In this document: one piece after another, positions 1 through 64,000 of the stretch
How the letters are laid out: every line of letters starts with the position of its first letter
How positions within the stretch are numbered: position 1 is the stretch's first letter
DNA from: Sediminimonas sp.
GTDB lineage: Bacteria; Pseudomonadota; Alphaproteobacteria; Rhodobacterales; Rhodobacteraceae
Reading direction: 5' to 3'
DNA: 64,000 nucleotides
Assembly (NCBI RefSeq): GCF_024637375.1
Contig: NZ_JAGXFK010000058.1
Coordinates: forward strand, 1 to 64,000
Program-made: the position numbers and the translations under genes
The notes under the pieces: model-generated
Told to the model about the DNA's origin: nothing
The model's database searches: none
Seen by the model: the letters and a program-made list of their open reading frames with translations, nothing else

Positions 1-389
1 GCCTTCAGCATGCGAGGTCGGAGCGGACCGCCGATGGCGACGACGGTCGCCTGGGTCGAGCCCGACACCGCGCCGAACATGGTGCACGCGGCGGCGGTGG
101 ATACCGCCAGCCCGCCCTTGAGATGGCCGACGAAGGCCATCACCATGTCGATCAGCCGGCCGGCGGAATGGCCGCGTGTCATGATATCGGCGGCGAAGAT
201 GAACATCGGCACCGCGATCAGCGAGGCCGGGCGGATACCCGCCATCATCTGCTGGACCATGGTTTCCATCTGGCCCAGGCCGCCGAACAGCGAATAGAAC
301 CCCACGAAGGCGCCGACGATAAGCGGGATCATCATCGGAAAGCCCAGCAGCAGCAGGACGATCATGATCGAGAAAATGGTGATTGCCAT
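1..389 (-). CDS. dctM: TRAP transporter large permease DctM, partial (N-terminal part only)
   Basis: This is the N-terminal ~129 residues of the 12-14 helix membrane subunit of a tripartite ATP-independent periplasmic (TRAP) transporter; the rest lies beyond the left edge. The reading frame begins with an ATG three bases downstream of the dctQ stop. The protein opens with a hydrophobic helix and continues with IPMFIFAADIM and the serine-rich loop FGAVSGSTQAT, typical of the DctM family. It is absent from the ORF track because it has no stop in the window. DctM uses a sodium gradient to move the solute delivered by DctP. The substrate cannot be read from this fragment. Confidence 0.93.
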   Translation of the reverse strand, partial: MAITIFSIMIVLLLLGFPMMIPLIVGAFVGFYSLFGGLGQMETMVQQMMAGIRPASLIAVPMFIFAADIMTRGHSAGRLIDMVMAFVGHLKGGLAVSTAAACTMFGAVSGSTQATVVAIGGPLRPRMLK

Positions 390-392
390 GGC

Positions 393-1019
393 TCAGACCT
401 CCTGCTCGTTTTCCTCATACCCCTCGATCACGTTGGTCGAGAGATAGATGTCTTTTTCAATGAGGTTCTTGATCGCGGTCAGCAGGTATTGCAGCCCGGT
501 CATGAAAAAACCCACCGGAACCCAGACCAGGATGATCCAGACCGGAATTTGCAGCGATGGCAGGACACGCCCGCGCCCGGCCTGCGTCAGGATGTATTGC
601 GTCGAATACCAGGCGAGGCCCAGCATGAAGACGGCCGTGACCAGCGAGATGATGATCATCATCACCTTGCGCGGCCTGGGCGGCAGCGCGTCGAAGATTG
701 CCGACATGCGGATGTGCCGGCCCTGGCGGGCGGCATAGCTGATCCCCGCGAAGGTGACCAGGATGATGAGGATGCGGTTGAGTTCCTCGGAAAAGAACAG
801 CGAGCTTTGAAATACGAAGCGGCCGACCACGTTCGAGATGGTATTGGCTGCCATCAGCAGAACGCCGGCCGCCAGCAGAACCGATTCGATGCGGCTGATC
901 GCCGTGTCGATGGTGCCAAGAAAACCCGGCAGGCTGGATTTGTACTCTTCCAGCGGCGGGTCGTCGGTTCCCGTCGTGTCGGTCTGCGATTGCAATTGCG
1001 AAGAATGTTCTTCTGTCAC
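393..1019 (-). CDS. dctQ: TRAP transporter small permease DctQ
   Basis: A 208-residue membrane protein with four predicted helices (about residues 47-65, 85-105, 125-145, 165-185). It contains the DctQ motif [10 protein letters not shown] just before the second helix. It has a polar, acidic N-terminal extension of about 35 residues and an acidic C-terminal tail, making it slightly longer than typical DctQ proteins. It sits between dctP and dctM on the same strand, with only 3 bases to dctM. DctQ bridges the binding protein and the large permease. Confidence 0.92.
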
Positions 1020-1054
1020 CGGCCCGCCCCCGTGATGAATTGCGGATAATGCGA

Positions 1055-1079
1055 CGCCCCCGCCGGGATGGCGGGGGCG
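1055..1079 (-). other. dctP-dctQ intercistronic hairpin
   Basis: A perfect 10-bp inverted repeat, CGCCCCCGCC / GGCGGGGGCG, with a 5-base loop lies in the 75-bp gap between dctP and dctQ. No U-tract follows on the minus strand. Such hairpins after binding-protein genes commonly act as mRNA stabilisers or partial terminators, giving more DctP than permease. This role is inferred from position only. Confidence 0.7.
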
Positions 1080-1094
1080 CGAATTGCGGCGGTC

Positions 1095-2111
1095 TTACTC
1101 GCCGACCGCTTCGAGGTCGGCCTTGAACTGCTCAAGCAGTTCCTTGCCGCTGTCGCCGGTCATCTCGATGAACTTGTCCTCGACCTGCTCGGCAGCGGCC
1201 ACGAACGGCGCGCGCTCTTCCTTGCTGAGCACGTTGACTTCCATCGACGGCTTGTCCTCCAGGATCTTTTCGAGGCTCTCCTGGTGCAGGCCCTTCTGGT
1301 AGCCGATGATGTGGTCGAAGGCCGTGTCGATGGCGCCCTGGATTACCTGCTGGTCCTCTTCCGGCAGACCGTCATAGAAATCCTTGTTGGCCATCACCGC
1401 GGTGGTGAAGTTGTTGTGGCCGATGCAGGTGATGACGTCTGTCACCTCGTACATCTTGGCGGATTCGATCCAGAACATCGGGTTTTCCTGGCCCTGGATG
1501 ATACCGGTCTGAAGCCCGCCATAGACCTCGCCCCACGGCAGCGGCGTCGGCGTGGCGCCGAAGGCCTTGTAGTTTTCCACCAGGAGCGGGTTGGTCATCA
1601 CGCGGACCTTGACCTCGTTGAGGTCCTCGGGCGAATGAACCGGTTCCTTCGTGGACATGCAGACTTCGCCCTCGGGGAACATGGTCAGCAGTTCCAGCCC
1701 CTGATCGGCGTAGAACTTGGGGAACATCTCGTTGATCGCCTTGGAGGTGCGGAAGAACTCGCCCAGCTTCTCGGTGTCCTGCGGCAGCAGGTAAGGCACG
1801 AAGAACACCTGCGCCTCGGGGATCAGCGAACCGGTAAAGCCGGGCGATTGGTCGACGAACTGCAGGATGCCGGCCTGGGTCTGTTCCATGGTGTCTGCGG
1901 ATTCGCCCAGCGTACCGTAGGGGAACAGCTGGATGGTGTGGTCGGAATTGGCCTCGACCTCTTCCTTGAACTTGGTGGCGAAGACGCCCTGCACGTCGGT
2001 GATCGCCTCTTCGAAGGCATAGCGCCAGGTTTCGGCACCGGCGATGCCCGCGCTGGCCATCAGGGCCGCCGCGGCGGCGGTGCCGGTGAGAATGCGTTTC
2101 AGGTTGGTCAT
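1095..2111 (-). CDS. dctP: TRAP transporter solute-binding protein DctP
   Basis: A 338-residue periplasmic binding protein that captures the solute and hands it to DctQM. The start at ATG 2111 gives a classical Sec signal peptide (residues 1-26, ending AGIAGA before ETW) and has a GGGAG ribosome site. The longer track ORF adds an implausible N-terminus. The body shows the DctP-family landmark YGGLQTGIIQGQENP and the ligand-region arginine in VKVRVMTNP. It is the first gene of the dctPQM unit. The ligand is unknown; neighbouring aromatic and aldolase genes make an organic acid plausible, which is inference. Confidence 0.93.
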   Translation of the reverse strand: MTNLKRILTGTAAAAALMASAGIAGAETWRYAFEEAITDVQGVFATKFKEEVEANSDHTIQLFPYGTLGESADTMEQTQAGILQFVDQSPGFTGSLIPEAQVFFVPYLLPQDTEKLGEFFRTSKAINEMFPKFYADQGLELLTMFPEGEVCMSTKEPVHSPEDLNEVKVRVMTNPLLVENYKAFGATPTPLPWGEVYGGLQTGIIQGQENPMFWIESAKMYEVTDVITCIGHNNFTTAVMANKDFYDGLPEEDQQVIQGAIDTAFDHIIGYQKGLHQESLEKILEDKPSMEVNVLSKEERAPFVAAAEQVEDKFIEMTGDSGKELLEQFKADLEAVGE

Positions 2112-2417
2112 GGGTTTCTCCCTTGTTGCAAATCGGTTGTGGCATCGGCGTCTGCGCGCCGCTTTACTAGGCCAAGGACGCCCGAACGGGCGATCCCAAG
2201 CCATTGATACGCCGGGTCAGCCCAAGCGTCATGCGCGCACGCAAAGCCGGGAAGACACGCTTGATCGTGCCCGCCCGCCCGGCGAAAAACGCCGACCCAC
2301 GGTGCCGTTCCACGATGCCATGGAAAAAGACCATGTCAACATTTGTGCCTGCACAACCGGTGCGGATGCGAAATCTTTCAGCCAATTCAGATGATTGGTC
2401 TGAATTCGGGCCGACAT
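2112..2417. promoter_or_regulatory. dctPQM promoter/operator region (306-bp gap)
   Basis: This gap precedes dctP (minus strand). Two perfect dyads are visible. AATTCAGA-N7-TCTGAATT lies at 2384-2406 and TTGTGC-CT-GCACAA at 2343-2356. Immediately downstream on the minus strand is a consensus -35 hexamer TTGACA (2339-2334). The corresponding -10 is poor (CATCGT at about 16 bp), so an activator may be needed. The layout of two palindromes just upstream of a -35 box suggests control by a GntR/LacI-like regulator. No such regulator is adjacent in this window. The rest of the gap holds nothing recognisable. Confidence 0.5.
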
Positions 2418-3200
2418 TCAGTCGTTTTTTCTGCACCTTTTCCAGGCGTCGACTGTTGCCCGCGCCGCCCCGGCCAGCATCAGAACGTCGATACCCACGG
2501 CCAGGAACCGCACGCCACGGTCGCGGTAGCGTGTCGCCGCCTCCGGGGCCAGCGCGAGGATTCCCGCCGCCTTGCCGGCAGCGGTGATGCGGTCGATGGC
2601 ATCCCCGATCGCCGCCGTCACCGCTGGCGATTCGGTGTCGTCGCCATGGCCCATGTCGGCGGCCAGGTCGGCGGGGCCGATGAACACGCCATCGACGCCC
2701 TCGACGGCGAGGATCTCGTCCAGCGCGGCCAGCCCGGCGCGGCTTTCGACCTGCACCAGCAGACACATTTGCGCGTCAGCGGTGGCGAAATAGTCGGGAA
2801 TCGCGGCAAAGCGCGACGCCCGCGCCAGCATCGCCCCCGACCCGCGCGTGCCCGCCGGCGGGTAACGCATCGCCTGCACCAGCGCGCGCGCCTGCGCGGC
2901 GCTTTCGACCATCGGGATCAGCAGCGTCTGCGCGCCGGCGTCGAGTACCCTCTTGATCATCCAGTGCTCGCCCGCCGGCAGGCGCACCACCGGGTGCGCC
3001 GCGCTGGCATCGAGCACCTGAAGCTGCGCCAGCGTGCTGCGCAGGTCGTTGGGCGCGTGTTCGCCGTCGATCACCAGCCAGTCGAACCCGGCGGTGGCCA
3101 GCACCTCGGTCGCGTAAGGCTCGGCGAAGGCCGCCCAGCAGCCCAGTTGCAGATCGCCGCGCGCCAGCGCCGCCTTGAACGGGTTGATCGGTGCGGGCAT
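2418..3200 (-). CDS. HpcH/HpaI family 2-oxo acid aldolase
   Basis: A 260-residue class II (divalent-metal) pyruvate aldolase of the HpcH/HpaI family, which cleaves 4-hydroxy-2-oxo acids to pyruvate plus an aldehyde. The family core is visible: LVIDGEHAPND, PVVRLPAGEHWMIKRVLDAG, and the metal/oxoacid site LLVQVESRAGL followed by GVFIGPADLAADMGH. ATG 3200 (MPAPINPFKAAL) is chosen because the longer track ORF runs back into the decarboxylase gene; the decarboxylase stop lies 1 base upstream. The actual substrate could be a sugar-acid or an aromatic meta-cleavage product. The tight spacing suggests co-transcription with the upstream decarboxylase. Confidence 0.88.
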   Translation of the reverse strand: MPAPINPFKAALARGDLQLGCWAAFAEPYATEVLATAGFDWLVIDGEHAPNDLRSTLAQLQVLDASAAHPVVRLPAGEHWMIKRVLDAGAQTLLIPMVESAAQARALVQAMRYPPAGTRGSGAMLARASRFAAIPDYFATADAQMCLLVQVESRAGLAALDEILAVEGVDGVFIGPADLAADMGHGDDTESPAVTAAIGDAIDRITAAGKAAGILALAPEAATRYRDRGVRFLAVGIDVLMLAGAARATVDAWKRCRKND

Positions 3201-3201
3201 G

Positions 3202-4617
3202 TCAGTCCTCCTCGAGATTGCGGGCGGTTTCGGTGATCGTGCGATAGGCGGCGTCGATATCATCTTCGGTGCAATCGAACTGCCCGGCCTGGAAGCGGAT
3301 CACGTAGCGGCCATCGACCCGCGTCTGGGTCAGGTAGATATGGCCGTCGTCGTTGATCCGGGTCAGCAGCGCCTCGGTCGTGGCGTCGGGGTCGGCGCCC
3401 GGCGGCGCGTACCGGAAGGTGAACAGCGACAGCACCGGCTCGGTCACGATCTCGAATCCGGGCGCGGCGCGCAGGCGCTCGGCCAGGTCGCGGCTCCAGG
3501 TGACATGGTTGCGGATCACCTGTCGCAGCCCCTCCAGCCCGTGGGCGCGGATCAGGAACCACAGCTTGAGCGCCCGGAACCGCCGGCCCAGCGGGATCGA
3601 CCACTCGGAATAGTTGATCACCCCGTCGGCGCCATGGGTTTTCAGGTATTCGGGCTGTATCGCCAGGGTGCGCGTCAGGTCATCGGGGCTGCGCAGAAAA
3701 TGCGCCGACAGGTCGAACTGCGTGCCCAGCCACTTGTGCGGGTTGAAGACCACTGAATCCGCCCCCTCGACCCCGGCCCAGAGGTCGCGGAATTCCGGGC
3801 AGATCATTGCCGAACCCGCCCACGCGGCATCGACATGGGTGAAAAGCCCGTGACGGCGCGCGACAGCGCAGGCGCCGGCCACGTCGTCGCAGGCGCCGGT
3901 GCCGGTGCCGCCGGTGCAGGCGATGATGCCGGCGGGCAGGTGGCCGGCTTTGCTGTCGGCCTCGATCGCGGCCTCCAGCGCGGCAATGCCCATGCCGCGC
4001 CGCGGGCCGTGCACGGGGATGCGCACCAGGTTGGCCTGGCCGATGCCACTGATCCAGATCGCCCGGTCGACCGAACTGTGCACCTCGGCCGAGGCGTAGA
4101 CGCGCAGGCGCGGCTGGCCGGTGAGACCCTCGGCGTTGCCGCGCCAGTTCAATGCGCGCTCGCGCATCACCAGCACCGCGGCCAGCGTGGCGCCGCTGGC
4201 GCTGTCCTGTATCACGCCGTGGAATTCCGCCGGCAGGGCCACGGCCTGACGCAGCCAGTCCATCATCCGGGTTTCCATCTCGGTCGCCGCCGGCGAGGTC
4301 TGCCACAGCATGCATTGCGGGGCCATGGCGGTGATCAGGTTGTCCGCCAGCACCGCCGCGGGCGTGGCGTTCGACGGGAAATAGGCAAAGAAGCGCGGGT
4401 GTTGCCAGTGGGTGATGCCGGGCATCACGATGGTTTCGAAATCGGCGATGATGTCGTCCATCGGCTGCGCGGTCTCGGGCGGATGCGCGGGCAGGGCGGC
4501 GGCCACCTCGCCCGGCGCGGTCTGCGCCCGCACGGGGCGTTCGCGCAGCCCGGCATGGTAGCGCGCCGCCCAGTCGGCCGCCCATTTGCCCCATTTCGGA
4601 AATTCGCTCCAGCGCAT
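3202..4617 (-). CDS. Pyridoxal-dependent aromatic-amino-acid-type decarboxylase
   Basis: A group II PLP decarboxylase of about 471 residues, the family of aromatic L-amino acid, glutamate and diaminobutyrate decarboxylases. The PLP lysine lies in VFNPHKWLGTQFD. Other landmarks are GMPGITHWQHPRFFAYFPS-like sequence near the N-terminus (VMPGITHWQHPRFFAYF) and HVDAAWAGSA for the PLP aspartate. The N-terminal WQHPRFFAYFP and the length match aromatic decarboxylases best. ATG 4617 (MRWSEFPKWG) is preferred; ATG 4629 is 4 codons further up. It would convert tyrosine, tryptophan or a related amino acid to an amine; substrate not resolved. Confidence 0.88.
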   Translation of the reverse strand: MRWSEFPKWGKWAADWAARYHAGLRERPVRAQTAPGEVAAALPAHPPETAQPMDDIIADFETIVMPGITHWQHPRFFAYFPSNATPAAVLADNLITAMAPQCMLWQTSPAATEMETRMMDWLRQAVALPAEFHGVIQDSASGATLAAVLVMRERALNWRGNAEGLTGQPRLRVYASAEVHSSVDRAIWISGIGQANLVRIPVHGPRRGMGIAALEAAIEADSKAGHLPAGIIACTGGTGTGACDDVAGACAVARRHGLFTHVDAAWAGSAMICPEFRDLWAGVEGADSVVFNPHKWLGTQFDLSAHFLRSPDDLTRTLAIQPEYLKTHGADGVINYSEWSIPLGRRFRALKLWFLIRAHGLEGLRQVIRNHVTWSRDLAERLRAAPGFEIVTEPVLSLFTFRYAPPGADPDATTEALLTRINDDGHIYLTQTRVDGRYVIRFQAGQFDCTEDDIDAAYRTITETARNLEED

Positions 4618-4725
4618 CGCCGCCCTCATTGCCGGTTCAAGGCAAGGGGTAAGCCCGGCGGCGGCCGGGGGCAAGGGGCGGGGCCTTGAGATGCATGAGA
4701 CGTGGGGGGCTGTCGTCCCTCACAC

Positions 4726-4758
4726 CCCGAGGACATTTTTCGAGAGACGGAAAGGGTA
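4726..4758 (-). repeat. Possible gene-end repeat, divergent type
   Basis: The sequence CACCCCGAGGACATTTTTCG followed by AGAGACGGAAAG sits just downstream of the DUF2783 gene. It has the same plan as the clearer repeats elsewhere in the window: a GC-rich box, a short ATTT run, then a purine-rich AAG end. It is too divergent to assign firmly. The 160-bp gap holds nothing else recognisable. Confidence 0.35.
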
Positions 4759-4776
4759 GGGCGGGCGCGGTGCCGT

Positions 4777-4980
4777 TCAGCCGGTGGCGCGGCCGGGATC
4801 GCGGGCGGCGGCGAGCGCCTCGCGCAGCACGGCGCGGTCGCCGATGTGGTTGGCAAGGATCAGGATCAGCCGCGCGTTGAGCGCGTCGCTTTCTTCCTTG
4901 CTCAGCCCCTCGTGGGCGGCGAGCAGGTCGGCGTAGACGTCATCGGCTTGTGCCAGGTTGGGGGCGAGGGTCAGCGGCAT
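4777..4980 (-). CDS. DUF2783 small protein
   Basis: A 67-residue acidic, helical protein with the DUF2783 signature HEGLSKEESDALNARLILIL followed by NHIGDR. It has no signal peptide or membrane segment. It starts 6 bases after the stop of the upstream flavin monooxygenase, so the two are almost certainly co-translated. DUF2783 proteins are regularly found next to such monooxygenases. By analogy with two-component hydroxyphenylacetate hydroxylases, which need a small coupling protein of similar size, it could be a coupling subunit. That role is inference. Confidence 0.8.
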   Translation of the reverse strand: MPLTLAPNLAQADDVYADLLAAHEGLSKEESDALNARLILILANHIGDRAVLREALAAARDPGRATG

Positions 4981-4986
4981 GATGGG

Positions 4987-6600
4987 TCACTCCAATCCAA
5001 GGGCGCGGCGGATCGCGGCGCGGGTGGCGGATTCGTCGTAGGCGGGCCAGCGGGCGACGACGTGCTGATCGGGCCGCACCAGGTAGACGGCGGCAGGCGC
5101 GTCGCCGAGGTAGCGCTCGCGCAACGCCGCATGCGCATTGCCATCCACGTCGAGCGCCACGCGCCGCGCCACGACACCCGATTCCGACAGCGCGTCGGGC
5201 GCCTCGGCCCCCAGCGTGAGCAAGATGAAGCGCTCGCCGAGCTGGTCGAGCAGGAAGCCGTCGCCCGCCGGCGCGTCGGGGCACGGCGCGCCGGGGCGGG
5301 TGCGTGCCGGCGCGGCGGGAAGCGCGTCGTCCCCGGCGAGCGGCGAGCCGTCGTGCACGGCCGGCACCGACAGCCGCCCCGAATTGACCAGCGGGCGGGC
5401 GAAGGCGTGGTGTTCGGCCAGGTCGAGCACGGCATCGCGGAAGATGCGGCTGATGTCGGATTTCGGGGTGATGAAATCGGTCGAGCGCGAGGAATTGAGG
5501 ATGTTCTCGTCGGCGGCCTGGATGCGCTCGGCGTCATAACTGTCGAGCAGCGTCTCGGGGGCGGTGCCGTCGATCACCAGCCCCAGCTTCCAGCACAGGT
5601 TGTCGGTGTCCTGAAGGCCGGAATTGGCGCCGCGGGCGCCGAACGGGCTGACCTGGTGCGCGGCGTCGCCGGCAAAGAGCACGCGGCCGTGGCGGAACCG
5701 CTCCATCCGGCGGCACTGGAAGGTGTAGATGCTGACCCATTCCAGTTCGAACTCGACATCATCGCCTAGCATCGCCTTGAGCCGGGGGATGACGTTTTCG
5801 GGTTTTTTCTCTTCTTCCTTGTCGATGTCCCAACCCAGTTGCAGGTCGATGCGCCAGACTCCGTCGGGCTGCTTGTGCAACAGCGCCGACTGGCCGCGGT
5901 TGAAGGGCGGGTCGAACCAGAACCAGCGTTCGGTGGGGAAGCCGGCGTCCATCACCACGTCGGCGATGAGGAAGTTGTCCTCGAACACGCGGCCGACGAA
6001 ATCGAGCCCCATCATCGCGCGCAGCGGCGAACCGGCACCGTCGCAGGCGATCAGCCAGTCGGCTTCGAGGTCATAGGGGCCATCGGGGGTGTCGATGCCG
6101 AGCGTCACATGGTCGGCGTGCTGCGTGATCTCGCGCACCCTGTTGCCGCCGCGCAGCTCGATCGGGGCGCCATCGGCCTCCAGTTCGCGGACGCGCTCGA
6201 CCAGGTACTGTTCGAAATAGTATTGTTGCAGGTTGATGAAGGCGGGGCGGCGGTGGCCGTCCTCGGGCAGGAGGTTGAATTCGAACACCTTGCGGTCGTC
6301 GAAGAACACCTTGCCGGTGTTCCACTGCACGCCCTTGTCCACCATGCTCTGGCCGCACCCGAGCCGGTCGAGGATTTCCAGCGGCCGCTTGGCGAAGCAG
6401 ATCGCACGCGAGCCGAAGCTGACCTTGTCGTTGTCGTCCACGACCACCGCTTCGACGCCCTGCTGCGCGAGGTCGATCGCCGCGGCCAGCCCGACGGGTC
6501 CCGCACCCACGATCACCACCTTGCGGCGCGCGGGCGGCGTGGCGTCCTGGTCGGGGTGGCGCGCGTAAGGGTAGAGCGGGGTTTCGAAGATCTTGTTCAT
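4987..6600 (-). CDS. FAD-dependent aromatic monooxygenase (MhpA-like)
   Basis: A 537-residue class A flavoprotein hydroxylase. It has the N-terminal FAD fold VVIVGAGPVGLAAAI (about residues 26-40), the central DG motif LIACDGAGSPLR, and the second FAD motif VLFAGDAAHQVSPFGARG. A C-terminal thioredoxin-like domain (about residues 400-537) is typical of MhpA/phenol hydroxylase relatives. Start ATG 6600 is used; the track ORF adds about 70 spurious residues. It hydroxylates a phenolic ring using NAD(P)H and oxygen. Its place upstream of hmgA/fahA suggests that it may produce homogentisate, for example from 3-hydroxyphenylacetate, but the substrate is not proven. Confidence 0.88.
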   Translation of the reverse strand: MNKIFETPLYPYARHPDQDATPPARRKVVIVGAGPVGLAAAIDLAQQGVEAVVVDDNDKVSFGSRAICFAKRPLEILDRLGCGQSMVDKGVQWNTGKVFFDDRKVFEFNLLPEDGHRRPAFINLQQYYFEQYLVERVRELEADGAPIELRGGNRVREITQHADHVTLGIDTPDGPYDLEADWLIACDGAGSPLRAMMGLDFVGRVFEDNFLIADVVMDAGFPTERWFWFDPPFNRGQSALLHKQPDGVWRIDLQLGWDIDKEEEKKPENVIPRLKAMLGDDVEFELEWVSIYTFQCRRMERFRHGRVLFAGDAAHQVSPFGARGANSGLQDTDNLCWKLGLVIDGTAPETLLDSYDAERIQAADENILNSSRSTDFITPKSDISRIFRDAVLDLAEHHAFARPLVNSGRLSVPAVHDGSPLAGDDALPAAPARTRPGAPCPDAPAGDGFLLDQLGERFILLTLGAEAPDALSESGVVARRVALDVDGNAHAALRERYLGDAPAAVYLVRPDQHVVARWPAYDESATRAAIRRALGLE

Positions 6601-6643
6601 CGGTTTCCTCCCGAAGCGATGCGGTCGGCCGGTCACCGGGCCT

Positions 6644-7594
6644 TCAGCCTTGCAGTTGGTCCCACATTTCCAGGTCGCGCTCGGCCGTCCAGATGCGCGG
6701 GGTGTCGAGGCCGCGGGCCTCGTCATAGGCGCGGGCGACGTTGAAGGGCAGGCAATGCTCGTAGATCGCGTAATCGGCGAACTTGGGATCGCACTCGGCG
6801 CGCACAGCATCCCACGCCTCTTTCAACGTGCCGCCGCGGGCGGCGACGCGGGCCGCCGGGCGGTAGGTGCTGTCGACGAAATCGCGGGTGTTCTCGATCG
6901 CCTCGTTCACCCGTTCGCGCCCCATCAGCGCGTCGCCGCGCCCCGGCGCGATGGCGTCGACGTCGAACCACTTGATCGTGTCCAGCGTATCGCCCCAGTC
7001 GGCGAAATGCCCATCGCCGCAATAGCAGGCCGAGTGGTATTCGACGATGTCGCCGGTGAACATCACGTTCTGGTCGGGGACGTGGATGACGATGTCGCCC
7101 GCCGTATGGGCGCGACCCAGGTGCATCAGGTCCACCCGTCGGTTGCCGAGGTAGACGGTCATCGAGTCGTTGAAGGTGGTGGTGGGCCAGGTCAGGCCGG
7201 GGATGCTTTCATGCCCCTCGAACAGCCGCGGGAAGCGCTGGAACTCGCTGTCCCAGTCCTCCTGCCCGCGCTCGACGACCATGGCGCGGGCCATGTCCGA
7301 CATGATGACCTGGCTGGCATCGTAGGCGCTGGCGCCCAGTACGCGCACGGCGTGGTAATGGGTGAGCGCGACATGGGTGATGGGCTTGTCGGTGACGCCG
7401 CGCACGCAGTCGATCACCTTGTGCGCCAGCCGCGGGGTGGCCTGCGCCTCGACGATCATCACGCTGTCGTCGCCGATTATGACGCCCGAGTTGGGGTCGC
7501 CCTCGGCGGTGAAGGCGTAGATGCCCTCGCCCACTTCGGTGAACGAGGTTTTCTTTTCTGTCATGTCGCCTTGCGATGCGAATGCCTTGGCCAT
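6644..7594 (-). CDS. MBL-fold metallohydrolase-like protein with altered metal motif
   Basis: A 316-residue metallo-beta-lactamase-fold protein. The fold is clear from VIIGDDSVMIVEAQA, MHLGRAHTAGDIVIHVPDQN and VMFTGDIVEY. The canonical HxHxDH motif reads THYHAVRVLGA here, so the Asp and third His are replaced by Val and Arg, which would remove most of the second metal site. ATG 7594 is preferred: it has AAAGGA upstream, whereas the longer ORF start is a TTG. It lies between fahA and the monooxygenase on the same strand, so a role in the same aromatic pathway is likely. The reaction is unknown. Confidence 0.82.
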   Translation of the reverse strand: MAKAFASQGDMTEKKTSFTEVGEGIYAFTAEGDPNSGVIIGDDSVMIVEAQATPRLAHKVIDCVRGVTDKPITHVALTHYHAVRVLGASAYDASQVIMSDMARAMVVERGQEDWDSEFQRFPRLFEGHESIPGLTWPTTTFNDSMTVYLGNRRVDLMHLGRAHTAGDIVIHVPDQNVMFTGDIVEYHSACYCGDGHFADWGDTLDTIKWFDVDAIAPGRGDALMGRERVNEAIENTRDFVDSTYRPAARVAARGGTLKEAWDAVRAECDPKFADYAIYEHCLPFNVARAYDEARGLDTPRIWTAERDLEMWDQLQG

Positions 7595-7639
7595 GGGTGC
7601 GTGTCCTTTCAAACGGGGCCGCCGGCGGCGATGTCGGGT

Positions 7640-7673
7640 GCCTCCGGCGGGAGTATTTGTGGAAAGATGAAGC
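7640..7673 (-). repeat. Dispersed gene-end repeat, type 1 (copy after fahA)
   Basis: GCCTCCGGCGGGAGTATTT then GTGGAAAGATGAAG, lying 2 bases after the fahA stop codon. Read along the fahA strand it is CTTCATCTTTCC...AATACTCCCGCCGGAGGC. Near-identical copies occur at about 12760, 17898, 45526 and 55782. The CTCC/GGAG arms can form a small hairpin beside an A/T run. Confidence 0.85.
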
Positions 7674-7675
7674 GG

Positions 7676-8931
7676 TTATCGGGCATAGGGGTTTTCGAGC
7701 GCCGGCAGAACCTTGCCCGCGCAGGTGCCGAATCCGATGGTGTAGCCATCGCCGTGGCAGCGCCCGTGCAGAGTGACGGTGTCGCCGTCCTCGATGAAGG
7801 CGCGTTGCTCGCCGGTATCGAGCGTGATCGGCTCCTTGCCGCCCCAGGAAAGTTCCAGCAGGCTGCCGCGCTGGTGCTTTTCGGCGCCCGAGATGGTGCC
7901 AGAGCCGAGCACGTCGCCCGGCGTCATCGGGCAGCCGCTGGTGGTGTGGTGCGCCAGTTGCTGGGCCGAGGAATAGTACATCTCGCGGTAATTGGTGCGG
8001 GCGATTTCGGACGCCTTGCCGCTTTCGGGGGCCAGCGTCACGGCGAGGTCGATGTCGTAGAGCATCGGCCCGGTGTCCTTGAGGTGGTCGAGCAGTTCGA
8101 CCTCGCGCGGCGGGCAGGGGGCGCGGAAGGGCTCCAACGCGGCGGCGGTGACGATCCAGGGGCTGATGGAGGTGGCGGTCGCCTTGGCCTGGAAGGGGCC
8201 GAGTGGCTGGTATTCCCAGGCCTGGATATCGCGCGCCGACCAGTCGTTGAGCAGCACGTAGCCGAAGATCATCGCGTCGGCCTCGTCCACCGTCACCGGG
8301 CCGTCGCCGGGCTGGCCGACGATGGCGCCCATCTCCAGCTCCAGATCGAAACGCCGGCAGGGCAGGAAGGCGGGTTTGTCGTGGTCGGGCGACTTGAGTT
8401 GTCCCCAGGGGCGGCGCACGTCGGTGCCCGAGACCACCACCGAGGAGGCGCGCCCGTTGTAGCCGATGGGGATGTGCAGCCAGTTGGGCGGCAACGCGTT
8501 TTCGGCGCCGCGGAACATGGTACCCACGTTGGTGGCGTGGTGGCGGCCGGCGTAAAAGTCGGTGAATTCCGACACGAGGACCGGCAGGTGCATCTCGGCC
8601 CGGCCTGCGGCACCAAAAGTGGCTCGGCCGCGGCGCGATCAGGGCTGCCCTCGCGCAGGATTTCGCTCAGCCGGGCGCGCAGGGCGGCCCACAGCTCGGG
8701 GCCTTCCTCCATCACCTCGTTCCAGAACGGCACGTCGAAAAGCGGCACCTCGGCCAGCGCGATCAGCCCGGCCTCCTCGGCGGCGCGGCAGTCGAGGATC
8801 ATGTCACCGATCGCCACCCCGCAGCGCGGGTCGAGCGTGTCGGTCGAGAACACCCCGTAGGGCAGGTTGTTGAGCGGGAACGGGTGGTCGGCGGCATTGG
8901 CCGCGGCCACCCAGGATTTGAGCAGGGTCAT
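7676..8931 (-). pseudogene. fahA: Fumarylacetoacetase with a single frameshift
   Basis: Fumarylacetoacetase hydrolyses fumarylacetoacetate to fumarate and acetoacetate, the last step of tyrosine/homogentisate catabolism. The N-terminal frame (from ATG 8931: MTLLKSWVAAANAADHPFPL) encodes about 113 residues up to EPLLVPQAG. The remainder (AEMHLPVLVSEFTDFYAGRH to ENPYAR) continues in another frame as a 305-residue ORF. The join falls at 8596-8606, where one base is missing in a short G run (CAGGCCGGGCCGAGATG). Restoring one G gives a full-length protein of about 418 residues with intact motifs such as YNGRASSVVVSGTDVRRPWG. Because everything else is intact, a sequencing error or a very recent mutation is more likely than old decay. 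Confidence 0.9.
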
Positions 8932-9009
8932 GTCGGTGTCCTTGTCAGGTCAGCGGGTGTGCCCCACCCTACGGCCGAACCGCGGGGCGGGGAAAGCCCT
9001 GGCGCGGGG

Positions 9010-10377
9010 TCACTTGCGGCCCGGCATGCCGTCGAACTTCTTTTCGATCCCATCCCAGCAGTGGATGTAGTCGTCCTGCAACGGCGCTTCGTTCGCGGCG
9101 AAGGCGGTCAGGTGCTGCGGGAAGCGGGTTTCGAACATAAACGACATGGTGTTGTCGAGCTTCTCGGGCTTGAGATCGGCGTTCGACGCCCCCTCGAACG
9201 CGTCGCGGTCGGGGCCGTGGGGCAGCATCATGTTGTGCAGGCTCAGGCCACCAGGGACGAAGCCCTGCGGCTTGGCGTCGTACTGGCCGTAGATGTTGCC
9301 CATCATCTCGGACATGATGTTCTTGTGATACCATGGCGGGCGGAAGGTATCTTCCATCACCATCCAGCGTTCGCGGAACAGCACGAAATCGATATTGGCG
9401 GTGCCCGGCACGCCCGAAGGCGCGGTCAGCACGGTAAAGATCGACGGGTCGGGGTGGTCGAACAGGATCGCGCCGATGGGGCAGTAATTGGTGAGGTCGT
9501 ATTTCACCGGCGCGTAGTTGCCGTGCCAGGCAACCACGTCGAGCGGGCTTTGCCCGATCTCGCAGGAATGGAACTGACCGCACCACTTGATCGTCAGCGT
9601 CGAGGGCGTCTCGCGGTCTTCGAAGGCGGCGACGGGGGTCTTGAAGTCGCGCCGGTTGGCCATGCAGTTGGCACCGATCGGGCCGCGGCCGGGCAGCTCG
9701 AACTTCTGACCGTAGTTTTCGCACACGAAGCCGCGGGCGGGGCCTTCCAGCACCTCGACCCGGTAGACCAGCCCGCGCGGGATGACGGCGATTTCCTGCG
9801 GGCCGATGTCGATGATGCCCAGTTCGGTGGCAAAGCGCAGCCGGCCTTCCTGCGGCACCACCAGCAATTCGCTGTCGGCGGAGAAGAAATAGGCATCCTC
9901 CATCGAGGCGGTGACCAGGTAGATGTGGCTGGCCATGCCGACCTGGGTGTTGACGTCGCCGGCGGTGGTCATGGTGCGCATGCCGGTGAGCCAGGTCAGT
10001 TGCGTGCCATCGCCGGGCAACGGCACCGGATCCCAGCGGTATTGCCCTAGGCTGATCACGTCGGGGTCGACATTGGGCGCCGATTTCCAGTGCGGCAGGT
10101 CGATCTTTTCATAGCGCGAGGAATGTTTCACGCTGGGTCGGATGCGGTAGCACCAGGTGCGTTCGTTCTGGTGGCTGGGCGCGGTGAAGGCGGTGCCGCT
10201 GAGTTGCTCGCCGTAGAGGCCGTAATTGCATTTCTGCGGGCTGTTCATCCCCTGCGGCAAGGCGCCGGGCAGCGCCTCGGTCTCGAAATCGTTGCCGAAG
10301 CCGGGCATGTAGCCCGGCGTCGTGCCGGTGGGGGTGGGGGCCTGGATGATGCTTTCGGGCACTGTATCGAGAGTCAT
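9010..10377 (-). CDS. hmgA: Homogentisate 1,2-dioxygenase
   Basis: A 455-residue non-haem iron dioxygenase that opens homogentisate to maleylacetoacetate. The N-terminus [19 protein letters not shown] and the C-terminal iron-ligand block [17 protein letters not shown] are diagnostic. Start ATG 10377 (MTLDTVPES) is used; the 603-residue track ORF extends across the marR gene and is not real. It heads the minus-strand unit hmgA-fahA-MBL-monooxygenase-DUF2783 and is divergent from a MarR regulator, sharing a 69-bp promoter region with a dyad operator. Confidence 0.97.
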
Positions 10378-10402
10378 GGCGTCTCCTCCTTTGTTGCTTG
10401 CG

Positions 10403-10431
10403 TTGTTAACGGTTGTTTTTGTAACTAACAA
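10403..10431. promoter_or_regulatory. Candidate MarR operator between hmgA and marR
   Basis: The AT-rich core TTGTTA-N17-TAACAA lies in the short divergent intergenic region, with GTTAAC and GTAACTAAC inside it. It contrasts sharply with the surrounding GC-rich DNA. MarR-type regulators normally bind such dyads overlapping both divergent promoters. The exact half-sites are uncertain. Confidence 0.5.
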
Positions 10432-10446
10432 GGGCAGGAGGCTCAC

Positions 10447-10887
10447 ATGAACGGCGATGACGATTTCGATCTGCAGGATTTCCTGCCCTATCTTCTCAAT
10501 CAGGCGGCCGAGGAAAGCAGCCTGGCCTTTCAGCAGATATACAAGGACCGCTACGGCATGTTGCGCACCGAGTGGCGGGTGTTGTTCCATCTTGGCCTTT
10601 ACGGGCGCATGACCGCGCGCGAGATTGGCCGCATGTCCAAGATGCACAAGACCAAGATCAGCCGCGCGGTGGCGAAACTGGCTGAACGCCGGTTCCTGAC
10701 CCGCCGGCGCGATGTCGACGACCGACGGCTTGAATACCTCGAACTCACGGCGGCGGGGCAGCGCGCCTATCGCGACCTGCGCGGCGTGGCGATGGCATAC
10801 GATGCAAACCTGGCGGCGCAATTTTCGCCGCGCGACGTGGCGACGCTCAAGCGGATGCTGCAGGCGCTTGCCGGGGGCGCGGAATGA
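10447..10887 (+). CDS. MarR-family transcriptional regulator
   Basis: A 146-residue MarR regulator with a winged helix-turn-helix at about residues 50-115 ([20 protein letters not shown], followed by the wing [18 protein letters not shown]). It is divergent from hmgA and its AGGAGG ribosome site overlaps the end of the putative operator. The arrangement suggests it represses the homogentisate unit and responds to a pathway intermediate, as HpaR/HmgR-type regulators do. Its stop overlaps the start of the downstream EamA transporter by 4 bases, so it may co-regulate that gene. Confidence 0.9.
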
Positions 10888-11750
10888 GCGACCAGGCCAA
10901 GGGGCTCATGATCACCACGCTGGCGGTGCTGATGGTGGTGCCCGATTCGCTGTTCGTGCGGCTGATCGGGGCCGATGCGCTGGTGATCGCGTTCTGGCGT
11001 GGCGTGGTATCGGGCGGGCTGATCCTGCTGGGGGTGCTGGTTTGGCAAGGCGTGCAGCCCTACCGCGCGTTGCCCGGCACCGGGGTCAGCGGGGCGATCT
11101 ACGTGCTGGCGGTGGGCGCGGCGGGGGTGCTGTTCCCGCTTGCCGTCAGCCTGACCAGCGTTGCCAACGTGGTGTTCATCATCGCCGCGCTGCCGGTTTT
11201 CGCGGCGCTTTATTCGCGCATCTTCCTGGGCGAGGCGATATCGCGGCGCATGGTGCTGACGATGATCGCGGTGGCGGTGGGGCTGGCGATTCTGGGCTAT
11301 GGCTCGGCCGAGACGCGCGGCGCGCACTGGACGGGCGATGTGACGGCGCTGGGGGTGGCGGCGCTGTTCGCGGCGGGGCTGACCGCAGCGCGCAAGGTGC
11401 GCCGCGTGTCCATGGTGGCGGCGGTGCCGGTAGGCTACCTGGGCGCCTCGGCGTTGCTGTGGCCTTTCGTGGACCCGCTAAGCATTCCCGATGGGCAATG
11501 GCACCTTGTCGCCTTTCACGGCGCCTTCATCGCCGGCAGTTCGATGGGGCTGGCGCTGGGTCCGCGTTACATCCCCTCGCCCGAAGTGGGGCTGCTGATC
11601 TTGCTGGAATCGGTGCTGGCACCGCTGCTGGCATGGATGGTGGTGGGCGAGGATCCGGGGCCCTATGCCCTGGTCGGCGGCGCGGTGGTGATCGGGGCGC
11701 TGGCAGTGTCGAACGCGGTGGCGCTGAGCCGGCGGAAAGGGCGGGTTTGA
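10884..11750 (+). CDS. DMT-superfamily (EamA) transporter, translationally coupled to MarR
   Basis: A 288-residue inner-membrane protein with about ten helices in two EamA repeats. Landmarks include [20 protein letters not shown] in the first repeat and [19 protein letters not shown] in the second. The ATG overlaps the marR stop as ATGA. Members export amino acids, metabolites or toxic compounds. Coupling to the MarR gene suggests efflux of an aromatic or its metabolite, but the substrate is unknown. Confidence 0.88.
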
Positions 11751-11819
11751 GCACGTTGCAGGCATTGCCCCTGCCCGGGAACGGAGTCCCCTCCGCTCGC
11801 ATGGCGCCCTTGGAGGCGC

Positions 11820-12629
11820 TCAGAAATCCACGCTGACGCCGGGCAGGTTCAGTGCCTTGATCAGGTCGCGCAATTCTTGCCGGGCAGCGACGTTGGAGAT
11901 GTTGAGCTGCTTGACGCCCACGTCCTTGAGATCGAGCAGCGTCAGCCCGCGCGGAAACAACTCGCGGAACACCACCCGTTCGTGAAAGCCCGGCGCGGTG
12001 CGAAAGCCGATTCGCCTGGCCAGGTGATCGAGCGCGGCACCCATCTTCTGCTTGTTGACCATCTGCTGAGCGCCCAGCCGGTTGCGCACCACCACCCAGT
12101 CGATGGGTTTCAGCCCCGCCTGGGCGCGCAGTTGCCGGGCATTCCAGACCATCTCGGAATACACCGAGGGGCCGAGGATCTTCTGCCCGTCCGAATCGAC
12201 ATGCGCCAGCAGGTCGAAATCGATGAAGCTGTCGTTGAGCGGCGTAATCAGCGTGTCGGCCAGGCTGTGGGCGACCTGGCTCAGTCGTGTGTGCGAGCCG
12301 GGGCAGTCGATGACGATGAAGTCGCAGGCGGTTTCCATCTCGCCGATGGCCGCCGAAAGGCGATGGTCGTAGATGTTCTCGCCCGGTTTCAGATCGTCCT
12401 GCTGGGCCTCGGGCAATTCGTGATATTGCGCCGATGGCAGGTCGATGCCGTTGTCGGCGATGAATTTCTCGCGGTTGGCGGCATAGCGCGCGAAGGTTTT
12501 CTGGCGCAGGTCCAGGTCCAGCGCGCCGACCGCGTGCCCCAGCCGCGCCAGCGCCGTGGCGGTGTGCATCGAGACGGTGGACTTGCCCGCGCCGCCCTTT
12601 TCATTTCCAACCACGATGATATGCGCCAT
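11820..12629 (-). CDS. mipZ: Division-site positioning ATPase MipZ
   Basis: A 269-residue ParA/MinD-family ATPase. It has the deviant Walker A motif NEKGGAGKST near the N-terminus, LDLDLRQKTFARY, and IDCPGSHTRLS as the Walker B/switch region. The combination DLRQ, TPLNDSFIDFDLL and the C-terminal FRELFPRGLTLLDL matches MipZ rather than a plasmid ParA. MipZ forms a gradient from the poles with ParB and inhibits FtsZ away from midcell in alphaproteobacteria. ATG 12629 (MAHIIVVGNEKGG) is used; the longer track ORF runs into intergenic DNA. No parB partner is nearby. Confidence 0.93.
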   Translation of the reverse strand: MAHIIVVGNEKGGAGKSTVSMHTATALARLGHAVGALDLDLRQKTFARYAANREKFIADNGIDLPSAQYHELPEAQQDDLKPGENIYDHRLSAAIGEMETACDFIVIDCPGSHTRLSQVAHSLADTLITPLNDSFIDFDLLAHVDSDGQKILGPSVYSEMVWNARQLRAQAGLKPIDWVVVRNRLGAQQMVNKQKMGAALDHLARRIGFRTAPGFHERVVFRELFPRGLTLLDLKDVGVKQLNISNVAARQELRDLIKALNLPGVSVDF

Positions 12630-12759
12630 GCGTCCCCGTCCCCCATATCGCCTTGTTAGCGGCGTTTTCCACAGGATATTGTGGCGCGGCGGATTTGCAA
12701 AGCCCCCACGCGCGCAGGGCTTCATTGGCAGGTGTCGCGGCGATTTGGAAGGGGCCGCG

Positions 12760-12793
12760 ACCTCCGGCGGGAGTATTCGGGGCAAGATGAAGC
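12760..12793 (-). repeat. Dispersed gene-end repeat, type 1 (copy after rpmE)
   Basis: ACCTCCGGCGGGAGTATTC then GGGGCAAGATGAAG. It lies just beyond the rpmE terminator, in the gap before mipZ, in the same orientation relative to the upstream minus-strand gene as the fahA and ffh copies. Confidence 0.8.
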
Positions 12794-12810
12794 CACAGTG
12801 CGCAGGAATG

Positions 12811-12840
12811 AAAACCCCCGCGCCGTGGGGGGCGCGGGGG
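12811..12840 (-). terminator. Rho-independent terminator after rpmE
   Basis: On the minus strand CCCCCGCGCC-CCCCAC-GGCGCGGGGG forms a 10-bp stem followed by TTTT. It lies 30 bases past the rpmE stop and would end the ffh-rpsP-rimM-trmD-rplS-rpmE unit. Confidence 0.85.
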
Positions 12841-12870
12841 ATTGCATTGTCACGACGAGTAGCGGGCTTA

Positions 12871-13092
12871 TCAGAAGCCGAGGCCCGCGTACTTGTTCTT
12901 GAACTTCGACACGCGTCCGCCGGTGTCCATCAGGCGCGAGGACCCGCCCGTCCAGGCCGGGTGCGAGGTGGGGTCCACGTCGAGCGTCATCATGTCGCCC
13001 TCGGCGCCCCAGGTAGAGCGGACCTGGAACACGGTGCCGTCGGTCATCTTGACGTCGATCATGTGGTAATCGGGGTGGATGCCTTGTTTCAT
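12871..13092 (-). CDS. rpmE: 50S ribosomal protein L31
   Basis: A 73-residue L31 protein ([19 protein letters not shown] ... [16 protein letters not shown]). It lacks the CxxC zinc-binding cysteines of E. coli L31, so it is the zinc-independent C-minus form. It follows rplS by 11 bases as the last gene of the operon. Confidence 0.97.
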
Positions 13093-13103
13093 CGGTCCGA
13101 TCC

Positions 13104-13487
13104 TTATGCCTTGGCGCCCGAGAGCGGCTTGTAGTGGGTATCCTCGGCGATGCGGGCGGATTTGCCCCGGCGCGAGCGCAGGTAGTAGAGCTTGGCGCGG
13201 CGCACGCGGCCGCGGCGTACCACTGTGATGTTTTCGATGTTGGTCGAGTAGAGCGGGAACACCCGTTCCACGCCCTCGCCGAACGAGATCTTGCGCACCG
13301 TGAAGGCGCCGGCGACGCCCTTGCCGTTCTTGCGGCTGATGCACACGCCTTCGAAGTTCTGCACCCGGGTGCGCGTGCCTTCGGTCACCTTGTAGCCGAC
13401 GCGGATGGTGTCGCCGGCCTTGAAGTCGGGAATTTCCTTCCCGAGGGAGGCGATGTGTTCCGCCTCCAGTTCTGCGATCAGGTCCAT
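13104..13487 (-). CDS. rplS: 50S ribosomal protein L19
   Basis: A 127-residue L19 with the family core [19 protein letters not shown] and [13 protein letters not shown]. The start is taken as ATG 13487 ([12 protein letters not shown]), which has AGGAG 9 bases upstream; the track ORF begins at an in-frame GTG 3 codons earlier that is too close to that ribosome site. L19 sits at the 30S-50S interface. It is in the conserved trmD-rplS order. Confidence 0.96.
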
Positions 13488-13541
13488 CTGATCCACTCCT
13501 GACTATGCTTGCGGTTTGGCCCGCAAAGTTGATGCGCGTCC

Positions 13542-14393
13542 TCAGAGCTCTTGGTCTTCTTCCGGGTCCCTATCGTGGTCGTCACAATAAGCCCGCCAGA
13601 GATCAGGTCGGCGTTGCTTGGTCAGCCTTTCGGCCATGGCCCGGCGCCAGTCGGTTATGTTCGCGTGGTGGCCCGACAGAAGAACATCGGGAACCGCGCG
13701 CCCCTTCCAGACGGCCGGTTTCGTGTACTGGGGGTGTTCAAGCAGGTGGTCTGAAAAGGATTCCTCTTCGGTCGATGCCTGATTCCCGAGCACGCGGGGT
13801 ATAAGCCGGACCGCGGCATCAATCAAGGCCTGTGCGGCGATCTCGCCGCCGGTGAGAACGAAATCGCCCAGGCTGACCTCGTCGATGTCGTAGGCGTCGA
13901 GCACACGCTGATCGACGCCCTCAAACCGTCCGCACAGCAGCGTCACGCCGTCGGCGCGCGCCAGCCGCCGTGCCTGCGCCTGGTCGAAGCGGCGACCGCG
14001 GGGGCTGAGATAAATCACCGGCCAGTCGCCGCGAGCGCGGCTTGCGGCCTGGTCGAGCGCCGCCCCCAGCACATCGGGGCGCAGCACCATGCCGGCGCCG
14101 CCGCCGGTGGGCGTGTCGTCGACATTGCGGTGCGGGCCGACGCCGAAGGGCCGCAGGTCGATCGTGTCGAGCGCCCAAAGCCCCTCGCGCAGGGCACGCC
14201 CCGTGAGGCTTTCACCCAGAACGCCCGGAAAGGCCTGCGGAAACAGGGTAAGCACCTGCGCCGTCCAGACCCCGGCCAGCGGGTCGGGGTCGCCGATCAA
14301 ATCGCGCGGGCGGCGGGTGGCGGCGATCGATTTGCGCCCGTGCGAGCGGGCGGTCCGGCCGCCGCCTGTGCCGCCGTCGCCGCCGCCGGTCAT
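13542..14393 (-). CDS. trmD: tRNA (guanine37-N1)-methyltransferase
   Basis: A 283-residue SPOUT-class methyltransferase that methylates G37 of tRNAs reading CNN codons and prevents +1 frameshifting. The trefoil-knot motifs are visible: [26 protein letters not shown] and [17 protein letters not shown]. About 46 residues precede the catalytic core ([14 protein letters not shown]), a basic extension. The ATG overlaps the upstream sulfotransferase-like gene as ATGA, and this start gives the extension. The large 433-residue track ORF runs antisense-free into that gene and is not used. Confidence 0.95.
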
Positions 14394-15205
14394 GCCGGGA
14401 ACCCCCGGCTGCCGGTGCCACGGGCCATGACGGCCTTCTTTGCCGCGGTCAGCGCCGCCTTGTCGAGCCCCGCGCGGTTGAGCCGCAGCAACTCGTCGGC
14501 GACCTCCGCGCCAAGCGCGCGGTTGGCCGGCGGCAGCGGGGTGAGCGCGGCGCGCAAGTCCGCGCCGGGCTGCATGAGGTCCAGCAGCGGCTCCAGCGGG
14601 CCGAGGCGCAGGTCGGCGCAGGCTTCCAGCGGGGTGGCGTGCACCCGGTGCGGCGCGGGCACCGCGGCACTGACGGCGGCAACGTCGGCTTCGAGGTCGG
14701 CATGCGGCAGGTAGGCGGCGCGGTAGCTGTCGAAATCGTCGGTCATGCGGGTAGCGCGCAAGTGCTGCCAGTAGCACGAGCGCAGCCAGCTTTCGCGCTC
14801 GCGGGTCGAGAAGTGGAAGTCGATGAGCGCATCCGGCAGGCATTCGCCGGTGACCTCGGCAAAGCGGGCCATGATCGCCGGCGTCACCGAGTACCGCCTG
14901 AGCCCATGCCGCCCCGGCATGTGGCCGGCGAGGTTCTCCGAACTGATCACCACCGGGCGCGGGTCGTCGGCGTCAAGCCCGGCGAGGAACTGCGCCAGTT
15001 CGAAGGCGAACAACGCCGCGTCGAGCGGGTCGCCGCCGTGCTTGCCGCCCGCCGACATGCCGCGCGCGGCACCGCACACGCCGGGGATGTCGCGGTGGGT
15101 GAAGACGCGGAATTCGCGCGCCAGCCGCTTGCCGTTGCGGCGCAGCGTCTGCTGCACGCTGCTGGTGCCGGTCTTGTGAAACCCCGCGTGCGCGATCAGT
15201 CGCAT
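14390..15205 (-). CDS. Sulfotransferase-like P-loop protein inserted between rimM and trmD
   Basis: A 271-residue protein beginning MRLIAHAGFHKTGTSSVQ, a 5'-phosphosulfate-binding-loop-like motif of the sulfotransferase superfamily. A central VISSENLAGH and the arginine-rich HFSTRERESWLRSCYW resemble the 3'-phosphate-binding region. It starts 1 base after the rimM stop and its stop overlaps the trmD ATG, so it is embedded in the operon. The acceptor is unknown. It could instead act on another nucleotide-activated donor, so only the superfamily is claimed. Confidence 0.72.
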   Translation of the reverse strand: MRLIAHAGFHKTGTSSVQQTLRRNGKRLAREFRVFTHRDIPGVCGAARGMSAGGKHGGDPLDAALFAFELAQFLAGLDADDPRPVVISSENLAGHMPGRHGLRRYSVTPAIMARFAEVTGECLPDALIDFHFSTRERESWLRSCYWQHLRATRMTDDFDSYRAAYLPHADLEADVAAVSAAVPAPHRVHATPLEACADLRLGPLEPLLDLMQPGADLRAALTPLPPANRALGAEVADELLRLNRAGLDKAALTAAKKAVMARGTGSRGFPA

Positions 15206-15206
15206 C

Positions 15207-15755
15207 TCAGAACAGCCCCTCGGGCGGGTCGGCGACGATGCGCCCGGCGGCCAGATCGACGGTGGGCACGGCGGCGCGGGTGAAGGGCAGCAGCACCGTG
15301 TCGGTGTGCCCCGGCGCGTGAACCTCCAGCAAGTCGCCGGCGCCATGATCGTGCACCGCGCGCACCCGACCCAGCGTGGCGCCGCCGGTATCGACCACCT
15401 CCAGCCCGATCAGGTCGACGTGGTAGAACTCGTCGTCGGGAAGCGCCGGCAGGCGCGCGCGCGGCACGTAAAGGCGCACGCCGCGCAGCGCCTCGGCCGC
15501 CTCGCGGGTTTCGACGCCGCTGAGGCGCACGGCGAACCCGTTCTTGACCGGGCGTTCGACCTGGATATCGAACGCGATCTCGCCGTTCTCGGTGAGCAGC
15601 GGCGCGTAGTCGGCGATGTCGTCGGGCCGGGCGGTGAAGCATTTCAGCCGCACCTCGCCATGGACGCCGAAAGCGCCGGCGATGGCGCCCACGCAGATCA
15701 TCGGATCGCCGGTCGCGGCGGTGCCGCCGCTGCCCTGGTCGTCGCTGCCGGTCAT
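15207..15755 (-). CDS. rimM: Ribosome maturation factor RimM
   Basis: A 182-residue 30S assembly factor that binds S19 and helps mature the 16S 3' domain. The N-terminal RimM domain starts [19 protein letters not shown]; the PRC-barrel domain follows ([16 protein letters not shown] ... [19 protein letters not shown]). It lies between rpsP and trmD in the conserved order, separated from rpsP by a strong hairpin. Confidence 0.95.
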
Positions 15756-15774
15756 GTGGTTTCCCCAGTGAGTG

Positions 15775-15801
15775 CCCCGCCGCGCGAAAGGCGCGGCGGG
15801 G
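15775..15801 (-). other. rpsP-rimM intercistronic hairpin
   Basis: CCCCGCCGCGC-GAAAG-GCGCGGCGGGG gives an 11-bp stem in the 53-bp gap. There is no U-tract. It probably attenuates or stabilises, giving more S16 than RimM. This function is inferred. Confidence 0.7.
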
Positions 15802-15808
15802 GCGCGGG

Positions 15809-16186
15809 TTACGCCTCGGCCTCGGCCTCGTCGCTGGCGCCGGCGGCTTCGGCGGCCTTGGCGGCTTTCGCCTCGGTGCGCTCCTGCGCTTTCTTGCCGG
15901 GCGCGCCTTTCTTGAGGTTGGCGCGCTGTTTCTTCTCGACCACGCCGGCGGCTTCGAGGAAACGCGAGATGCGGTCGGTGGGCTGGGCGCCCTGGTCGAG
16001 CCAGTGCTTGATGCGCTCGACATCCATTTTCACGCGCTCCTCGCTGTCCTTGGGCAACAGCGGGTTGTAGGTGCCCAGTCGCTCCAGGAAGCGCCCGTCG
16101 CGGGGCATGCGGCTGTCGGCGGCGACGATGCGGTAGAAGGGGCGTTTCTTGCTGCCGGCACGGGCGAGGCGGATTTTCATGGCCAT
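15809..16186 (-). CDS. rpsP: 30S ribosomal protein S16
   Basis: A 125-residue S16 with the typical start [18 protein letters not shown] and [11 protein letters not shown] low-complexity Ala/Glu/Lys tail of about 40 residues (from about residue 88) is an extension beyond the core of about 80 residues, common in alphaproteobacteria. The start is MAMKIRL at 16186, with GGAGAAA upstream. Confidence 0.97.
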
Positions 16187-16236
16187 TGGTGTTTCTCCTT
16201 TGTGAATGGCGTTTGACAGAGTGTCGGTGGTCGGGG

Positions 16237-16533
16237 TCAGGATTGGTGGCTCTGGTGGTGGTGGATCACCTCGGCGATGATGAAGTTGAGGAACTTGCGG
16301 GCGAATTCGGGATCGAGATCGGCGGCTTTCGCCAACTCTTCGAGCCGGGCGATCTGTTGCTCTTCGCGCGCCGGGTCGGAGGGCGGCAGCTCGTGATGCG
16401 CCTTGAGCCGGCCCACCGCCTGGGTGTGCTTGAACCGCTCGGCCAGGGTATAGACGAGGATCGCGTCGAGCCTGTCGATGCTGTCGCGGTGATCGGCCAG
16501 CAGGGCCGCGGCGCGGGTGGCGTCATCGGTCAT
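16237..16533 (-). CDS. Chorismate mutase (AroQ type)
   Basis: A 98-residue all-helical AroQ-class protein that isomerises chorismate to prephenate for tyrosine and phenylalanine synthesis. The family pattern is present: [39 protein letters not shown] and [18 protein letters not shown] 16533 (MTDDATRAA) is used; the track ORF adds 17 unlikely residues. It is a monofunctional enzyme in the ribosomal operon and would supply prephenate for the tyrA gene at 26.9 kb. Confidence 0.9.
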
Positions 16534-16631
16534 GGCGGTGCTCCGGACCGGCGAAATCGCCGGACTGCAAGATGTCGGTATCACGTCGGTATCGCATCGG
16601 TGCGCGACGCGGCGTGCGGATCGAGGGCGTG

Positions 16632-17237
16632 TCAGTCAACGGGCATCCCCCTGGGTTTGAACAGCGGATCGCGGTAGTTGGCGATTTCCATCTCGATGCC
16701 GTGTTCGAGTTGGCTGCCGCGCAGCGCGCCAGCGTCGGGATGGCGATAGACCGCGTCGTGGCCGTCGATGGTGGGCGCGTCGTGATCCTTGACCGCGCCC
16801 AGCCGTTCGGCCAGGCGGATGCTGTCGAGGTTCTTGGGGTCGATATAGCTGACCGCGCCGGTCCAGCCCAGCGTGTCGTAGAAATAGTCGCGCGCGGCGT
16901 GGGTGGCTTCGAGCGCGTAGCCGTGGCCGGCGACCTCGGGCCAGATGATCCAGGCCAGTTCGGGTTCGGGCCACATGGCCGGGAACCAGCCGCCGGCCAT
17001 GCCCAGCGAGCGATCGGTTTCGCGGTCGTGGATCATCCACATGCCGTAGCCGCGGATCTGCCAGTGGCCGATCTCGGCGGCGTAGAGCATCCATGCCTCG
17101 TAGGCGTTGAGCGGCCCGCCCATGAACCGCGCGCGGTAGGACGAGAACGTCGCCTTGAAATCTGGATAGTCCTGCGGCTCGGGGCCGCGCAGGACGAGGC
17201 GTGGCGTCTCGATGACGGGGATGGACGTGTGCGGCAT
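16632..17237 (-). CDS. GNAT family N-acetyltransferase (RimJ/RimL type)
   Basis: A 201-residue acetyltransferase of the RimJ/RimL-like group. It starts with IETPRLVLRGPEPQDYPDF and has the acetyl-CoA-binding region WPEVAGHGYALEATHAARDY, followed by DPKNLDSIRLAERLGA. It is about 35% alike by eye with the adjacent gene and their ends overlap as ATGA, so a tandem duplication is likely. The substrate is unknown. Confidence 0.85.
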   Translation of the reverse strand: MPHTSIPVIETPRLVLRGPEPQDYPDFKATFSSYRARFMGGPLNAYEAWMLYAAEIGHWQIRGYGMWMIHDRETDRSLGMAGGWFPAMWPEPELAWIIWPEVAGHGYALEATHAARDYFYDTLGWTGAVSYIDPKNLDSIRLAERLGAVKDHDAPTIDGHDAVYRHPDAGALRGSQLEHGIEMEIANYRDPLFKPRGMPVD

Positions 17238-17797
17238 CAGGCGTAGGCCTCCGCGCTGCCGTCGCTGTCGAGCGCGTCCGGGCCGGGGTGACGGTAGAGC
17301 ATGTCACGGCCCATATTGACGTTGGTGTACTCGCGTTCGAACCAGGCGCCCAGCCGTTCGGCCAGCGCCACCGAACGGGTGTTGCCGGGTACGATGTTGG
17401 AGGTCAGCGTGGTGAAGCCCAGCCCGTCGGGCGCATAGGCCCATTCGCGGGCGCGCGCGGCGGCCTCGAAGGCGATGCCGCGGCCCTCGTAGCCGTCTAA
17501 CACGACCCAGCCCAGTTCGGGTTCGGGCCAGCCATCGGGGTTCCAGATGCCGGTGATGCCGGCGGGCTGGCCGCTGGCCTTGTCCTGGATCGTGAAATAG
17601 CCGTAGCCGTGGATGTGCCAGTGCCCGATACTGAGCGCGATCCAGCGCCAGGCGTCGTGGCGGTTGTCGCAGGCGCCGAAACCGGCGGCGCGGTCGCGGT
17701 CGGTCAGGAAGGCGATCAGCGGTTCGATGTCGCGCATCTCGGGGCCGCGCAGGACCAGGTTGGCGGTTTCCAGGGTGGGGGCGTTGGTGAGGTTCAT
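17237..17797 (-). CDS. GNAT family N-acetyltransferase (RimJ/RimL type), paralogue
   Basis: A 186-residue acetyltransferase (ETANLVLRGPEMRDIEPL ... DGYEGRGIAFEAAARAREWA ... NTRSVALAERLGAWFE). It shares the layout of its downstream neighbour, including GHWHIHGYGYFTIQDK versus GHWQIRGYGMWMIHDR. ATG 17797 is chosen, as the longer track ORF includes the gene-end repeat after ffh. Confidence 0.85.
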   Translation of the reverse strand: MNLTNAPTLETANLVLRGPEMRDIEPLIAFLTDRDRAAGFGACDNRHDAWRWIALSIGHWHIHGYGYFTIQDKASGQPAGITGIWNPDGWPEPELGWVVLDGYEGRGIAFEAAARAREWAYAPDGLGFTTLTSNIVPGNTRSVALAERLGAWFEREYTNVNMGRDMLYRHPGPDALDSDGSAEAYA

Positions 17798-17897
17798 GAT
17801 GGCGTGATCCGGTTGCCGCGCTGCCGCGCGTCCGATTTCGGTATGGGGCGGGCGCGACGTGCCGCTGCGGGCAGGTGCGCGCAATGCACCGATGGGA

Positions 17898-17931
17898 GCC
17901 TCCGGCGGGAGTATTTCGGGAAAGATGAAGC
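17898..17931 (-). repeat. Dispersed gene-end repeat, type 1 (copy after ffh)
   Basis: GCCTCCGGCGGGAGTATTT then CGGGAAAGATGAAG, 5 bases after the ffh stop. Here it sits inside a run of same-strand genes, between ffh and the GNAT pair, so it would partly separate their expression. Confidence 0.85.
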
Positions 17932-17936
17932 CATGG

Positions 17937-19418
17937 TCATTTCTTCTTGCCCAAGCCCGAGAGGCCGGGGGGCAGCGCGTTGCCGCCGCCGATGCCGCCC
18001 ATTCCCTTGGCGCCACCCATGGCGCGCGCGGCGTCTTCCATTGCCTTGGGGTCGTTCATGTCGGGCATTCCGCCGCCTTTGCCGAACATGCCTTTCATGG
18101 CCTGCTTGAGGGCGCCGCCCTTGCCCATCTTCTTCATCATGTCGGCCATCTGGCGGTGCATTTTCAGCAGCTTGTTGAGGTCCGACACGTCGAGCCCGGC
18201 GCCTTTGGCGATGCGTTTCTTGCGGCTGGCCTGGAGGATCTGGGGGTTGGCGCGTTCGCGCCGCGTCATCGACTGGATCAGCGCGATCTGCTGGCGCAGG
18301 ATGGAATCGTCGAAGCCGGCCTGCTGCACCTGTTTGGCCATCTTTCCCATGCCCGGCATCATGCCCATGATCGAGTCCATGCCGCCCATCTTGAGCATCT
18401 GTTCAAGCTGGGCGCGCAGGTCGTTCATGTTGAACTGGCCCTTCTTGAAGCGCCGCATCATGCGCTCGGCCTGTTCGGCCTCGAGCGTGGCCTGGGCTTT
18501 CTCGACCAGGCTGACGATATCGCCCATGCCGAGGATGCGTCCGGCGATGCGTTCGGGCTCGAAGGTTTCGAGCGCGTCCATCTTCTCGCCCAGGCCGACG
18601 AAGCGAATGGGCTTGCCGGTGATGGCGCGCATCGACAGCGCCGCGCCGCCGCGGCCGTCGCCGTCCATCCGGGTGAGAACCACGCCGGTGACGCCGATCT
18701 TGTCATCGAATTCGGTGGCGACGTTGACGGCGTCCTGGCCGGTCAGCCCGTCGACCACCAGAAGCGTCTCGCGCGGGTTGACCGCGTCGCGCACCGCGGC
18801 GGCCTGGGCGATCAGCTCGGCGTCGATATGCAGCCGGCCGGCGGTGTCGAGCATGTAGACGTCGTAGCCGCCAAGGCTGGCCTGGGTCTTGGCGCGCCTG
18901 GCGATGGCGACCGGGTCTTCGCCCTTGACGATGGGCAGGGTATCGACGCCGATCTGGGCCCCGAGGATTTCCAGCTGTTCCATCGCCGCGGGTCTTTGCA
19001 CGTCGAGCGAGGCCATCAGCACGCGCTTGCCGTCGCGTTCCTTCAGCCGCTTGGCGAGCTTGGCGGTGGTGGTGGTCTTGCCCGAGCCCTGCAGCCCGAC
19101 CATCAGCATCGGGGCGGGCGGCGTGTCGATCCTGAGCGCGTCGGGGTCTTCGCCGCCGCTGAGCGTCTCGACCAGCGCGTCGTGAACGATCTTGACCACT
19201 TGCTGGCCCGGCGTGACCGACTTGGTCACCGCGCTTCCGGTGGCCTCTTTCTGGACGCGCTTGATGAATTCGCGCGCCACGGGCAGCGACACGTCCGCCT
19301 CAAGCAGCGCCACGCGCACCTCGCGCAGGGCGGTCTTGACGTCGTCTTCGCTGGGCGCGCCCTGCTTGGTGAGCCGGTCGAGGACGCCGGAGAGGCGTTC
19401 GGATAGGTTTTCAAACAT
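17937..19418 (-). CDS. ffh: Signal recognition particle protein Ffh
   Basis: A 493-residue SRP54 GTPase that binds signal peptides and 4.5S RNA for co-translational targeting. The N domain (residues 1-85) is followed by the G domain with GLQGSGKTTTTAKLA, DVQRPAAMEQL, DTAGRLHID and TRMDGDGRGGAAL. The methionine-rich M domain contains MGGMDSIMGMMPGMGKM and the RNA-binding SMTRRERANPQIL. A Gly-rich C-terminal tail ends in KKK. It is the first gene of the minus-strand unit. Confidence 0.97.
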   Translation of the reverse strand: MFENLSERLSGVLDRLTKQGAPSEDDVKTALREVRVALLEADVSLPVAREFIKRVQKEATGSAVTKSVTPGQQVVKIVHDALVETLSGGEDPDALRIDTPPAPMLMVGLQGSGKTTTTAKLAKRLKERDGKRVLMASLDVQRPAAMEQLEILGAQIGVDTLPIVKGEDPVAIARRAKTQASLGGYDVYMLDTAGRLHIDAELIAQAAAVRDAVNPRETLLVVDGLTGQDAVNVATEFDDKIGVTGVVLTRMDGDGRGGAALSMRAITGKPIRFVGLGEKMDALETFEPERIAGRILGMGDIVSLVEKAQATLEAEQAERMMRRFKKGQFNMNDLRAQLEQMLKMGGMDSIMGMMPGMGKMAKQVQQAGFDDSILRQQIALIQSMTRRERANPQILQASRKKRIAKGAGLDVSDLNKLLKMHRQMADMMKKMGKGGALKQAMKGMFGKGGGMPDMNDPKAMEDAARAMGGAKGMGGIGGGNALPPGLSGLGKKK

Positions 19419-19774
19419 GCCTGCGGCTTCCCTCTGATGCCGGATTTCGCCTTGCCCCAACATAAGTGGGACGGTTCCAAACGTGAATGCCCCCACGGGC
19501 GAAACTCGCTGGTGGGGGGCGATCCCGGGCTGCGCCCATGGGACCGGAAGCATGACCGGCTTCCGGAGATTTGGTTCCCGTTAAGCGCAGGCGGCGCGGG
19601 AGTCAAGCCATGCGGGCGCGTTTCGCGGCATGGGCCGGCGCGTGCGGCTGGCGCGTGCGGCGCGCTTTGCCTTGTGCCACCGCACGCACCGGACTAGAAA
19701 GTCGTGCGGATGTGTTGATCTGCGCACATACGCCCCCCGCATCCGTCCGAAACCGACAGCGCGCGAGGCCTGCC
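19419..19774. promoter_or_regulatory. Divergent intergenic region ffh / LysR (356 bp)
   Basis: No gene is apparent here. It should hold the ffh promoter on the minus strand and the LysR promoter on the plus strand. A hairpin CCGGAAGC-N7-GCTTCCGG lies at 19544-19566. A loose dyad ATGTG-N10-CACAT at 19710-19729, 46 bases before the lysR start, could be a LysR autoregulatory site. I looked for an SRP RNA and saw none. Confidence 0.35.
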
Positions 19775-20656
19775 ATGGATAACTGGGACGAAATCCGCAC
19801 TGCCTACCAGGTGGCGCGCGTCGGCACGGTGAGCGGCGCCGCCGAGGTGCTGGGCGTGCATCATGCCACCGTGATCCGTCATATCGACGCGCTGGAAGAG
19901 CGGCTGGGCGTCAAGTTGTTTCAGCGTCACGCGCGGGGCTACACCGCCACCGAGGCGGGGGCCGACCTGTGCCGCGTGGCGCAGACCACCGACGACCAGT
20001 TCGCGCAGCTGGCCGGGCGTATCAAGGGGCAGGGCGATGCGGTCAAGGGGGAGCTGGTGATCACCTCGCTGAGCGGGCTGGCGCCGCTGTTGGCGCCGGT
20101 GCTGGCGGAGTTCAACGCGTGCTACCCCGATGTCATCTTGCGGTACCTGACCGGCCCGCGGCTGTTTCGCATGGAGTACGGCGAAGCGCATGTTGCGATT
20201 CGCGCCGGCGCGGCGCCCGAGCAGCCCGACAACGTGGTGCAACCCTTCTTGCGCCAGCGCACGGCGCTTTACGCGGCGCCTGCCTATGCAGATGCGCATG
20301 GCATCCCCGAAACCGAGGCGGATTTTGCCGCGCACCGGTTCGTGGCCACCGACGACGTGACATCGCGCGCGCCGTTCTACAACTGGCTGTGGGAAACGGT
20401 GCCGCACGGCAACGTGGTGTTCCGTGCCAGCGACGACCGGGCGCTGGAACTGGCCGTGGTTGGGGGTGTGGGCATCGGGTTCATGCCGCGTTGGACGGCG
20501 GTACTTTATCCCGAACTGATCGAGGTGGCGCCGCCACGCCTCGACTGGGAGTCACCGCTGTGGCTGGTCACGCATGTGGACTTGCACCGCACCACCAAGG
20601 TGCAGGCGTTCCTGCGGCACCTCAAGGACAATGCCGACATGCTGGAGCGGTCATGA
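19775..20656 (+). CDS. LysR-family transcriptional regulator
   Basis: A 293-residue LysR protein. The N-terminal HTH (about residues 5-60) reads AYQVARVGTVSGAAEVLGVH ... LEERLGVKLFQRHARG. The effector domain follows and includes LVITSLSGLAPLLAPVLAEF. ATG 19775 (MDNWDEIRTAYQ) is used; the track ORF adds a long unsupported N-terminus. The gene overlaps the next EamA gene by 4 bases and probably controls it. Confidence 0.9.
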   Translation: MDNWDEIRTAYQVARVGTVSGAAEVLGVHHATVIRHIDALEERLGVKLFQRHARGYTATEAGADLCRVAQTTDDQFAQLAGRIKGQGDAVKGELVITSLSGLAPLLAPVLAEFNACYPDVILRYLTGPRLFRMEYGEAHVAIRAGAAPEQPDNVVQPFLRQRTALYAAPAYADAHGIPETEADFAAHRFVATDDVTSRAPFYNWLWETVPHGNVVFRASDDRALELAVVGGVGIGFMPRWTAVLYPELIEVAPPRLDWESPLWLVTHVDLHRTTKVQAFLRHLKDNADMLERS

Positions 20657-21564
20657 GCGAGGCGACGGCGCGGAGCACGGCGGTGCGCGACGGCTTGCGC
20701 GGGCATCTGGCGATGCTGGTGTTCTCGGCGTTGGTGGCGGGGTCGTTCTCGCTGGGGTCGATGGCGGCCGGGCACATTGCGCCCACGGCGCTCAATGCAG
20801 TGCGCTTTGCGGTGGCGGCGGTGATCGTGGGTGTCGCGGCGCTGGCCACCACCGGGCTGCGGCGCGGGGCGTTCCGGGCGCCGTGGCGCTATCTGGTTCT
20901 GGGCGGCACGTTCGCGACCTATTTCGTGCTGATGTTCGAGGGGCTGAAGACCGCGGCGCCGGTTTCGGCGGCGGCGGTGTTCACGCTGACGCCGGTGATG
21001 ACGGCGGTGGCGGGTTACGCGCTGTTGCGGCAGGTGGCGACGCCGCGCATCGTGCTGGGCCTGGCGGTGGGGGCGGCGGGCGCGCTGTGGGTGATCTTTC
21101 GCGCCGACTGGCAGGCGCTGATGGCCTTCCGCATCGGGCCGGGCGAGGCGATCTATGCCTGGGGCTGCGCCGCGCACGCTATCTATACGCCGCTGGTACG
21201 CAAGCTCAACCGGGGCGAACCGGCGATCGTGTTCACCTTCGGCACGCTGGTGGCGGCCTGCGTGGCGGTCACCGCCTGGGGCTGGCGCGACATCCTGGCG
21301 ACGGACTGGGCGGCGCTGCCGCCGGTTGTATGGGTCACCATCGCCTATGTCGCGGTGTTCGCCAGCGCGCTGACCTTCGTGCTGCTGCAATTCGCCTCGC
21401 TGCGGCTGCCGTCGTCCAAGGTGATGGCCTATACCTACCTGACACCCACATGGGTGATCGTGCTGGAACTGGCGCTGGGCCACGCGGTGCCGCCGGTCTG
21501 GGTGCTGGGCGGCGTGGTGCTGACGGTGGCGGCGCTGTTGATCCTGCTCAAGGACGAGGGATAG
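20653..21564 (+). CDS. DMT-superfamily (EamA) transporter, coupled to LysR
   Basis: A 303-residue protein with two EamA repeats and about ten helices. Recognisable stretches include LNAVRFAVAAVIVG, APVSAAAVFTLTPVMTAVAG and LPSSKVMAYTYLTPTWVIVL. The start ATG overlaps the LysR stop as ATGA. It is a second regulator-EamA pair in this window and is not obviously a close copy of the first. Its substrate is unknown. Confidence 0.88.
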   Translation: MSEATARSTAVRDGLRGHLAMLVFSALVAGSFSLGSMAAGHIAPTALNAVRFAVAAVIVGVAALATTGLRRGAFRAPWRYLVLGGTFATYFVLMFEGLKTAAPVSAAAVFTLTPVMTAVAGYALLRQVATPRIVLGLAVGAAGALWVIFRADWQALMAFRIGPGEAIYAWGCAAHAIYTPLVRKLNRGEPAIVFTFGTLVAACVAVTAWGWRDILATDWAALPPVVWVTIAYVAVFASALTFVLLQFASLRLPSSKVMAYTYLTPTWVIVLELALGHAVPPVWVLGGVVLTVAALLILLKDEG

Positions 21565-21582
21565 GGCCGCCCCGGCGGGCCG

Positions 21583-21924
21583 TCAGCCGGGCTCGGGCGC
21601 CTCTTGCGGCAGTTCGGCGGCGAGAAAACGTTCGAAGGCGTCGAGGTGAACCGGTTCGAACTGGCCGAAGCCCTGCATCCAGACGCTGGCGGCGCGCAGG
21701 GCGTCGGGCTCCAGCTTGCACCACTTGACCCGGCCGTGCTTTTCTTGGCTGATCAACCCGGCGCCGGCGAGGATGCCGAGGTGCTTGGAAATCGCTGCCA
21801 GCGACATCTCGAACGGCTCGGCCACGTCTGTTACCGCCATGTCGTCTTCCAGCAGCAGCGACAGGATGGCGCGGCGCGTCGGGTCGGCGAGGGCGGCGAA
21901 AACGGCGTCGAGGTGCTGATCCAT
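21583..21924 (-). CDS. ArsR-family transcriptional regulator
   Basis: A 113-residue winged-helix protein of the ArsR/SmtB superfamily: FAALADPTRRAILSLLLEDD, then the recognition region MSLAAISKHLGILAGAGLIS. It has no metal-binding cysteine cluster (a single Cys in VKWCKLEP), so it resembles the non-metal group that often pairs with SRPBCC/AHSA1 proteins. No such partner is next to it. It is convergent with the EamA gene, with an 18-bp gap. Confidence 0.88.
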   Translation of the reverse strand: MDQHLDAVFAALADPTRRAILSLLLEDDMAVTDVAEPFEMSLAAISKHLGILAGAGLISQEKHGRVKWCKLEPDALRAASVWMQGFGQFEPVHLDAFERFLAAELPQEAPEPG

Positions 21925-22085
21925 GGCGCATGACTACCCGCCGGGATATGGCAAGGTCAACTAGGCGGTTGAATGTGCGAGCGGCGACGCGGTGCTGCAA
22001 CCCGTTCGCGGCAAGTTTCCAGAACGGGAATGAAAAATAATAATAACAGACGGTTACAAGGTATTCACCCGCGACGAACGGGTGC

Positions 22086-22112
22086 TTGACTCGGGCGCCG
22101 CCGCGCAATAGC
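22086..22112 (+). promoter_or_regulatory. Possible promoter of the atp F0 operon
   Basis: TTGACT at 22086-22091 is followed after a short spacer (about 15 bp) by AATAGC. An unusually AT-rich run GAAAAATAATAATAAC lies about 45 bases upstream and could be an UP-like element. The spacer is shorter than ideal, so this is tentative. Confidence 0.35.
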
Positions 22113-22143
22113 AAAAGCGCGACCGACAAGGGGGCCTCCGCGC

Positions 22144-22512
22144 GTGACAGATCCCGACCGCGACCGCCGCATGAAGCAGCTCGAAGAGAAGCTCGGCACC
22201 GTTCGCAAGAAGGAACGGGCGTCCGGCCCCCGCAAGGACGATCCGCACAGCCAGGCGCATCTGGCCTGGCGGATGGTGACGGAACTGGTGGCCGGTCTGC
22301 TGATCGGCTTCGGCATCGGGTACGGGCTGGATCTCCTGGTGGGGACAATGCCGCTTTTCCTGGTGCTGTTCACATTGCTGGGGCTGGCTGCGGGCATCAC
22401 GACGATGCTGCGATCCGCGGGCGAGTTGCAGCGCAAGTACCCGGCCGGAAAGGCCGACGACAAATCGGCCCACCGGGCCGGCGACGACGAGGGGAACAGA
22501 GATGGCGACTGA
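22144..22512 (+). CDS. atpI: ATP synthase accessory protein AtpI
   Basis: A 122-residue protein with a charged N-terminal region (about 45 residues) and two membrane helices (about 53-70 and 76-95; [20 protein letters not shown], then [20 protein letters not shown]). It starts with GTG-proximal context at an ATG after the sequence CCTCCGCGCGTG. AtpI assists c-ring assembly. Its end overlaps atpB by 11 bases, as in other alphaproteobacterial atpIBEXF operons. Confidence 0.92.
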
Positions 22513-23257
22513 AGCGAATGGCGAAGAAGGCGGCCTGGCGCTGCACCCGATGGCGCAGTTCGAGGTCACGCCGCTGTTCGGTGGCGACACCGTGGCATGG
22601 TACACGATCACCAACGTGACGCTGTGGATGGCGATCGCGGTGATCGCGGTCACCGCGCTGCTGGTGCTGGGCACCTCGCGGCGCGCCGTCATCCCGTCGC
22701 GGGTGCAGTCGGTGGCCGAGCTTGCCTATGGTTTCGTCTACAAGATGCTCGAGGACATCACCGGCAAGGAAGGGGTCAAGTACTTTCCTTACGTGATGAC
22801 GCTGTTCATGTTCATCGTGATGGCCAACTTCGTTGGCCTTATTCCGATGGCGTTCACCACCACCAGCCATATCGCGGTGACCGCGACCATGGCGCTGCTG
22901 GTGTTCTTCACCGTCACGGTGCTGGGCTTCGTGCTCAACGGCGGAAAGTTCTTCGGGCTTTTCTGGGTCAAGGAGGCGCCGCTGGCGCTGCGCCCGTTCC
23001 TGGCGATCATCGAGGTGATGTCCTACTTCGTGCGCCCGCTGAGCCATTCCATTCGTCTTGGCGGCAACATGATGGCCGGGCACGCGGTCATCAAGGTGTT
23101 TGCCGGCTTTGCCGCCATCGCCGCCATCGCGCCGCTTTCGGTGCTGGCGATCGGCGCCATGTACGCGCTCGAAATCCTCGTGGCCTTCGTGCAGGCCTAT
23201 GTTTTCACCATCCTGACCTGCGTCTACCTCAAGGATGCGCTGCATCCCTCGCACTAA
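22502..23257 (+). CDS. atpB: F0F1 ATP synthase subunit a
   Basis: A 251-residue integral membrane subunit forming the proton half-channels. The essential arginine is in [15 protein letters not shown]; other landmarks are [20 protein letters not shown] and the C-terminal [17 protein letters not shown]. It has five to six helices and is followed by the c-subunit gene. Confidence 0.97.
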
Positions 23258-23342
23258 AGGGTGAAGCGGGGCGCGGGCATTGCCCGCGCGCCCGACACAA
23301 CCGGAACGAACCAACGCAAATTCCAACGTAAGGAGAGATCTC

Positions 23343-23579
23343 ATGGAAGGCGATATCGTACAAATGGGCGCATACATCGGCGCGGGTCTGGCATGTACCG
23401 GCATGGGCGGCTCGGCCATCGGTGTGGGCAACATCGTGGGCAACTTCCTGTCCGGCGCGCTGCGCAACCCGTCGGCCGCCGCCGGCCAGACCGCCATGCT
23501 GTTCATCGGCATCGCCTTTGCCGAGGCATTCGGGATCTTCTCGTTCCTCGTGGCGCTGCTGCTGATGTTCGCCGTCTGA
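23343..23579 (+). CDS. atpE: F0F1 ATP synthase subunit c
   Basis: A 78-residue two-helix proteolipid of the rotor ring. The glycine-rich first helix contains [15 protein letters not shown], the polar loop is ALRNPSAA, and the ion-binding glutamate is in [15 protein letters not shown] 23343 has AAGGAGA upstream; the longer track ORF is rejected. It couples to subunit a for proton translocation. Confidence 0.97.
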
Positions 23580-23667
23580 GTCCAGCGGAACACCATCCTT
23601 ACGGCCGGGCGGGGCGTGCAATGAGCGCCCGCCCGGTGTAAACCGGCAAGTTCCCAAGGAGGACGAC

Positions 23668-24207
23668 ATGGCGACTGAAACCCAAGAGGCCGCAGGTCAG
23701 GCCGCGGAAGCAGCCGCCCCGGGCATGCCGCAGCTGGATTTCTCGACCTACAGCAACCAGATATTCTGGCTGCTGGTGACGCTGGTGGCGCTCTATTTCA
23801 TCCTGTCGCGTATCGCCCTGCCGCGCATCGCCGCGGTTCTGGCCGAGCGCAAGGGCGCGATTTCCAACGACATCGCCGCCGCCGAGGACCTCAAGACCAA
23901 GGCGGCCGAGGCCGAAGAGGCATATAACAAGGCGCTGGCCGAGGCACGCGCCGAGGCCAGCCGCATCGTTGCCGAGGCCAAGGCCGAGATCAAGCAGGAC
24001 CTCGACGCGGCCATCAAGGAGGCGGATACCGAGATCGCCGCGATGTCCGCCGAGGGCGAAAAGAAGATCGCCGAGATCCAGGCCAACGCCACCGAAAGCG
24101 TCAAGGAGGTGGCCAAGGACACCGCCAAGGAAGTGGTCGCGGCGCTGGGCGCCGACGTCGACGCCCGCACGGTGACCGCCGCCGTCAATACAAGGCTCAA
24201 GGGGTAA
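23668..24207 (+). CDS. atpG: F0F1 ATP synthase subunit b'
   Basis: A 179-residue peripheral-stalk subunit with one helix (about residues 28-46, [17 protein letters not shown]) and a long Ala/Glu/Lys coiled coil. Photosynthetic and other alphaproteobacteria carry separate b and b' proteins; this is the b' form, preceding b. AAGGAGG ribosome site. Confidence 0.93.
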
Positions 24208-24212
24208 CGGAC

Positions 24213-24776
24213 ATGCGCAACACGGCAATTCTTTCCGCTGCCGGCGTCGCTGCCGCGACGCCCGCGCTGGCGGCCTCGGGGCCGTTCTTTTCGCTGGGCA
24301 ATACCGACTTCATCGTCTTGCTGGGGTTCTTGTTGTTCGTCGGCGTGCTGATCTACTTCAAGGTGCCCGGCCTGCTGATGGGCATGCTGGACAAGCGCGC
24401 CGCGGGTATCCGCTCCGAGCTGGACGAGGCCCGCGCCCTGCGCGAGGAGGCGCAGGCGCTGCTGGCCTCTTACGAGCGTCAGCAAAAAGAGGCGCAGGCG
24501 CAGGCCGATCGCATCGTCGCGCAGGCCAAGGACGAGGCGAACGCGAGCGCCGAGCAGGCCAAGCAGGACATCAAGCGCTCGGTCGAGCGGCGCAAGCAAG
24601 CCGCCGAAGAGCAGCTTGCTTCGGCCGAGGCGAAGGCGATCCGCCAGGTCCGCGACCAGGCCATCGCGGTGGCCATCGAAGCGGCGCGCGACGTCGTCGC
24701 AAAGAAGATGACCGCCGCGCAGGGCAACGCCCTGATCGACGATGCCATCGAGGAAGTCGACAAGAAGCTGCACTGA
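24213..24776 (+). CDS. atpF: F0F1 ATP synthase subunit b
   Basis: A 187-residue stator subunit, with a short alanine-rich N-terminal hydrophobic stretch (residues 4-21), a main membrane helix (about 28-50, DFIVLLGFLLFVGVLIYFKV) and a coiled coil. It starts 6 bases after atpG. The F1 genes (atpHAGDC) are not in the window, which is normal for this family. Confidence 0.94.
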   Translation: MRNTAILSAAGVAAATPALAASGPFFSLGNTDFIVLLGFLLFVGVLIYFKVPGLLMGMLDKRAAGIRSELDEARALREEAQALLASYERQQKEAQAQADRIVAQAKDEANASAEQAKQDIKRSVERRKQAAEEQLASAEAKAIRQVRDQAIAVAIEAARDVVAKKMTAAQGNALIDDAIEEVDKKLH

Positions 24777-24817
24777 TACCGCGGGTATCGCGGTACCGCG
24801 CGACCTCGTTTCATATC

Positions 24818-24846
24818 GCCCCCGGCCGCGTGGCCGGGGGCTTTTT
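24818..24846 (+). terminator. Rho-independent terminator after the atp F0 operon
   Basis: A perfect 10-bp stem GCCCCCGGCC / GGCCGGGGGC with a GCGT loop is followed by TTTTT, 41 bases past the atpF stop. Confidence 0.93.
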
Positions 24847-24889
24847 CGTCGGTTCGGGCCGTGGCGTCGCGCGCTTGCGTGACGGGTGG

Positions 24890-24917
24890 TTGACACCCCC
24901 GCGCGGGGCGGTATAAG
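24890..24917 (+). promoter_or_regulatory. Sigma-70 promoter of rpsD
   Basis: TTGACA (24890-24895), 16-bp spacer, TATAAG (24912-24917). This is one of the closest matches to consensus in the window and lies about 110 bases before rpsD, directly after the atp terminator. Confidence 0.8.
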
Positions 24918-25028
24918 CGCGGCTTCATTGGTGTTGGTGGCCCCCGCGAGGGGATGCCTGTCGGCCGACCGGATCAAGCCGGAACGCAAAGGACAACGCC
25001 CTTCTGAACCGCATGAAGGAGACCAGCC

Positions 25029-25649
25029 GTGACCAAACGCACGTCTGCCAAGTACAAGATCGACCGCCGGATGGGCGAAAACATCTGGGGGCGCCCGAAA
25101 TCCCCGGTCAACCGCCGCGAATACGGCCCCGGCCAGCACGGCCAGCGCCGCAAGCAGAAGCTGTCGGATTTCGGCACCCAGCTGAAGGCCAAGCAGAAGC
25201 TCAAGGGCTATTACGGCGACCTGACCGAAAAGCAGTTCCGCCGCATCTATTCCGAGGCCGAGCGTGTGTCCGGCGATACCGGTGAAAACCTCGTCGGCCT
25301 GCTGGAACGCCGCCTCGACGCGGTGGTCTACCGCGCCAAGTTCGTGCCGACGGTGTTTGCCGCCCGCCAGTTCGTCAACCATGGTCACGTCACGGTCAAC
25401 GGCAAGCGCGTCAACATCCCCTCCTACCGGGTCAAGGAAGGCGACGTGATCGAGGTGCGCGAGAAATCCAAGCAGATGGCGGCGATTCTCGAGGCCACCC
25501 AACTGCCCGAGCGCGACGTGCCCGATTACCTGGACGTCGACAATTCCAAGCTGACCGCCACCTTCGTGCGCACCCCGGGCCTGAGCGACGTGCCCTACCC
25601 GGTGATGATGGAGCCGAACCTGGTGGTCGAATTCTACGCCAAGAACTGA
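25029..25649 (+). CDS. rpsD: 30S ribosomal protein S4
   Basis: A 206-residue S4 protein: [19 protein letters not shown] at the N-terminus and the S4 RNA-binding domain [17 protein letters not shown] ... [19 protein letters not shown]. The first Cys motif of some S4 proteins is absent. S4 nucleates 30S assembly. It is monocistronic, with its own promoter and terminator, as usual for this family. Confidence 0.97.
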
Positions 25650-25677
25650 CGCTCGCGCGGCAGGTCATGTCTTTCGG

Positions 25678-25705
25678 GGCCCCGCCGCAGCGATGCGGCG
25701 GGGCC
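25678..25705 (+). terminator. Probable terminator after rpsD
   Basis: An 11-bp perfect stem, GGCCCCGCCGC / GCGGCGGGGCC with loop AGCGAT, lies 29 bases after the stop. The following tract is weak (TTCGC). Confidence 0.7.
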
Positions 25706-25821
25706 TTCGCGTTGGCGGGCATGGCAGCAGGGCAACGCGCGCCGGTCGAATCGCGCCCGCGCCGCTTGACCCTTTCCTTGCCCCGGGGCCGACGCTAAGA
25801 CGGCCCTCAAGGAGTTGCGAG

Positions 25822-26907
25822 ATGACCCAGATCACCCCACGCCCCGGCATCATGGAGATCGCCCCCTACCAGGGCGGGCAGGCCCGAATCGAGGGCGTGC
25901 GCGACGCCGTGAAGCTGAGCTCCAACGAGAACCCCTACGGCCCCGGCGAGGCGGCGATCGAGGCGTTTCGCCGCGCCGCCTACGACCTGCACCGCTACCC
26001 GCCCACCGATCACGCCGCGTTGCGCACCGCGATCGCCGAGGTACACGGGCTGGACGCGGCGCGCATCATCTGCGGGGTGGGCAGCGACGAGATCATCCAT
26101 TTCCTTTGCCAGGCTTATGCCGGGTCGGGCGCCGAGGTGATCCATACCGAGCACGGCTTTGCCATGTACCGCATCAGCGCGCTGGTCTCGGGTGCCACAC
26201 CGGTCGAGGTGCCGGAACGCGACCGCGTCACCGATGTCGATGCCATCCTCGCCGCCTGCACCGAGGCGACGCGGCTGGTATTCATCGCCAACCCCAACAA
26301 CCCCACCGGCACGATGATCGGCGAGGCCGAGATCGCGCGCCTGGCCGCTGGGTTGCCGGCGCAGGCGATCCTGGTGCTCGACGGCGCCTATGCCGAGTAT
26401 GTCGAGGATTACGACGGCGGCGCGGGGCTGGTCGAGACGTGCGACAACGTGGTGATGACGCGCACCTTTTCCAAGCTTTACGGGCTGGGCGGGATGCGCG
26501 TCGGCTGGGGCTATGGCCCCGCCGCGATCATCGACGTGCTGGACCGCGTGCGCGGGCCGTTCAACCTGTCGAGCGCCGCGCTGGCCACCGCCGAGGCGGC
26601 GGTGCGCGACCGCGCCTGGGCCGAGAAGTGCCGCGCCGACAACGCCCGGATGCGCACCTGGCTGGCCGGTGCGCTGGCCGAGCACGGCGTGCCCTCGGAC
26701 GTGTCGATGGCCAATTTCATCCTTGCCCGCTTCGCCGATGTCGAGGAGGCCGAGGCTTGCGACGCCTACCTGAAATCGCAAGGGCTGATCGTGCGGCGCG
26801 TGGCCGGCTACAAGCTGCCCGAGTGCCTGCGCATCACGGTGGGCGACGAGGCCAGCTGCCGCCGCGTGGCCCACGCGGTGGGGCAGTTCAAGGGCGGCGC
26901 GCGATGA
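25822..26907 (+). CDS. hisC: Histidinol-phosphate / aromatic aminotransferase
   Basis: A 361-residue fold-type I PLP aminotransferase. Landmarks are [31 protein letters not shown], and the PLP lysine motif [18 protein letters not shown]. It overlaps tyrA by 4 bases, so besides histidine synthesis it probably transaminates prephenate-pathway products in phenylalanine/tyrosine synthesis. ATG 25822 has AAGGAG upstream. Confidence 0.93.
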
Positions 26908-27860
26908 CCCCGGTTTACGACCGCGTGGCGTTGATCGGGCTGGGGCTGATCGCGTCGTCGATGTTCCATGCGATCCGGCGCGCCGGACTCGCGGACGAGG
27001 TGACCGGCTATACACGCACGCAGGCCACGCGCGATACGGCGCGCCGCATCGGGCTGTGCGACCGGGTGTGCGACAGCGCGGCCGAGGCGGTCGCGGGCGC
27101 CGACCTGGTGGTGCTGTGCGTGCCGGTGGGCGCCATGGGCGCGGTCGCCGCCGAGATCGCGCCGCACCTGGCGCCGGGTGCCACGCTCAGCGATGTCGGG
27201 TCGGTCAAGCGCGCGGTGATCGACGCGGTCGGCCCGCATGTGCCCGGGGGGGTGCATTTCGTGCCCGCCCACCCCTTGGCCGGGACCGAGCATTCCGGCC
27301 CCGAGTCGGGCTTTGCCGAGCTGTTCGACAACCGCTGGTGCCTGCTGGTGCCGCCGCCGGGCACGGCGCCCGAACCGGTGGCGCGGCTCAGGGCGTTCTG
27401 GGAGGCGCTGGGCTCGCACGTCGAGACGATGGAGCCCGACCACCACGACCTGGTGCTTGCGGTAACCAGCCACGCGCCGCACCTGATCGCCTATACCATG
27501 GTCGGCGTCGCCGACGACCTGGGGCGGGTGACCGACAGCGAGGTGATCAAGTATTCCGCCGCCGGGTTCCGCGACTTCACCCGCATCGCCGCCAGCGACC
27601 CGACCATGTGGCGCGACGTGTTCCTGACCAACAAGGATGCGACGCTGGAAATCCTCGGCCGCTTCACCGAAGAGCTGTTCGCGTTGCAGCGCGCCATCCG
27701 CACCGGCGACGGCGATCACCTGTTTGATTACTTCACCCGAACGCGCGAGATTCGGCGCGGCATCATCGAGGCCGGGCAGGACACCGACGCGCCCGATTTC
27801 GGCCGCGCTTCCGCGCAGCGCGGCCCCGAACCCGACCCGGCGGGGCGCGGCGACGGTTGA
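26904..27860 (+). CDS. tyrA: Prephenate / arogenate dehydrogenase
   Basis: A 318-residue NAD(P)-dependent enzyme that oxidatively decarboxylates prephenate or arogenate in tyrosine synthesis. The Rossmann motif reads [17 protein letters not shown], with Ala in the third Gly position. The catalytic region has [10 protein letters not shown] and [17 protein letters not shown]. The last ~20 residues are a Pro/Asp/Arg-rich tail. ATGA overlap with hisC indicates coupling. Confidence 0.93.
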
Positions 27861-27867
27861 CGGGCGC

Positions 27868-28881
27868 TCAGGGCAGGCGCAGCCACGGTGCGCGCCCGAC
27901 AGGCACCGGCCCGAGGTAGACGCGCCCGCCGGCAAGCTGGAGGGGGATATCCAGCATCCGCGGGTTGCCCGCCAGCCCGGCGATCATTTCCAGCGCCGAT
28001 TGCATCTGCCCTGCCACGACCTGCGGCAGCGCCCCGGTGGCGACGGCGGCGCCGAGGATGTCGCGCCAGTTGCGCGCCCGCAGGGTGATCCGGCCATCGG
28101 CGCGCCCGCGTTCGTCGATGGTCACTTCGCCTGCCGCCTCCAACACCATGTCGCCCCATTCGGCGCGGGCCGCCTCGATGCGCAGCGCCACCGGCTGCGG
28201 GCGGGCGCGTTCCAGCGTATGCCGGTCGATCGGGCGGTCGAGGGTCACGGCAATGTCGGCCTTGAGCACGTCGAAGCGCGGCGGCAACACGTCTCCCGTG
28301 GCGATGCGGCGGCGCGTTCGCGCCGGCGGGGCGAACTCGGCGGCACTCAGCGCCACGCGGTAGGCCGCCTTTTCGCCGCTGCCGGGTTGAGCCTTGATGG
28401 CGAGGTTGAGCGCCGTCATGGCGGTGCCGCCCCCGGGATTGGCGCCAACCCGCGCGATACGCAGCGTATCGGCGATGAGCGTCGCCCGCTCCAGCGTCGC
28501 CGCCTTGCCGCGCGTGACCATGCTGGCGCGCATGTCGGCGCTGGTCAGGTCGTATTTTACCCGCGGCGAGGCAAGGCGCTGGCGGTCGGGCCACACCGCG
28601 ATGACGTGATCGTCGTCATAGCTCAGCCGCAGGATTTGCAGAAACGGTGCCTGCCAGGCCCAGCCGGTCGCCGGGTCGGCCATCGCCGGCGCATCGAGCG
28701 TCGCGTCCAGCCGATTGGGAAACCCCGCCACCGACAGCGCCGCGTAATCGGCGGCCCAGCCCTCGGCGCGGCGGGCGTCGAACCAGGCGGAGATGTCGGA
28801 TTTCATGCCCGATGCGGCCCAGAACCAGTGCCCCGACCACAGCGCGGCGGCCAGAACGATCACGATCACCAGGCGTTTCAC
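27868..28881 (-). CDS. DUF2125 domain-containing periplasmic protein
   Basis: A 337-residue protein of the alphaproteobacterial DUF2125 family, with an N-terminal membrane anchor or signal (residues 4-20, LVIVIVLAAALWSGHWF). Family features include SDISAWFDARRAEGW and PNRLDATLDAP. The start is GTG 28881, preceded by AAAGGGGG; an upstream ATG is out of frame. It is convergent with tyrA, 7 bases apart. Function unknown; relatives resemble AsmA-like envelope proteins. Confidence 0.85.
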   Translation of the reverse strand: MKRLVIVIVLAAALWSGHWFWAASGMKSDISAWFDARRAEGWAADYAALSVAGFPNRLDATLDAPAMADPATGWAWQAPFLQILRLSYDDDHVIAVWPDRQRLASPRVKYDLTSADMRASMVTRGKAATLERATLIADTLRIARVGANPGGGTAMTALNLAIKAQPGSGEKAAYRVALSAAEFAPPARTRRRIATGDVLPPRFDVLKADIAVTLDRPIDRHTLERARPQPVALRIEAARAEWGDMVLEAAGEVTIDERGRADGRITLRARNWRDILGAAVATGALPQVVAGQMQSALEMIAGLAGNPRMLDIPLQLAGGRVYLGPVPVGRAPWLRLP

Positions 28882-28947
28882 GGGCTGCCCCCTTTCATGT
28901 GGTGCCTGGCTGGTGTTTACAGGGCCGCAACGCGGAGGGCCAGATGC

Positions 28948-29478
28948 ATGACGATGTGGGTGTTCGGATACGGATCGCTGTTGTGGAACCCGGGTTTCGA
29001 GGTCGCGGATCGCGGCCTTGCGGTGTTGCCGGGCTACCACCGCAGTTTCTGCATGCGCTCGGTCCACCACCGCGGCACCGCCGATGCGCCGGGGCTGGTG
29101 CTGGCGCTGGACCGGGCCGAGGGCGCCGCCTGCCACGGGCAGGCGCTGGCGGTGGCACCGGGGCGCGAGGACGACACGCTGGCCTACCTGCGTGAGCGCG
29201 AGCTGGTCTCGTCGGCCTATTTCGAAGCGCGCCTGGCTGTCGATCTGCGCGACGGGCGCCGGGTCGAGGCGGTGACCTACCTGGTCGACCCCGATCATAC
29301 GCAGTATTGCGGCGCCTTGCCGCTGGACGAGCAGGCCGGGATCATCGCCCGCGCGAGCGGCGGCATGGGTCCGAATGCCGAGTATCTGTTCAACACCGCC
29401 GCGCATCTGCGCACGCTTGGAATCTCTGACCCCGACCTTGATTGGCTGGACGCCCGGGTGCGCGCCCTGACGGCATAA
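28948..29478 (+). CDS. Gamma-glutamylcyclotransferase (ChaC-like)
   Basis: A 176-residue protein of the gamma-glutamylcyclotransferase fold. It starts MTMWVFGYGSLLWNPGF, the substrate-binding YGSL loop. PGYHRSFCMRSVHHRG and the later GMGPNAEYLFNTAAHL match ChaC-type enzymes, which degrade glutathione to 5-oxoproline and Cys-Gly. Divergent from the DUF2125 gene. Confidence 0.9.
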   Translation: MTMWVFGYGSLLWNPGFEVADRGLAVLPGYHRSFCMRSVHHRGTADAPGLVLALDRAEGAACHGQALAVAPGREDDTLAYLRERELVSSAYFEARLAVDLRDGRRVEAVTYLVDPDHTQYCGALPLDEQAGIIARASGGMGPNAEYLFNTAAHLRTLGISDPDLDWLDARVRALTA

Positions 29479-29546
29479 TTCCTTGGCTTGACGCGCTGAA
29501 ACCCCTATTGTCGCGCCAACAAGAACAAGTGTCAGGATCTGTCCGC

Positions 29547-30782
29547 ATGGATCAGCCGGACCGCGAGGTCGAGCCGCAGTTTTCCCAACCCGTGCGCCAG
29601 ATCATCCTGATGCTCATGGTGCTGGGTCTGACCGGGGTGGTGGTGGTGCTGGCGCTGCCGCGGGTGCTGCCGGTGTTCGAGGCAAACCCCTACCTCAACG
29701 GCTTCATCCTGTTCGTTTTCGTGATCGGCGTGCTGGCGTGTTTCTGGCAGGTGCTGCAACTCATCAGTTCGGTGCGCTGGATCGAGGCATTCGCCAGCGA
29801 GCGAGAGGTCGCGCAGGCCGGGCGCGTGCCGCAATTGCTGGCGCCCCTGGCGGCGTTGCTGCGATCGCGCGGGCGACGGATGCAGATATCGGCATCCTCG
29901 ACACGTTCGATCCTCGATTCGGTGGCCACGCGGATCGACGAGGCGCGCGAGATCACCCGCTATATCGTCAGCCTGCTGATCTTTCTCGGGCTCCTGGGCA
30001 CGTTCTACGGGCTGGCCACCACCGTGCCGGCGCTGGTGGACACGATTCGCGGGCTTGCCCCGCAGGAGGGCGAGGCGGGGGTCGAGGTGTTCGGGCGCCT
30101 GATGAGCGGCCTGGATCAACAACTTTCGGGCATGGGCGTGGCGTTCGGTTCGTCGCTGTTGGGGTTGGCCGGATCGCTGGTCGTGGGGCTGCTGGAGCTG
30201 TTCGCCGGCCACGGGCAGAACCGGTTCTACCGCGAACTTGAGGAATGGCTGTCGTCGATCACGCGGCTGGGCTTTTCCAGTGGCGAGGCCGAGGGCGGCG
30301 ATCAGGAGGTCGTGGCGCAGGTTCTCGACACCATGGTCGAGCAGATGGACGGACTGCGCCAGCTTTTTTCGCAGTCCGAGGCGGGTCGCGTCGAAACCGA
30401 CGCCAAGCTGGGCAGCCTGGCCGACTCGGTCGAGCGGCTGACCGACCGAATGGCCGAGACGCGGTCGATGGACGAGGCGCTGGCGCGCGTGTCTGAGGGG
30501 CAGGACCGGCTGATCGGGACGTTGACCGACCTGGCCGAGGCCGAGCGCGGCCGCGAAGAGGGGCTCGACGCCGAAAGCCGGATGCGGCTGCGCTCGATCG
30601 ACGTGCAGATGCTGCGCCTGCTGGAAGAGATCAGCGCCGGCCGCCAGGAAACCATGACCGAGCTGCGCACCGATCTTTCGGCGCTGGCCCGCGCCCTGCA
30701 ACAGCAGGGCGGGCGCGGCACCGGCCGTGACCGGGACAGGGGCGCATCGCGGGGCGGTGGCGGCACCGGGCAGGAGGGCTGA
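29547..30782 (+). CDS. MotA/TolQ/ExbB-type proton channel protein (stator A-like subunit)
   Basis: A 411-residue inner-membrane protein with four predicted helices: residues 19-37, 50-72, about 137-160 and 196-219. The last two carry the family hallmarks SLLIFLGLLGTFYGLATT and GMGVAFGSSLLGLAGSLVVG. The cytoplasmic C-terminal ~190 residues are charged and heptad-like, ending in a Gly/Arg-rich tail. ATG 29547 (MDQPDREVE) has AGGA upstream; the track ORF starts inside the previous gene. It is followed 3 bases later by a MotB/OmpA-like gene, so the pair likely forms an ion-driven stator. It is far from any flagellar gene and its cellular role is unknown. Confidence 0.85.
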   Translation: MDQPDREVEPQFSQPVRQIILMLMVLGLTGVVVVLALPRVLPVFEANPYLNGFILFVFVIGVLACFWQVLQLISSVRWIEAFASEREVAQAGRVPQLLAPLAALLRSRGRRMQISASSTRSILDSVATRIDEAREITRYIVSLLIFLGLLGTFYGLATTVPALVDTIRGLAPQEGEAGVEVFGRLMSGLDQQLSGMGVAFGSSLLGLAGSLVVGLLELFAGHGQNRFYRELEEWLSSITRLGFSSGEAEGGDQEVVAQVLDTMVEQMDGLRQLFSQSEAGRVETDAKLGSLADSVERLTDRMAETRSMDEALARVSEGQDRLIGTLTDLAEAERGREEGLDAESRMRLRSIDVQMLRLLEEISAGRQETMTELRTDLSALARALQQQGGRGTGRDRDRGASRGGGGTGQEG

Positions 30783-30785
30783 GCC

Positions 30786-33389
30786 ATGGCCCTGTCGCGG
30801 CGCACCGGGCAGCGCTTCCAGTCTTCCATCTGGCCGGGGTTCGTGGACGCGATGACGGGGCTGTTGCTGGTCCTGATGTTCGTGTTGACCATCTTCATGG
30901 TGGTGCAATCGGTGCTGCGCGAAACCATTGCCGGGCAGGATACCAGGCTTGATGCGCTTTCCGCCGAGGTGGCGGCGCTGTCGCAGGCGCTGGGCTTGGC
31001 GCAGCGGCGCAACACCGAACTGACAGCCCGGGTGGGCGAACTGGACGCGACCCTGCGCGAGGAACGTGCCCGCGCCGACGAGCAGTCGGCGCTGATCGCG
31101 TCGCTGCGCGACGAGCGCGACGCGCAGGCCGCCGCGCTTGAGGGCGCGCGCGGCCGTATCGCCAGTTTCGAGGAACAGGTCGCCGCCCTGATCGCCACGC
31201 GCGATGCGCAAGCCGCGGCGTTGGACGCGGCGCAGAGCCGCATCGCCGGGTTCCGCCGCGAGGTCGCGGCGCTGGGTGACGAACGCGATGCCGCCCGCGA
31301 AGAGGCCGAAGACCTGCGCACGGCACGCGATGCTGCGCAGGCCGAGGTGACGCGACTGGAGGGCGAGCGCGCCGAACTGATCAGCGAGCGCGAGGCGCTC
31401 AACCTGGCGCTGGCGCAGGCGCGCGACGAGGTCGACGCGAAAACCGAGGCGGCGCGCCTTGCCGCGGCGCGGCGCGAGGCCTTGCAGGCGCTGATCGCCG
31501 ATCTGCGCCGTCGCAACGTTGCCGCGGGCGCCGAAGCCGACGATCTGCGCGCCCGGCTGGGTACCGTAGAGGACAAGCTGAGCGCGCAGGAGGCGGCGCG
31601 CGACCGGCTTTCCGCGCGGGTCGGCGAACTGGAGGACGACCTTGACGAAAGCGCGGCGGCGCGCGCCCGCCTGGGCGAAGATCTTGCCGCGACCAGGGAG
31701 CGGCTGAGCGAGGAAGAGGCCGCGCGCTTGGTAGAGGCCGCCGCGGCCGAGCGCCTGCGCGAGCGGCTCAGGAACGCCGACGCGGAACTCACCGCGATGA
31801 CCATGGTGCTGGAGGAGCAGCGCCGCAAGGCCGAGGAAACCCTGACCTTGCTGGCCGCGGCCGAAAGCTCGCAGGAAGACCTGAGCACCAAGCTGGCCGC
31901 GGCGCTGCTGGCGCGCGAGAAGACGCAGCAGCAGCTTGGCGCCCTGCAGGAAGACCTGCAAAGCGCCCGCGACGCCCGCGAGGCGGCGCTTGCGCAGGCC
32001 GAGGAAGACCGCGCCGCGGCGCAAACCCGCCTGTCGTCGCTGGAGGCGGCGCTGGCCCAGGCCCTGGCACGGGCCGAAGAGGGAACGGCGCGCATCGAGG
32101 ATCTGCGCACCCGTCTGAGCGAGGCCGAGGCGGAGCTGGCGCAAACCCGCGAGGCCGCAGGCGACCTGGAGCAGCAACTGGCGCAGGCGCGGCAAACGCA
32201 GACGGCGCTGCGCGATGAGCTGGCCCAGGCACGCGGCGAGGCCGAAAGCCTGCGCGCGCGGATGCAGACCGAAACCGGGTCGCTGGAGAAGCGCCTTGCC
32301 GAGGCGCTGGCCGCCAAGCTCAAGCTGGAGGGCGACCTGGACGACGCACAAACCGCGCTGGCCACGGCGCTGGAGGCGCGCCGACAGGCCGATCAGGCGG
32401 CGCAGCAGGCGCGCGCGGCGCAAGGCGCCGCCGAGGATCGCGCCGCAGCGGCCCAAGACCGTGCCGACGCGGCCGAAGAGCGCGCCACCGCTGCCGAGGG
32501 TCGCGCCGAAGCCGCCGAGCAGACACTGACCCGCGAGACGCAGCGCGCCCAGGACGCGCTGGCCGAGGCGCTGGCGGCCCGTCTGGCGGCCGAGCAGCAG
32601 GCGCAGGCGCAACTGAGCGAGGCCGAGCGTCGCGCGGCGTTGCTGGCCGAGGCACGGCGCAAGCTGACCCAGGAGGAAGCCGCCAGCGCCAAGGCGCAGC
32701 GCGAGCAGGCGCTGCTCAACCAGCAACTGCGCGCGCTGCGAGAGCAACTCGGGTCGTTGCAGGCGCTGCTGGACGACTACAAGGAACGCGAGGCCGCCGC
32801 GCAGGTGCAGTTGCAATCGCTGGGGTCGGACCTTAACGCCGCGCTGGCCCGCGCCGCGGCAGAGGAACGCAAGCGCCGCGAGCTGGAAGAAGCCGAGCGC
32901 AAGCGCCTGGAAGAAGAAAAGGCCAACCTGGAGAAATACCGCAGCGAATTCTTCGGTCGGCTGCGCGAGATCCTGGGCAACCAGGAAGGCGTGCGCATCG
33001 AGGGCGACCGCTTCGTGTTCTCGTCGGAGGTGCTGTTCGCGCCGGGCAAGGCGGAACTGTCGGATGACGGCAAGGCCGAGATCGCCAAGGTCGCGGGTAT
33101 CGTCAAGCGCATCGCCGACGAAATCCCCGAGGGCATCGACTGGATCATCCGGGTGGACGGGCACACCGACGATGTGCCGCTGGCCGATTCCGCCGATTTC
33201 GAGAACAACTGGGAACTCAGCCAGGCGCGGGCGCTGTCGGTGGTGCGCTACATGGTCGATGAACTGGACATGCAGCCCAAGCGGTTGAGCGCCAACGGCT
33301 TCGGGGAATTCCAGCCCGTGAACACCGCCGATACCGAAGCGGCGCGTGCCCAGAACCGGCGCATCGAGTTGAAGCTGACCGAGCGATAG
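30786..33389 (+). CDS. MotB/OmpA-like protein with a giant periplasmic coiled coil (stator B-like subunit)
   Basis: An 867-residue protein in three parts. One N-terminal helix (about residues 19-43) reads WPGFVDAMTGLLLVLMFVL; Asp21 sits where MotB/ZorB-type subunits carry the ion-binding Asp. About 690 residues of Ala/Arg/Glu-rich coiled coil follow (roughly 45-735). The C-terminus (about 740-867) is an OmpA-like peptidoglycan-binding domain (VLFAPGKAELSDDGK ... VDGHTDDVPL ... LSQARALSVVRYM ... NRRIELKL). The coil could reach across the periplasm. Co-transcribed with the A-like gene. It resembles flagellar or Zorya-type stators but is distinct in domain plan. Confidence 0.85.
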   Translation: MALSRRTGQRFQSSIWPGFVDAMTGLLLVLMFVLTIFMVVQSVLRETIAGQDTRLDALSAEVAALSQALGLAQRRNTELTARVGELDATLREERARADEQSALIASLRDERDAQAAALEGARGRIASFEEQVAALIATRDAQAAALDAAQSRIAGFRREVAALGDERDAAREEAEDLRTARDAAQAEVTRLEGERAELISEREALNLALAQARDEVDAKTEAARLAAARREALQALIADLRRRNVAAGAEADDLRARLGTVEDKLSAQEAARDRLSARVGELEDDLDESAAARARLGEDLAATRERLSEEEAARLVEAAAAERLRERLRNADAELTAMTMVLEEQRRKAEETLTLLAAAESSQEDLSTKLAAALLAREKTQQQLGALQEDLQSARDAREAALAQAEEDRAAAQTRLSSLEAALAQALARAEEGTARIEDLRTRLSEAEAELAQTREAAGDLEQQLAQARQTQTALRDELAQARGEAESLRARMQTETGSLEKRLAEALAAKLKLEGDLDDAQTALATALEARRQADQAAQQARAAQGAAEDRAAAAQDRADAAEERATAAEGRAEAAEQTLTRETQRAQDALAEALAARLAAEQQAQAQLSEAERRAALLAEARRKLTQEEAASAKAQREQALLNQQLRALREQLGSLQALLDDYKEREAAAQVQLQSLGSDLNAALARAAAEERKRRELEEAERKRLEEEKANLEKYRSEFFGRLREILGNQEGVRIEGDRFVFSSEVLFAPGKAELSDDGKAEIAKVAGIVKRIADEIPEGIDWIIRVDGHTDDVPLADSADFENNWELSQARALSVVRYMVDELDMQPKRLSANGFGEFQPVNTADTEAARAQNRRIELKLTER

Positions 33390-33470
33390 GCCCGCGCCGG
33401 GCAAGCGCCCTGGCGTCGCGCCTGATCACCTGGTCCCGTGGGCCTCGGGGCCCGGCGGGCGCCGCCCCCC

Positions 33471-36400
33471 TCAGCCGATCTCGGCCAGCCGGGCCAGCGC
33501 GGCGTTCAGGCGCGCCTCTTCCTCTTCGCGGGCGGCGAGGTTTTCGCGCGTTTCCTCGACCACCTCGGCAGGGGCGCTTTCGGCGAACTTGGGGTTGTTC
33601 AGCCGCCCGCGCAGACCGGCCAGTTCCTTTTCCAGCTTGGCGTGCGCCTTTTGCAGCCGCGCCTTTTCGGCGTCCACGTCGATGACGCCGGCCAGCGGCA
33701 GGCCGAAGGTGCCGCCCTCGACCGGCACGGTCACGGTGCCCTTGGGAAAATCGGCGGCCTCGGTCAGGGTGTCGATGCGCGCCAGCTTCGTGATCAGCGC
33801 CTCGTTGCGCGCCCACGCGGCGTGCCCGGCTGTGTCGAGATCGGCCACCAGCATCGGTATCTGCAGCCCCGCCGGCACATGCATCTGCGCGCGGGCCGAG
33901 CGGATACCCTCGATCAGCGAGATCACCCAGTTCATTTCACGGTCGGCGTCGGCATCGACCAGCTCGGCGCCGTATTCGGGCCACGGGGCCAGCGCCAGCA
34001 GCCCGTCGCGCCGGGTGGTGACCTGCCACAGCTCTTCGGTGACGAAGGGCATGATCGGGTGCAGCAGGATCAGGCACTGGTCCAGCACCCATGCCATCGT
34101 GGCGCGCGTCTCGGCCTGGTCTTCGGCGCTGCCATCCATCAGCAGGGGCTTGGAAAATTCCACGTACCAGTCGCAGACCTTGCCCCAGACAAACGCGTAC
34201 AGTGAATTGGCCGCGTCGTTGAACCGGTAGGCGGTGAGCGCTGCGTCCACTTCCTCGCGGATGCGCCCGACCTCGCCGATGATCCAGCGGTTGACGGTGC
34301 GGCTGGCCGCGGGCGGCGTGGGCGCGGGGGCGTGGCCCTCGTAGACGCCATTCATCTCGGCAAAGCGGGTGGCGTTCCATATCTTGGTGCCGAAGTTGCG
34401 GTAGCCGGCGATGCGGTCTTTCGACAGTTTCAGGTCGCGCCCCATGGCCGCCATCGCGGTGAGGGTAAAGCGCACCGCGTCGGCGCCGTAGTCGTCGATC
34501 AGCTCGATCGGGTCCAGCACGTTGCCCAGGGATTTGGACATCTTCTTGCCGGTCTCGTCGCGGACAAGGGCATGGACGTAAACGGTATGGAACGGCTTTT
34601 GCCCGACCACGGCGTATTGCATCATCATCATCCGGGCGACCCAGAAGAAGATGATGTCGAACCCGGTGATCAGCACATCGGTGGGGAAATACTTGCGCAG
34701 TGCCTCGGTGTCCTCGGGCCAGCCCAGCGTACCGATGGGCCAGAGGCCGGAGGAGAACCAGGTGTCGAGGACGTCGGGGTCGCGGGTCAAACCAATTGTA
34801 GTGCGCTCGGATTCCGGATCACCGACCCAACCAGACCCTCTAGACGGCGGATTGGCTTGTGGGCGGCCTGCACTATCAGGCTCAGAGAGTATGAAACCAT
34901 CATCAAAAATAACGTCGATAGTCGCGTGAGGGGTTGTCTTTTTGTGGAAAGCCTTTGCTTTTTCGGCCACTTCGGCTTCACTCGAAGCACAAAACTCGTT
35001 TCCATACAGGTCATACCAAACCGGCACCTGGTGGCCCCACCAGAGCTGGCGCGAGATGCACCATGGCTCGATGTTCTCAAGCCAGTGCAGGTAAACCTTG
35101 CGGTCCTGGTCGGGCATGATCGTGACGTCGCCGCCGGTCACCGCATCAATCGCGGGCTGCACGATCTGCGCGGTGTCCACGAACCACTGGTCGGTCAGCA
35201 TCGGCTCGATCACCACCTTCGAGCGGTCGCCGAAGGGCTGCATGATGGGCTTGGCTTCGACCAGCGGCACCATGGTCACGTCATCCCCGGCAAAGCCGTC
35301 ATCCCCGACTTGATCGGGGATATCCTGATCCCGGGATCCTCGGGTCGCGCCCGAGGATGACGTGGCGGCGGCGGGGCGAGATCCTCCGGTCGAGCCGGAG
35401 GATGACGGGGGATGGTCGGCCGAGGATGACGGCATCATCACGGCCAGCCCCTCGGCGGTGATCTCCTCGACGACCTTGCGGCGCGCCTCGAATCGGTCCA
35501 GCCCGCGCAGGTGATCGGGCACCAGGTTGAGCGTATCCACCTCCTGCGCGGTGAATTCGGCGCCCTCGGCGATCTGTTGCGCGCGCTTGGCACAGTCGGC
35601 ATAAGGCGCGCCGTCGTCGCGCATGTGCGCCTTCGTGTCCATCAGACGGTACATCGGGATGTTTGCGCGCTCGGCCACGGCATAGTCGTTGGCATCATGC
35701 GCGCCGGTGATCTTGACCGCGCCCGAGCCGAAATTCGGGTCGGGGTAGTCATCGGTGATGATCGGGATCAGGCGGCGGTGTTCCTTCGGGCCGACCGGAA
35801 TTTCGCACAGCTTGCCGACGATGGGCGCATAGCGCGCGTCCGACGGGTGGACCGCCACCGCGCCGTCGCCCAGCATCGTCTCGGGGCGCGTGGTGGCGAT
35901 GGAGATGTAATCGCGTTCTTCGCGGAAGATCACGTTGCCGTCTTCATCTTTCTCCAAATACTCATAGGTCTCGCCGCCCGCCAAGGGGTACTTGAAATGC
36001 CACATGTGCCCCGGCACCTCGACATTCTCGACCTCGAGATCGGAAATGGCGGTCTCAAAGTGCGGATCCCAGTTGACCAGCCGCTTGCCGCGATAGATCA
36101 GCCCCTTGTTGTACATGTCCACGAAGACGCGGATCACCGCGTCGTGGAAATTGCCCTCTTCGCCCGCCGGCGCGCCGGGTGCGCCGGACATGGTGAAGGC
36201 GTTGCGCGACCAGTCGCACGAGGCCCCCAGCCGCCGGAGCTGGTTGATGATGGCGCCGCCCGATTCCTGTTTCCATTCCCAGACCTTCGCGAGGAACTCT
36301 TGCCGCGTGAAATCGGTGCGCCGCTTGCCTTCCTTGGCGAGGTCGCGTTCCACCACCATCTGCGTGGCGATGCCGGCGTGGTCCTGCCCCGGCTGCCACA

Positions 36401-36632
36401 GGGTGTCGAAGCCGCGCATCCGGTGCCAGCGGGTCAGGATGTCCTGAAGCGTGTTGTTGAAGGCGTGCCCCATGTGCAGGCTGCCGGTCACGTTGGGCGG
36501 CGGGATCATGATGCAGAAGGTCTCGGCGCCATCGCGCGCGCCGGCGCCGGCCTTGAACGCGCCGGCCTCTTCCCACGCCTTGTAAAGCCGCGCCTCGGCC
36601 TCGGCCGCGTCGAATGTCTTTTCCATCGCCAT
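33471..36632 (-). CDS. valS: Valyl-tRNA synthetase with unusual internal insertions
   Basis: A 1053-residue class Ia synthetase charging tRNA-Val. HIGH motif: [20 protein letters not shown] motif: [13 protein letters not shown]; a C-terminal coiled-coil arm ([20 protein letters not shown]). It is longer than relatives of about 1000 residues because of two odd stretches. Around residues 400-451 there is a Ser/Gly/Asp-rich insert (ending [16 protein letters not shown]) encoded by tandem palindromes. Around residues 534-612 the DNA is markedly less GC-rich. Catalytic motifs on both sides are intact, so the protein is presumably active. Start MAMEKTFDA at 36632. Confidence 0.95.
35278..35434. repeat. 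Tandem palindromic repeat element inside valS
   Basis: Three consecutive dyads: ATCCCCGA/TCGGGGAT (35301-35321), ATCCTCGGG/CCCGAGGAT (35336-35358) and ATCCTCCGG/CCGGAGGAT (35381-35403). They are bounded by repeated GTCATCC / GGATGAC ends (two GTCATCCCC copies at 35280 and 35298). This is the form of the intergenic palindromic repeats of alphaproteobacteria whose translation gives PDQVGDDG-like peptides. Here it lies in-frame in an essential gene. Confidence 0.85.
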
Positions 36633-36718
36633 GGTGCCTGGTCCCGCTGATCCGTTTGCGCCCCCGTCTAGCGAATTGGCGGGCCAAGGGAAAGCCGGTT
36701 GTCGCGGCCTGTCCGGGG

Positions 36719-37150
36719 TCAGGCGCGGTCGAGCTTGGTGCTCAGGTGAATGAGCGATTCCGACGAGCGCACGCCCTTCGCCTCGCCGATCCGGTCGAGC
36801 GTCTCATCGAGGGCCGCGGTGCTGTCGGCGGCCAGTTCCACGATCATGTCGAACCGGCCCGAGGCGGTGTGCACGCGCTTGACCTGCGACAGGGTTTTCA
36901 GCCGCGCCAGCACCGCGGCGCCGGCGCGCGGTTCGACCGACAGCAGCGCCGTGGCGTGCAGCGGCGGGCGCGCCTGCGCGCCGCGGCGCAGGGTGTAGCC
37001 GGCGATGGCGCCGCCGGCTTCCAGCCGGTCGATGCGGGCCTGAACGGTGGTGCGCGCCAGCCCCAGCCGCCGCGCCAGAGTGGCCACCGGCAGGCGGGCA
37101 TTTTCGGCCAGAAGGGCCATCAGTGCCGCATCGGTTTCGTCGGTTTGCAT
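36719..37150 (-). CDS. Lrp/AsnC-family transcriptional regulator
   Basis: A 143-residue Lrp/AsnC protein. The HTH spans about residues 4-50 ([38 protein letters not shown]), and the RAM ligand domain follows with [21 protein letters not shown] 37150. It is divergent from a PLP decarboxylase and likely regulates it in response to an amino acid such as lysine or ornithine (inference). Confidence 0.92.
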
Positions 37151-37179
37151 TATCACCCCGTCATAATGTGTCACATCCC

Positions 37180-37193
37180 TGTCAATATAGACA
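37180..37193. promoter_or_regulatory. Candidate Lrp-type operator
   Basis: TGTCAATATAGACA, a dyad with an AT-rich centre, lies midway in the 111-bp divergent gap between the Lrp gene and the decarboxylase. A TGTCA-like half-site (TGTGTCAC) is 14 bases upstream. Position and form suit an Lrp/AsnC site. Confidence 0.5.
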
Positions 37194-37261
37194 AGGTGAC
37201 GACAGGAATCGACAGCATTTCGCCCCAGACTGGAGAAAACGAGCAGCAGGAGACCCCGAAC

Positions 37262-38392
37262 ATGCGCGCAGAGCCCCTTTGGCGTGACCCCCTGACCCAC
37301 CTGGCCCGCGTGCGGCCCGACACGGCGGTGATGTATTTCTGCCCGGCGGTGTTGCAGGCCAACGCGCGGCGGTTCCGGGCCGGGTTCGACGGGTTGGTAA
37401 CCTACGCGGTCAAGGCCAACCCGCGCGCCGAGGTGCTGGAAAACCTCGCCGCCGCCGGGGTGCGCGCCTTTGACGTGGCCTCGCCGGCCGAGATGCGCGC
37501 GGCGCGCGCGGCCTGTCCCGACGCGGTGCTGCACTACAATAACCCCGTGCGCTCGCCCGACGAGGTGGCAGCGGGCGTGGCGCTTGGGGTGGCATCGTGG
37601 TCGGTCGATTGCGCGGCCGAGTTGGACAAGCTGGCCGATGTGCCGCGCACCGCCGAAGTGAGCGTGCGCCTGGCGCTGCCGGTCAAGGGCGCGGCCTATG
37701 ACTTCGGCGACAAGTTCGGCGCCAACCCCGAGGCGGCCGAGAAATTGCTGGCCCGCGTGGCGGAGATGGGGTTCACCCCGGCGATGACCTTCCACCCCGG
37801 CACCCAGTGCGCCGATCCGTCCGCCTGGGCGGCCTATGTCGCGGCCTGCGCCGACGTGGCCTGCCGCGCCGGCGTGCGGCTGGCGCGGCTCAACGTCGGT
37901 GGCGGCTTTGCCGCGCATCGCGCCGGCGCCGATGCGCCGGACCTCGACGCCATTTTCACCCGTATCCGCGCGGCGGTGGACGCGGCCTTTGGCGCCGATG
38001 CGCCGGCGCTGGTGTGCGAGCCGGGCCGCGCCATGGTGGCCGAGGCGTTCACCCTGGCTGCGCGCGTCAAGGCGCGGCGCCCGGGCGGGGCGGTGTTCAT
38101 CAACGACGGCATCTATGGCGGGCTGTCCGAAATGCGCGACCTCGCGCAGGGCGACCGGATCACCGTGCACGCGCCCGACGGCGCCCCGCGCCGGGGCGCC
38201 CCGCAGCCACGCGTGGTGTTCGGACCGACCTGCGACAGCCTCGATCGGCTGCCCGACCCGGTGGCCCTGCCGGGCGACGTGGCCGACGGCGACTACCTGC
38301 TGTTCCACGGGCAGGGGGCCTATTCGCTGGCGCTTGCCACCGGGTTCAACGGCTATGGCCCGGGCGATCCGATCACTGTCGGCCGGCTGTGA
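37262..38392 (+). CDS. Fold-type III PLP decarboxylase (ornithine/lysine type)
   Basis: A 376-residue alanine-racemase-fold decarboxylase of the eukaryotic-type ODC family, making putrescine or cadaverine. The PLP lysine is in VTYAVKANPRAEVL, the phosphate-binding loop is LNVGGGFAAHRAG, and the active-site cysteine motif is VVFGPTCDSLDRLP. ATG 37262 follows CAGGAG. It is divergently arranged with an Lrp regulator. Substrate preference cannot be decided from sequence alone. Confidence 0.9.
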   Translation: MRAEPLWRDPLTHLARVRPDTAVMYFCPAVLQANARRFRAGFDGLVTYAVKANPRAEVLENLAAAGVRAFDVASPAEMRAARAACPDAVLHYNNPVRSPDEVAAGVALGVASWSVDCAAELDKLADVPRTAEVSVRLALPVKGAAYDFGDKFGANPEAAEKLLARVAEMGFTPAMTFHPGTQCADPSAWAAYVAACADVACRAGVRLARLNVGGGFAAHRAGADAPDLDAIFTRIRAAVDAAFGADAPALVCEPGRAMVAEAFTLAARVKARRPGGAVFINDGIYGGLSEMRDLAQGDRITVHAPDGAPRRGAPQPRVVFGPTCDSLDRLPDPVALPGDVADGDYLLFHGQGAYSLALATGFNGYGPGDPITVGRL

Positions 38393-38453
38393 TCCACTGG
38401 ACAGTGCCGCACGGTGAGCTAGGGTGCGCCCGAGACAGCGAATGGGGCGCATC

Positions 38454-40760
38454 ATGGAAAAATTCGGCAAAAGCCAGCCAATCACGCGGATCGAGGACCA
38501 GCGATTCCTGACCGGGCATGGCGAATACGTGGACGATATCGCGCCTGCGGGCGCGCTGCACGCGCTTGTTTTCCGCTCGCCGGTGGCGCACGGGCGGATC
38601 ACGGCGCTTGACGTGGGTGCCGCGCGCGACGCCGAGGGCGTGCACATGGTCGTCACCGCCGCCGATCTCGACGCCGCCGGCATCACCGCCGGCATCTGGG
38701 GCATCACGATTGAAAACCGCGACGGCACCCCCGCCGCCGGCCCCGAGCGGCCGATCCTGGCACGCGACCGGCTGCGCCATGTCGGCGAACCCGTCGCGGT
38801 GGTCATCGCCGAAACGCTGGACCATGCGCGCGACGCCGCCGAGCTGATCGAACTGGATTATGACGATCTGCCCGCCAAGCTGGGCCTTGCGCCGGGGGGC
38901 GAGGCGATTCACCCCGACGCGGCGCCCGACAACCGCGCCTTTGACTGGGCGATGGGGGACGAGGCCGCCTGCGCATCGGCGCTGGAGCGCGCCGCGCACG
39001 TGGTGCGCATGCAGGTGGACGACAACCGCGTGATCGTGAACTCGATGGAACCACGCGGCTGTTTCGCCGAATGGCAGGGCGGGCGGCTGCACCTGTCGTT
39101 CAACGGGCAGGGCGTGTGGGGGCCCAAGGCGCAGATCGCGCGCGTCCTGGGTCTTGACCGCGACCAGGTGCGCGTGACCAACCCCGATGTCGGCGGCGGC
39201 TTCGGGATGAAGGCGCCGCCCTACAACGAGTATTTCGTCGTCGCCCACGCCGCGCGCGCGCTGGGCCGGCCGGTGCGCTGGATGTCCGAGCGCACCGAGG
39301 CGATGCTGAGCGATCACGCCGGCCGCGACCTGACCCACGAGGTGATGATGGGCTTCGACGCCGATCACCGGATCACCGGCTACCGGGTGGACTCGCGCTG
39401 TAACCTGGGCGCCTACAACAGCAATTTCGGCCAGATCATCCAGACGACGCTGTTTTCCAAGGTGATGATGGGCACCTACGACGTGCAGGACACGTTCCTG
39501 CATGTCGAAGGGTACTACACCAACACCACGCAGGTGGATGCCTATCGCGGCGCCGGTCGGCCCGAGGCGATCTATCTGCTGGAGCGCGTCATGGACATGG
39601 CCGCGCGCGAACTGGGCGTCGATCCGTGGGAGTTGCGCCGGCGCAACTTCATCCCGGCCGATGCCTTTCCATATGTCAGCGCCACCGGCGAAACCTACGA
39701 CGTGGGCGATTTCGCCCGCGTTCTGAACCACGCCGAAGCCGCCGCCGACCGTGACGGGTTCGAAGCCCGGCGCGCGGCCAGCGCCGCGCGGGGGCGGCTG
39801 CGCGGCATGGGGCTGGCCTATTACATCGAAAGCATCCTGGGCGATCCGTCCGAGGGCGCCAAGGTGGAATTCGGCGCTGACGGCACCGCCACGATCTATG
39901 TCGGCACGCAAAGCAACGGGCAGGGGCATGAAACCGTCTATGCGCATTTCCTGTCGGATCAGACCGGCATCCCGCCCGATCGCATCCGCGTGGTACAGGG
40001 CGATTCGGACCTGATCGAAAAGGGCGGCGGCACCGGCGGGTCACGCTCGGTCACCGTGCAGGCCAACGCCACGCTGGCCACGGTCGATGTGATGGTCGCT
40101 GCCTTCACCCCTTACCTGGCCGAGAAACTGGGCGTGGATGAAAGCGCCGTCAGCTTCGACCATGAGACTTTTCGCGCGCCCGGATCGAACCTGACGCCGA
40201 CGCTGCTGGAGGCGGCGCAGATGGCCCTTGCCGACGGGCGCACTGACCTTCTGGTGCACGAGGCGCGCGCCACCCTGCCGGCGCGCAGCTACCCCAACGG
40301 CGCCCATGTGGCCGAGGTGGAAGTGGACCCCGATACCGGCAAGGTCACGCTCGACCGCTACACGGTCGTGGACGATTTCGGCAACCTCATCAACCCGCTG
40401 CTGGCCGAGGGGCAGGTGCATGGCGGGGTGGCGCAGGGCGTGGGCCAGGCCCTTACCGAACACACGGTATTCGACGAGGACGGGCAGTTGCTCACGGCAA
40501 CGTTCATGGACTACGCCATGCCGAGGGCCGATGATCTGCCGATGATCGGTTTCGCGACCGAACCCGTGCCCTCGACCGCCAACCCGATGGGAATGAAGGG
40601 CTGCGGCGAGGCCGGCACCGTGGGCGCGATGGCAGCCACCGCCAACGCGGTGCTCGATGCGCTGTGGGCGCGCGGGGTACGCCGGGCGGACATGCCGTTC
40701 ACGCCGTCGCGCGTTTGGGAGATGCTCAATGAAGATGGAACGCCTCAGGCGGCTGAGTAA
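38454..40760 (+). CDS. Xanthine dehydrogenase-family molybdopterin-binding subunit (CoxL-like)
   Basis: A 768-residue molybdenum hydroxylase large subunit. N-terminal FGKSQPITRIEDQRFLTG, molybdopterin loops DVGGGFGMKAP and TGGSRSVTVQANAT, and the C-terminal GCGEAGTVGAMA with the catalytic Glu are all present. The loop VDAYRGAGRPEAIYL lacks the AYRCSFR signature of true CO dehydrogenase, so it is a form-II-type or other aldehyde/heterocycle hydroxylase. The FAD and 2Fe-2S subunits are not next to it, which is unusual. ATG 38454 chosen; ATG 38442 is possible. Confidence 0.88.
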   Translation: MEKFGKSQPITRIEDQRFLTGHGEYVDDIAPAGALHALVFRSPVAHGRITALDVGAARDAEGVHMVVTAADLDAAGITAGIWGITIENRDGTPAAGPERPILARDRLRHVGEPVAVVIAETLDHARDAAELIELDYDDLPAKLGLAPGGEAIHPDAAPDNRAFDWAMGDEAACASALERAAHVVRMQVDDNRVIVNSMEPRGCFAEWQGGRLHLSFNGQGVWGPKAQIARVLGLDRDQVRVTNPDVGGGFGMKAPPYNEYFVVAHAARALGRPVRWMSERTEAMLSDHAGRDLTHEVMMGFDADHRITGYRVDSRCNLGAYNSNFGQIIQTTLFSKVMMGTYDVQDTFLHVEGYYTNTTQVDAYRGAGRPEAIYLLERVMDMAARELGVDPWELRRRNFIPADAFPYVSATGETYDVGDFARVLNHAEAAADRDGFEARRAASAARGRLRGMGLAYYIESILGDPSEGAKVEFGADGTATIYVGTQSNGQGHETVYAHFLSDQTGIPPDRIRVVQGDSDLIEKGGGTGGSRSVTVQANATLATVDVMVAAFTPYLAEKLGVDESAVSFDHETFRAPGSNLTPTLLEAAQMALADGRTDLLVHEARATLPARSYPNGAHVAEVEVDPDTGKVTLDRYTVVDDFGNLINPLLAEGQVHGGVAQGVGQALTEHTVFDEDGQLLTATFMDYAMPRADDLPMIGFATEPVPSTANPMGMKGCGEAGTVGAMAATANAVLDALWARGVRRADMPFTPSRVWEMLNEDGTPQAAE

Positions 40761-41796
40761 GAGCTTTCTCGAATGGGTCCGCCCCGGGCAGCGCGCGGGG
40801 CACACGCCGCTGTCCGAGAGGCGCGGGTCGCAGACCCACGTCATCATCCTCGATGGCACCATGTCGACGCTGGAGCCCGGCGACGAAACCAATGCCGGGC
40901 TGACCTACAAGCTGCTGTGCGAGGCGCGCCCGGCGCTGTCGCTTTACTACGAGGCGGGGCTGCAATGGTGCGACTGGCGCACCACCCATCACGTCATGAT
41001 GGGGCGCGGCATCAACCAGCAGATCCGGCGCGCCTACGGTTTCCTTGCCAGCCGCTATCGGCCCGGGGACCGGATTTTCCTGATGGGGTACTCGCGCGGC
41101 GCCTACGCGGTGCGCTCGCTGGCGGGGATGATCGACCGGGTCGGCCTGCTGCGCGCCACGTGCGCGACCGAACGTAACATCCGCCAGACCTATCGGCTCT
41201 ACGCCGCGCCGGGCAAGACCGACCAGGCGCGCGCCTTCGCCGGCGGCCGCTGCCACGCCCACGTTCCGATCGAAGCGGTCGCGGTGTGGGACACGGTCAA
41301 GGCGCTGGGGCTGCGGCTGCCGTTCCTGTGGGAACGCTCGGCGCGCAACCACGCCTTTCACAACCACCACCTGGGGCCGTCGATCCTGCACGGCTTCCAC
41401 GCCCTGGCGCTGGACGAGACGCGCGAGGTCTTCGACCCGGTGCTGTGGGAATGCCCGCCGGAGTGGGAAGGCGATGTGCGCCAGGTCTGGTTTACCGGCA
41501 CCCATGGCGATATCGGCGGGCACCTGGGCGGCTACACCCCGGCGCGGCCGCTGGCCAACATCGCGCTGGTGTGGATGCTGGAGCGGATGGAGGAATGCGC
41601 GCTGCCGCTGCCCGAGGGCTGGTGCGGGCGCTTTCCCACCGACCCGGATGCGCCCAGCGTCGGCACCTGGCGCGGCTGGGGCAAGCTGTTCTGGTTGCGC
41701 AAACGGCGGGTGGTGGGGCGCGACATGTCCGAGCGCCTGCATGAAACCGTGCGTGGCCACCCGGCGGCGCGCGCTGCGCTGGGCGTGACCGCGTGA
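40729..41796 (+). CDS. DUF2235 alpha/beta-hydrolase-like protein
   Basis: A 355-residue DUF2235 protein. It has the nucleophile-elbow-like [16 protein letters not shown] (about residue 121) and the downstream [14 protein letters not shown] block. [19 protein letters not shown] near the N-terminus is the family's first acidic motif. Some relatives are phospholipase-type secretion effectors, but there is no signal peptide or secretion cluster here. The start lies 32 bases inside the previous gene, suggesting coupling. Function unknown. Confidence 0.85.
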
Positions 41797-41809
41797 TCCC
41801 CGCGGCGAC

Positions 41810-41851
41810 GTCCAGCCCCCGGCAAACACGCGCGTGCGCCGGGGGCTGGAC
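41810..41851 (+). terminator. Terminator-like hairpin between DUF2235 and ispH
   Basis: A perfect 14-bp stem, GTCCAGCCCCCGGC / GCCGGGGGCTGGAC, with a 14-base loop, 14 bases after the DUF2235 stop. No T-tract follows, so it may act as a partial terminator or 3'-end stabiliser. Confidence 0.65.
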
Positions 41852-41896
41852 GCGCGGCGCGCTTCGTCTTACCTGTGGCGCCGACAGGAGACGCCA

Positions 41897-42847
41897 ATGA
41901 CCACACCGCCCCTCGACCTTTTCCTTGCCGCGCCGCGCGGCTTTTGCGCCGGCGTCGACCGCGCCATCAAGATCGTCGAGATGGCGCTGGAGAAATGGGG
42001 CGCCCCCGTCTACGTGCGCCACGAGATCGTGCACAACCGTTTCGTCGTCGACCGGCTGCGCGACCTGGGCGCGGTTTTTGTCGAGGAACTGTCAGACTGC
42101 CCCGACGACCGCCCGGTGATCTTTTCCGCCCACGGGGTGCCGAAATCGGTGCCCTCGCAGGCGCAGGCACGCAACATGGTCTATGTCGATGCCACCTGCC
42201 CGCTGGTCAGCAAGGTGCATATCGAGGCCGAGCGCCATCATCAGTCGGGCCTTCAGATCATCATGATCGGCCATGCCGGCCACCCTGAAACCATCGGCAC
42301 GACCGGGCAACTGCCACCGGGCGAAGTGCTGCTTGTCGAAACCCCCGAGGACGTGGCGCGCGTCGACGTGCGCGACCCCGAAAAACTGGCCTTCGTCACC
42401 CAGACCACGCTGTCGGTCGACGATACCGCCGATATCGTCGCGGCGCTGCGCGCGCGGTTCCCGCGCATCGTCGGCCCGCACAAGGAAGACATCTGCTACG
42501 CCACCACCAACCGGCAGGAGGCGGTCAAGGCGATGGCGCCGCGCATCGACGCGATGCTGGTGGTGGGGGCGCCGAATTCGTCCAATTCACGGCGGCTGGT
42601 CGAGGTCGCCGCGCGCGCCGGCTGCGGGTACGCGCAGCTTGTCCAGCGCGCCGCCGATATCGACTGGCGCGCGCTCGACGGCATGCGCAGTCTTGGCCTG
42701 ACCGCCGGCGCCTCGGCGCCCGAGGAATTGGTGGACGAGGTGATCGCGGCGCTGCGCACCCGCTACGAGGTAACGGTGCACGAGGTCGAGACCGCCACCG
42801 AAAACGTCGAATTCAAGGTGCCGCGCGCGCTGCGCGCGCCGGCCTGA
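41897..42847 (+). CDS. ispH: 4-hydroxy-3-methylbut-2-enyl diphosphate reductase
   Basis: A 316-residue 4Fe-4S enzyme, the last step of the MEP isoprenoid pathway, giving IPP and DMAPP. The three cluster cysteines are in [26 protein letters not shown] and [12 protein letters not shown]. The substrate histidine is in [12 protein letters not shown] and the Ser/Asn pocket in [12 protein letters not shown]. It starts an IspH-DUF3429-RnhA run. Confidence 0.97.
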
Positions 42848-42863
42848 GCAGGAGGGCACGGCC

Positions 42864-43316
42864 ATGCGCGCCATCCCCGCCTCGGCGCTGGCCCTCGGGC
42901 TGGCGGGTCTGATCCCGTTCATCTGGTCGGCGGTCAGCGGGCTGGTGCCCGACCTGGGGCTGTGGACGGCGCGCACCATCGGGCCGCGCTTTGCCGGGCC
43001 GTACGTGGGGCTGGCCTATGGCACGGTGATCCTTTCGTTCATGTCCGGCGTCCTGTGGGGCTTTGCCACCCGCGCCAGCGGCCAGGTGGCCGCCAGCGGC
43101 TACGCGCTGTCGGTGATCCCGGCGCTGTGGGCGTTCCTGATGGTCGGCGGCGGGCCGGTCAGTGCGGGCATGAACCTGATGTTCGGGTTCGGCGGCGTGC
43201 TGGGGCTGGACTGGCTGTTCTGGCGTCACGGGCTGGCGCCGCCATGGTGGATGCACCTGCGCGTGCCGCTGACCGCGGTGAGCGTGGCTTGCCTGGCCGC
43301 CAACGTGTTCTTCTGA
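42864..43316 (+). CDS. DUF3429 membrane protein
   Basis: A 150-residue protein with about five hydrophobic helices. It has the DUF3429 features LGLAGLIPF at the start and SFMSGVLWGFATR in the centre. Function unknown. It lies 16 bases after ispH and 21 bases before rnhA. Confidence 0.87.
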   Translation: MRAIPASALALGLAGLIPFIWSAVSGLVPDLGLWTARTIGPRFAGPYVGLAYGTVILSFMSGVLWGFATRASGQVAASGYALSVIPALWAFLMVGGGPVSAGMNLMFGFGGVLGLDWLFWRHGLAPPWWMHLRVPLTAVSVACLAANVFF

Positions 43317-43337
43317 AACCCTTGCCGGAGGCCGCCC

Positions 43338-43814
43338 ATGCCCCATGACCTGATCGCCTATACCGACGGGGCGTGCTCCGGCAATCCCGGGCCCGGGGGC
43401 TGGGGTGTGCTGATGCAGGCGCGCGAGGGCGACCGCGTGGTGAAAGAGCGCGCGCTTTCGGGCGGCGAGGTGGCGACCACCAACAACCGGATGGAGCTGC
43501 TGGCGGCGATCAACGCGCTGGAAAGCCTCGCGCGGCCGTCGGCGATCACCATCATCACCGACAGCACCTATGTGCGCAACGGCGTCACCGGCTGGATCCA
43601 CGGCTGGAAGCGCAACGGCTGGAAGACATCGGCCAAGAAGCCGGTCAAGAATGTCGAGCTGTGGCAGCGTCTGGATGCGGCGCAGGCGCGCCACGACGTG
43701 ACCTGGGAATGGGTCAAGGGCCATGCCGGCCACCCGGAAAACGAGCGCGCCGACGAATTGGCGCGCGCCGGCATGGCGCCGTTCAAACCCGCGCGCGGCG
43801 CCGGGGCGGGCTGA
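43338..43814 (+). CDS. rnhA: Ribonuclease HI
   Basis: A 158-residue endonuclease cleaving RNA in RNA-DNA hybrids. The DEDD active site is complete: [39 protein letters not shown] and the His/Asp loop [23 protein letters not shown] ribosome site. Confidence 0.97.
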
Positions 43815-43820
43815 GGCCGC

Positions 43821-44213
43821 TCAGCGCGTCTTGCCGGCCAGGTCGGCCAGGATCGGGCAATCGGGGCGCGCGTCGCCCGCGCAGGCCTCGACCAGATGCG
43901 ACAGGGTGTCGTGCATCGCCCGCAGATCGGCGATCTTGGCCTCGATTCGCGCCATGTGTTCGCGCGCGATCGCCTTCACATCGGCGCTGGCGCGGCTGTC
44001 GTCCTCGTAAAGCGCCAGCAGGGTGCGGCATTCCTCGATGCTGAACCCCAGCGCCCGCGCCCGGCCCAGAAAGCGCAGCTTGTGCAGGTCGCTGTCGCGA
44101 AACCGGCGATAGCCGTTGTCGCCACGCAGCGGCGTGATCAGCCCGATCTGTTCGTAGTAGCGGATCGTCTTGGCCGGCAGGCCCGACAAACGCGCGACAT
44201 CGCCGATATTCAT
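43821..44213 (-). CDS. cueR: MerR-family Cu(I)-responsive regulator CueR
   Basis: A 130-residue MerR regulator. The winged HTH spans residues 1-70 (MNIGDVARLSGLPAKTIRYY), then a dimerisation helix. The metal-binding loop CAGDARPDC gives Cys111 and Cys119, spaced as in CueR, and Ser76 matches the position that is Ser in CueR but Cys in ZntR. This supports a Cu(I)/Ag(I) sensor. No copper ATPase or oxidase is adjacent, so its targets are elsewhere. Confidence 0.85.
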   Translation of the reverse strand: MNIGDVARLSGLPAKTIRYYEQIGLITPLRGDNGYRRFRDSDLHKLRFLGRARALGFSIEECRTLLALYEDDSRASADVKAIAREHMARIEAKIADLRAMHDTLSHLVEACAGDARPDCPILADLAGKTR

Positions 44214-44299
44214 CCGCGGCCCCTTTCATTTCTCTCCCGATACCATGTGACAAAGGTGGCCAACAGCGCCGGGTCAACCCCTGCGCGCCGCTGCCCGGC

Positions 44300-44611
44300 T
44301 CAATAAGCCCCCGAATCGGCCGCGTCGCAGTCGAGAATGCCCAGGATCAGCGCCTGGTCGCCGCGCAACCCGCGCACGCGACAGCCGGTCATCCGTGCCA
44401 TCGCGACGCCGGCCCGCGCTGCCACCGGGCCCAACCGCGGCGCGTATTGCGGGTTGACCCGCACCGCTTCCACCAGCCGCCCGCGACGGCGCAGATCGAA
44501 GGTGCTGCCGCCCACCGTCATCCGCACCGGCGCGACGGCACTGAAATACGGGCTGGGCGCGTCACAGCCCGCCAGTAGCAGCCAAACCAACACCATGCCC
44601 TTGCGAACCAT
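44300..44611 (-). CDS. Small hypothetical lipoprotein
   Basis: A 103-residue protein with a lipoprotein signal peptide and lipobox (VLVWLLLAGCDAPSP, Cys16). The mature part has VRMTVGGSTFDLRRRG and two later cysteines (TGCRVRG, ILDCDA) that could form a disulfide. I do not recognise a named family. Codon use resembles its neighbours. It is divergent from the FadR-type regulator. Confidence 0.7.
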   Translation of the reverse strand: MVRKGMVLVWLLLAGCDAPSPYFSAVAPVRMTVGGSTFDLRRRGRLVEAVRVNPQYAPRLGPVAARAGVAMARMTGCRVRGLRGDQALILGILDCDAADSGAY

Positions 44612-44738
44612 GGCTCAGCCTGCACGCGCGGGCGTAAACGCCGGGTTAACCCGTCTGGCGCGGCGGTGCGAAACGCGGTTGCCGCCCCGGCGCGGCCTGC
44701 CTATTGTTCTTGGCGCCATGAACCGACCCGGAGACCCG

Positions 44739-45512
44739 ATGCCGTTTCGCAAAATCCAGCCCGAGAAGCTTTCGCTCGCCGTGTCGCGCCAGATCGAGCT
44801 GCTGATCCTGCGCGGCATCCTGCGCCCCGGCGAACGCCTCCCCGCCGAGCGGGACCTGGCAGAGCGGCTGGGCGTCTCGCGCCCGTCCCTGCGCGAGGCG
44901 GTGGCCGAACTACAGGACAAGGGCCTGCTGACATCGCGCGCGGGCGCGGGCATCTACGTGGCCGACGTGCTGGGCGGGGCCTTCTCGCCGGCGCTGGTGC
45001 GGCTGTTCTCGGCCCATGACGAGGCGGTGTTCGACTACATCTCGTTTCGCCGCGACATGGAGGGGCTGGCCGCCGAACGCGCCGCCAAGCTGGCCTCGGA
45101 TACCGACCTGCGCGTCATCCAGACCGTATTCGACAAGATGGAAGCCGCCCATGCCAAGCGCAACCCGGCCGACGAGGCGCGGCTCGACGCCGATTTCCAC
45201 CTGTCGATCATCGAGGCCAGCCACAACATCATCATGCTGCACATGATGCGCTCGATGTACCAGTTGCTGCGCGAGGGCGTGTTCTACAACCGCCAGGTCA
45301 TGTTCAAGCAGCGCACCACCCGCGACATGCTGCTCGACCAGCACCGCGCCATCAACGACGCGCTGCAGGCGCGCGACCCGGCCGCCGCGCGCGCCGCGGT
45401 GGAGGCCCACCTGACTTACGTCGAACGCGCCCTCGCCGACCAGCAAACCGCCGATCGCAACGAGGAAATCGCGCACCAGCGCCTCGATCACGAAAAGCTC
45501 AGGCGTACTTGA
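44739..45512 (+). CDS. GntR-family regulator, FadR/PdhR subfamily
   Basis: A 257-residue GntR regulator with an N-terminal winged HTH (LRPGERLPAERDLAERLGVS, RPSLREAVAELQDKG) and a C-terminal FCD ligand domain (DADFHLSIIEASHN, HRAINDALQARDP). The Asp/His residues of the FCD metal site are present. ATG 44739 (MPFRKIQPEKLS) with CGGAGA upstream is chosen over ATG 44718. Family members respond to lactate, glycolate or pyruvate-like acids. Its target is not adjacent. Confidence 0.88.
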   Translation: MPFRKIQPEKLSLAVSRQIELLILRGILRPGERLPAERDLAERLGVSRPSLREAVAELQDKGLLTSRAGAGIYVADVLGGAFSPALVRLFSAHDEAVFDYISFRRDMEGLAAERAAKLASDTDLRVIQTVFDKMEAAHAKRNPADEARLDADFHLSIIEASHNIIMLHMMRSMYQLLREGVFYNRQVMFKQRTTRDMLLDQHRAINDALQARDPAAARAAVEAHLTYVERALADQQTADRNEEIAHQRLDHEKLRRT

Positions 45513-45520
45513 CCGCCCCC

Positions 45521-45556
45521 GGTTTCACCTTTGCGTAAATACTCCCGCCGGAGGCT
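45521..45556 (+). repeat. Dispersed gene-end repeat, type 1 (copy after the FadR-type gene)
   Basis: GGTTTCACCTTTGCGTAAAT then ACTCCCGCCGGAGGC, starting 9 bases after the stop codon, in the same orientation relative to the upstream gene as the other copies. The A/T segment is more diverged than elsewhere. The remaining ~180 bases before the next gene are GC-rich with no visible gene. Confidence 0.75.
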
Positions 45557-45737
45557 CCCGCACCCGCCACGGGTCCAGCCTCATGCAGCGGCGCGGCGCC
45601 TTGACCGCAAACCCGAGCCGGCGCCCGCCGGGCGACGGCGAGACGCCCTGTGCGCGGCCCCCGGCCGCGCGCCGCTGTCTCGACCCCGGCCAGACGGCGA
45701 CAGGGCTTGATGCCGCGCCGCCGCGCGGGCAGTCTGA

Positions 45738-46379
45738 ATGAAAATCCCGGGGGCCACCCAAGTGCTGATTTTCGTCGATGCAAATCTGACCTTCTTCGCG
45801 GTGCCCAAGACCGGCAGCACCGCCTATCATGTGTCGCTGCGCGGGCGTGCCGACATCGTGCTGGCGCACAAGGGCTACCTCAAGCACATGAGCGCCCGTG
45901 CCTACGAGCGCCACTTCGCCCCCTGGCTCGACCAGGCGCACGGGCTGCGCCCGGCGCGTGCCGCGGTGGTGCGCGATCCGCTCGATCACCTGCGCAGCTG
46001 GTACCGCTACCGCCACCGCCCCGAACGTCGCGGCACCCCGCGCAGCGCCGCGGATGTCGATTTCGACAGTTTCGTGCTGGCCGCGATCGCCGACGACCCG
46101 CCGCGCTATGCCGCCGTGGGCAGCCAGTACGCCTTTCTCGCCGGCGACGACGGTGCGGTGCGCTTCGAGCACCTCTTCGCCTATGAAAAGCTGGGTGTTT
46201 TCCACCGCTTCATGGAAGAGCGTCTAGGCCGTGACATCGAGCTGTCGTGGCGCAACGTCTCGCCCACCGTCGACACGCCGATCAGCCCGGACGTCGAGGC
46301 GCGCCTGCGCGCCGCGCGAGCGGCCGATTTCGATCTGCACGCGCGGATCATGGCCGCCGGGGGGCATCTTCTGGGCTGA
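45738..46379 (+). CDS. Sulfotransferase-family-like protein
   Basis: A 213-residue protein with the phosphosulfate-binding-like loop LTFFAVPKTGSTAYHVS near the N-terminus and AAVVRDPLDHLRSWYRYR, which matches the 3'-phosphate-binding Arg/Ser motif of sulfotransferases. It also has FEHLFAYEKLGVFHRFM. Short for the family, but such small forms are common in roseobacters. An internal GTG (VLIFVDANLTFF) is an alternative start. The acceptor is unknown. Confidence 0.72.
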   Translation: MKIPGATQVLIFVDANLTFFAVPKTGSTAYHVSLRGRADIVLAHKGYLKHMSARAYERHFAPWLDQAHGLRPARAAVVRDPLDHLRSWYRYRHRPERRGTPRSAADVDFDSFVLAAIADDPPRYAAVGSQYAFLAGDDGAVRFEHLFAYEKLGVFHRFMEERLGRDIELSWRNVSPTVDTPISPDVEARLRAARAADFDLHARIMAAGGHLLG

Positions 46380-46423
46380 GCGGGGCGCGCGGCGATGACC
46401 GCGAAAAATCGGCTGCCGCCCTC

Positions 46424-46452
46424 TTTCCAACCCGGCGGCGTTGGTCTATACG
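46424..46452 (+). promoter_or_regulatory. Probable promoter of rplY
   Basis: TTTCCA (46424-46429), 17-bp spacer, TATACG (46447-46452), about 60 bases before the rplY start. The -10 context GTCTATACGCGC resembles that of rpsD in this window. Confidence 0.5.
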
Positions 46453-46514
46453 CGCAGCCTTGACGCGGGCATACAGCCTTGGAGGATGCCCGCCCCAATC
46501 TTATGGAGACTGAC

Positions 46515-47171
46515 ATGGCTGGAGAAATTCCTGATCTTCACGCCCAGGAACGCACGGGGACGGGCAAGGGCGCCGCTCGTGCAGCGCGCCGCGCGCATCT
46601 GGTTCCGGGTATCGTATTCGGTGGCGACAACGATCCGCTGCCCATCAACATCCCCTACAACGCCCTCATCAAGCGGCTCAAGGACGGGCGCTTCAAGTCG
46701 ACCCTGTTCAACCTCAAGGTCGAGGGGCACGAGGACGTGCGGGTGATCTGCCGCGAAGTGCAGCGCGACGTGGTCAAGGACCTGCCCACGCATGTCGACC
46801 TGCTGCGCCTGCGCCGCACGACCAAGATCAATCTCTACATCCATGTCGAATTCACCGGCGAGGAAGATTGCCCCGGCCTGAGCAAGGGCGGCGTTCTGAC
46901 CGTGGTGCGCCCCGAGGTGGAGCTGCGCGTCACCGCCGGCGACATTCCCGAAAGCATCACCGTGGACCTGTCGCAATGCGAGATCGGCGATACCGTCACC
47001 ATTTCCGACGTCGAGTTGCCCAAGGGCGCCAAGCCGACCATCGACCGCGATTTCGTGATCGCCAACGTCTCGGCACCGTCCAGCCTGCGTTCGGCGGATG
47101 ACGAAGAGGAAGAAGGCGAAGAGGCCGAGGCCGAGACCGCCGAAGACAGCGGCGAGAGCAGCGAAGACTGA
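46515..47171 (+). CDS. rplY: 50S ribosomal protein L25 / general stress protein Ctc
   Basis: A 218-residue long-form L25 (CTC type). The 5S-rRNA-binding domain includes [20 protein letters not shown], and the C-terminal TL5-like domain contains [14 protein letters not shown]-like sequence and [20 protein letters not shown] very acidic low-complexity tail (about 30 residues, Glu/Asp-rich) ends the protein. ATG 46515 has GGAG upstream. Confidence 0.95.
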
Positions 47172-47206
47172 CGCCTCGTCGATCCCGTCGGTCGGGAGAT
47201 ATCGGA

Positions 47207-47241
47207 GGGCGCGGCGCCGGAGGCGGCACCGCGCCCTTTTT
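47207..47241 (+). terminator. Rho-independent terminator after rplY
   Basis: GGGCGCGG ... CCGCGCCC with a continuing GCC/GGC pair after one mismatch, followed directly by TTTTT. It lies 35 bases past the stop. Confidence 0.9.
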
Positions 47242-47309
47242 CCTGCGCCGTTGAGGTTGCCGCGCGACCGCGCTAGGACTGTCGCGGTACAAGGCAGGGG
47301 AATGCGCGC

Positions 47310-47996
47310 ATGCTGATCTTCGCGGGGCTGGGCAATCCGGGCGCGAAATACGCGGCCAACCGGCACAACATCGGTTTCATGGCGGTTGACAGGATCGCCG
47401 CCGATCACGGCTTCGGGCCGTGGCGCGCGCGCTTTCAGGGCCTGGTGACCGAGGGCCGCCTGGGCGACGAAAAGGTGGTGTTGCTCAAGCCACAGACGTT
47501 CATGAACCTCTCGGGCCAGTCGGTGGGCGAGGTGGCGCGCTTCTACAAGCTGCCCGCCGAGAACGTGATCGTGTTCCACGACGAACTGGACCTGGCGCCG
47601 GGCAAGGTGCGGGTCAAGCGTGGCGGCGGGCACGCGGGCCACAACGGGTTGCGCTCGATCCAGGCACATATCGGCGCCGGTTTCGCGCGCGTGCGTCTGG
47701 GCATCGGTCATCCCGGCCACAAGGACGCGGTGGCGCACTACGTGCTGCACGATTTCGCCCGCGCCGACCAGGACTGGCTGGATGACCTGATGCGCGGCAT
47801 TAGCGACGGCGCCGCCGACCTGGCAAAGGGCGACAACGGTCGATTCCTGAATGCCGTGGCCCGTCGCGTCGCCCCGCCGCGGCCTTCGAAACCCGGGGCG
47901 GAAAAGCCCGCAGAGAAACGGGACGCATCCGACGCGCCCCCTGACCCGCCAGACGACCGCTCGCCCCTGCAAAGGCTGAGGGACAGGTTTCGATGA
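47310..47996 (+). CDS. pth: Peptidyl-tRNA hydrolase
   Basis: A 228-residue enzyme releasing peptides from dropped-off peptidyl-tRNA. Active-site motifs: GLGNPGAKYAANRHNIGF (catalytic His), KPQTFMNLSGQSVG, VIVFHDELDL and GGGHAGHNGLRSI. A Pro/Arg-rich C-terminal tail of about 35 residues follows the core. The rplY-pth order is widely conserved. Confidence 0.96.
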   Translation: MLIFAGLGNPGAKYAANRHNIGFMAVDRIAADHGFGPWRARFQGLVTEGRLGDEKVVLLKPQTFMNLSGQSVGEVARFYKLPAENVIVFHDELDLAPGKVRVKRGGGHAGHNGLRSIQAHIGAGFARVRLGIGHPGHKDAVAHYVLHDFARADQDWLDDLMRGISDGAADLAKGDNGRFLNAVARRVAPPRPSKPGAEKPAEKRDASDAPPDPPDDRSPLQRLRDRFR

Positions 47997-48204
47997 CCCG
48001 TCCGTGACCCTGCGGCAGGGCACCGATCAGGCATCTGGATTTTCGCCGCGCCCGCCGTCATTGTGTGCCGGGGCGGTCGCAAGGGAAACACCGTGCGCCG
48101 AATGACGAAACTGCGGCCTCGGCGCTTGTTGATCCTCGTGATCGCTACCATTGCCGCCGACCGGAAGTTCCGCGAGGATGGCTGGTGGAGGAAAACATAC
48201 GCAT

Positions 48205-48225
48205 CTTTCGGCTGATCGCCGAAAG
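48205..48225. other. Hairpin in the pth-DUF2237 gap
   Basis: CTTTCGGC-TGATC-GCCGAAAG, an 8-bp stem with no T-tract. The 264-bp gap around it has no recognisable gene. A 37-codon ORF at 48102-48215 (starting MTKLRPRRLL) is present but unsupported. Confidence 0.45.
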
Positions 48226-48260
48226 CGTCTGAGGGCCGCAGCAACAGGCAGGGACGTGCA

Positions 48261-48638
48261 ATGATCGAAAAGGATGATCCGGTGAACGTTCTGGGCACGC
48301 CGTTGCAGCCCTGCTCCAACGCGCCGCGCACCGGGTTCTTTCGCGACGGGCACTGCAACACCTGCGCCGAGGATACAGGCCGCCACACCGTCTGCGCCGT
48401 GATGACGGCCGAGTTCCTGGCCTATTCGAAATACGTCGGCAACGACCTGAGCACCCCGCGCCCGGAATTCGGCTTCGACGGCCTGCGCGCCGGTGACCGC
48501 TGGTGCCTGTGCGCGGCGCGATTCCTGCAAGCGCACGAAGAGGGGTGCGCGCCGCGGGTGCTGCTGCCGGCGACCCACCGCGCGACGCTGGATATCGTGC
48601 CGATCGAGGTATTGCGCGCCAACGCCCTTCCCGAATAG
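48261..48638 (+). CDS. DUF2237 family protein
   Basis: A 125-residue protein of the DUF2237 family: NVLGTPLQPCSNAPRTGFFR, HTVCAVMTAEFLAYSKYVGN, GDRWCLCAARFLQAHEEGC. It contains about seven cysteines, several at conserved positions, and the family is thought of as a small cytosolic fold. Function unknown. Confidence 0.88.
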   Translation: MIEKDDPVNVLGTPLQPCSNAPRTGFFRDGHCNTCAEDTGRHTVCAVMTAEFLAYSKYVGNDLSTPRPEFGFDGLRAGDRWCLCAARFLQAHEEGCAPRVLLPATHRATLDIVPIEVLRANALPE

Positions 48639-48682
48639 CCGATTTACATTGAAATGCCGCGCTCCGGTGGTATCGGTTTGAC

Positions 48683-49591
48683 ATGATAGCAAAGCTGGAA
48701 ATGTTCCTGGCGCTGGCGAAAGAGCAGCATTTCGGCCGCGCAGCCGCCAGCCTTGGTGTCACCCAGCCGACGCTTTCGACCGGCATCCGCCAGCTCGAGG
48801 ACCAACTGGGCGTCAAACTGGTGCAGCGCGGGTCGCGCTATGGCGGGCTGACGCCCGAGGGCCAGCGCGCGCTGGTCTGGGCGCGCCAGATCGTCGGCGA
48901 CGTGCGCATGCTGCGCGACGAGATGCGCCAGACCGGCAAGGGGCTGTCGGGGCATCTGCGGCTGGCGGTGATTCCGACGGCGCTGACATGGGCCTCGCGG
49001 CTTGCGGCCGGGTTCAACCAGCGCCACCCGAACGTGGATTTCACCATCCTGTCGCGGACCTCGGCCGAGATCCTGACGATGCTGGAAAACCTCGATATCG
49101 ACGCCGGGCTGTCCTATCTCGACAACGAGCCCCTGGGCCGGGTTTCGACCGCGCTTCTCTACCGCGAGCATTACACGCTGGTCTGCCACCCCGATCACCC
49201 GCTGGCCGGGCGCGACACGGTGGGCTGGGCGGACCTGGCCGACCTCAAGCTGTGCATGCTGACCCCGGACATGCAGAACCGCCGCATCATCAACAAGAAC
49301 TTCATGGATGCCGGGGTGGCGCCGCAGGCGCGGATGGAGTCGAACTCGACCGTGGTGCTGGTTTCGCACGTTTCGCATGGCGACTGGGCGACGATCCTGC
49401 CGTTCGACTTGGCGCGGTTCCTGACCGCGGGCAAGCCGCTGCGGGTGATCCCCATCGTGCAGGCGGGCGCGGGCCACGCCGTGGGGTTGGTGGCGCCTTA
49501 TCGCGAGCCGCACACCCCGGTGCTGCGGGCGCTGCTGGCCGAGGCCGGGCAGGTCGCGCGCGATGGTCCGGCCGCCGCGGCCGGCGATTGA
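48683..49591 (+). CDS. LysR-family regulator of the formate dehydrogenase operon
   Basis: A 302-residue LysR protein with HTH at the N-terminus (FLALAKEQHFGRAAASLGVT, QLEDQLGVKLVQRGSR) and an effector domain (GHLRLAVIPTALTWASRL, NLDIDAGLSYLDNEP). It lies immediately upstream of and codirectional with fdsGBA, with a 19-bp dyad between them, so it most likely activates the operon in response to formate or a related signal (inference). Confidence 0.92.
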   Translation: MIAKLEMFLALAKEQHFGRAAASLGVTQPTLSTGIRQLEDQLGVKLVQRGSRYGGLTPEGQRALVWARQIVGDVRMLRDEMRQTGKGLSGHLRLAVIPTALTWASRLAAGFNQRHPNVDFTILSRTSAEILTMLENLDIDAGLSYLDNEPLGRVSTALLYREHYTLVCHPDHPLAGRDTVGWADLADLKLCMLTPDMQNRRIINKNFMDAGVAPQARMESNSTVVLVSHVSHGDWATILPFDLARFLTAGKPLRVIPIVQAGAGHAVGLVAPYREPHTPVLRALLAEAGQVARDGPAAAAGD

Positions 49592-49607
49592 GAAAATCGC
49601 GCGTTTC

Positions 49608-49626
49608 TGATAGGCTACTCCTATCA
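49608..49626 (+). promoter_or_regulatory. Candidate LysR operator upstream of fdsG
   Basis: TGATAGG-CTACT-CCTATCA, a perfect 7-bp dyad with a 5-base centre, lies 17 bases after the lysR stop and 77 bases before fdsG. It contains the T-N11-A core typical of LysR sites (ATAG-N7-CTAT). Confidence 0.65.
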
Positions 49627-49703
49627 ATCAACGGAAACTCGATATTGAATCGGCGCGCGATTTCGGCCACGGGGGACAGGCACAGCAACGACTGGGGGGC
49701 GAT

Positions 49704-50180
49704 ATGCGCCAGCACCTGCCGCAGCCATCCGCCGGGGACATCCAGCCCCTGATCGACCGTCACCTCGCGCAGGAGGGGCCGCTCTTGCCGATCCTGCACA
49801 GCGTGCAGGATGCGTTCGGCCACGTCCCGGAGGCGGCGGTGCCGATGATTGCCGAGGCGCTCAACATCACCGCGGCCGAGGTCCACGGAGTGCTGAGTTT
49901 CTACCACGATTTCCGCGACGTGCCCGCCGGCCACCATGTGGTGAAAATCTGCCGCGCCGAGGCCTGCCAGGCGATGGGCGGCGCGGCGCTGGCCGACGCG
50001 GCGCTGGCGCGCGCCGGTGTTGCCTGGCACGGCACCAGCGCCAACGGCGCGGTGACGATCGAGCCGGTATACTGCCTGGGGCTTTGCGCCTGCGGGCCGG
50101 CGGCGATGGTCGATGACCGGCTGGTGGGCCGCATGGACGCGGCGCAGATTGACGCGATCCTGACGGAGGCCGGGGCATGA
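49704..50180 (+). CDS. fdsG: NAD-dependent formate dehydrogenase gamma subunit
   Basis: A 158-residue NuoE-like thioredoxin-fold subunit carrying a 2Fe-2S cluster. The ligand cysteines are in CRAEACQAMG and CLGLCACGPA. It passes electrons between the alpha subunit and the NADH/FMN-binding beta subunit of the soluble FdsGBA enzyme. It overlaps fdsB by 4 bases. Confidence 0.94.
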   Translation: MRQHLPQPSAGDIQPLIDRHLAQEGPLLPILHSVQDAFGHVPEAAVPMIAEALNITAAEVHGVLSFYHDFRDVPAGHHVVKICRAEACQAMGGAALADAALARAGVAWHGTSANGAVTIEPVYCLGLCACGPAAMVDDRLVGRMDAAQIDAILTEAGA

Positions 50181-51694
50181 AGATCTACGTTCCCCTCGAC
50201 AGCGCCGCCAAGGCACTGGGCGCCGACGAGGTGGCCGAGGCGATCCGCGCTGCGGCCCGGTCGTGCGATATGGACGTACAGGTTGTACGCAACGGCTCGC
50301 GCGGGATGGTGTGGCTGGAGCCGCTGGTCGAGGTCGAGCGCGACGGTGTGCGCCTGGCCTATGGCCCGGTGAGCGTGGCCGACGTGCCCGCGATACTGGA
50401 CGGCAGCGCCGAGACGCTGGGCCCGGTCGAGGACATCCCCTTTTTCGCCCGCCAGACGCGGCTGACCTTCGCGCGCTGCGGGGTGATCGACCCGCTGGAC
50501 CTGGACGACTACGCCGCCCATGGCGGGCTTGCCGGGCTGCGCCGGGCGCTGGATGCGGACCCGGCCGCCATCGTGCAGGACGTCACCGACAGCGGCCTGC
50601 GCGGGCGCGGCGGCGCGGGATTTCCAACCGGCATCAAGTGGAAAACCGTGCATGACACCCCGGCGGCGCAGAAATACATCGTCTGCAACGCCGACGAGGG
50701 CGACAGCGGCACCTTCGCCGACCGCATGATCATGGAGGGCGATCCGTTCAGCCTGATCGAGGGCATGGCGATCGCCGGGCGCGCGGTCGGGGCAACCAGG
50801 GGCTATGTCTACCTGCGCAGCGAATACCCGGTGGCCATCGCGGTGATGAATGCCGCTATCGACACCGCCCGCGACGCCGGCCTGCTGGGCGATGATGTGC
50901 TGGGCTCGGGTGTCGCTTTTGACATGGAAATCCGTGTTGGCGCAGGGGCTTACGTATGTGGCGAGGAAACGTCGCTGCTCAACTCGATGGAAGGCAAGCG
51001 GGGCGTGGTGCGGCCCAAGCCACCGCTGCCGGCGATCGAGGGGTTCATGGGCCGGCCGACGGTTGTCAACAACGTGCTCAGCCTGGCCACGGTGCCGGTG
51101 ATCTTCGAGCGCGGCGCGGCGCATTACGCCGATTTCGGGCTGGGCCGCTCAAAGGGCACGATCCCGGTGCAGATCGCCGGCAACGTCAAACATGGCGGGC
51201 TGTTCGAGACCGCCTTCGGCATGGCCCTGGGCGAGTTGGTCAACGACATCGCCGGCGGCACCGCGACGGGGCGGCCGGTGAAGGCGGTGCAGGTGGGCGG
51301 CCCGCTGGGTGCCTATTTCGTGCCGGACGAGTTCGACACGCCGTTTGGCTACGAGGAATTCGACGGGGCTGGCGGGCTCATCGGGCACGCCGGGGTGGTG
51401 GTGTTCGACGATAGCACCGACATGGCGCAGATGGCGCGCTTGGCAATGGAATTCTGCGCCGTGGAAAGCTGCGGCAAGTGTACGCCGTGCCGGATCGGGG
51501 CGGTGCGGGGCGTCGAGACCATCGACCGCATCGTCGCGGGCGATGCGGCGGCGGCCGGCCTGTTGAGCGATCTGTGCGAGACGATGACCGATGGCTCGCT
51601 GTGCGCGCTGGGGGGCTTCACGCCCTACCCGGTGATGTCGGCGCTGCGCCATTTCCCGGATGATTTCGGCCTCCACCGGGAGGCGGCGGAATGA
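50177..51694 (+). CDS. fdsB: NAD-dependent formate dehydrogenase beta subunit
   Basis: A 505-residue NuoF-like flavoprotein. The FMN-binding GLRGRGGAGFPTGIKWK and NADEGDSGTFADRMIM, the NADH region GAYVCGEETSLLNSMEG and the 4Fe-4S motif ESCGKCTPCRIG are present. An N-terminal thioredoxin-like part (about 1-120) precedes the FMN domain. It reduces NAD+ with electrons from formate. Confidence 0.95.
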   Translation: MKIYVPLDSAAKALGADEVAEAIRAAARSCDMDVQVVRNGSRGMVWLEPLVEVERDGVRLAYGPVSVADVPAILDGSAETLGPVEDIPFFARQTRLTFARCGVIDPLDLDDYAAHGGLAGLRRALDADPAAIVQDVTDSGLRGRGGAGFPTGIKWKTVHDTPAAQKYIVCNADEGDSGTFADRMIMEGDPFSLIEGMAIAGRAVGATRGYVYLRSEYPVAIAVMNAAIDTARDAGLLGDDVLGSGVAFDMEIRVGAGAYVCGEETSLLNSMEGKRGVVRPKPPLPAIEGFMGRPTVVNNVLSLATVPVIFERGAAHYADFGLGRSKGTIPVQIAGNVKHGGLFETAFGMALGELVNDIAGGTATGRPVKAVQVGGPLGAYFVPDEFDTPFGYEEFDGAGGLIGHAGVVVFDDSTDMAQMARLAMEFCAVESCGKCTPCRIGAVRGVETIDRIVAGDAAAAGLLSDLCETMTDGSLCALGGFTPYPVMSALRHFPDDFGLHREAAE

Positions 51695-51730
51695 CCGGGC
51701 CGAGCGGTTTCGCCGCCTGCGGCGGCGACC

Positions 51731-51790
51731 GTCCGGGGGGCGCTGCCCCCCGGACCCCCCGGGATATTTCCGGCCAGAAGAAGGCCGGGA
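51731..51790. repeat. Strong hairpin plus gene-end repeat, type 2, in the fdsB-fdsA spacer
   Basis: GTCCGGGGGGC-GCT-GCCCCCCGGAC forms an 11-bp stem at 51731-51755. It is followed by CCCCCCGGGATATTTCCGGCC then AGAAGAAG, a second type of dispersed element with the same GC-box / ATATTT / AAG plan as type 1. The 121-bp spacer is the only long gap in the fds operon. Confidence 0.75.
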
Positions 51791-51815
51791 CAGCAGATGC
51801 ACGAAAGGTTCTGTC

Positions 51816-54707
51816 ATGAAGGATTTCATCATCCCCGACGACCGCGACATGGGCACCCCGGCCAGACAGGGCGCGCCGGTTACGCTGACGGTTGACGGCT
51901 TTGCCGTGACGGTGCCGGAAGGGACTTCGGTGATGCGTGCGGCGGCCGAGGCGGGGTTGCAGATACCCAAGCTGTGCGCCACCGACAGCGTCGAGGCGTT
52001 CGGGTCGTGCCGGCTGTGCGTGGTCGAGATCGAGGGACGGCGCGGCACGCCCGCCTCGTGTACCACGCCGGTGGCGCCGGGAATGGTGGTGCGCACCCAG
52101 TCCGACAAGGTGCGCAAGATCCGCACCGGCGTGATGGAGCTTTATATCTCCGACCACCCGCTTGATTGCCTGACCTGCGCGGCCAACGGCGATTGCGAAC
52201 TGCAGGACATGGCCGGCATGGTGGGGTTGCGCGACGTGCGCTACGAGGCACCGCAATCGGGCGGCCTGACCAACCATTTCGAGGCGCGCAGCGGCGGCGA
52301 GGCCAACCCGCAATGGATGCCCAAGGACGACTCGAACCCCTATTTCACCTATGACCCCAGCAAGTGCATCGTCTGTTCGCGCTGCGTGCGCGCGTGCGAA
52401 GAGGTCCAGGGCACTTTCGCGCTGACAATCCAGGGGCGCGGTTTCGAGAGCCGCGTGAGCGCCGGCGCGATGGGCGACGATTTCCTGTCGTCGGACTGCG
52501 TGAGCTGCGGCGCCTGCGTGCAGGCCTGTCCGACCGCAACCTTGCAGGAAAAATCGGTGATCGAACTGGGCACGCCGGAACGGTCGGTGGTGACCACCTG
52601 CGCCTATTGCGGGGTCGGCTGTTCGTTCAAGGCCGAACTCAACGGCGACCAGGTGGTGCGCATGGTGCCCTACAAGGGCGGCAAGGCCAACCGCGGGCAT
52701 AGCTGCGTCAAGGGGCGGTTCGCCTATGGCTATGCCGCGCACAAGGACCGCATCCTGGGCCCGATGATCCGCGAGTCGATCGACGAGCCCTGGCGCGAGG
52801 TCGGCTGGAACGAGGCGCTGGAATTCGCCGCGAACAAGCTGCGCGGCTTGCAGGAAGAGTACGGGCGCCGCTCAATCGGGGTGATCACGTCGAGCCGCTG
52901 CACCAACGAGGAAACCTACCTGGTGCAGAAACTGGCGCGGCAGGTGTTCGCCAACAACAACACCGATACCTGCGCGCGGGTGTGCCACTCACCCACCGGT
53001 TACGGGCTGGGCCAGACCCTGGGCACCAGTGCCGGAACGCAGGATTTCGACAGCGTCGAGCAGACCGACGTGGTGATCGTGATCGGCGCCAACCCCACCG
53101 ACGCGCACCCGGTATTCGCCAGCCGCCTGAAAAAGCGGCTGCGCGCGGGGGCAAAGGCGATCGTCATCGACCCGCGGCGCATCGACCTGGTGAAATCGGC
53201 GCATATCGAGGCGTCGCATCACCTGGCCTTGCGCCCCGGCACAAACGTGGCGGTAGTCACCGCGATGGCGCATGTCATCGTCACCGAAGGGCTGATGGAC
53301 GAGGCCTTCATCCGGGAGCGCTGCGACTGGGACGAGTTCGCCGAATATGCCGAATTCGTCAGCGACCCGCGCCACAGCCCCGAGGCGACCGAGGCACTGA
53401 CCGGCGTGCCCGCGGACGAGTTGCGCGCGGCGGCGCGGCTTTATGCCACTGGCGGTAACGGGGCGATCTATTACGGGCTCGGTGTGACCGAGCACAGCCA
53501 GGGGTCGACCACCGTGATCGGCATCGCCAACCTTGCCATGATGACCGGCAACGTGGGCCGGCCCGGCGTGGGTGTGAACCCGCTCAGGGGGCAGAACAAT
53601 GTGCAGGGGTCGTGCGACATGGGCAGCTTCCCGCATGAATTGCCGGGCTACCGCCATGTCAAGAACGCCGACGTGCGCGCGGTGTTCGAATCGCTCTGGG
53701 GGGTCGAGATCGACCCCGAGCCGGGCCTGCGCATCCCCAACATGCTGGATGCCGCGGTAGATGGCAGCTTCAAGGGGCTCTACTGCCAGGGCGAGGACAT
53801 CCTGCAATCGGACCCCGACACCAAGCACGTCGCCGCCGGGTTGGCGGCGATGGAATGCGTCATCGTGCATGACCTGTTCCTCAACGAGACGGCCAATTAC
53901 GCCCATGTGTTCCTGCCCGGCTCGACCTTCCTGGAAAAGGACGGCACCTTCACCAATGCCGAGCGGCGCATCAACCGCGTGCGCAAGGTGATGGCGCCGC
54001 GCAGCGGCTATGCCGACTGGGAAGTGACGCAGTTGCTGGCCAATGCCATGGGCGGCGACTGGAGCTACGATCACCCCGGCCAGATCATGGACGAGATCGC
54101 GGCCACCACGCCCAGCTTTTCCGGCGTTAGCTACGACCTCTTGGAGGAAGTTGGCTCGGTTCAGTGGCCCTGCAACGAGGCGCACCCCGAGGGTACGCCG
54201 CTGATGCACGTCGACGGTTTCGTGCGCGGCAAGGGGCGGTTCATCGTGACCGAGTACGTCGCCACCGAAGAGCGGACCGGGCCGCGCTTTCCGCTGTTGC
54301 TGACGACCGGGCGGGTCTTGTCGCAGTACAACGTCGGCGCCCAGACCCGGCGTACCGAGAACGTGATCTGGCACGAAGAGGACGTGCTGGAAATTCACCC
54401 CCACGACGCCGAATTGCGCGGCATCAAGGACGGCGACTGGGTCAGGCTGAACAGCCGCACCGGCGACACCGCGCTGCGCGCCCGGGCAACCGACCGGGTC
54501 AGTCCCGGCGTCGTCTACACCACCTTCCACCACCCCGATACGCAGGCCAACGTGGTCACCACCGATTTCAGCGACTGGGCCACCAACTGCCCCGAATACA
54601 AGGTGACCGCGGTGCAGGTGAGCCTGTCGAACGGGCCTACCGACTGGCAGGAGGATTACGCTGCGCAGGCCGCGCGCGCGCGCCGCATCCTGCCGGCGGC
54701 GGAGTAG
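51816..54707 (+). CDS. fdsA: NAD-dependent formate dehydrogenase alpha subunit (molybdenum, catalytic)
   Basis: A 963-residue bis-MGD enzyme oxidising formate to CO2. In order: 2Fe-2S domain (CRLCVVEIEG), His/Cys NuoG-like motif (CLTCAANGDCELQ), two 4Fe-4S motifs (CIVCSRCVRACEE, CVSCGACVQACPT), a further 4Fe-4S (CAYCGVGCSF), and the Mo-ligand region DTCARVCHSPTGYG. The active-site residue is Cys, not selenocysteine. The molybdopterin C-terminal domain ends the protein. ATG 51816 with AAAGG upstream is chosen; the track ORF extends into the repeat. Confidence 0.95.
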   Translation: MKDFIIPDDRDMGTPARQGAPVTLTVDGFAVTVPEGTSVMRAAAEAGLQIPKLCATDSVEAFGSCRLCVVEIEGRRGTPASCTTPVAPGMVVRTQSDKVRKIRTGVMELYISDHPLDCLTCAANGDCELQDMAGMVGLRDVRYEAPQSGGLTNHFEARSGGEANPQWMPKDDSNPYFTYDPSKCIVCSRCVRACEEVQGTFALTIQGRGFESRVSAGAMGDDFLSSDCVSCGACVQACPTATLQEKSVIELGTPERSVVTTCAYCGVGCSFKAELNGDQVVRMVPYKGGKANRGHSCVKGRFAYGYAAHKDRILGPMIRESIDEPWREVGWNEALEFAANKLRGLQEEYGRRSIGVITSSRCTNEETYLVQKLARQVFANNNTDTCARVCHSPTGYGLGQTLGTSAGTQDFDSVEQTDVVIVIGANPTDAHPVFASRLKKRLRAGAKAIVIDPRRIDLVKSAHIEASHHLALRPGTNVAVVTAMAHVIVTEGLMDEAFIRERCDWDEFAEYAEFVSDPRHSPEATEALTGVPADELRAAARLYATGGNGAIYYGLGVTEHSQGSTTVIGIANLAMMTGNVGRPGVGVNPLRGQNNVQGSCDMGSFPHELPGYRHVKNADVRAVFESLWGVEIDPEPGLRIPNMLDAAVDGSFKGLYCQGEDILQSDPDTKHVAAGLAAMECVIVHDLFLNETANYAHVFLPGSTFLEKDGTFTNAERRINRVRKVMAPRSGYADWEVTQLLANAMGGDWSYDHPGQIMDEIAATTPSFSGVSYDLLEEVGSVQWPCNEAHPEGTPLMHVDGFVRGKGRFIVTEYVATEERTGPRFPLLLTTGRVLSQYNVGAQTRRTENVIWHEEDVLEIHPHDAELRGIKDGDWVRLNSRTGDTALRARATDRVSPGVVYTTFHHPDTQANVVTTDFSDWATNCPEYKVTAVQVSLSNGPTDWQEDYAAQAARARRILPAAE

Positions 54708-54715
54708 GGCGCGCC

Positions 54716-55543
54716 ATGACACGCTATCCCGCCAGCCGCAGCATGGCCGGCCTGTCGGTCAGGCCGGGCGACGAGCGCCGGATCACCCGCACGCTGCCCG
54801 AGGAAGTGCCGGTGGCGATGGTCTATGACGGCACCACCCAGGCGGTGATGATGGCTACCCCGGCGGACATCGCCGACTTCGCCACCGGGTTTTCGCTGAC
54901 CGAGGGGATCGTGACCGACCTCGCGCAGATCGCCGACTTCGAACAGGTCGCGCACGACCATGGGATCGAGGCGCGCATCTGGCTGCGCGGCGGGCGCGGC
55001 GCGGCGCTGGCCGCGCGGCGGCGACAGATGGCCGGGCCGGTGGGTTGTGGGCTGTGCGGGATCGACAGCCTTGAACAGGCGGTGCGCCCGCTGCCGCATG
55101 TGGGCCGGGACGGCCCGACGCCGGCCGCGTCGGACCTGGCGCAGGCGGTGGAGGCGCTGCGCGACAGCCACCAGCCGCTGCACGATCAGACCAATGCCGT
55201 TCATGCCGCCGGGTTCTACCGCCCCGGCGCGGGCATCGTCGCCGCGCGCGAGGACGTGGGCCGCCACAACGCGCTCGACAAGGTGATCGGGGCGTTGGCA
55301 CGCGAGGGGCACGACCCCGCGCAGGGTGCCTTCGTGTTGACCAGCCGCGTCTCGGTCGAGATGGTGCAGAAATGCGCCATGGCCCGCTGCTCGCTGCTGG
55401 TGGCGGTCTCGGCGCCCACGGCCCATGCCCTGCGCCTGGCCCAAGCGGCGGGCATCACCGTGGCCGCCTTCGTCCGCGGTGGCGGGATCGAGGTCTATTC
55501 CCACGAAAACCGCATCAAGAGGGGAACGCACGATGTCGCCTGA
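54716..55543 (+). CDS. fdhD: Formate dehydrogenase accessory sulfurtransferase FdhD
   Basis: A 275-residue maturation protein that transfers sulfur to the molybdenum cofactor of formate dehydrogenase. The catalytic CxxC is in GPVGCGLCGIDSLEQ, and the conserved TNAVHAAGF and REDVGRHNALDKVIG follow. In Rhodobacter-type operons it is called FdsC. It lies 8 bases after fdsA and overlaps fdsD by 11 bases. Confidence 0.95.
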   Translation: MTRYPASRSMAGLSVRPGDERRITRTLPEEVPVAMVYDGTTQAVMMATPADIADFATGFSLTEGIVTDLAQIADFEQVAHDHGIEARIWLRGGRGAALAARRRQMAGPVGCGLCGIDSLEQAVRPLPHVGRDGPTPAASDLAQAVEALRDSHQPLHDQTNAVHAAGFYRPGAGIVAAREDVGRHNALDKVIGALAREGHDPAQGAFVLTSRVSVEMVQKCAMARCSLLVAVSAPTAHALRLAQAAGITVAAFVRGGGIEVYSHENRIKRGTHDVA

Positions 55544-55748
55544 GAAAATGGTCCACATGGCCAACCAGATTGCCATCTTCTTCGAAAGCCAGCCCGGGGA
55601 AGGGCAGGCCGAAAAGGTGGCCGATCACCTCAACGATTTCTGGGAGCCGCGGATGCGCGCGCAACTTCTGGACCATATCGCCGCGGGCGGCGAGGGGCTG
55701 CACCCGCTGGTGCTGGATGGCGCCGACAAGCTGCGCGCGCCGGCGTGA
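55533..55748 (+). CDS. fdsD: Formate dehydrogenase delta subunit
   Basis: A 71-residue small protein (MSPEKMVHMANQIAIFFES ... HLNDFWEPRMRAQL). It belongs to the FdsD family, needed for activity of the Fds enzyme rather than as a redox subunit. It is the last gene of the operon. Confidence 0.93.
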   Translation: MSPEKMVHMANQIAIFFESQPGEGQAEKVADHLNDFWEPRMRAQLLDHIAAGGEGLHPLVLDGADKLRAPA

Positions 55749-55781
55749 CCCGGCTACCGGCGCGCGGGTTGAGGATGCGGG

Positions 55782-55817
55782 CGCCTCCGGCGGGAGTATT
55801 TCTGGAAAGATGAAGCG
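55782..55817 (-). repeat. Dispersed gene-end repeat, type 1 (fdsD-leuA gap)
   Basis: CGCCTCCGGCGGGAGTATTT then CTGGAAAGATGAAG. It is oriented as for leuA on the minus strand. A small hairpin CGGTT-GTCG-AACCG follows at 55816-55829. Confidence 0.85.
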
Positions 55818-55831
55818 GTTGTCGAACCGGC

Positions 55832-55905
55832 TGCCCCGGGGCTTCTTCTGGCCAAAAACATCCCGGGGGAGGCGCGCGCGAAGCGCGCGGCGGGGGCAGA
55901 GCCCC
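55832..55905 (+). repeat. Dispersed gene-end repeat, type 2 (fdsD-leuA gap)
   Basis: GGGGCTTCTTCTGGCCAAAA then ACATCCCGGGGG, followed by GCGCGCGCGAAGCGCGCG and GGGGGCAGAGCCCCC hairpin sequence. Its AAG end faces that of the type 1 copy (GATGAAG ... CTTCTTC), so the convergent gap carries one element for each strand. Confidence 0.75.
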
Positions 55906-55945
55906 CAACCCCGGCCCCGGCTTTGCGGGTGTCGCGCCTCCCGCC

Positions 55946-57520
55946 TCAGCCCGCGTCCTTGTAGCTGACGGCGCGGGTGTCCTCTCCGGGGGCGGATTTC
56001 TCGCGCCGCACCAGCAGGCGGTTGAGCGCGTTGACATAGGCGCGCGCGCTGGCCACCACGGTATCGGTGTCGGCCGACTGGCCGGTGACGATGCGGCCCT
56101 CTTCCTCCATCCTTACGCTGACGGTGGCCTGGGCGTCGGTGCCTTCGGTCACCGCGTGGACCTGGTAGAGTTGCAGGTGTGCGTCGTGCGGGAACAGCGC
56201 CTTGACGGCGTTGAAGGCGGCATCGACGGGGCCGTCGCCGGTTTCGCGCGCGGTCTTTCCGGTGCCGTCGATGACCATTTCCAACTCGGCCTCGGCCGGG
56301 CCGCCGGTGCCGCACACGACGCGCAGCGACTTGATCTGGAGCCGGTCGTTTTCCGGGTCGTCGCCGGCATGGACAAGCGCGATCAGGTCTTCGTCGTAGA
56401 CTTCTTTCTTGCGATCGGCGAGATCCTTGAAGCGGGCGAAGATATCGGCCAACTGGTTATCGGCCATATCGAAGCCCAGCTCGTGCAGCTTGGCGCGCAA
56501 CGCGGCGCGGCCCGAATGCTTGCCCATCACCAGGCTGGTTTCGGCCAGGCCGATATCCGCGGGGCGCATGATCTCGAAGGTTTCGGCGTTCTTGAGCATC
56601 CCGTCCTGGTGGATGCCGGATTCGTGGGCGAAGGCGTTCTTGCCGACGATGGCCTTGTTGAACTGCACCGGGAAGCCCGAAACGGTGGCAACGCGGCGGC
56701 TGATGTTCATGATCCTGGTGCTGTCCACCCGCGTGTGCCACGGCATGATGTCGTGGCGCACCTTGAGGGCCATCACTACCTCTTCCAGCGCGGTATTGCC
56801 GGCACGTTCGCCCAGCCCGTTGATTGTGCATTCGATCTGGCGCGCGCCGCCTTCGACGGCGGCCAGCGCGTTGGCCGTGGCCATGCCCAGATCGTTGTGG
56901 CAGTGGGTCGCGAAGACGATCTCGCCGGCGCCCGGCACTTCGGCGATCAACCGGCGGATCAGGTCGGCCGATTCCACCGGCGCGGTATAGCCCACCGTAT
57001 CGGGAATGTTGATGGTGGTGGCACCGGCCCTGATGGCGATCTCGACGACCCGCTTGAGGTAATCCCATTCGGTGCGGGTGGCGTCCATCGGCGACCATTG
57101 CACGTTGTCGCACAGGTTGCGCGCGTGGCTGACCGTTTCATGGATGCGATCGGCCATCTCGTCCTGGGTGAGGTTCGGGATCGCGCGGTGCAGCGGCGAG
57201 GTGCCGATGAAGGTGTGGATGCGGGGCCGGTGGGCGTGTTTCACCGCCTCCCAGCAGCGGTCGATATCCTTGGGGTTGGCGCGCGCCAGCCCGCAGATCA
57301 CCGCCTGTTTCGAGCGTTCGGCGATGTCCCTGACGGCCTTGAAGTCGCCCTCGGAGGAGATCGGAAAGCCCGCTTCGATAATGTCCACGCCCATGTCGTC
57401 GAGCATCTCGGCGATTTCCAGTTTCTCGGCATGGGTCATGGTGGCGCCGGGCGATTGTTCGCCGTCGCGCAGCGTCGTGTCGAAGATCAAGACGCGGTCT
57501 TGTTCAGGAATCTGGGTCAT
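55946..57520 (-). CDS. leuA: 2-isopropylmalate synthase
   Basis: A 524-residue enzyme condensing acetyl-CoA and 2-oxoisovalerate, the first step of leucine synthesis. The catalytic start is LIFDTTLRDGEQSPGATM and the metal HxH motif is FATHCHNDLGMATANA. The C-terminal LeuA regulatory domain (about residues 390-510) is present, so leucine feedback is expected. A leucine-rich leader peptide and hairpins precede it. Confidence 0.97.
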   Translation of the reverse strand: MTQIPEQDRVLIFDTTLRDGEQSPGATMTHAEKLEIAEMLDDMGVDIIEAGFPISSEGDFKAVRDIAERSKQAVICGLARANPKDIDRCWEAVKHAHRPRIHTFIGTSPLHRAIPNLTQDEMADRIHETVSHARNLCDNVQWSPMDATRTEWDYLKRVVEIAIRAGATTINIPDTVGYTAPVESADLIRRLIAEVPGAGEIVFATHCHNDLGMATANALAAVEGGARQIECTINGLGERAGNTALEEVVMALKVRHDIMPWHTRVDSTRIMNISRRVATVSGFPVQFNKAIVGKNAFAHESGIHQDGMLKNAETFEIMRPADIGLAETSLVMGKHSGRAALRAKLHELGFDMADNQLADIFARFKDLADRKKEVYDEDLIALVHAGDDPENDRLQIKSLRVVCGTGGPAEAELEMVIDGTGKTARETGDGPVDAAFNAVKALFPHDAHLQLYQVHAVTEGTDAQATVSVRMEEEGRIVTGQSADTDTVVASARAYVNALNRLLVRREKSAPGEDTRAVSYKDAG

Positions 57521-57540
57521 GGTGACAACTCTGGTCTGGA

Positions 57541-57625
57541 AAATCTGCTAAGGGTGGCGGGGCGCGAAGGGCACATCCTCTGAGCGGTCGCGCCGGGGTG
57601 GCACGCTCAGAGGCGGCTTAGCAGA
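57541..57625 (-). promoter_or_regulatory. leuA transcription attenuator
   Basis: Two nested inverted repeats lie between the leader peptide and leuA. The outer one is TCTGCTAAG (57625-57617) with CTTAGCAGA (57552-57544), the latter followed by TTTT. The inner one is CCTCTGAGCG (57613-57604) with CGCTCAGAGG (57586-57577). The first outer arm overlaps the run of leucine codons and the first inner arm overlaps the leader stop codon. Ribosome stalling at Leu codons would therefore change the fold. The exact terminator/antiterminator assignment is not determined. Confidence 0.75.
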
Positions 57626-57690
57626 AGCAGGGCACCGGGCAGGGCGCCGGCGGCGCGCGCACAAGTCGCGATATGGCCCGTCTGTGTCAT
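57607..57690 (-). CDS. leuL: leu leader peptide
   Basis: A 27-codon ORF too short for the track: MTQTGHIATCARAAGALPGA followed by LLLLSRL and TGA. Six of its last eleven residues are Leu, including four consecutive codons CTG CTT CTG CTA. It ends 86 bases before leuA. This is the classic layout of an attenuation leader sensing charged tRNA-Leu. A very short upstream ORF (MYMLPP) overlaps its start as ATGA. Confidence 0.82.
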   Translation of the reverse strand: MTQTGHIATCARAAGALPGALLLLSRL

Positions 57691-57776
57691 GGGGGCAGCA
57701 TATACATCCTGCGGGGCAAATGAAAAGCGCGAATTTTCCGGTTGAACGCACTGCGCGTGCGGCTAGGTCGCCTGCA

Positions 57777-58436
57777 ATGGACAGGGCATTGGTCATCGGC
57801 GCCTCGGGCGGGATTGGCGCGGCCATCGCGGCCGAACTCGGCGCGCGGGGCTACGCCGTCACGGGCCTGTCGCGGGCGCAAGACGGGCTGGAGGTCACCG
57901 ACCCGGCGGCCATCGAGGGCGCACTATCGCCGCTCGACGGGCCGTTCGCGCGCATCGTCGTTGCCACCGGCACGCTGGCCGATGGCGGCGCCCCGGAAAA
58001 ATCCCTGGACGCGATAGATGCCGCGCGCATGGCGCGGGTCATGGCGGTCAACGCGATCGGGCCGGCGCTGATCCTGGGTCATGTGGGGCGGCTGTTGCCG
58101 CGCGATTCGCGCGCCGTGGTGGGGGTGCTGTCGGCGCGCGTGGGCTCGATCGGCGACAACCGCATGGGCGGATGGCATTCCTACCGGGCCTCGAAGGCGG
58201 CGTTGAACCAGGTCGTGCGCGGCGCAGCAATCGAGATCGGGCGCCAGCGCCGGCAGGCCATCGTCGTGGCGCTGCACCCCGGCACCGTCGAGACGCCGTT
58301 CACCGCCGGTTATCCGGGCCATGCCAAGGTGGCGCCCGGCCATGCGGCGGCCAGGTTGTGCGAGGTGATGGACGGGTTGAACCGCCGCCAGAACGGTGGG
58401 TTCCTCGACTATGCGAGCGAGCCGATCCCGTGGTAG
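57777..58436 (+). CDS. SDR-family oxidoreductase
   Basis: A 219-residue short-chain dehydrogenase/reductase. The cofactor loop is VIGASGGIGAAIAAELG, and the catalytic Tyr/Lys are in WHSYRASKAALNQV, with a structural Asn in MAVNAIGPALI. It has the C-factor/CsgA-like short form. Substrate unknown. ATG 57777. Divergent from leuA. Confidence 0.88.
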   Translation: MDRALVIGASGGIGAAIAAELGARGYAVTGLSRAQDGLEVTDPAAIEGALSPLDGPFARIVVATGTLADGGAPEKSLDAIDAARMARVMAVNAIGPALILGHVGRLLPRDSRAVVGVLSARVGSIGDNRMGGWHSYRASKAALNQVVRGAAIEIGRQRRQAIVVALHPGTVETPFTAGYPGHAKVAPGHAAARLCEVMDGLNRRQNGGFLDYASEPIPW

Positions 58437-58856
58437 GGTGCCTGATCGCGGCGCTGGGCGATCAGCTTTCGCCCGACATCGCGGCGCTTTCCCGGCAATT
58501 TCGGCACCCTGCGCCCGGTCGGCTTGGCGGTGACACGGGCGCAGGCGCTGGAGGCATTCGGTGACTATCAGGGCGCGATGGTGCAGGGCGACGCTTATGT
58601 GCATCATTCGGTGATTCCGCCGAATTTGAACATCGGCCTGCTGGACCCTGTGGATACTTGTCGCCATGTGGTTGAAGAATGGCAAGCCGAACGGGCGCCG
58701 GGGCGTGCCCGTTCAACCTGCCATACTGGCATTTCCGCCCGCCACCGCGACCGGCTTGTCAGCAACCCGCGGATGGGGCCGGTCTGCCGCACCTGGGAAA
58801 GGATGCCCGGGGGCGACGCGATCCTCGGCCGGCTGTCGGCGGGCGAGGTGGTCTGA
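58437..58856 (+). pseudogene. Decayed photolyase/cryptochrome-family gene (FeS-type)
   Basis: Fragments of one protein family occur in order but in different frames with most of the gene missing. The N-terminus LGDQLSPDIAALS is at about 58455-58495. A middle piece AFGDYQGAMVQGDAYVHHSV ... NIGLLDPVDTCRHVVEEW is at about 58557-58685. C-terminal pieces ACPFNLPYWHF and HRDRLVSNPRMGPVCRTWER follow in two frames. These match the deoxyribodipyrimidine photolyase-related (CryB/PhrB, 4Fe-4S) family, normally about 510 residues; the ACPFNL Cys is a cluster ligand there. At least two large deletions and a frameshift make it non-functional. Confidence 0.8.
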
Positions 58857-58877
58857 GGCCCGTGGCAGTGGTGCGCG

Positions 58878-60302
58878 TCACTCCTCCAGCAGGGCGCCGT
58901 TCTGCCACTGGCCGCTGGCCTCCTGCCCATCGGCATAGCGCATCGTGCCCGATCCCTGCCGCTTGCCGTTCTCGAACATGCCCTCGTAGACATCGCCGTT
59001 GGAATAGGTGGCCACGCCCTTGCCGCTGATCTCGCCCTGTTTCCATTCGCCCTCGTAGACGAAGCTTTCGTCGGTTTCGGTCTCGGGGTTGTCGGGGATC
59101 ACGATCTTGCCCTGGCCATGGCGCTGACCGTTGGCGAACTGACCCTCGTAGACGGTGCCGTCGGGATAGGTGGCGGTGCCTTGGCCGTGGCGCTGGCCGT
59201 CCTGCCACTCGCCCTCGTAGCGGTAGCCATCGGGGTAGGTCATCACGCCGGTGCCGTGGTTCTTGGCATCCTTGAATTCGCCCTCGTAGACCAGACCGCT
59301 GGCATAGGTGGCCACGCCCTCGCCTTCGATCACGCCGGCGCGCCACTCGCCCTCGTAGGTCGAGCCGTCGGGATAGGTGATCTTGCCGGTGCCGTCGGGC
59401 TGGCCGTCGCGGAACTGGCCGACATAGACTGACCCGTCGGGGTAGGTGACGCGGCCCTGGCCCTCGATCTCGCCGGCAACCCAGCCGCCCTCGTAGACGT
59501 AGCCGTCGGCGCCGGTGAAGGTGCCCTGGCCGTGGCGGTTGTCGTCCTTGAACTCGCCTTCGTAGACATCGCCGTTGGCATAGGTGACGCGGCCCTCGCC
59601 CTGCCGGCGGCCATTGACCAGGTCACCCTCGTAGACATCGCCGTTGGGCTGGATCAGCCGGCCCTTGCCGTTGATCTGTCCGCCTTCCCATGTGCCTTCG
59701 TAGATCATCCCGTCGGGCATGGTCAGCTTGCCCTCGCCCGCGCGGGTGCCGCCCTGCACCTCGCCCTCGTAGACCGAGCCGTCGGGGTATGTGATCGTCG
59801 CCTCGCCTTCCTTGACGCCATTCACCCAGTCGCCTTCATAGGCATAGCTGCTGGGCGATTCCATCACCCCCTGACCGTGATGCATGGCGTTGCGAAAGCC
59901 GCCCTCGTAGCGCACGCCGTTGGCATAGACGGCCACGCCCTGGCCGCTGATCTTGCCGTTCTCCCACTCGCCTTCATAGGTGCCGCCATCGGGGAAGACG
60001 ATCTTGCCGATGCCCTCGGGTTTGCCGTTGGCGAATTCGCCCTCGTAGACCGATCCGTTGGGAAACCGCGCCACGCCCTGGCCGCGGATCTCGCCATTGA
60101 CCCATTCGCCGGTATACTCGTACCCGTTGGGCAACGTGTAGGTGCCGGTGCCGTGCTGCAATCCGTTCTTGAAGGTGCCCTCGTAGACGCCGCCATCGTC
60201 GTATTGCTTGGTCTGGACCGTGCCGTCCTGCGCCAGAGCCGGTGCCGCAATGGCCACACCCACCAGACCCGAAATCAACAATGATGTCCGCATTCTCGCC
60301 AT
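58878..60302 (-). CDS. Exported MORN-repeat protein
   Basis: A 474-residue protein with a Sec signal peptide (about residues 1-24, ending APALAQ) and then 18 full MORN repeats plus a partial one, each 23 residues of the type YEGEWxNGxxxGxGxxxYPDG. One repeat carries an 8-residue insertion (NPETETDE). The 69-bp DNA periodicity is visible on the plus strand as repeated CCCTCGTAGAC-like blocks. MORN arrays bind lipids or act as structural rods. Function in the periplasm is unknown. Confidence 0.92.
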   Translation of the reverse strand: MARMRTSLLISGLVGVAIAAPALAQDGTVQTKQYDDGGVYEGTFKNGLQHGTGTYTLPNGYEYTGEWVNGEIRGQGVARFPNGSVYEGEFANGKPEGIGKIVFPDGGTYEGEWENGKISGQGVAVYANGVRYEGGFRNAMHHGQGVMESPSSYAYEGDWVNGVKEGEATITYPDGSVYEGEVQGGTRAGEGKLTMPDGMIYEGTWEGGQINGKGRLIQPNGDVYEGDLVNGRRQGEGRVTYANGDVYEGEFKDDNRHGQGTFTGADGYVYEGGWVAGEIEGQGRVTYPDGSVYVGQFRDGQPDGTGKITYPDGSTYEGEWRAGVIEGEGVATYASGLVYEGEFKDAKNHGTGVMTYPDGYRYEGEWQDGQRHGQGTATYPDGTVYEGQFANGQRHGQGKIVIPDNPETETDESFVYEGEWKQGEISGKGVATYSNGDVYEGMFENGKRQGSGTMRYADGQEASGQWQNGALLEE

Positions 60303-60456
60303 GTCCCACCCTGCTGTGCCGCGGGTTTTCGAACGGCACTCTTTGCCGAAAACCTAATCGACGCACCGGCGGGGGGCAACGTATTTTCCCCAAATCGGCT
60401 TCCCCTCGCCACCCGATCTGCTAGATCATGCCGCCAAGGCAAACAGGAGACAGCCG

Positions 60457-62109
60457 ATGGCCGACAGGTTCCGCCTCACGCTGGCACAGCTCAACCCCAC
60501 GGTGGGCGATATCGATGGCAACGCCGCGCAGGCCCGCGCCGCCTGGGAAGCCGCCCGTGCGGCGGGGGCCGACATGCTGGCACTGCCCGAGATGTTCATC
60601 ACCGGCTACGACTGCCAGGACCTGGTGCGCAAGCCCGCCTTTCACCAGGCGGCCCTGGCGGCGGTCGAGCGGCTGGCCGCGGATTGCGCGGATGGCCCGG
60701 CCATCGGCATCGGTGGTCCCTACATGGTGGGCGCGAGCCTATACAACGCGTGGTTCATCCTGTCGGGCGGCCGCGTCGCCCACGTCGTGCGCAAGCATCA
60801 CCTGCCCAATGATGGCATTTTCGACGAGGCGCGTGTGTTCGCCCCGGCCGATCCGGGCGGGCCCTACAGCGTCGGTCCGCTGCGCATCGGCACGCCGGTG
60901 TGCGAGGATGCCTGGCACGACGATGTGACCGAGACGCTGGAGGAAACCGGCGCCGAACTGCTGCTGGTGCCCAATGGCAGCCCCTATTCGCGGGGCCGGC
61001 TGGAGATGCGCCAGGCGATGATGGTGGCGCGGGTGGTCGAGACCGGGCTGCCGCTGGTCTATCTCAACATGGTCGGCGGGCAGGACGACCAGGTTTTCGA
61101 CGGTGCCTCCTTCGTGCTCAACCCCGGTGGCGCGCTGGCGGTTCAGATGCCTCCCTTTGACGCCGACCTCGCGCATGTCGATTTTACCCGCACGCCCGAG
61201 GGCTGGCACGCGGCGCAGGGTGACAAGGCCCATATCCCCGACACCTTGGAGCAGGATTACCGCGCCATGGTCGAGGCGTTGCGCGACTATTGCCGCAAGA
61301 CCGGCTTTGCCCGCGTGCTGCTTGGCCTGTCGGGCGGTATCGACAGCGCCCTGGTGGCTGCCATCGCGGTCGATGCGCTGGGCGCCGAAAACGTGCGCTG
61401 TGTCATGCTGCCGTCGGATTACACGTCCGATGCCTCGCTCGAAGACGCGCAGGCGGTGGCCGTCAACCTGGGCGTACAGTACGACACGCTGCCCATCGGG
61501 CCGGCCAACGCCGCGGTGGGTGAGACGCTGGCGCCGCTGTTCGCCGGGCGCGACGCCGACGTGACCGAGGAAAACATCCAGTCGCGCCTGCGCGGGCTGC
61601 TGCTGATGGCGCTGTCCAACAAGTTCGGCGAGATGCTGCTGACCACCGGCAACAAGTCCGAGGTGGCGGTCGGCTATGCCACGATCTACGGCGACATGGC
61701 CGGTGGCTATAACCCGATCAAGGATCTCTACAAGACCCGCGTCTTCGCCGTCAGCCGGTGGCGCAACGGTGCCCATCGCGCCTGGATGGCGGGGCCGGCG
61801 GGCACGGTGATTCCGCCGCGCATCATCGAAAAGCCCCCCAGCGCCGAACTGCGCCCCGATCAGAAGGATGCCGACAGCCTGCCGCCCTATGACGAACTGG
61901 ACGCCATTCTGGAACTGCTGGTGGATCACGACGCCTCGGTCACCGATTGCGTCGCAGCGGGCCACGACCGCGACACCGTCAAGAAGATAGAGCACCTGCT
62001 TTACATCAGCGAATACAAGCGGTTCCAGTCGGCACCGGGCACCCGGCTGAGCCCGCACGCCTTCTGGCGCGACCGCCGCTACCCGATCGTCAACCGCTGG
62101 CGCGACTGA
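60457..62109 (+). CDS. nadE: Glutamine-dependent NAD+ synthetase
   Basis: A 550-residue two-domain enzyme. The N-terminal nitrilase-type glutaminase has Glu in LALPEMFITGYD, Lys in VVRKHHLPN and Cys in GTPVCEDAWHD. The C-terminal synthetase has the PP-loop LGLSGGIDSALVAAIA. It converts nicotinic acid adenine dinucleotide to NAD+ using glutamine-derived ammonia. ATG 60457 after AGGAGA. Confidence 0.96.
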   Translation: MADRFRLTLAQLNPTVGDIDGNAAQARAAWEAARAAGADMLALPEMFITGYDCQDLVRKPAFHQAALAAVERLAADCADGPAIGIGGPYMVGASLYNAWFILSGGRVAHVVRKHHLPNDGIFDEARVFAPADPGGPYSVGPLRIGTPVCEDAWHDDVTETLEETGAELLLVPNGSPYSRGRLEMRQAMMVARVVETGLPLVYLNMVGGQDDQVFDGASFVLNPGGALAVQMPPFDADLAHVDFTRTPEGWHAAQGDKAHIPDTLEQDYRAMVEALRDYCRKTGFARVLLGLSGGIDSALVAAIAVDALGAENVRCVMLPSDYTSDASLEDAQAVAVNLGVQYDTLPIGPANAAVGETLAPLFAGRDADVTEENIQSRLRGLLLMALSNKFGEMLLTTGNKSEVAVGYATIYGDMAGGYNPIKDLYKTRVFAVSRWRNGAHRAWMAGPAGTVIPPRIIEKPPSAELRPDQKDADSLPPYDELDAILELLVDHDASVTDCVAAGHDRDTVKKIEHLLYISEYKRFQSAPGTRLSPHAFWRDRRYPIVNRWRD

Positions 62110-62116
62110 GGCGGGC

Positions 62117-62515
62117 TCACTCCCACCACCGGTCGATGGCGGCGATGTCGTCGTCGGACCAGCCGAAGAAATGCGCCAGTTCATGCACGACGACGTTGGT
62201 CACAAGGTCCGACAGGTCGACATCGCCGCGGTCATGCCACTCAGACATGATCGGGGCCACGAACAGCCAGATCGTGTCGGGTGTCGGGCTTGGGTAGCTG
62301 ACCGATTTATGCGTCAGCGGCACGCCTTCGTAGAGGCCCGTCAGCGTCATCGGGTCGTGCAGGCCCAGATCGCGCAGCATCTGGGCGTCGGGCATGTCGG
62401 CGATGCGCAACTGCACCTCGCGCGCGCGGCCGCGGAACGGCTCGGGCAACTCGGCGATGGCCCTGCGGGCAAGCTTGGCGATGTGGTTTCGGTCGTGCCG
62501 GGTGCCGTGTGTCAT
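62117..62515 (-). CDS. Zincin-like metallopeptidase family protein
   Basis: A 132-residue protein with the HEXXH zinc motif in VVVHELAHFFGWSDDDI near the C-terminus and LYEGVPLTHKSVSYPSP in the middle. These mark the small possible-metallopeptidase family (former DUF1025). Proteolytic activity is unproven. ATG 62515 is chosen; 62530 is possible. Convergent with nadE, 7 bases apart. Confidence 0.87.
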   Translation of the reverse strand: MTHGTRHDRNHIAKLARRAIAELPEPFRGRAREVQLRIADMPDAQMLRDLGLHDPMTLTGLYEGVPLTHKSVSYPSPTPDTIWLFVAPIMSEWHDRGDVDLSDLVTNVVVHELAHFFGWSDDDIAAIDRWWE

Positions 62516-62678
62516 GCCGGGCATATGCATCTGTGCGCGACAAAAGGGAAGGGGCGCGCGGGGGTGTCGGTTCGGGTGCCTGCAAAGCGCTCGTTCCGGC
62601 CCTTGGCGGTAGCAGCCGCCATCGTTGCCGGACTGCACCCCGATGTGTACGGGGTAAACCCGCCGCCGCGCCCGCCCT

Positions 62679-63599
62679 CTACAGCATCATCTGATAGCTG
62701 GTGGGCACATAGGCATAGCCGCCACCCTGCCGGTCGACAAAGCCGGTGCCGGGCCAGGGCATGTGGTAGCCCACGAACGGGATTTGGTCGGTCGCCAGCA
62801 TGTCCAGCAGCCGGTGCCGCGTGGCGGCGGCGGCGGCCTTGTCCATGTCGAACCTGACCTCCCAGTCGGGATGGGCCAGCGACCAGACGTAGTGATTGGC
62901 GAAATCCACCGCCAGCAGCAGCGATTGCCCTTCGCTTTCCAGCATGTAGGCCATGTGGCCCGGCGTGTGCCCGAAGGCCGCCATGGCGGTGATGCCGGGC
63001 GTCACCGCGTCGCCGTCGCCGATCATCGTCATCCGCTCGGCCAGCGGGCGCACCTTGGCCTCGAACCCGTCGTTGCCCATGGCCGCCCACGCGTCGAACT
63101 CGACCGCGCCGGTGACGTAGCGCGCGTTGGCGAATGTTTCGCTGTCGCCCTCGCGCAGCCCGCCGATATGGTCGGGATGCATGTGGGTGATCACCACCAC
63201 GTCCACCTGTTCGGCGGTGTAACCGGCGGCCTCCAGCGCGGCCGTGATGCCGCCCCGGTTCAGCCCGGTGTCGAACAACACCAGTTGTTCGCCGGTGTTG
63301 ACCACCGTCGGCGTGAAGAAGAACTGCGCCGCGTCGGTGGGCAGCTTGGCGGCGGCCGAGACGCGGGCGAATTCCGCGTCGCCGACGTTGAGCCCGAAGA
63401 TCGAATGCGGGTCGGGCCGGGTCATGGTTCCGGCAAGCAGGGTGGTCACCTCGAATCCGCCCAGCACGAACCGGCGGTAGGGCGGCAGGCCGCTTCCCAG
63501 CATCGGCGCGGCGGCGCGCGCCAGCCCCGGCGCGGCGAATGGCAGCGCGGCTGCGCCTGCGGTGGTCAGAACGGTGCGGCGTGTTATGTGTCGGGTCAT
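62679..63599 (-). CDS. Tat-exported MBL-fold metallohydrolase
   Basis: A 306-residue metallo-beta-lactamase-fold protein with a twin-arginine signal (RHITRRTVLTTAGAAALPFA, cleavage after GLARA). The complete metal motif THMHPDHIGGL is present, with FGHTPGHMAYML and LLAVDFANHYVW supplying further ligands. It is close to the quorum-quenching-lactonase-like/periplasmic hydrolase group, but substrate is unknown. The Tat signal implies export with metal already bound. Confidence 0.88.
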   Translation of the reverse strand: MTRHITRRTVLTTAGAAALPFAAPGLARAAAPMLGSGLPPYRRFVLGGFEVTTLLAGTMTRPDPHSIFGLNVGDAEFARVSAAAKLPTDAAQFFFTPTVVNTGEQLVLFDTGLNRGGITAALEAAGYTAEQVDVVVITHMHPDHIGGLREGDSETFANARYVTGAVEFDAWAAMGNDGFEAKVRPLAERMTMIGDGDAVTPGITAMAAFGHTPGHMAYMLESEGQSLLLAVDFANHYVWSLAHPDWEVRFDMDKAAAAATRHRLLDMLATDQIPFVGYHMPWPGTGFVDRQGGGYAYVPTSYQMML

Positions 63600-63716
63600 C
63601 GCAATACTCCCTGTTAATGGGTTGAAGTTTATAGCAGGGAGAGCCGGCGTCCAAGGTTTCACGCGATCGTGACCGGATGCTGGACCCGCCGCGCCCGATA
63701 GCTTAACAGCCACCGC

Positions 63717-64000
63717 ATGTTCGCGATCCTCACCAACCGCACCTATGCCGCGTTGTTCTCGGCGCAGGTCGTTGCGCTGCTGGGCACCGGGCTGCTGAGC
63801 GTGGCGCTGGGGCTTCTGGCCTATGACCTGGCCGGCGCGCGCGCCGGCCTCGTGCTGGGGACAGCGTTCACCATCAAGATGGTGTGTTACGTGGGGCTGT
63901 CGCCGCTTGCCCAGGCGTTGGCGCAGCGACTGCCGCGCAAGCCGGTCCTGGTGGGGGCGGACCTGGTCCGCGTCGGTATTGCCCTGTGCCTGCCTTTCGT
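63717..64000 (+). CDS. MFS transporter, partial (N-terminal part only)
   Basis: The first ~94 residues of a major facilitator protein: MFAILTNRTYAALFSAQVVA, first helices LLGTGLLSVALGLLAYDLAG and TAFTIKMVCYVGLSPLAQAL, and the loop QRLPRKPVLVGADLVR that matches the MFS signature region between helices 2 and 3. It runs off the right edge and so is missing from the ORF track. Divergent from the Tat MBL gene. Confidence 0.85.
   Translation, partial: MFAILTNRTYAALFSAQVVALLGTGLLSVALGLLAYDLAGARAGLVLGTAFTIKMVCYVGLSPLAQALAQRLPRKPVLVGADLVRVGIALCLPF

Follow-up and report, generated by a model that had tools for sequence, protein, structure and literature searches.

Leader peptides of amino-acid operons are usually presented as acting through transcription termination, and the question raised by the leuA locus of Sediminimonas sp. 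is whether its Leu-rich leader works in that way. The 64,000-nucleotide stretch of DNA analysed here (the window) carries, in front of leuA, a short Leu-rich ORF followed by inverted repeats and a run of T, and a sequence-only reading had interpreted this as a leucine attenuator with alternative hairpins. From comparisons across the Alphaproteobacteria we favor another answer, with a probability of about two in three (0.66): the region would be a leucine-responsive leader-peptide switch, of the type of the actinobacterial LEU element, that acts mainly on leuA translation. The features on which the argument draws are the following, given in the direction of transcription.

57717..57726, minus strand: conserved -35-region sequence TTTTCATTTG, TTTT(C)(A)TTT, located roughly -35 to -28 relative to the leader ATG in an alignment of 72 Rhodobacteraceae
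57697..57702, minus strand: -10 box TATGCT, 6 nt 5' of the leader ATG, which predicts a leaderless start
57607..57690, minus strand: leader peptide ORF of the leuL type, 27 codons, MTQTGHIATCARAAGALPGALLLLSRL and then the stop; relatives have the same kind of leader
57619..57630, minus strand: four consecutive Leu codons, CTG CTT CTG CTA
57617..57625, minus strand: A, the 5' arm of the outer (base) stem, TCTGCTAAG, within the Leu codons; pairs with A', with covariation
57604..57613, minus strand: B, the 5' arm of the inner stem, CCTCTGAGCG, over the last leader codon and TGA
57600..57604, minus strand: I, GTGCC, alternative upstream partner of GGCGC
57589..57594, minus strand: C, GGCGCG in the inner-stem loop, which forms the pseudoknot with C'
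57577..57586, minus strand: B', the 3' arm of the inner stem, CGCTCAGAGG, 10 bp with B
57561..57566, minus strand: C', CGCGCC, the 3' arm of the pseudoknot stem
57544..57552, minus strand: A', the 3' arm of the outer stem, CTTAGCAGA, 9 bp with A, ending 23 nt 5' of the leuA ATG
57540..57543, minus strand: TTTT after A', not conserved
57529..57532, minus strand: AGAG, weak Shine-Dalgarno-like motif 8 nt 5' of the leuA ATG, assigned by its sequence
55946..57520, minus strand: leuA, 2-isopropylmalate synthase, 524 aa, with about 77-85% full-length identity to other Rhodobacteraceae leuA

The leader ORF with its four consecutive Leu codons lies at 57690-57607, where the sequence-only reading had placed it, and one of the Rhodobacteraceae leuA relatives of the gene downstream carries the record annotation 2-isopropylmalate synthase. 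The fourth codon before the leader stop (codon -4) specifies Leu in all 74 Rhodobacteraceae leaders, and is CTT in 43, CTA in 29, and CTC and CTG in one each; CTT or CTA therefore accounts for 72/74, despite the small share of these two codons among the Leu codons of the leuA genes (7.8% for CTT and 0.7% for CTA). At the remaining Leu codons of the 74 leaders the third positions are free to vary, and at codons -7 to -5 Leu identity is mostly kept while the nucleotides differ. The leaders typically end in LLLL(S/T)RL and a stop in Rhodobacteraceae, and in LLLLxCP, LLLLxRP or LRLxCP and a stop outside that family; the final two residues (CGCCTCTGA or GCCCCTGA) seem to be dictated by the RNA stem. 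Leaders outside Rhodobacteraceae (L133, L145, L164, L201, L205 and others) often contain CTT CGA CTT A, in which the CGA Arg codon between the two Leu codons is strongly conserved and the base stem includes part of the motif. A further conserved motif is CATATC, which in the window forms leader codons 6-7 (CAT ATC, His-Ile; 57675-57670), and which is kept across Rhodobacteraceae 15-20 nt past the predicted start.

The two nested inverted repeats of 9 and 10 bp are likewise present as first described, with the first arms lying within the Leu codons (A) and across the last leader codon and TGA (B), and with TTTT after the last arm at 57543-57540. A chance origin of the repeats is ruled out by shuffles together with conservation: among 2000 dinucleotide shuffles of 57520-57630, a perfect repeat of at least 9 bp arose in 20 and one of at least 10 bp in three, and a nested pair (at least 9 bp, one of them at least 10 bp) arose in none. 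The energy of the whole-leader fold is unremarkable (z -1.2) and uninformative, and the case therefore rests on the repeats and their comparative conservation.

That conservation is extensive. Across an alignment of 68 sequences, pairing is maintained in 98.4% for the inner stem B:B' and in 95% for C:C', and both partners have changed at three pairs of the former and two pairs of the latter. Taken jointly, the two stems exceed 500 shuffles, none of which reaches the observed value on any of five measures, and slid controls score lower for paired cells, covariation score, cells changed on both sides, and pair types, with one slid control tying the observed count of pairs changed on both sides. 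Pairing of the B loop with downstream sequence gives z values of 6.5 and 4.0. As read from these alignments, B:B' and C:C' together constitute a predicted H-type pseudoknot, which was absent from the sequence-only reading. There is real competition for GGCGCG (57594-57589), which can take either the upstream GTGCC or the downstream CGCGCC as its partner; the GTGCC:GGCGC pairing is kept in 97% of cells in 68 genomes, but shows no change on both sides, and is a plausible alternative on this pattern. Across Rhodobacteraceae the Leu codons are kept and so are the stems, with compensatory changes, and the loss of conservation that the sequence-only reading had named as fatal to its proposal is not what the alignment shows.

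The promoter region is preserved as well. TTTTCATTT is present around -35 to -28 of the leader ATG in the 72 aligned leaders, and a TATA-type hexamer lies 6-8 nt 5' of the leader ATG in 71/72 aligned Rhodobacteraceae and 9 nt away in the remaining one. Under a stricter rule such a hexamer is found 5-9 nt 5' of the leader ATG in 127 of 142 loci, and a control at the leuA ATG yields 0/142. By this spacing, the first transcribed nucleotide is probably the A of the leader AUG, which would make the uORF leaderless. The trpL leader peptide of Sinorhizobium meliloti is an established leaderless example (PMC10117765, PMC7298713), and LeuL1 of Streptomyces lividans is reported to be leaderless as well (PMC8079986). 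Judged from the alignments, then, leader, stems, pseudoknot and promoter spacing are all conserved.

The outer stem A:A', which closes a 64-nt loop, is the component that connects the Leu codons with leuA. It was evaluated by comparing pairing within each genome to permuted pairings, because MAFFT alignment misplaces A' and the Paracoccus C', and contiguous-helix scores replaced plain duplex energies of A against downstream sequence, which were blurred by long interior loops. Pairing of A with its own A' stands well above permutations both in 74 Rhodobacteraceae (z 11.7) and class-wide in 47 loci (z 4.7), in tests that leave shared ancestry in. The A' partner also follows the leader codon: in 85 genomes CTA goes with TTAG 35 to 1, and CTT with TAAG 48 to 1, such that 83/85 agree. 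The best leuA tree requires ten or more changes of the CTA/CTT codon, and when only well-supported branches are used there are three independent codon/A' pairs, all three of which agree (p 0.25), too few for significance.

The location of A' is informative about the step that is likely to be controlled. A' ends about 20 nt 5' of the leuA AUG in most Rhodobacteraceae, and coincides with the leuA Shine-Dalgarno (SD) sequence in the Paracoccus loci L042, L046 and L048 and in other lineages (e.g. L162 GGATAAGGA, L208 TCGAAGGA, L233 GAGTAAGTTTATG, L164 and L216). This puts the partner of the Leu codons at the leuA ribosome-binding site or immediately 5' of it, a position that suggests control at translation. 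A ribosome stalled at the first Leu codon was simulated by removing the stretch that it covers from predicted folds that leave out the pseudoknot. Of 74 such folds, the SD zone becomes more open in 40 and more closed in seven; for the A' zone the numbers are 55 and six. In the window the A' zone opens, from 0.40 to 0.82, and the SD zone barely shifts, from 0.39 to 0.44.

We propose that transcription begins at the A of the leader AUG, and that ribosomes load on the leaderless mRNA. With ample Leu-tRNA, the ribosome would pass the Leu codons and leave at the leader stop, and the freed Leu-codon strand A would pair with A', which either immediately precedes the leuA ribosome-binding site or, as in other lineages, coincides with it. 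The A:A' helix would stack around B:B', which lies over the leader stop, and the C:C' pseudoknot, and leuA initiation would be blocked. When Leu-tRNA is scarce, the ribosome would wait on the Leu codons and cover A, such that A' and the initiation region stay open and leuA is translated. In this scheme we infer the translation of the leader, the stalling, the direction of the switch, and initiation as the controlled step. The position of A' in the window and in most Rhodobacteraceae, off the SD, speaks against it to the extent that a block of initiation would be less direct there. The small shift of the window's SD zone in the simulated folds counts on the same side, as do the S. coelicolor leader mutants and the locus L235 described below.

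Rho-dependent termination could be added to translational attenuation, or could replace it. Once leuA translation is blocked, or the leader ribosome is released, Rho would be able to terminate transcription in the leader or early in leuA. Such a scheme operates without an intrinsic terminator, and all of the pairing data are compatible with it, but alone it does not explain why A' pairs with the Leu codons, and we regard it as unlikely.

Classical ribosome-mediated transcription attenuation, in which the outer stem and TTTT would form a terminator unless a ribosome stalls on the Leu codons, is attractive at first sight in the window, where a Leu-rich leader precedes leuA and a stem ends in TTTT, and leu attenuators of this sort have been predicted in Shewanella (PMC2659441). 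However, among the 38 loci whose outer stem is clear, the window is the only one in which TTTT comes directly after that stem, a run of at least five T anywhere between the hairpin and leuA is found in 1/142 loci, and a scan of 57300-58000 detected no intrinsic-terminator-like site. An intrinsic terminator was rejected as a candidate because the U-run is not conserved. The length of the outer-stem loop also counts against it, as does the presence of A' at the leuA SD in other lineages. Furthermore, the inner repeat sits within the outer one and the two can form together, a mutually exclusive antiterminator/terminator pair is absent, and the description of the two repeats as alternative hairpins does not hold. 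What survives of the proposed leucine attenuator is thus the conserved Leu-rich leader in front of leuA, and not its mode of action by transcription attenuation, which we consider very unlikely. A distant alphaproteobacterial locus (L235) has a long B:B' hairpin over the leader stop followed by eight T, an arrangement that resembles a true terminator and shows that B:B' can turn into one.

A close published parallel in layout is the LEU element of Actinobacteria, located upstream of leuA (Seliverstov et al. 2005, PMC1262725), and composed of an ORF with a Leu run, a base stem between the Leu codons and the leuA SD, a pseudoknot, and an alternative hairpin. Seliverstov et al. preferred a protein regulator for it, and doubted attenuation because mutants of Streptomyces coelicolor in the leader Leu codons were reported to misfit the classical form. 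For the element described here, we find it highly improbable that the structured RNA binds a regulatory protein or a small molecule, with the leader peptide not acting as the sensor. The strong conservation of the pseudoknot and the S. coelicolor leader mutations (cited in PMC1262725) would favor that reading, but the leader start and promoter spacing are preserved across the family, codon -4 encodes Leu in every one of the 74 leaders with a varying third position, and Leu is mostly held at codons -7 to -5 despite nucleotide changes.

Returning to the LEU-element-type translational switch, the likeness includes the upstream ORF with its run of Leu codons before leuA and the pseudoknot inside the base stem. 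A base stem on the SD is seen in several other alphaproteobacteria and in Paracoccus; the stem in the window covaries and ends 23 nt before the AUG, and that of Rhodobacteraceae usually ends about 20 nt 5' of the AUG and not on the SD, which is a difference from the actinobacterial element. The elements also differ in that the hosts here are Alphaproteobacteria, and in that the leader stop is inside pseudoknot stem 1. This comparison is one of published layouts; in a Streptomyces plasmid leuA locus (L245) no Leu leader is present in the 185 bases upstream. LeuL1 of S. lividans (MRFGLLLLSCRGEGL and then the stop; PMC8079986) is similar in being leaderless, in its LLLLSC motif, in its position before leuA, and in the lack of a Rho-independent terminator in that description, but belongs to another phylum, has a longer tail past the Leu run, and is described there as an RNA-seq annotation. 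The trpL/rnTrpL system of S. meliloti is also an alphaproteobacterial leader peptide on a leaderless transcript, although it responds to tryptophan and uses transcription attenuation that yields a short RNA (PMC10117765, PMC7298713). The enterobacterial and Shewanella leu attenuators share the Leu-rich leader peptide before leuA and the use of ribosome position as the sensor (for Shewanella, PMC2659441), but employ a terminator/antiterminator pair, whereas the alphaproteobacterial element is without a conserved terminator.

A bolder suggestion, which we offer as a tentative possibility, is that a single leuA switch, either ancient or spread horizontally, is common to Alphaproteobacteria and Actinobacteria. 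In it the Leu codons of a leaderless uORF would serve both as sensor and as the strand closing the ribosome-binding site, and a pseudoknot would be built on the uORF stop. If true, a leader-peptide switch controlling translation, and not termination, would span two phyla. Tractable hosts such as Paracoccus and Rhodobacter could settle the matter of ribosome stalling in the LEU element, which the Streptomyces mutants left open.

The distribution of the element was determined in 173 non-redundant leuA loci of Rhodobacteraceae, drawn from named genome contigs and whole genomes and limited to those with sufficient upstream sequence. A strict test, for a Leu-rich leader and a perfect hairpin over its stop, is passed by 142 of these, and a covariance model (R1) matches 21 of the other 31 (17 of 27 searched, plus L029, L035, L038 and L111). 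In eight of the remaining ten a cupin gene directly precedes leuA and the upstream DNA covers only about 400 nt, and the element may lie beyond the cupin gene; L286 and L354 are the two other loci among these ten in which no element was detected. In some Rhodobacteraceae the leader element is separated from leuA by a small cupin-domain gene, with the element located 5' of that gene in L022, L029, L035, L111, L120 and L122, and this arrangement suggests that the cupin-domain gene is probably co-regulated with leuA.

Beyond the family, R1 has matches at E <= 0.001 in 39/289 genomes of an Alphaproteobacteria-wide sample; every one of the 30 matches retrieved precedes leuA, with a cupin gene intervening in two cases. 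A loose test finds a leader and hairpin in 54 of 86 class-wide leuA regions, including seven that look spurious or misplaced and were dropped from later tests. In a phylum-wide sample, 30/30 R1 matches are within Alphaproteobacteria and none is outside, and there is one strong match in the window's own genome. The leader element is common to most of the Rhodobacteraceae examined and to many other alphaproteobacterial families.

Searched against Rfam, the leaders of the window and of ten relatives match no family at its curated score. The enterobacterial leu leader corresponds to the Rfam family Leu_leader (RF00512). We found no alphaproteobacterial example of a leuA leader switch in the open-licence literature searched, and an earlier prediction may exist. 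The element is very widespread in Alphaproteobacteria and absent from Rfam, has no conserved terminator, and is tied to the leuA ribosome-binding region. Two matches to other RNA families were observed: chrB-b RNA (RF03086) at 2482-2526 on the minus strand of the Bradyrhizobium locus L065, a few hundred bases 5' of the leuA leader, and, in the window, the ffh sRNA family (RF01793, Rfam) at 19482-19533 on the minus strand, with a score of 61 bits.
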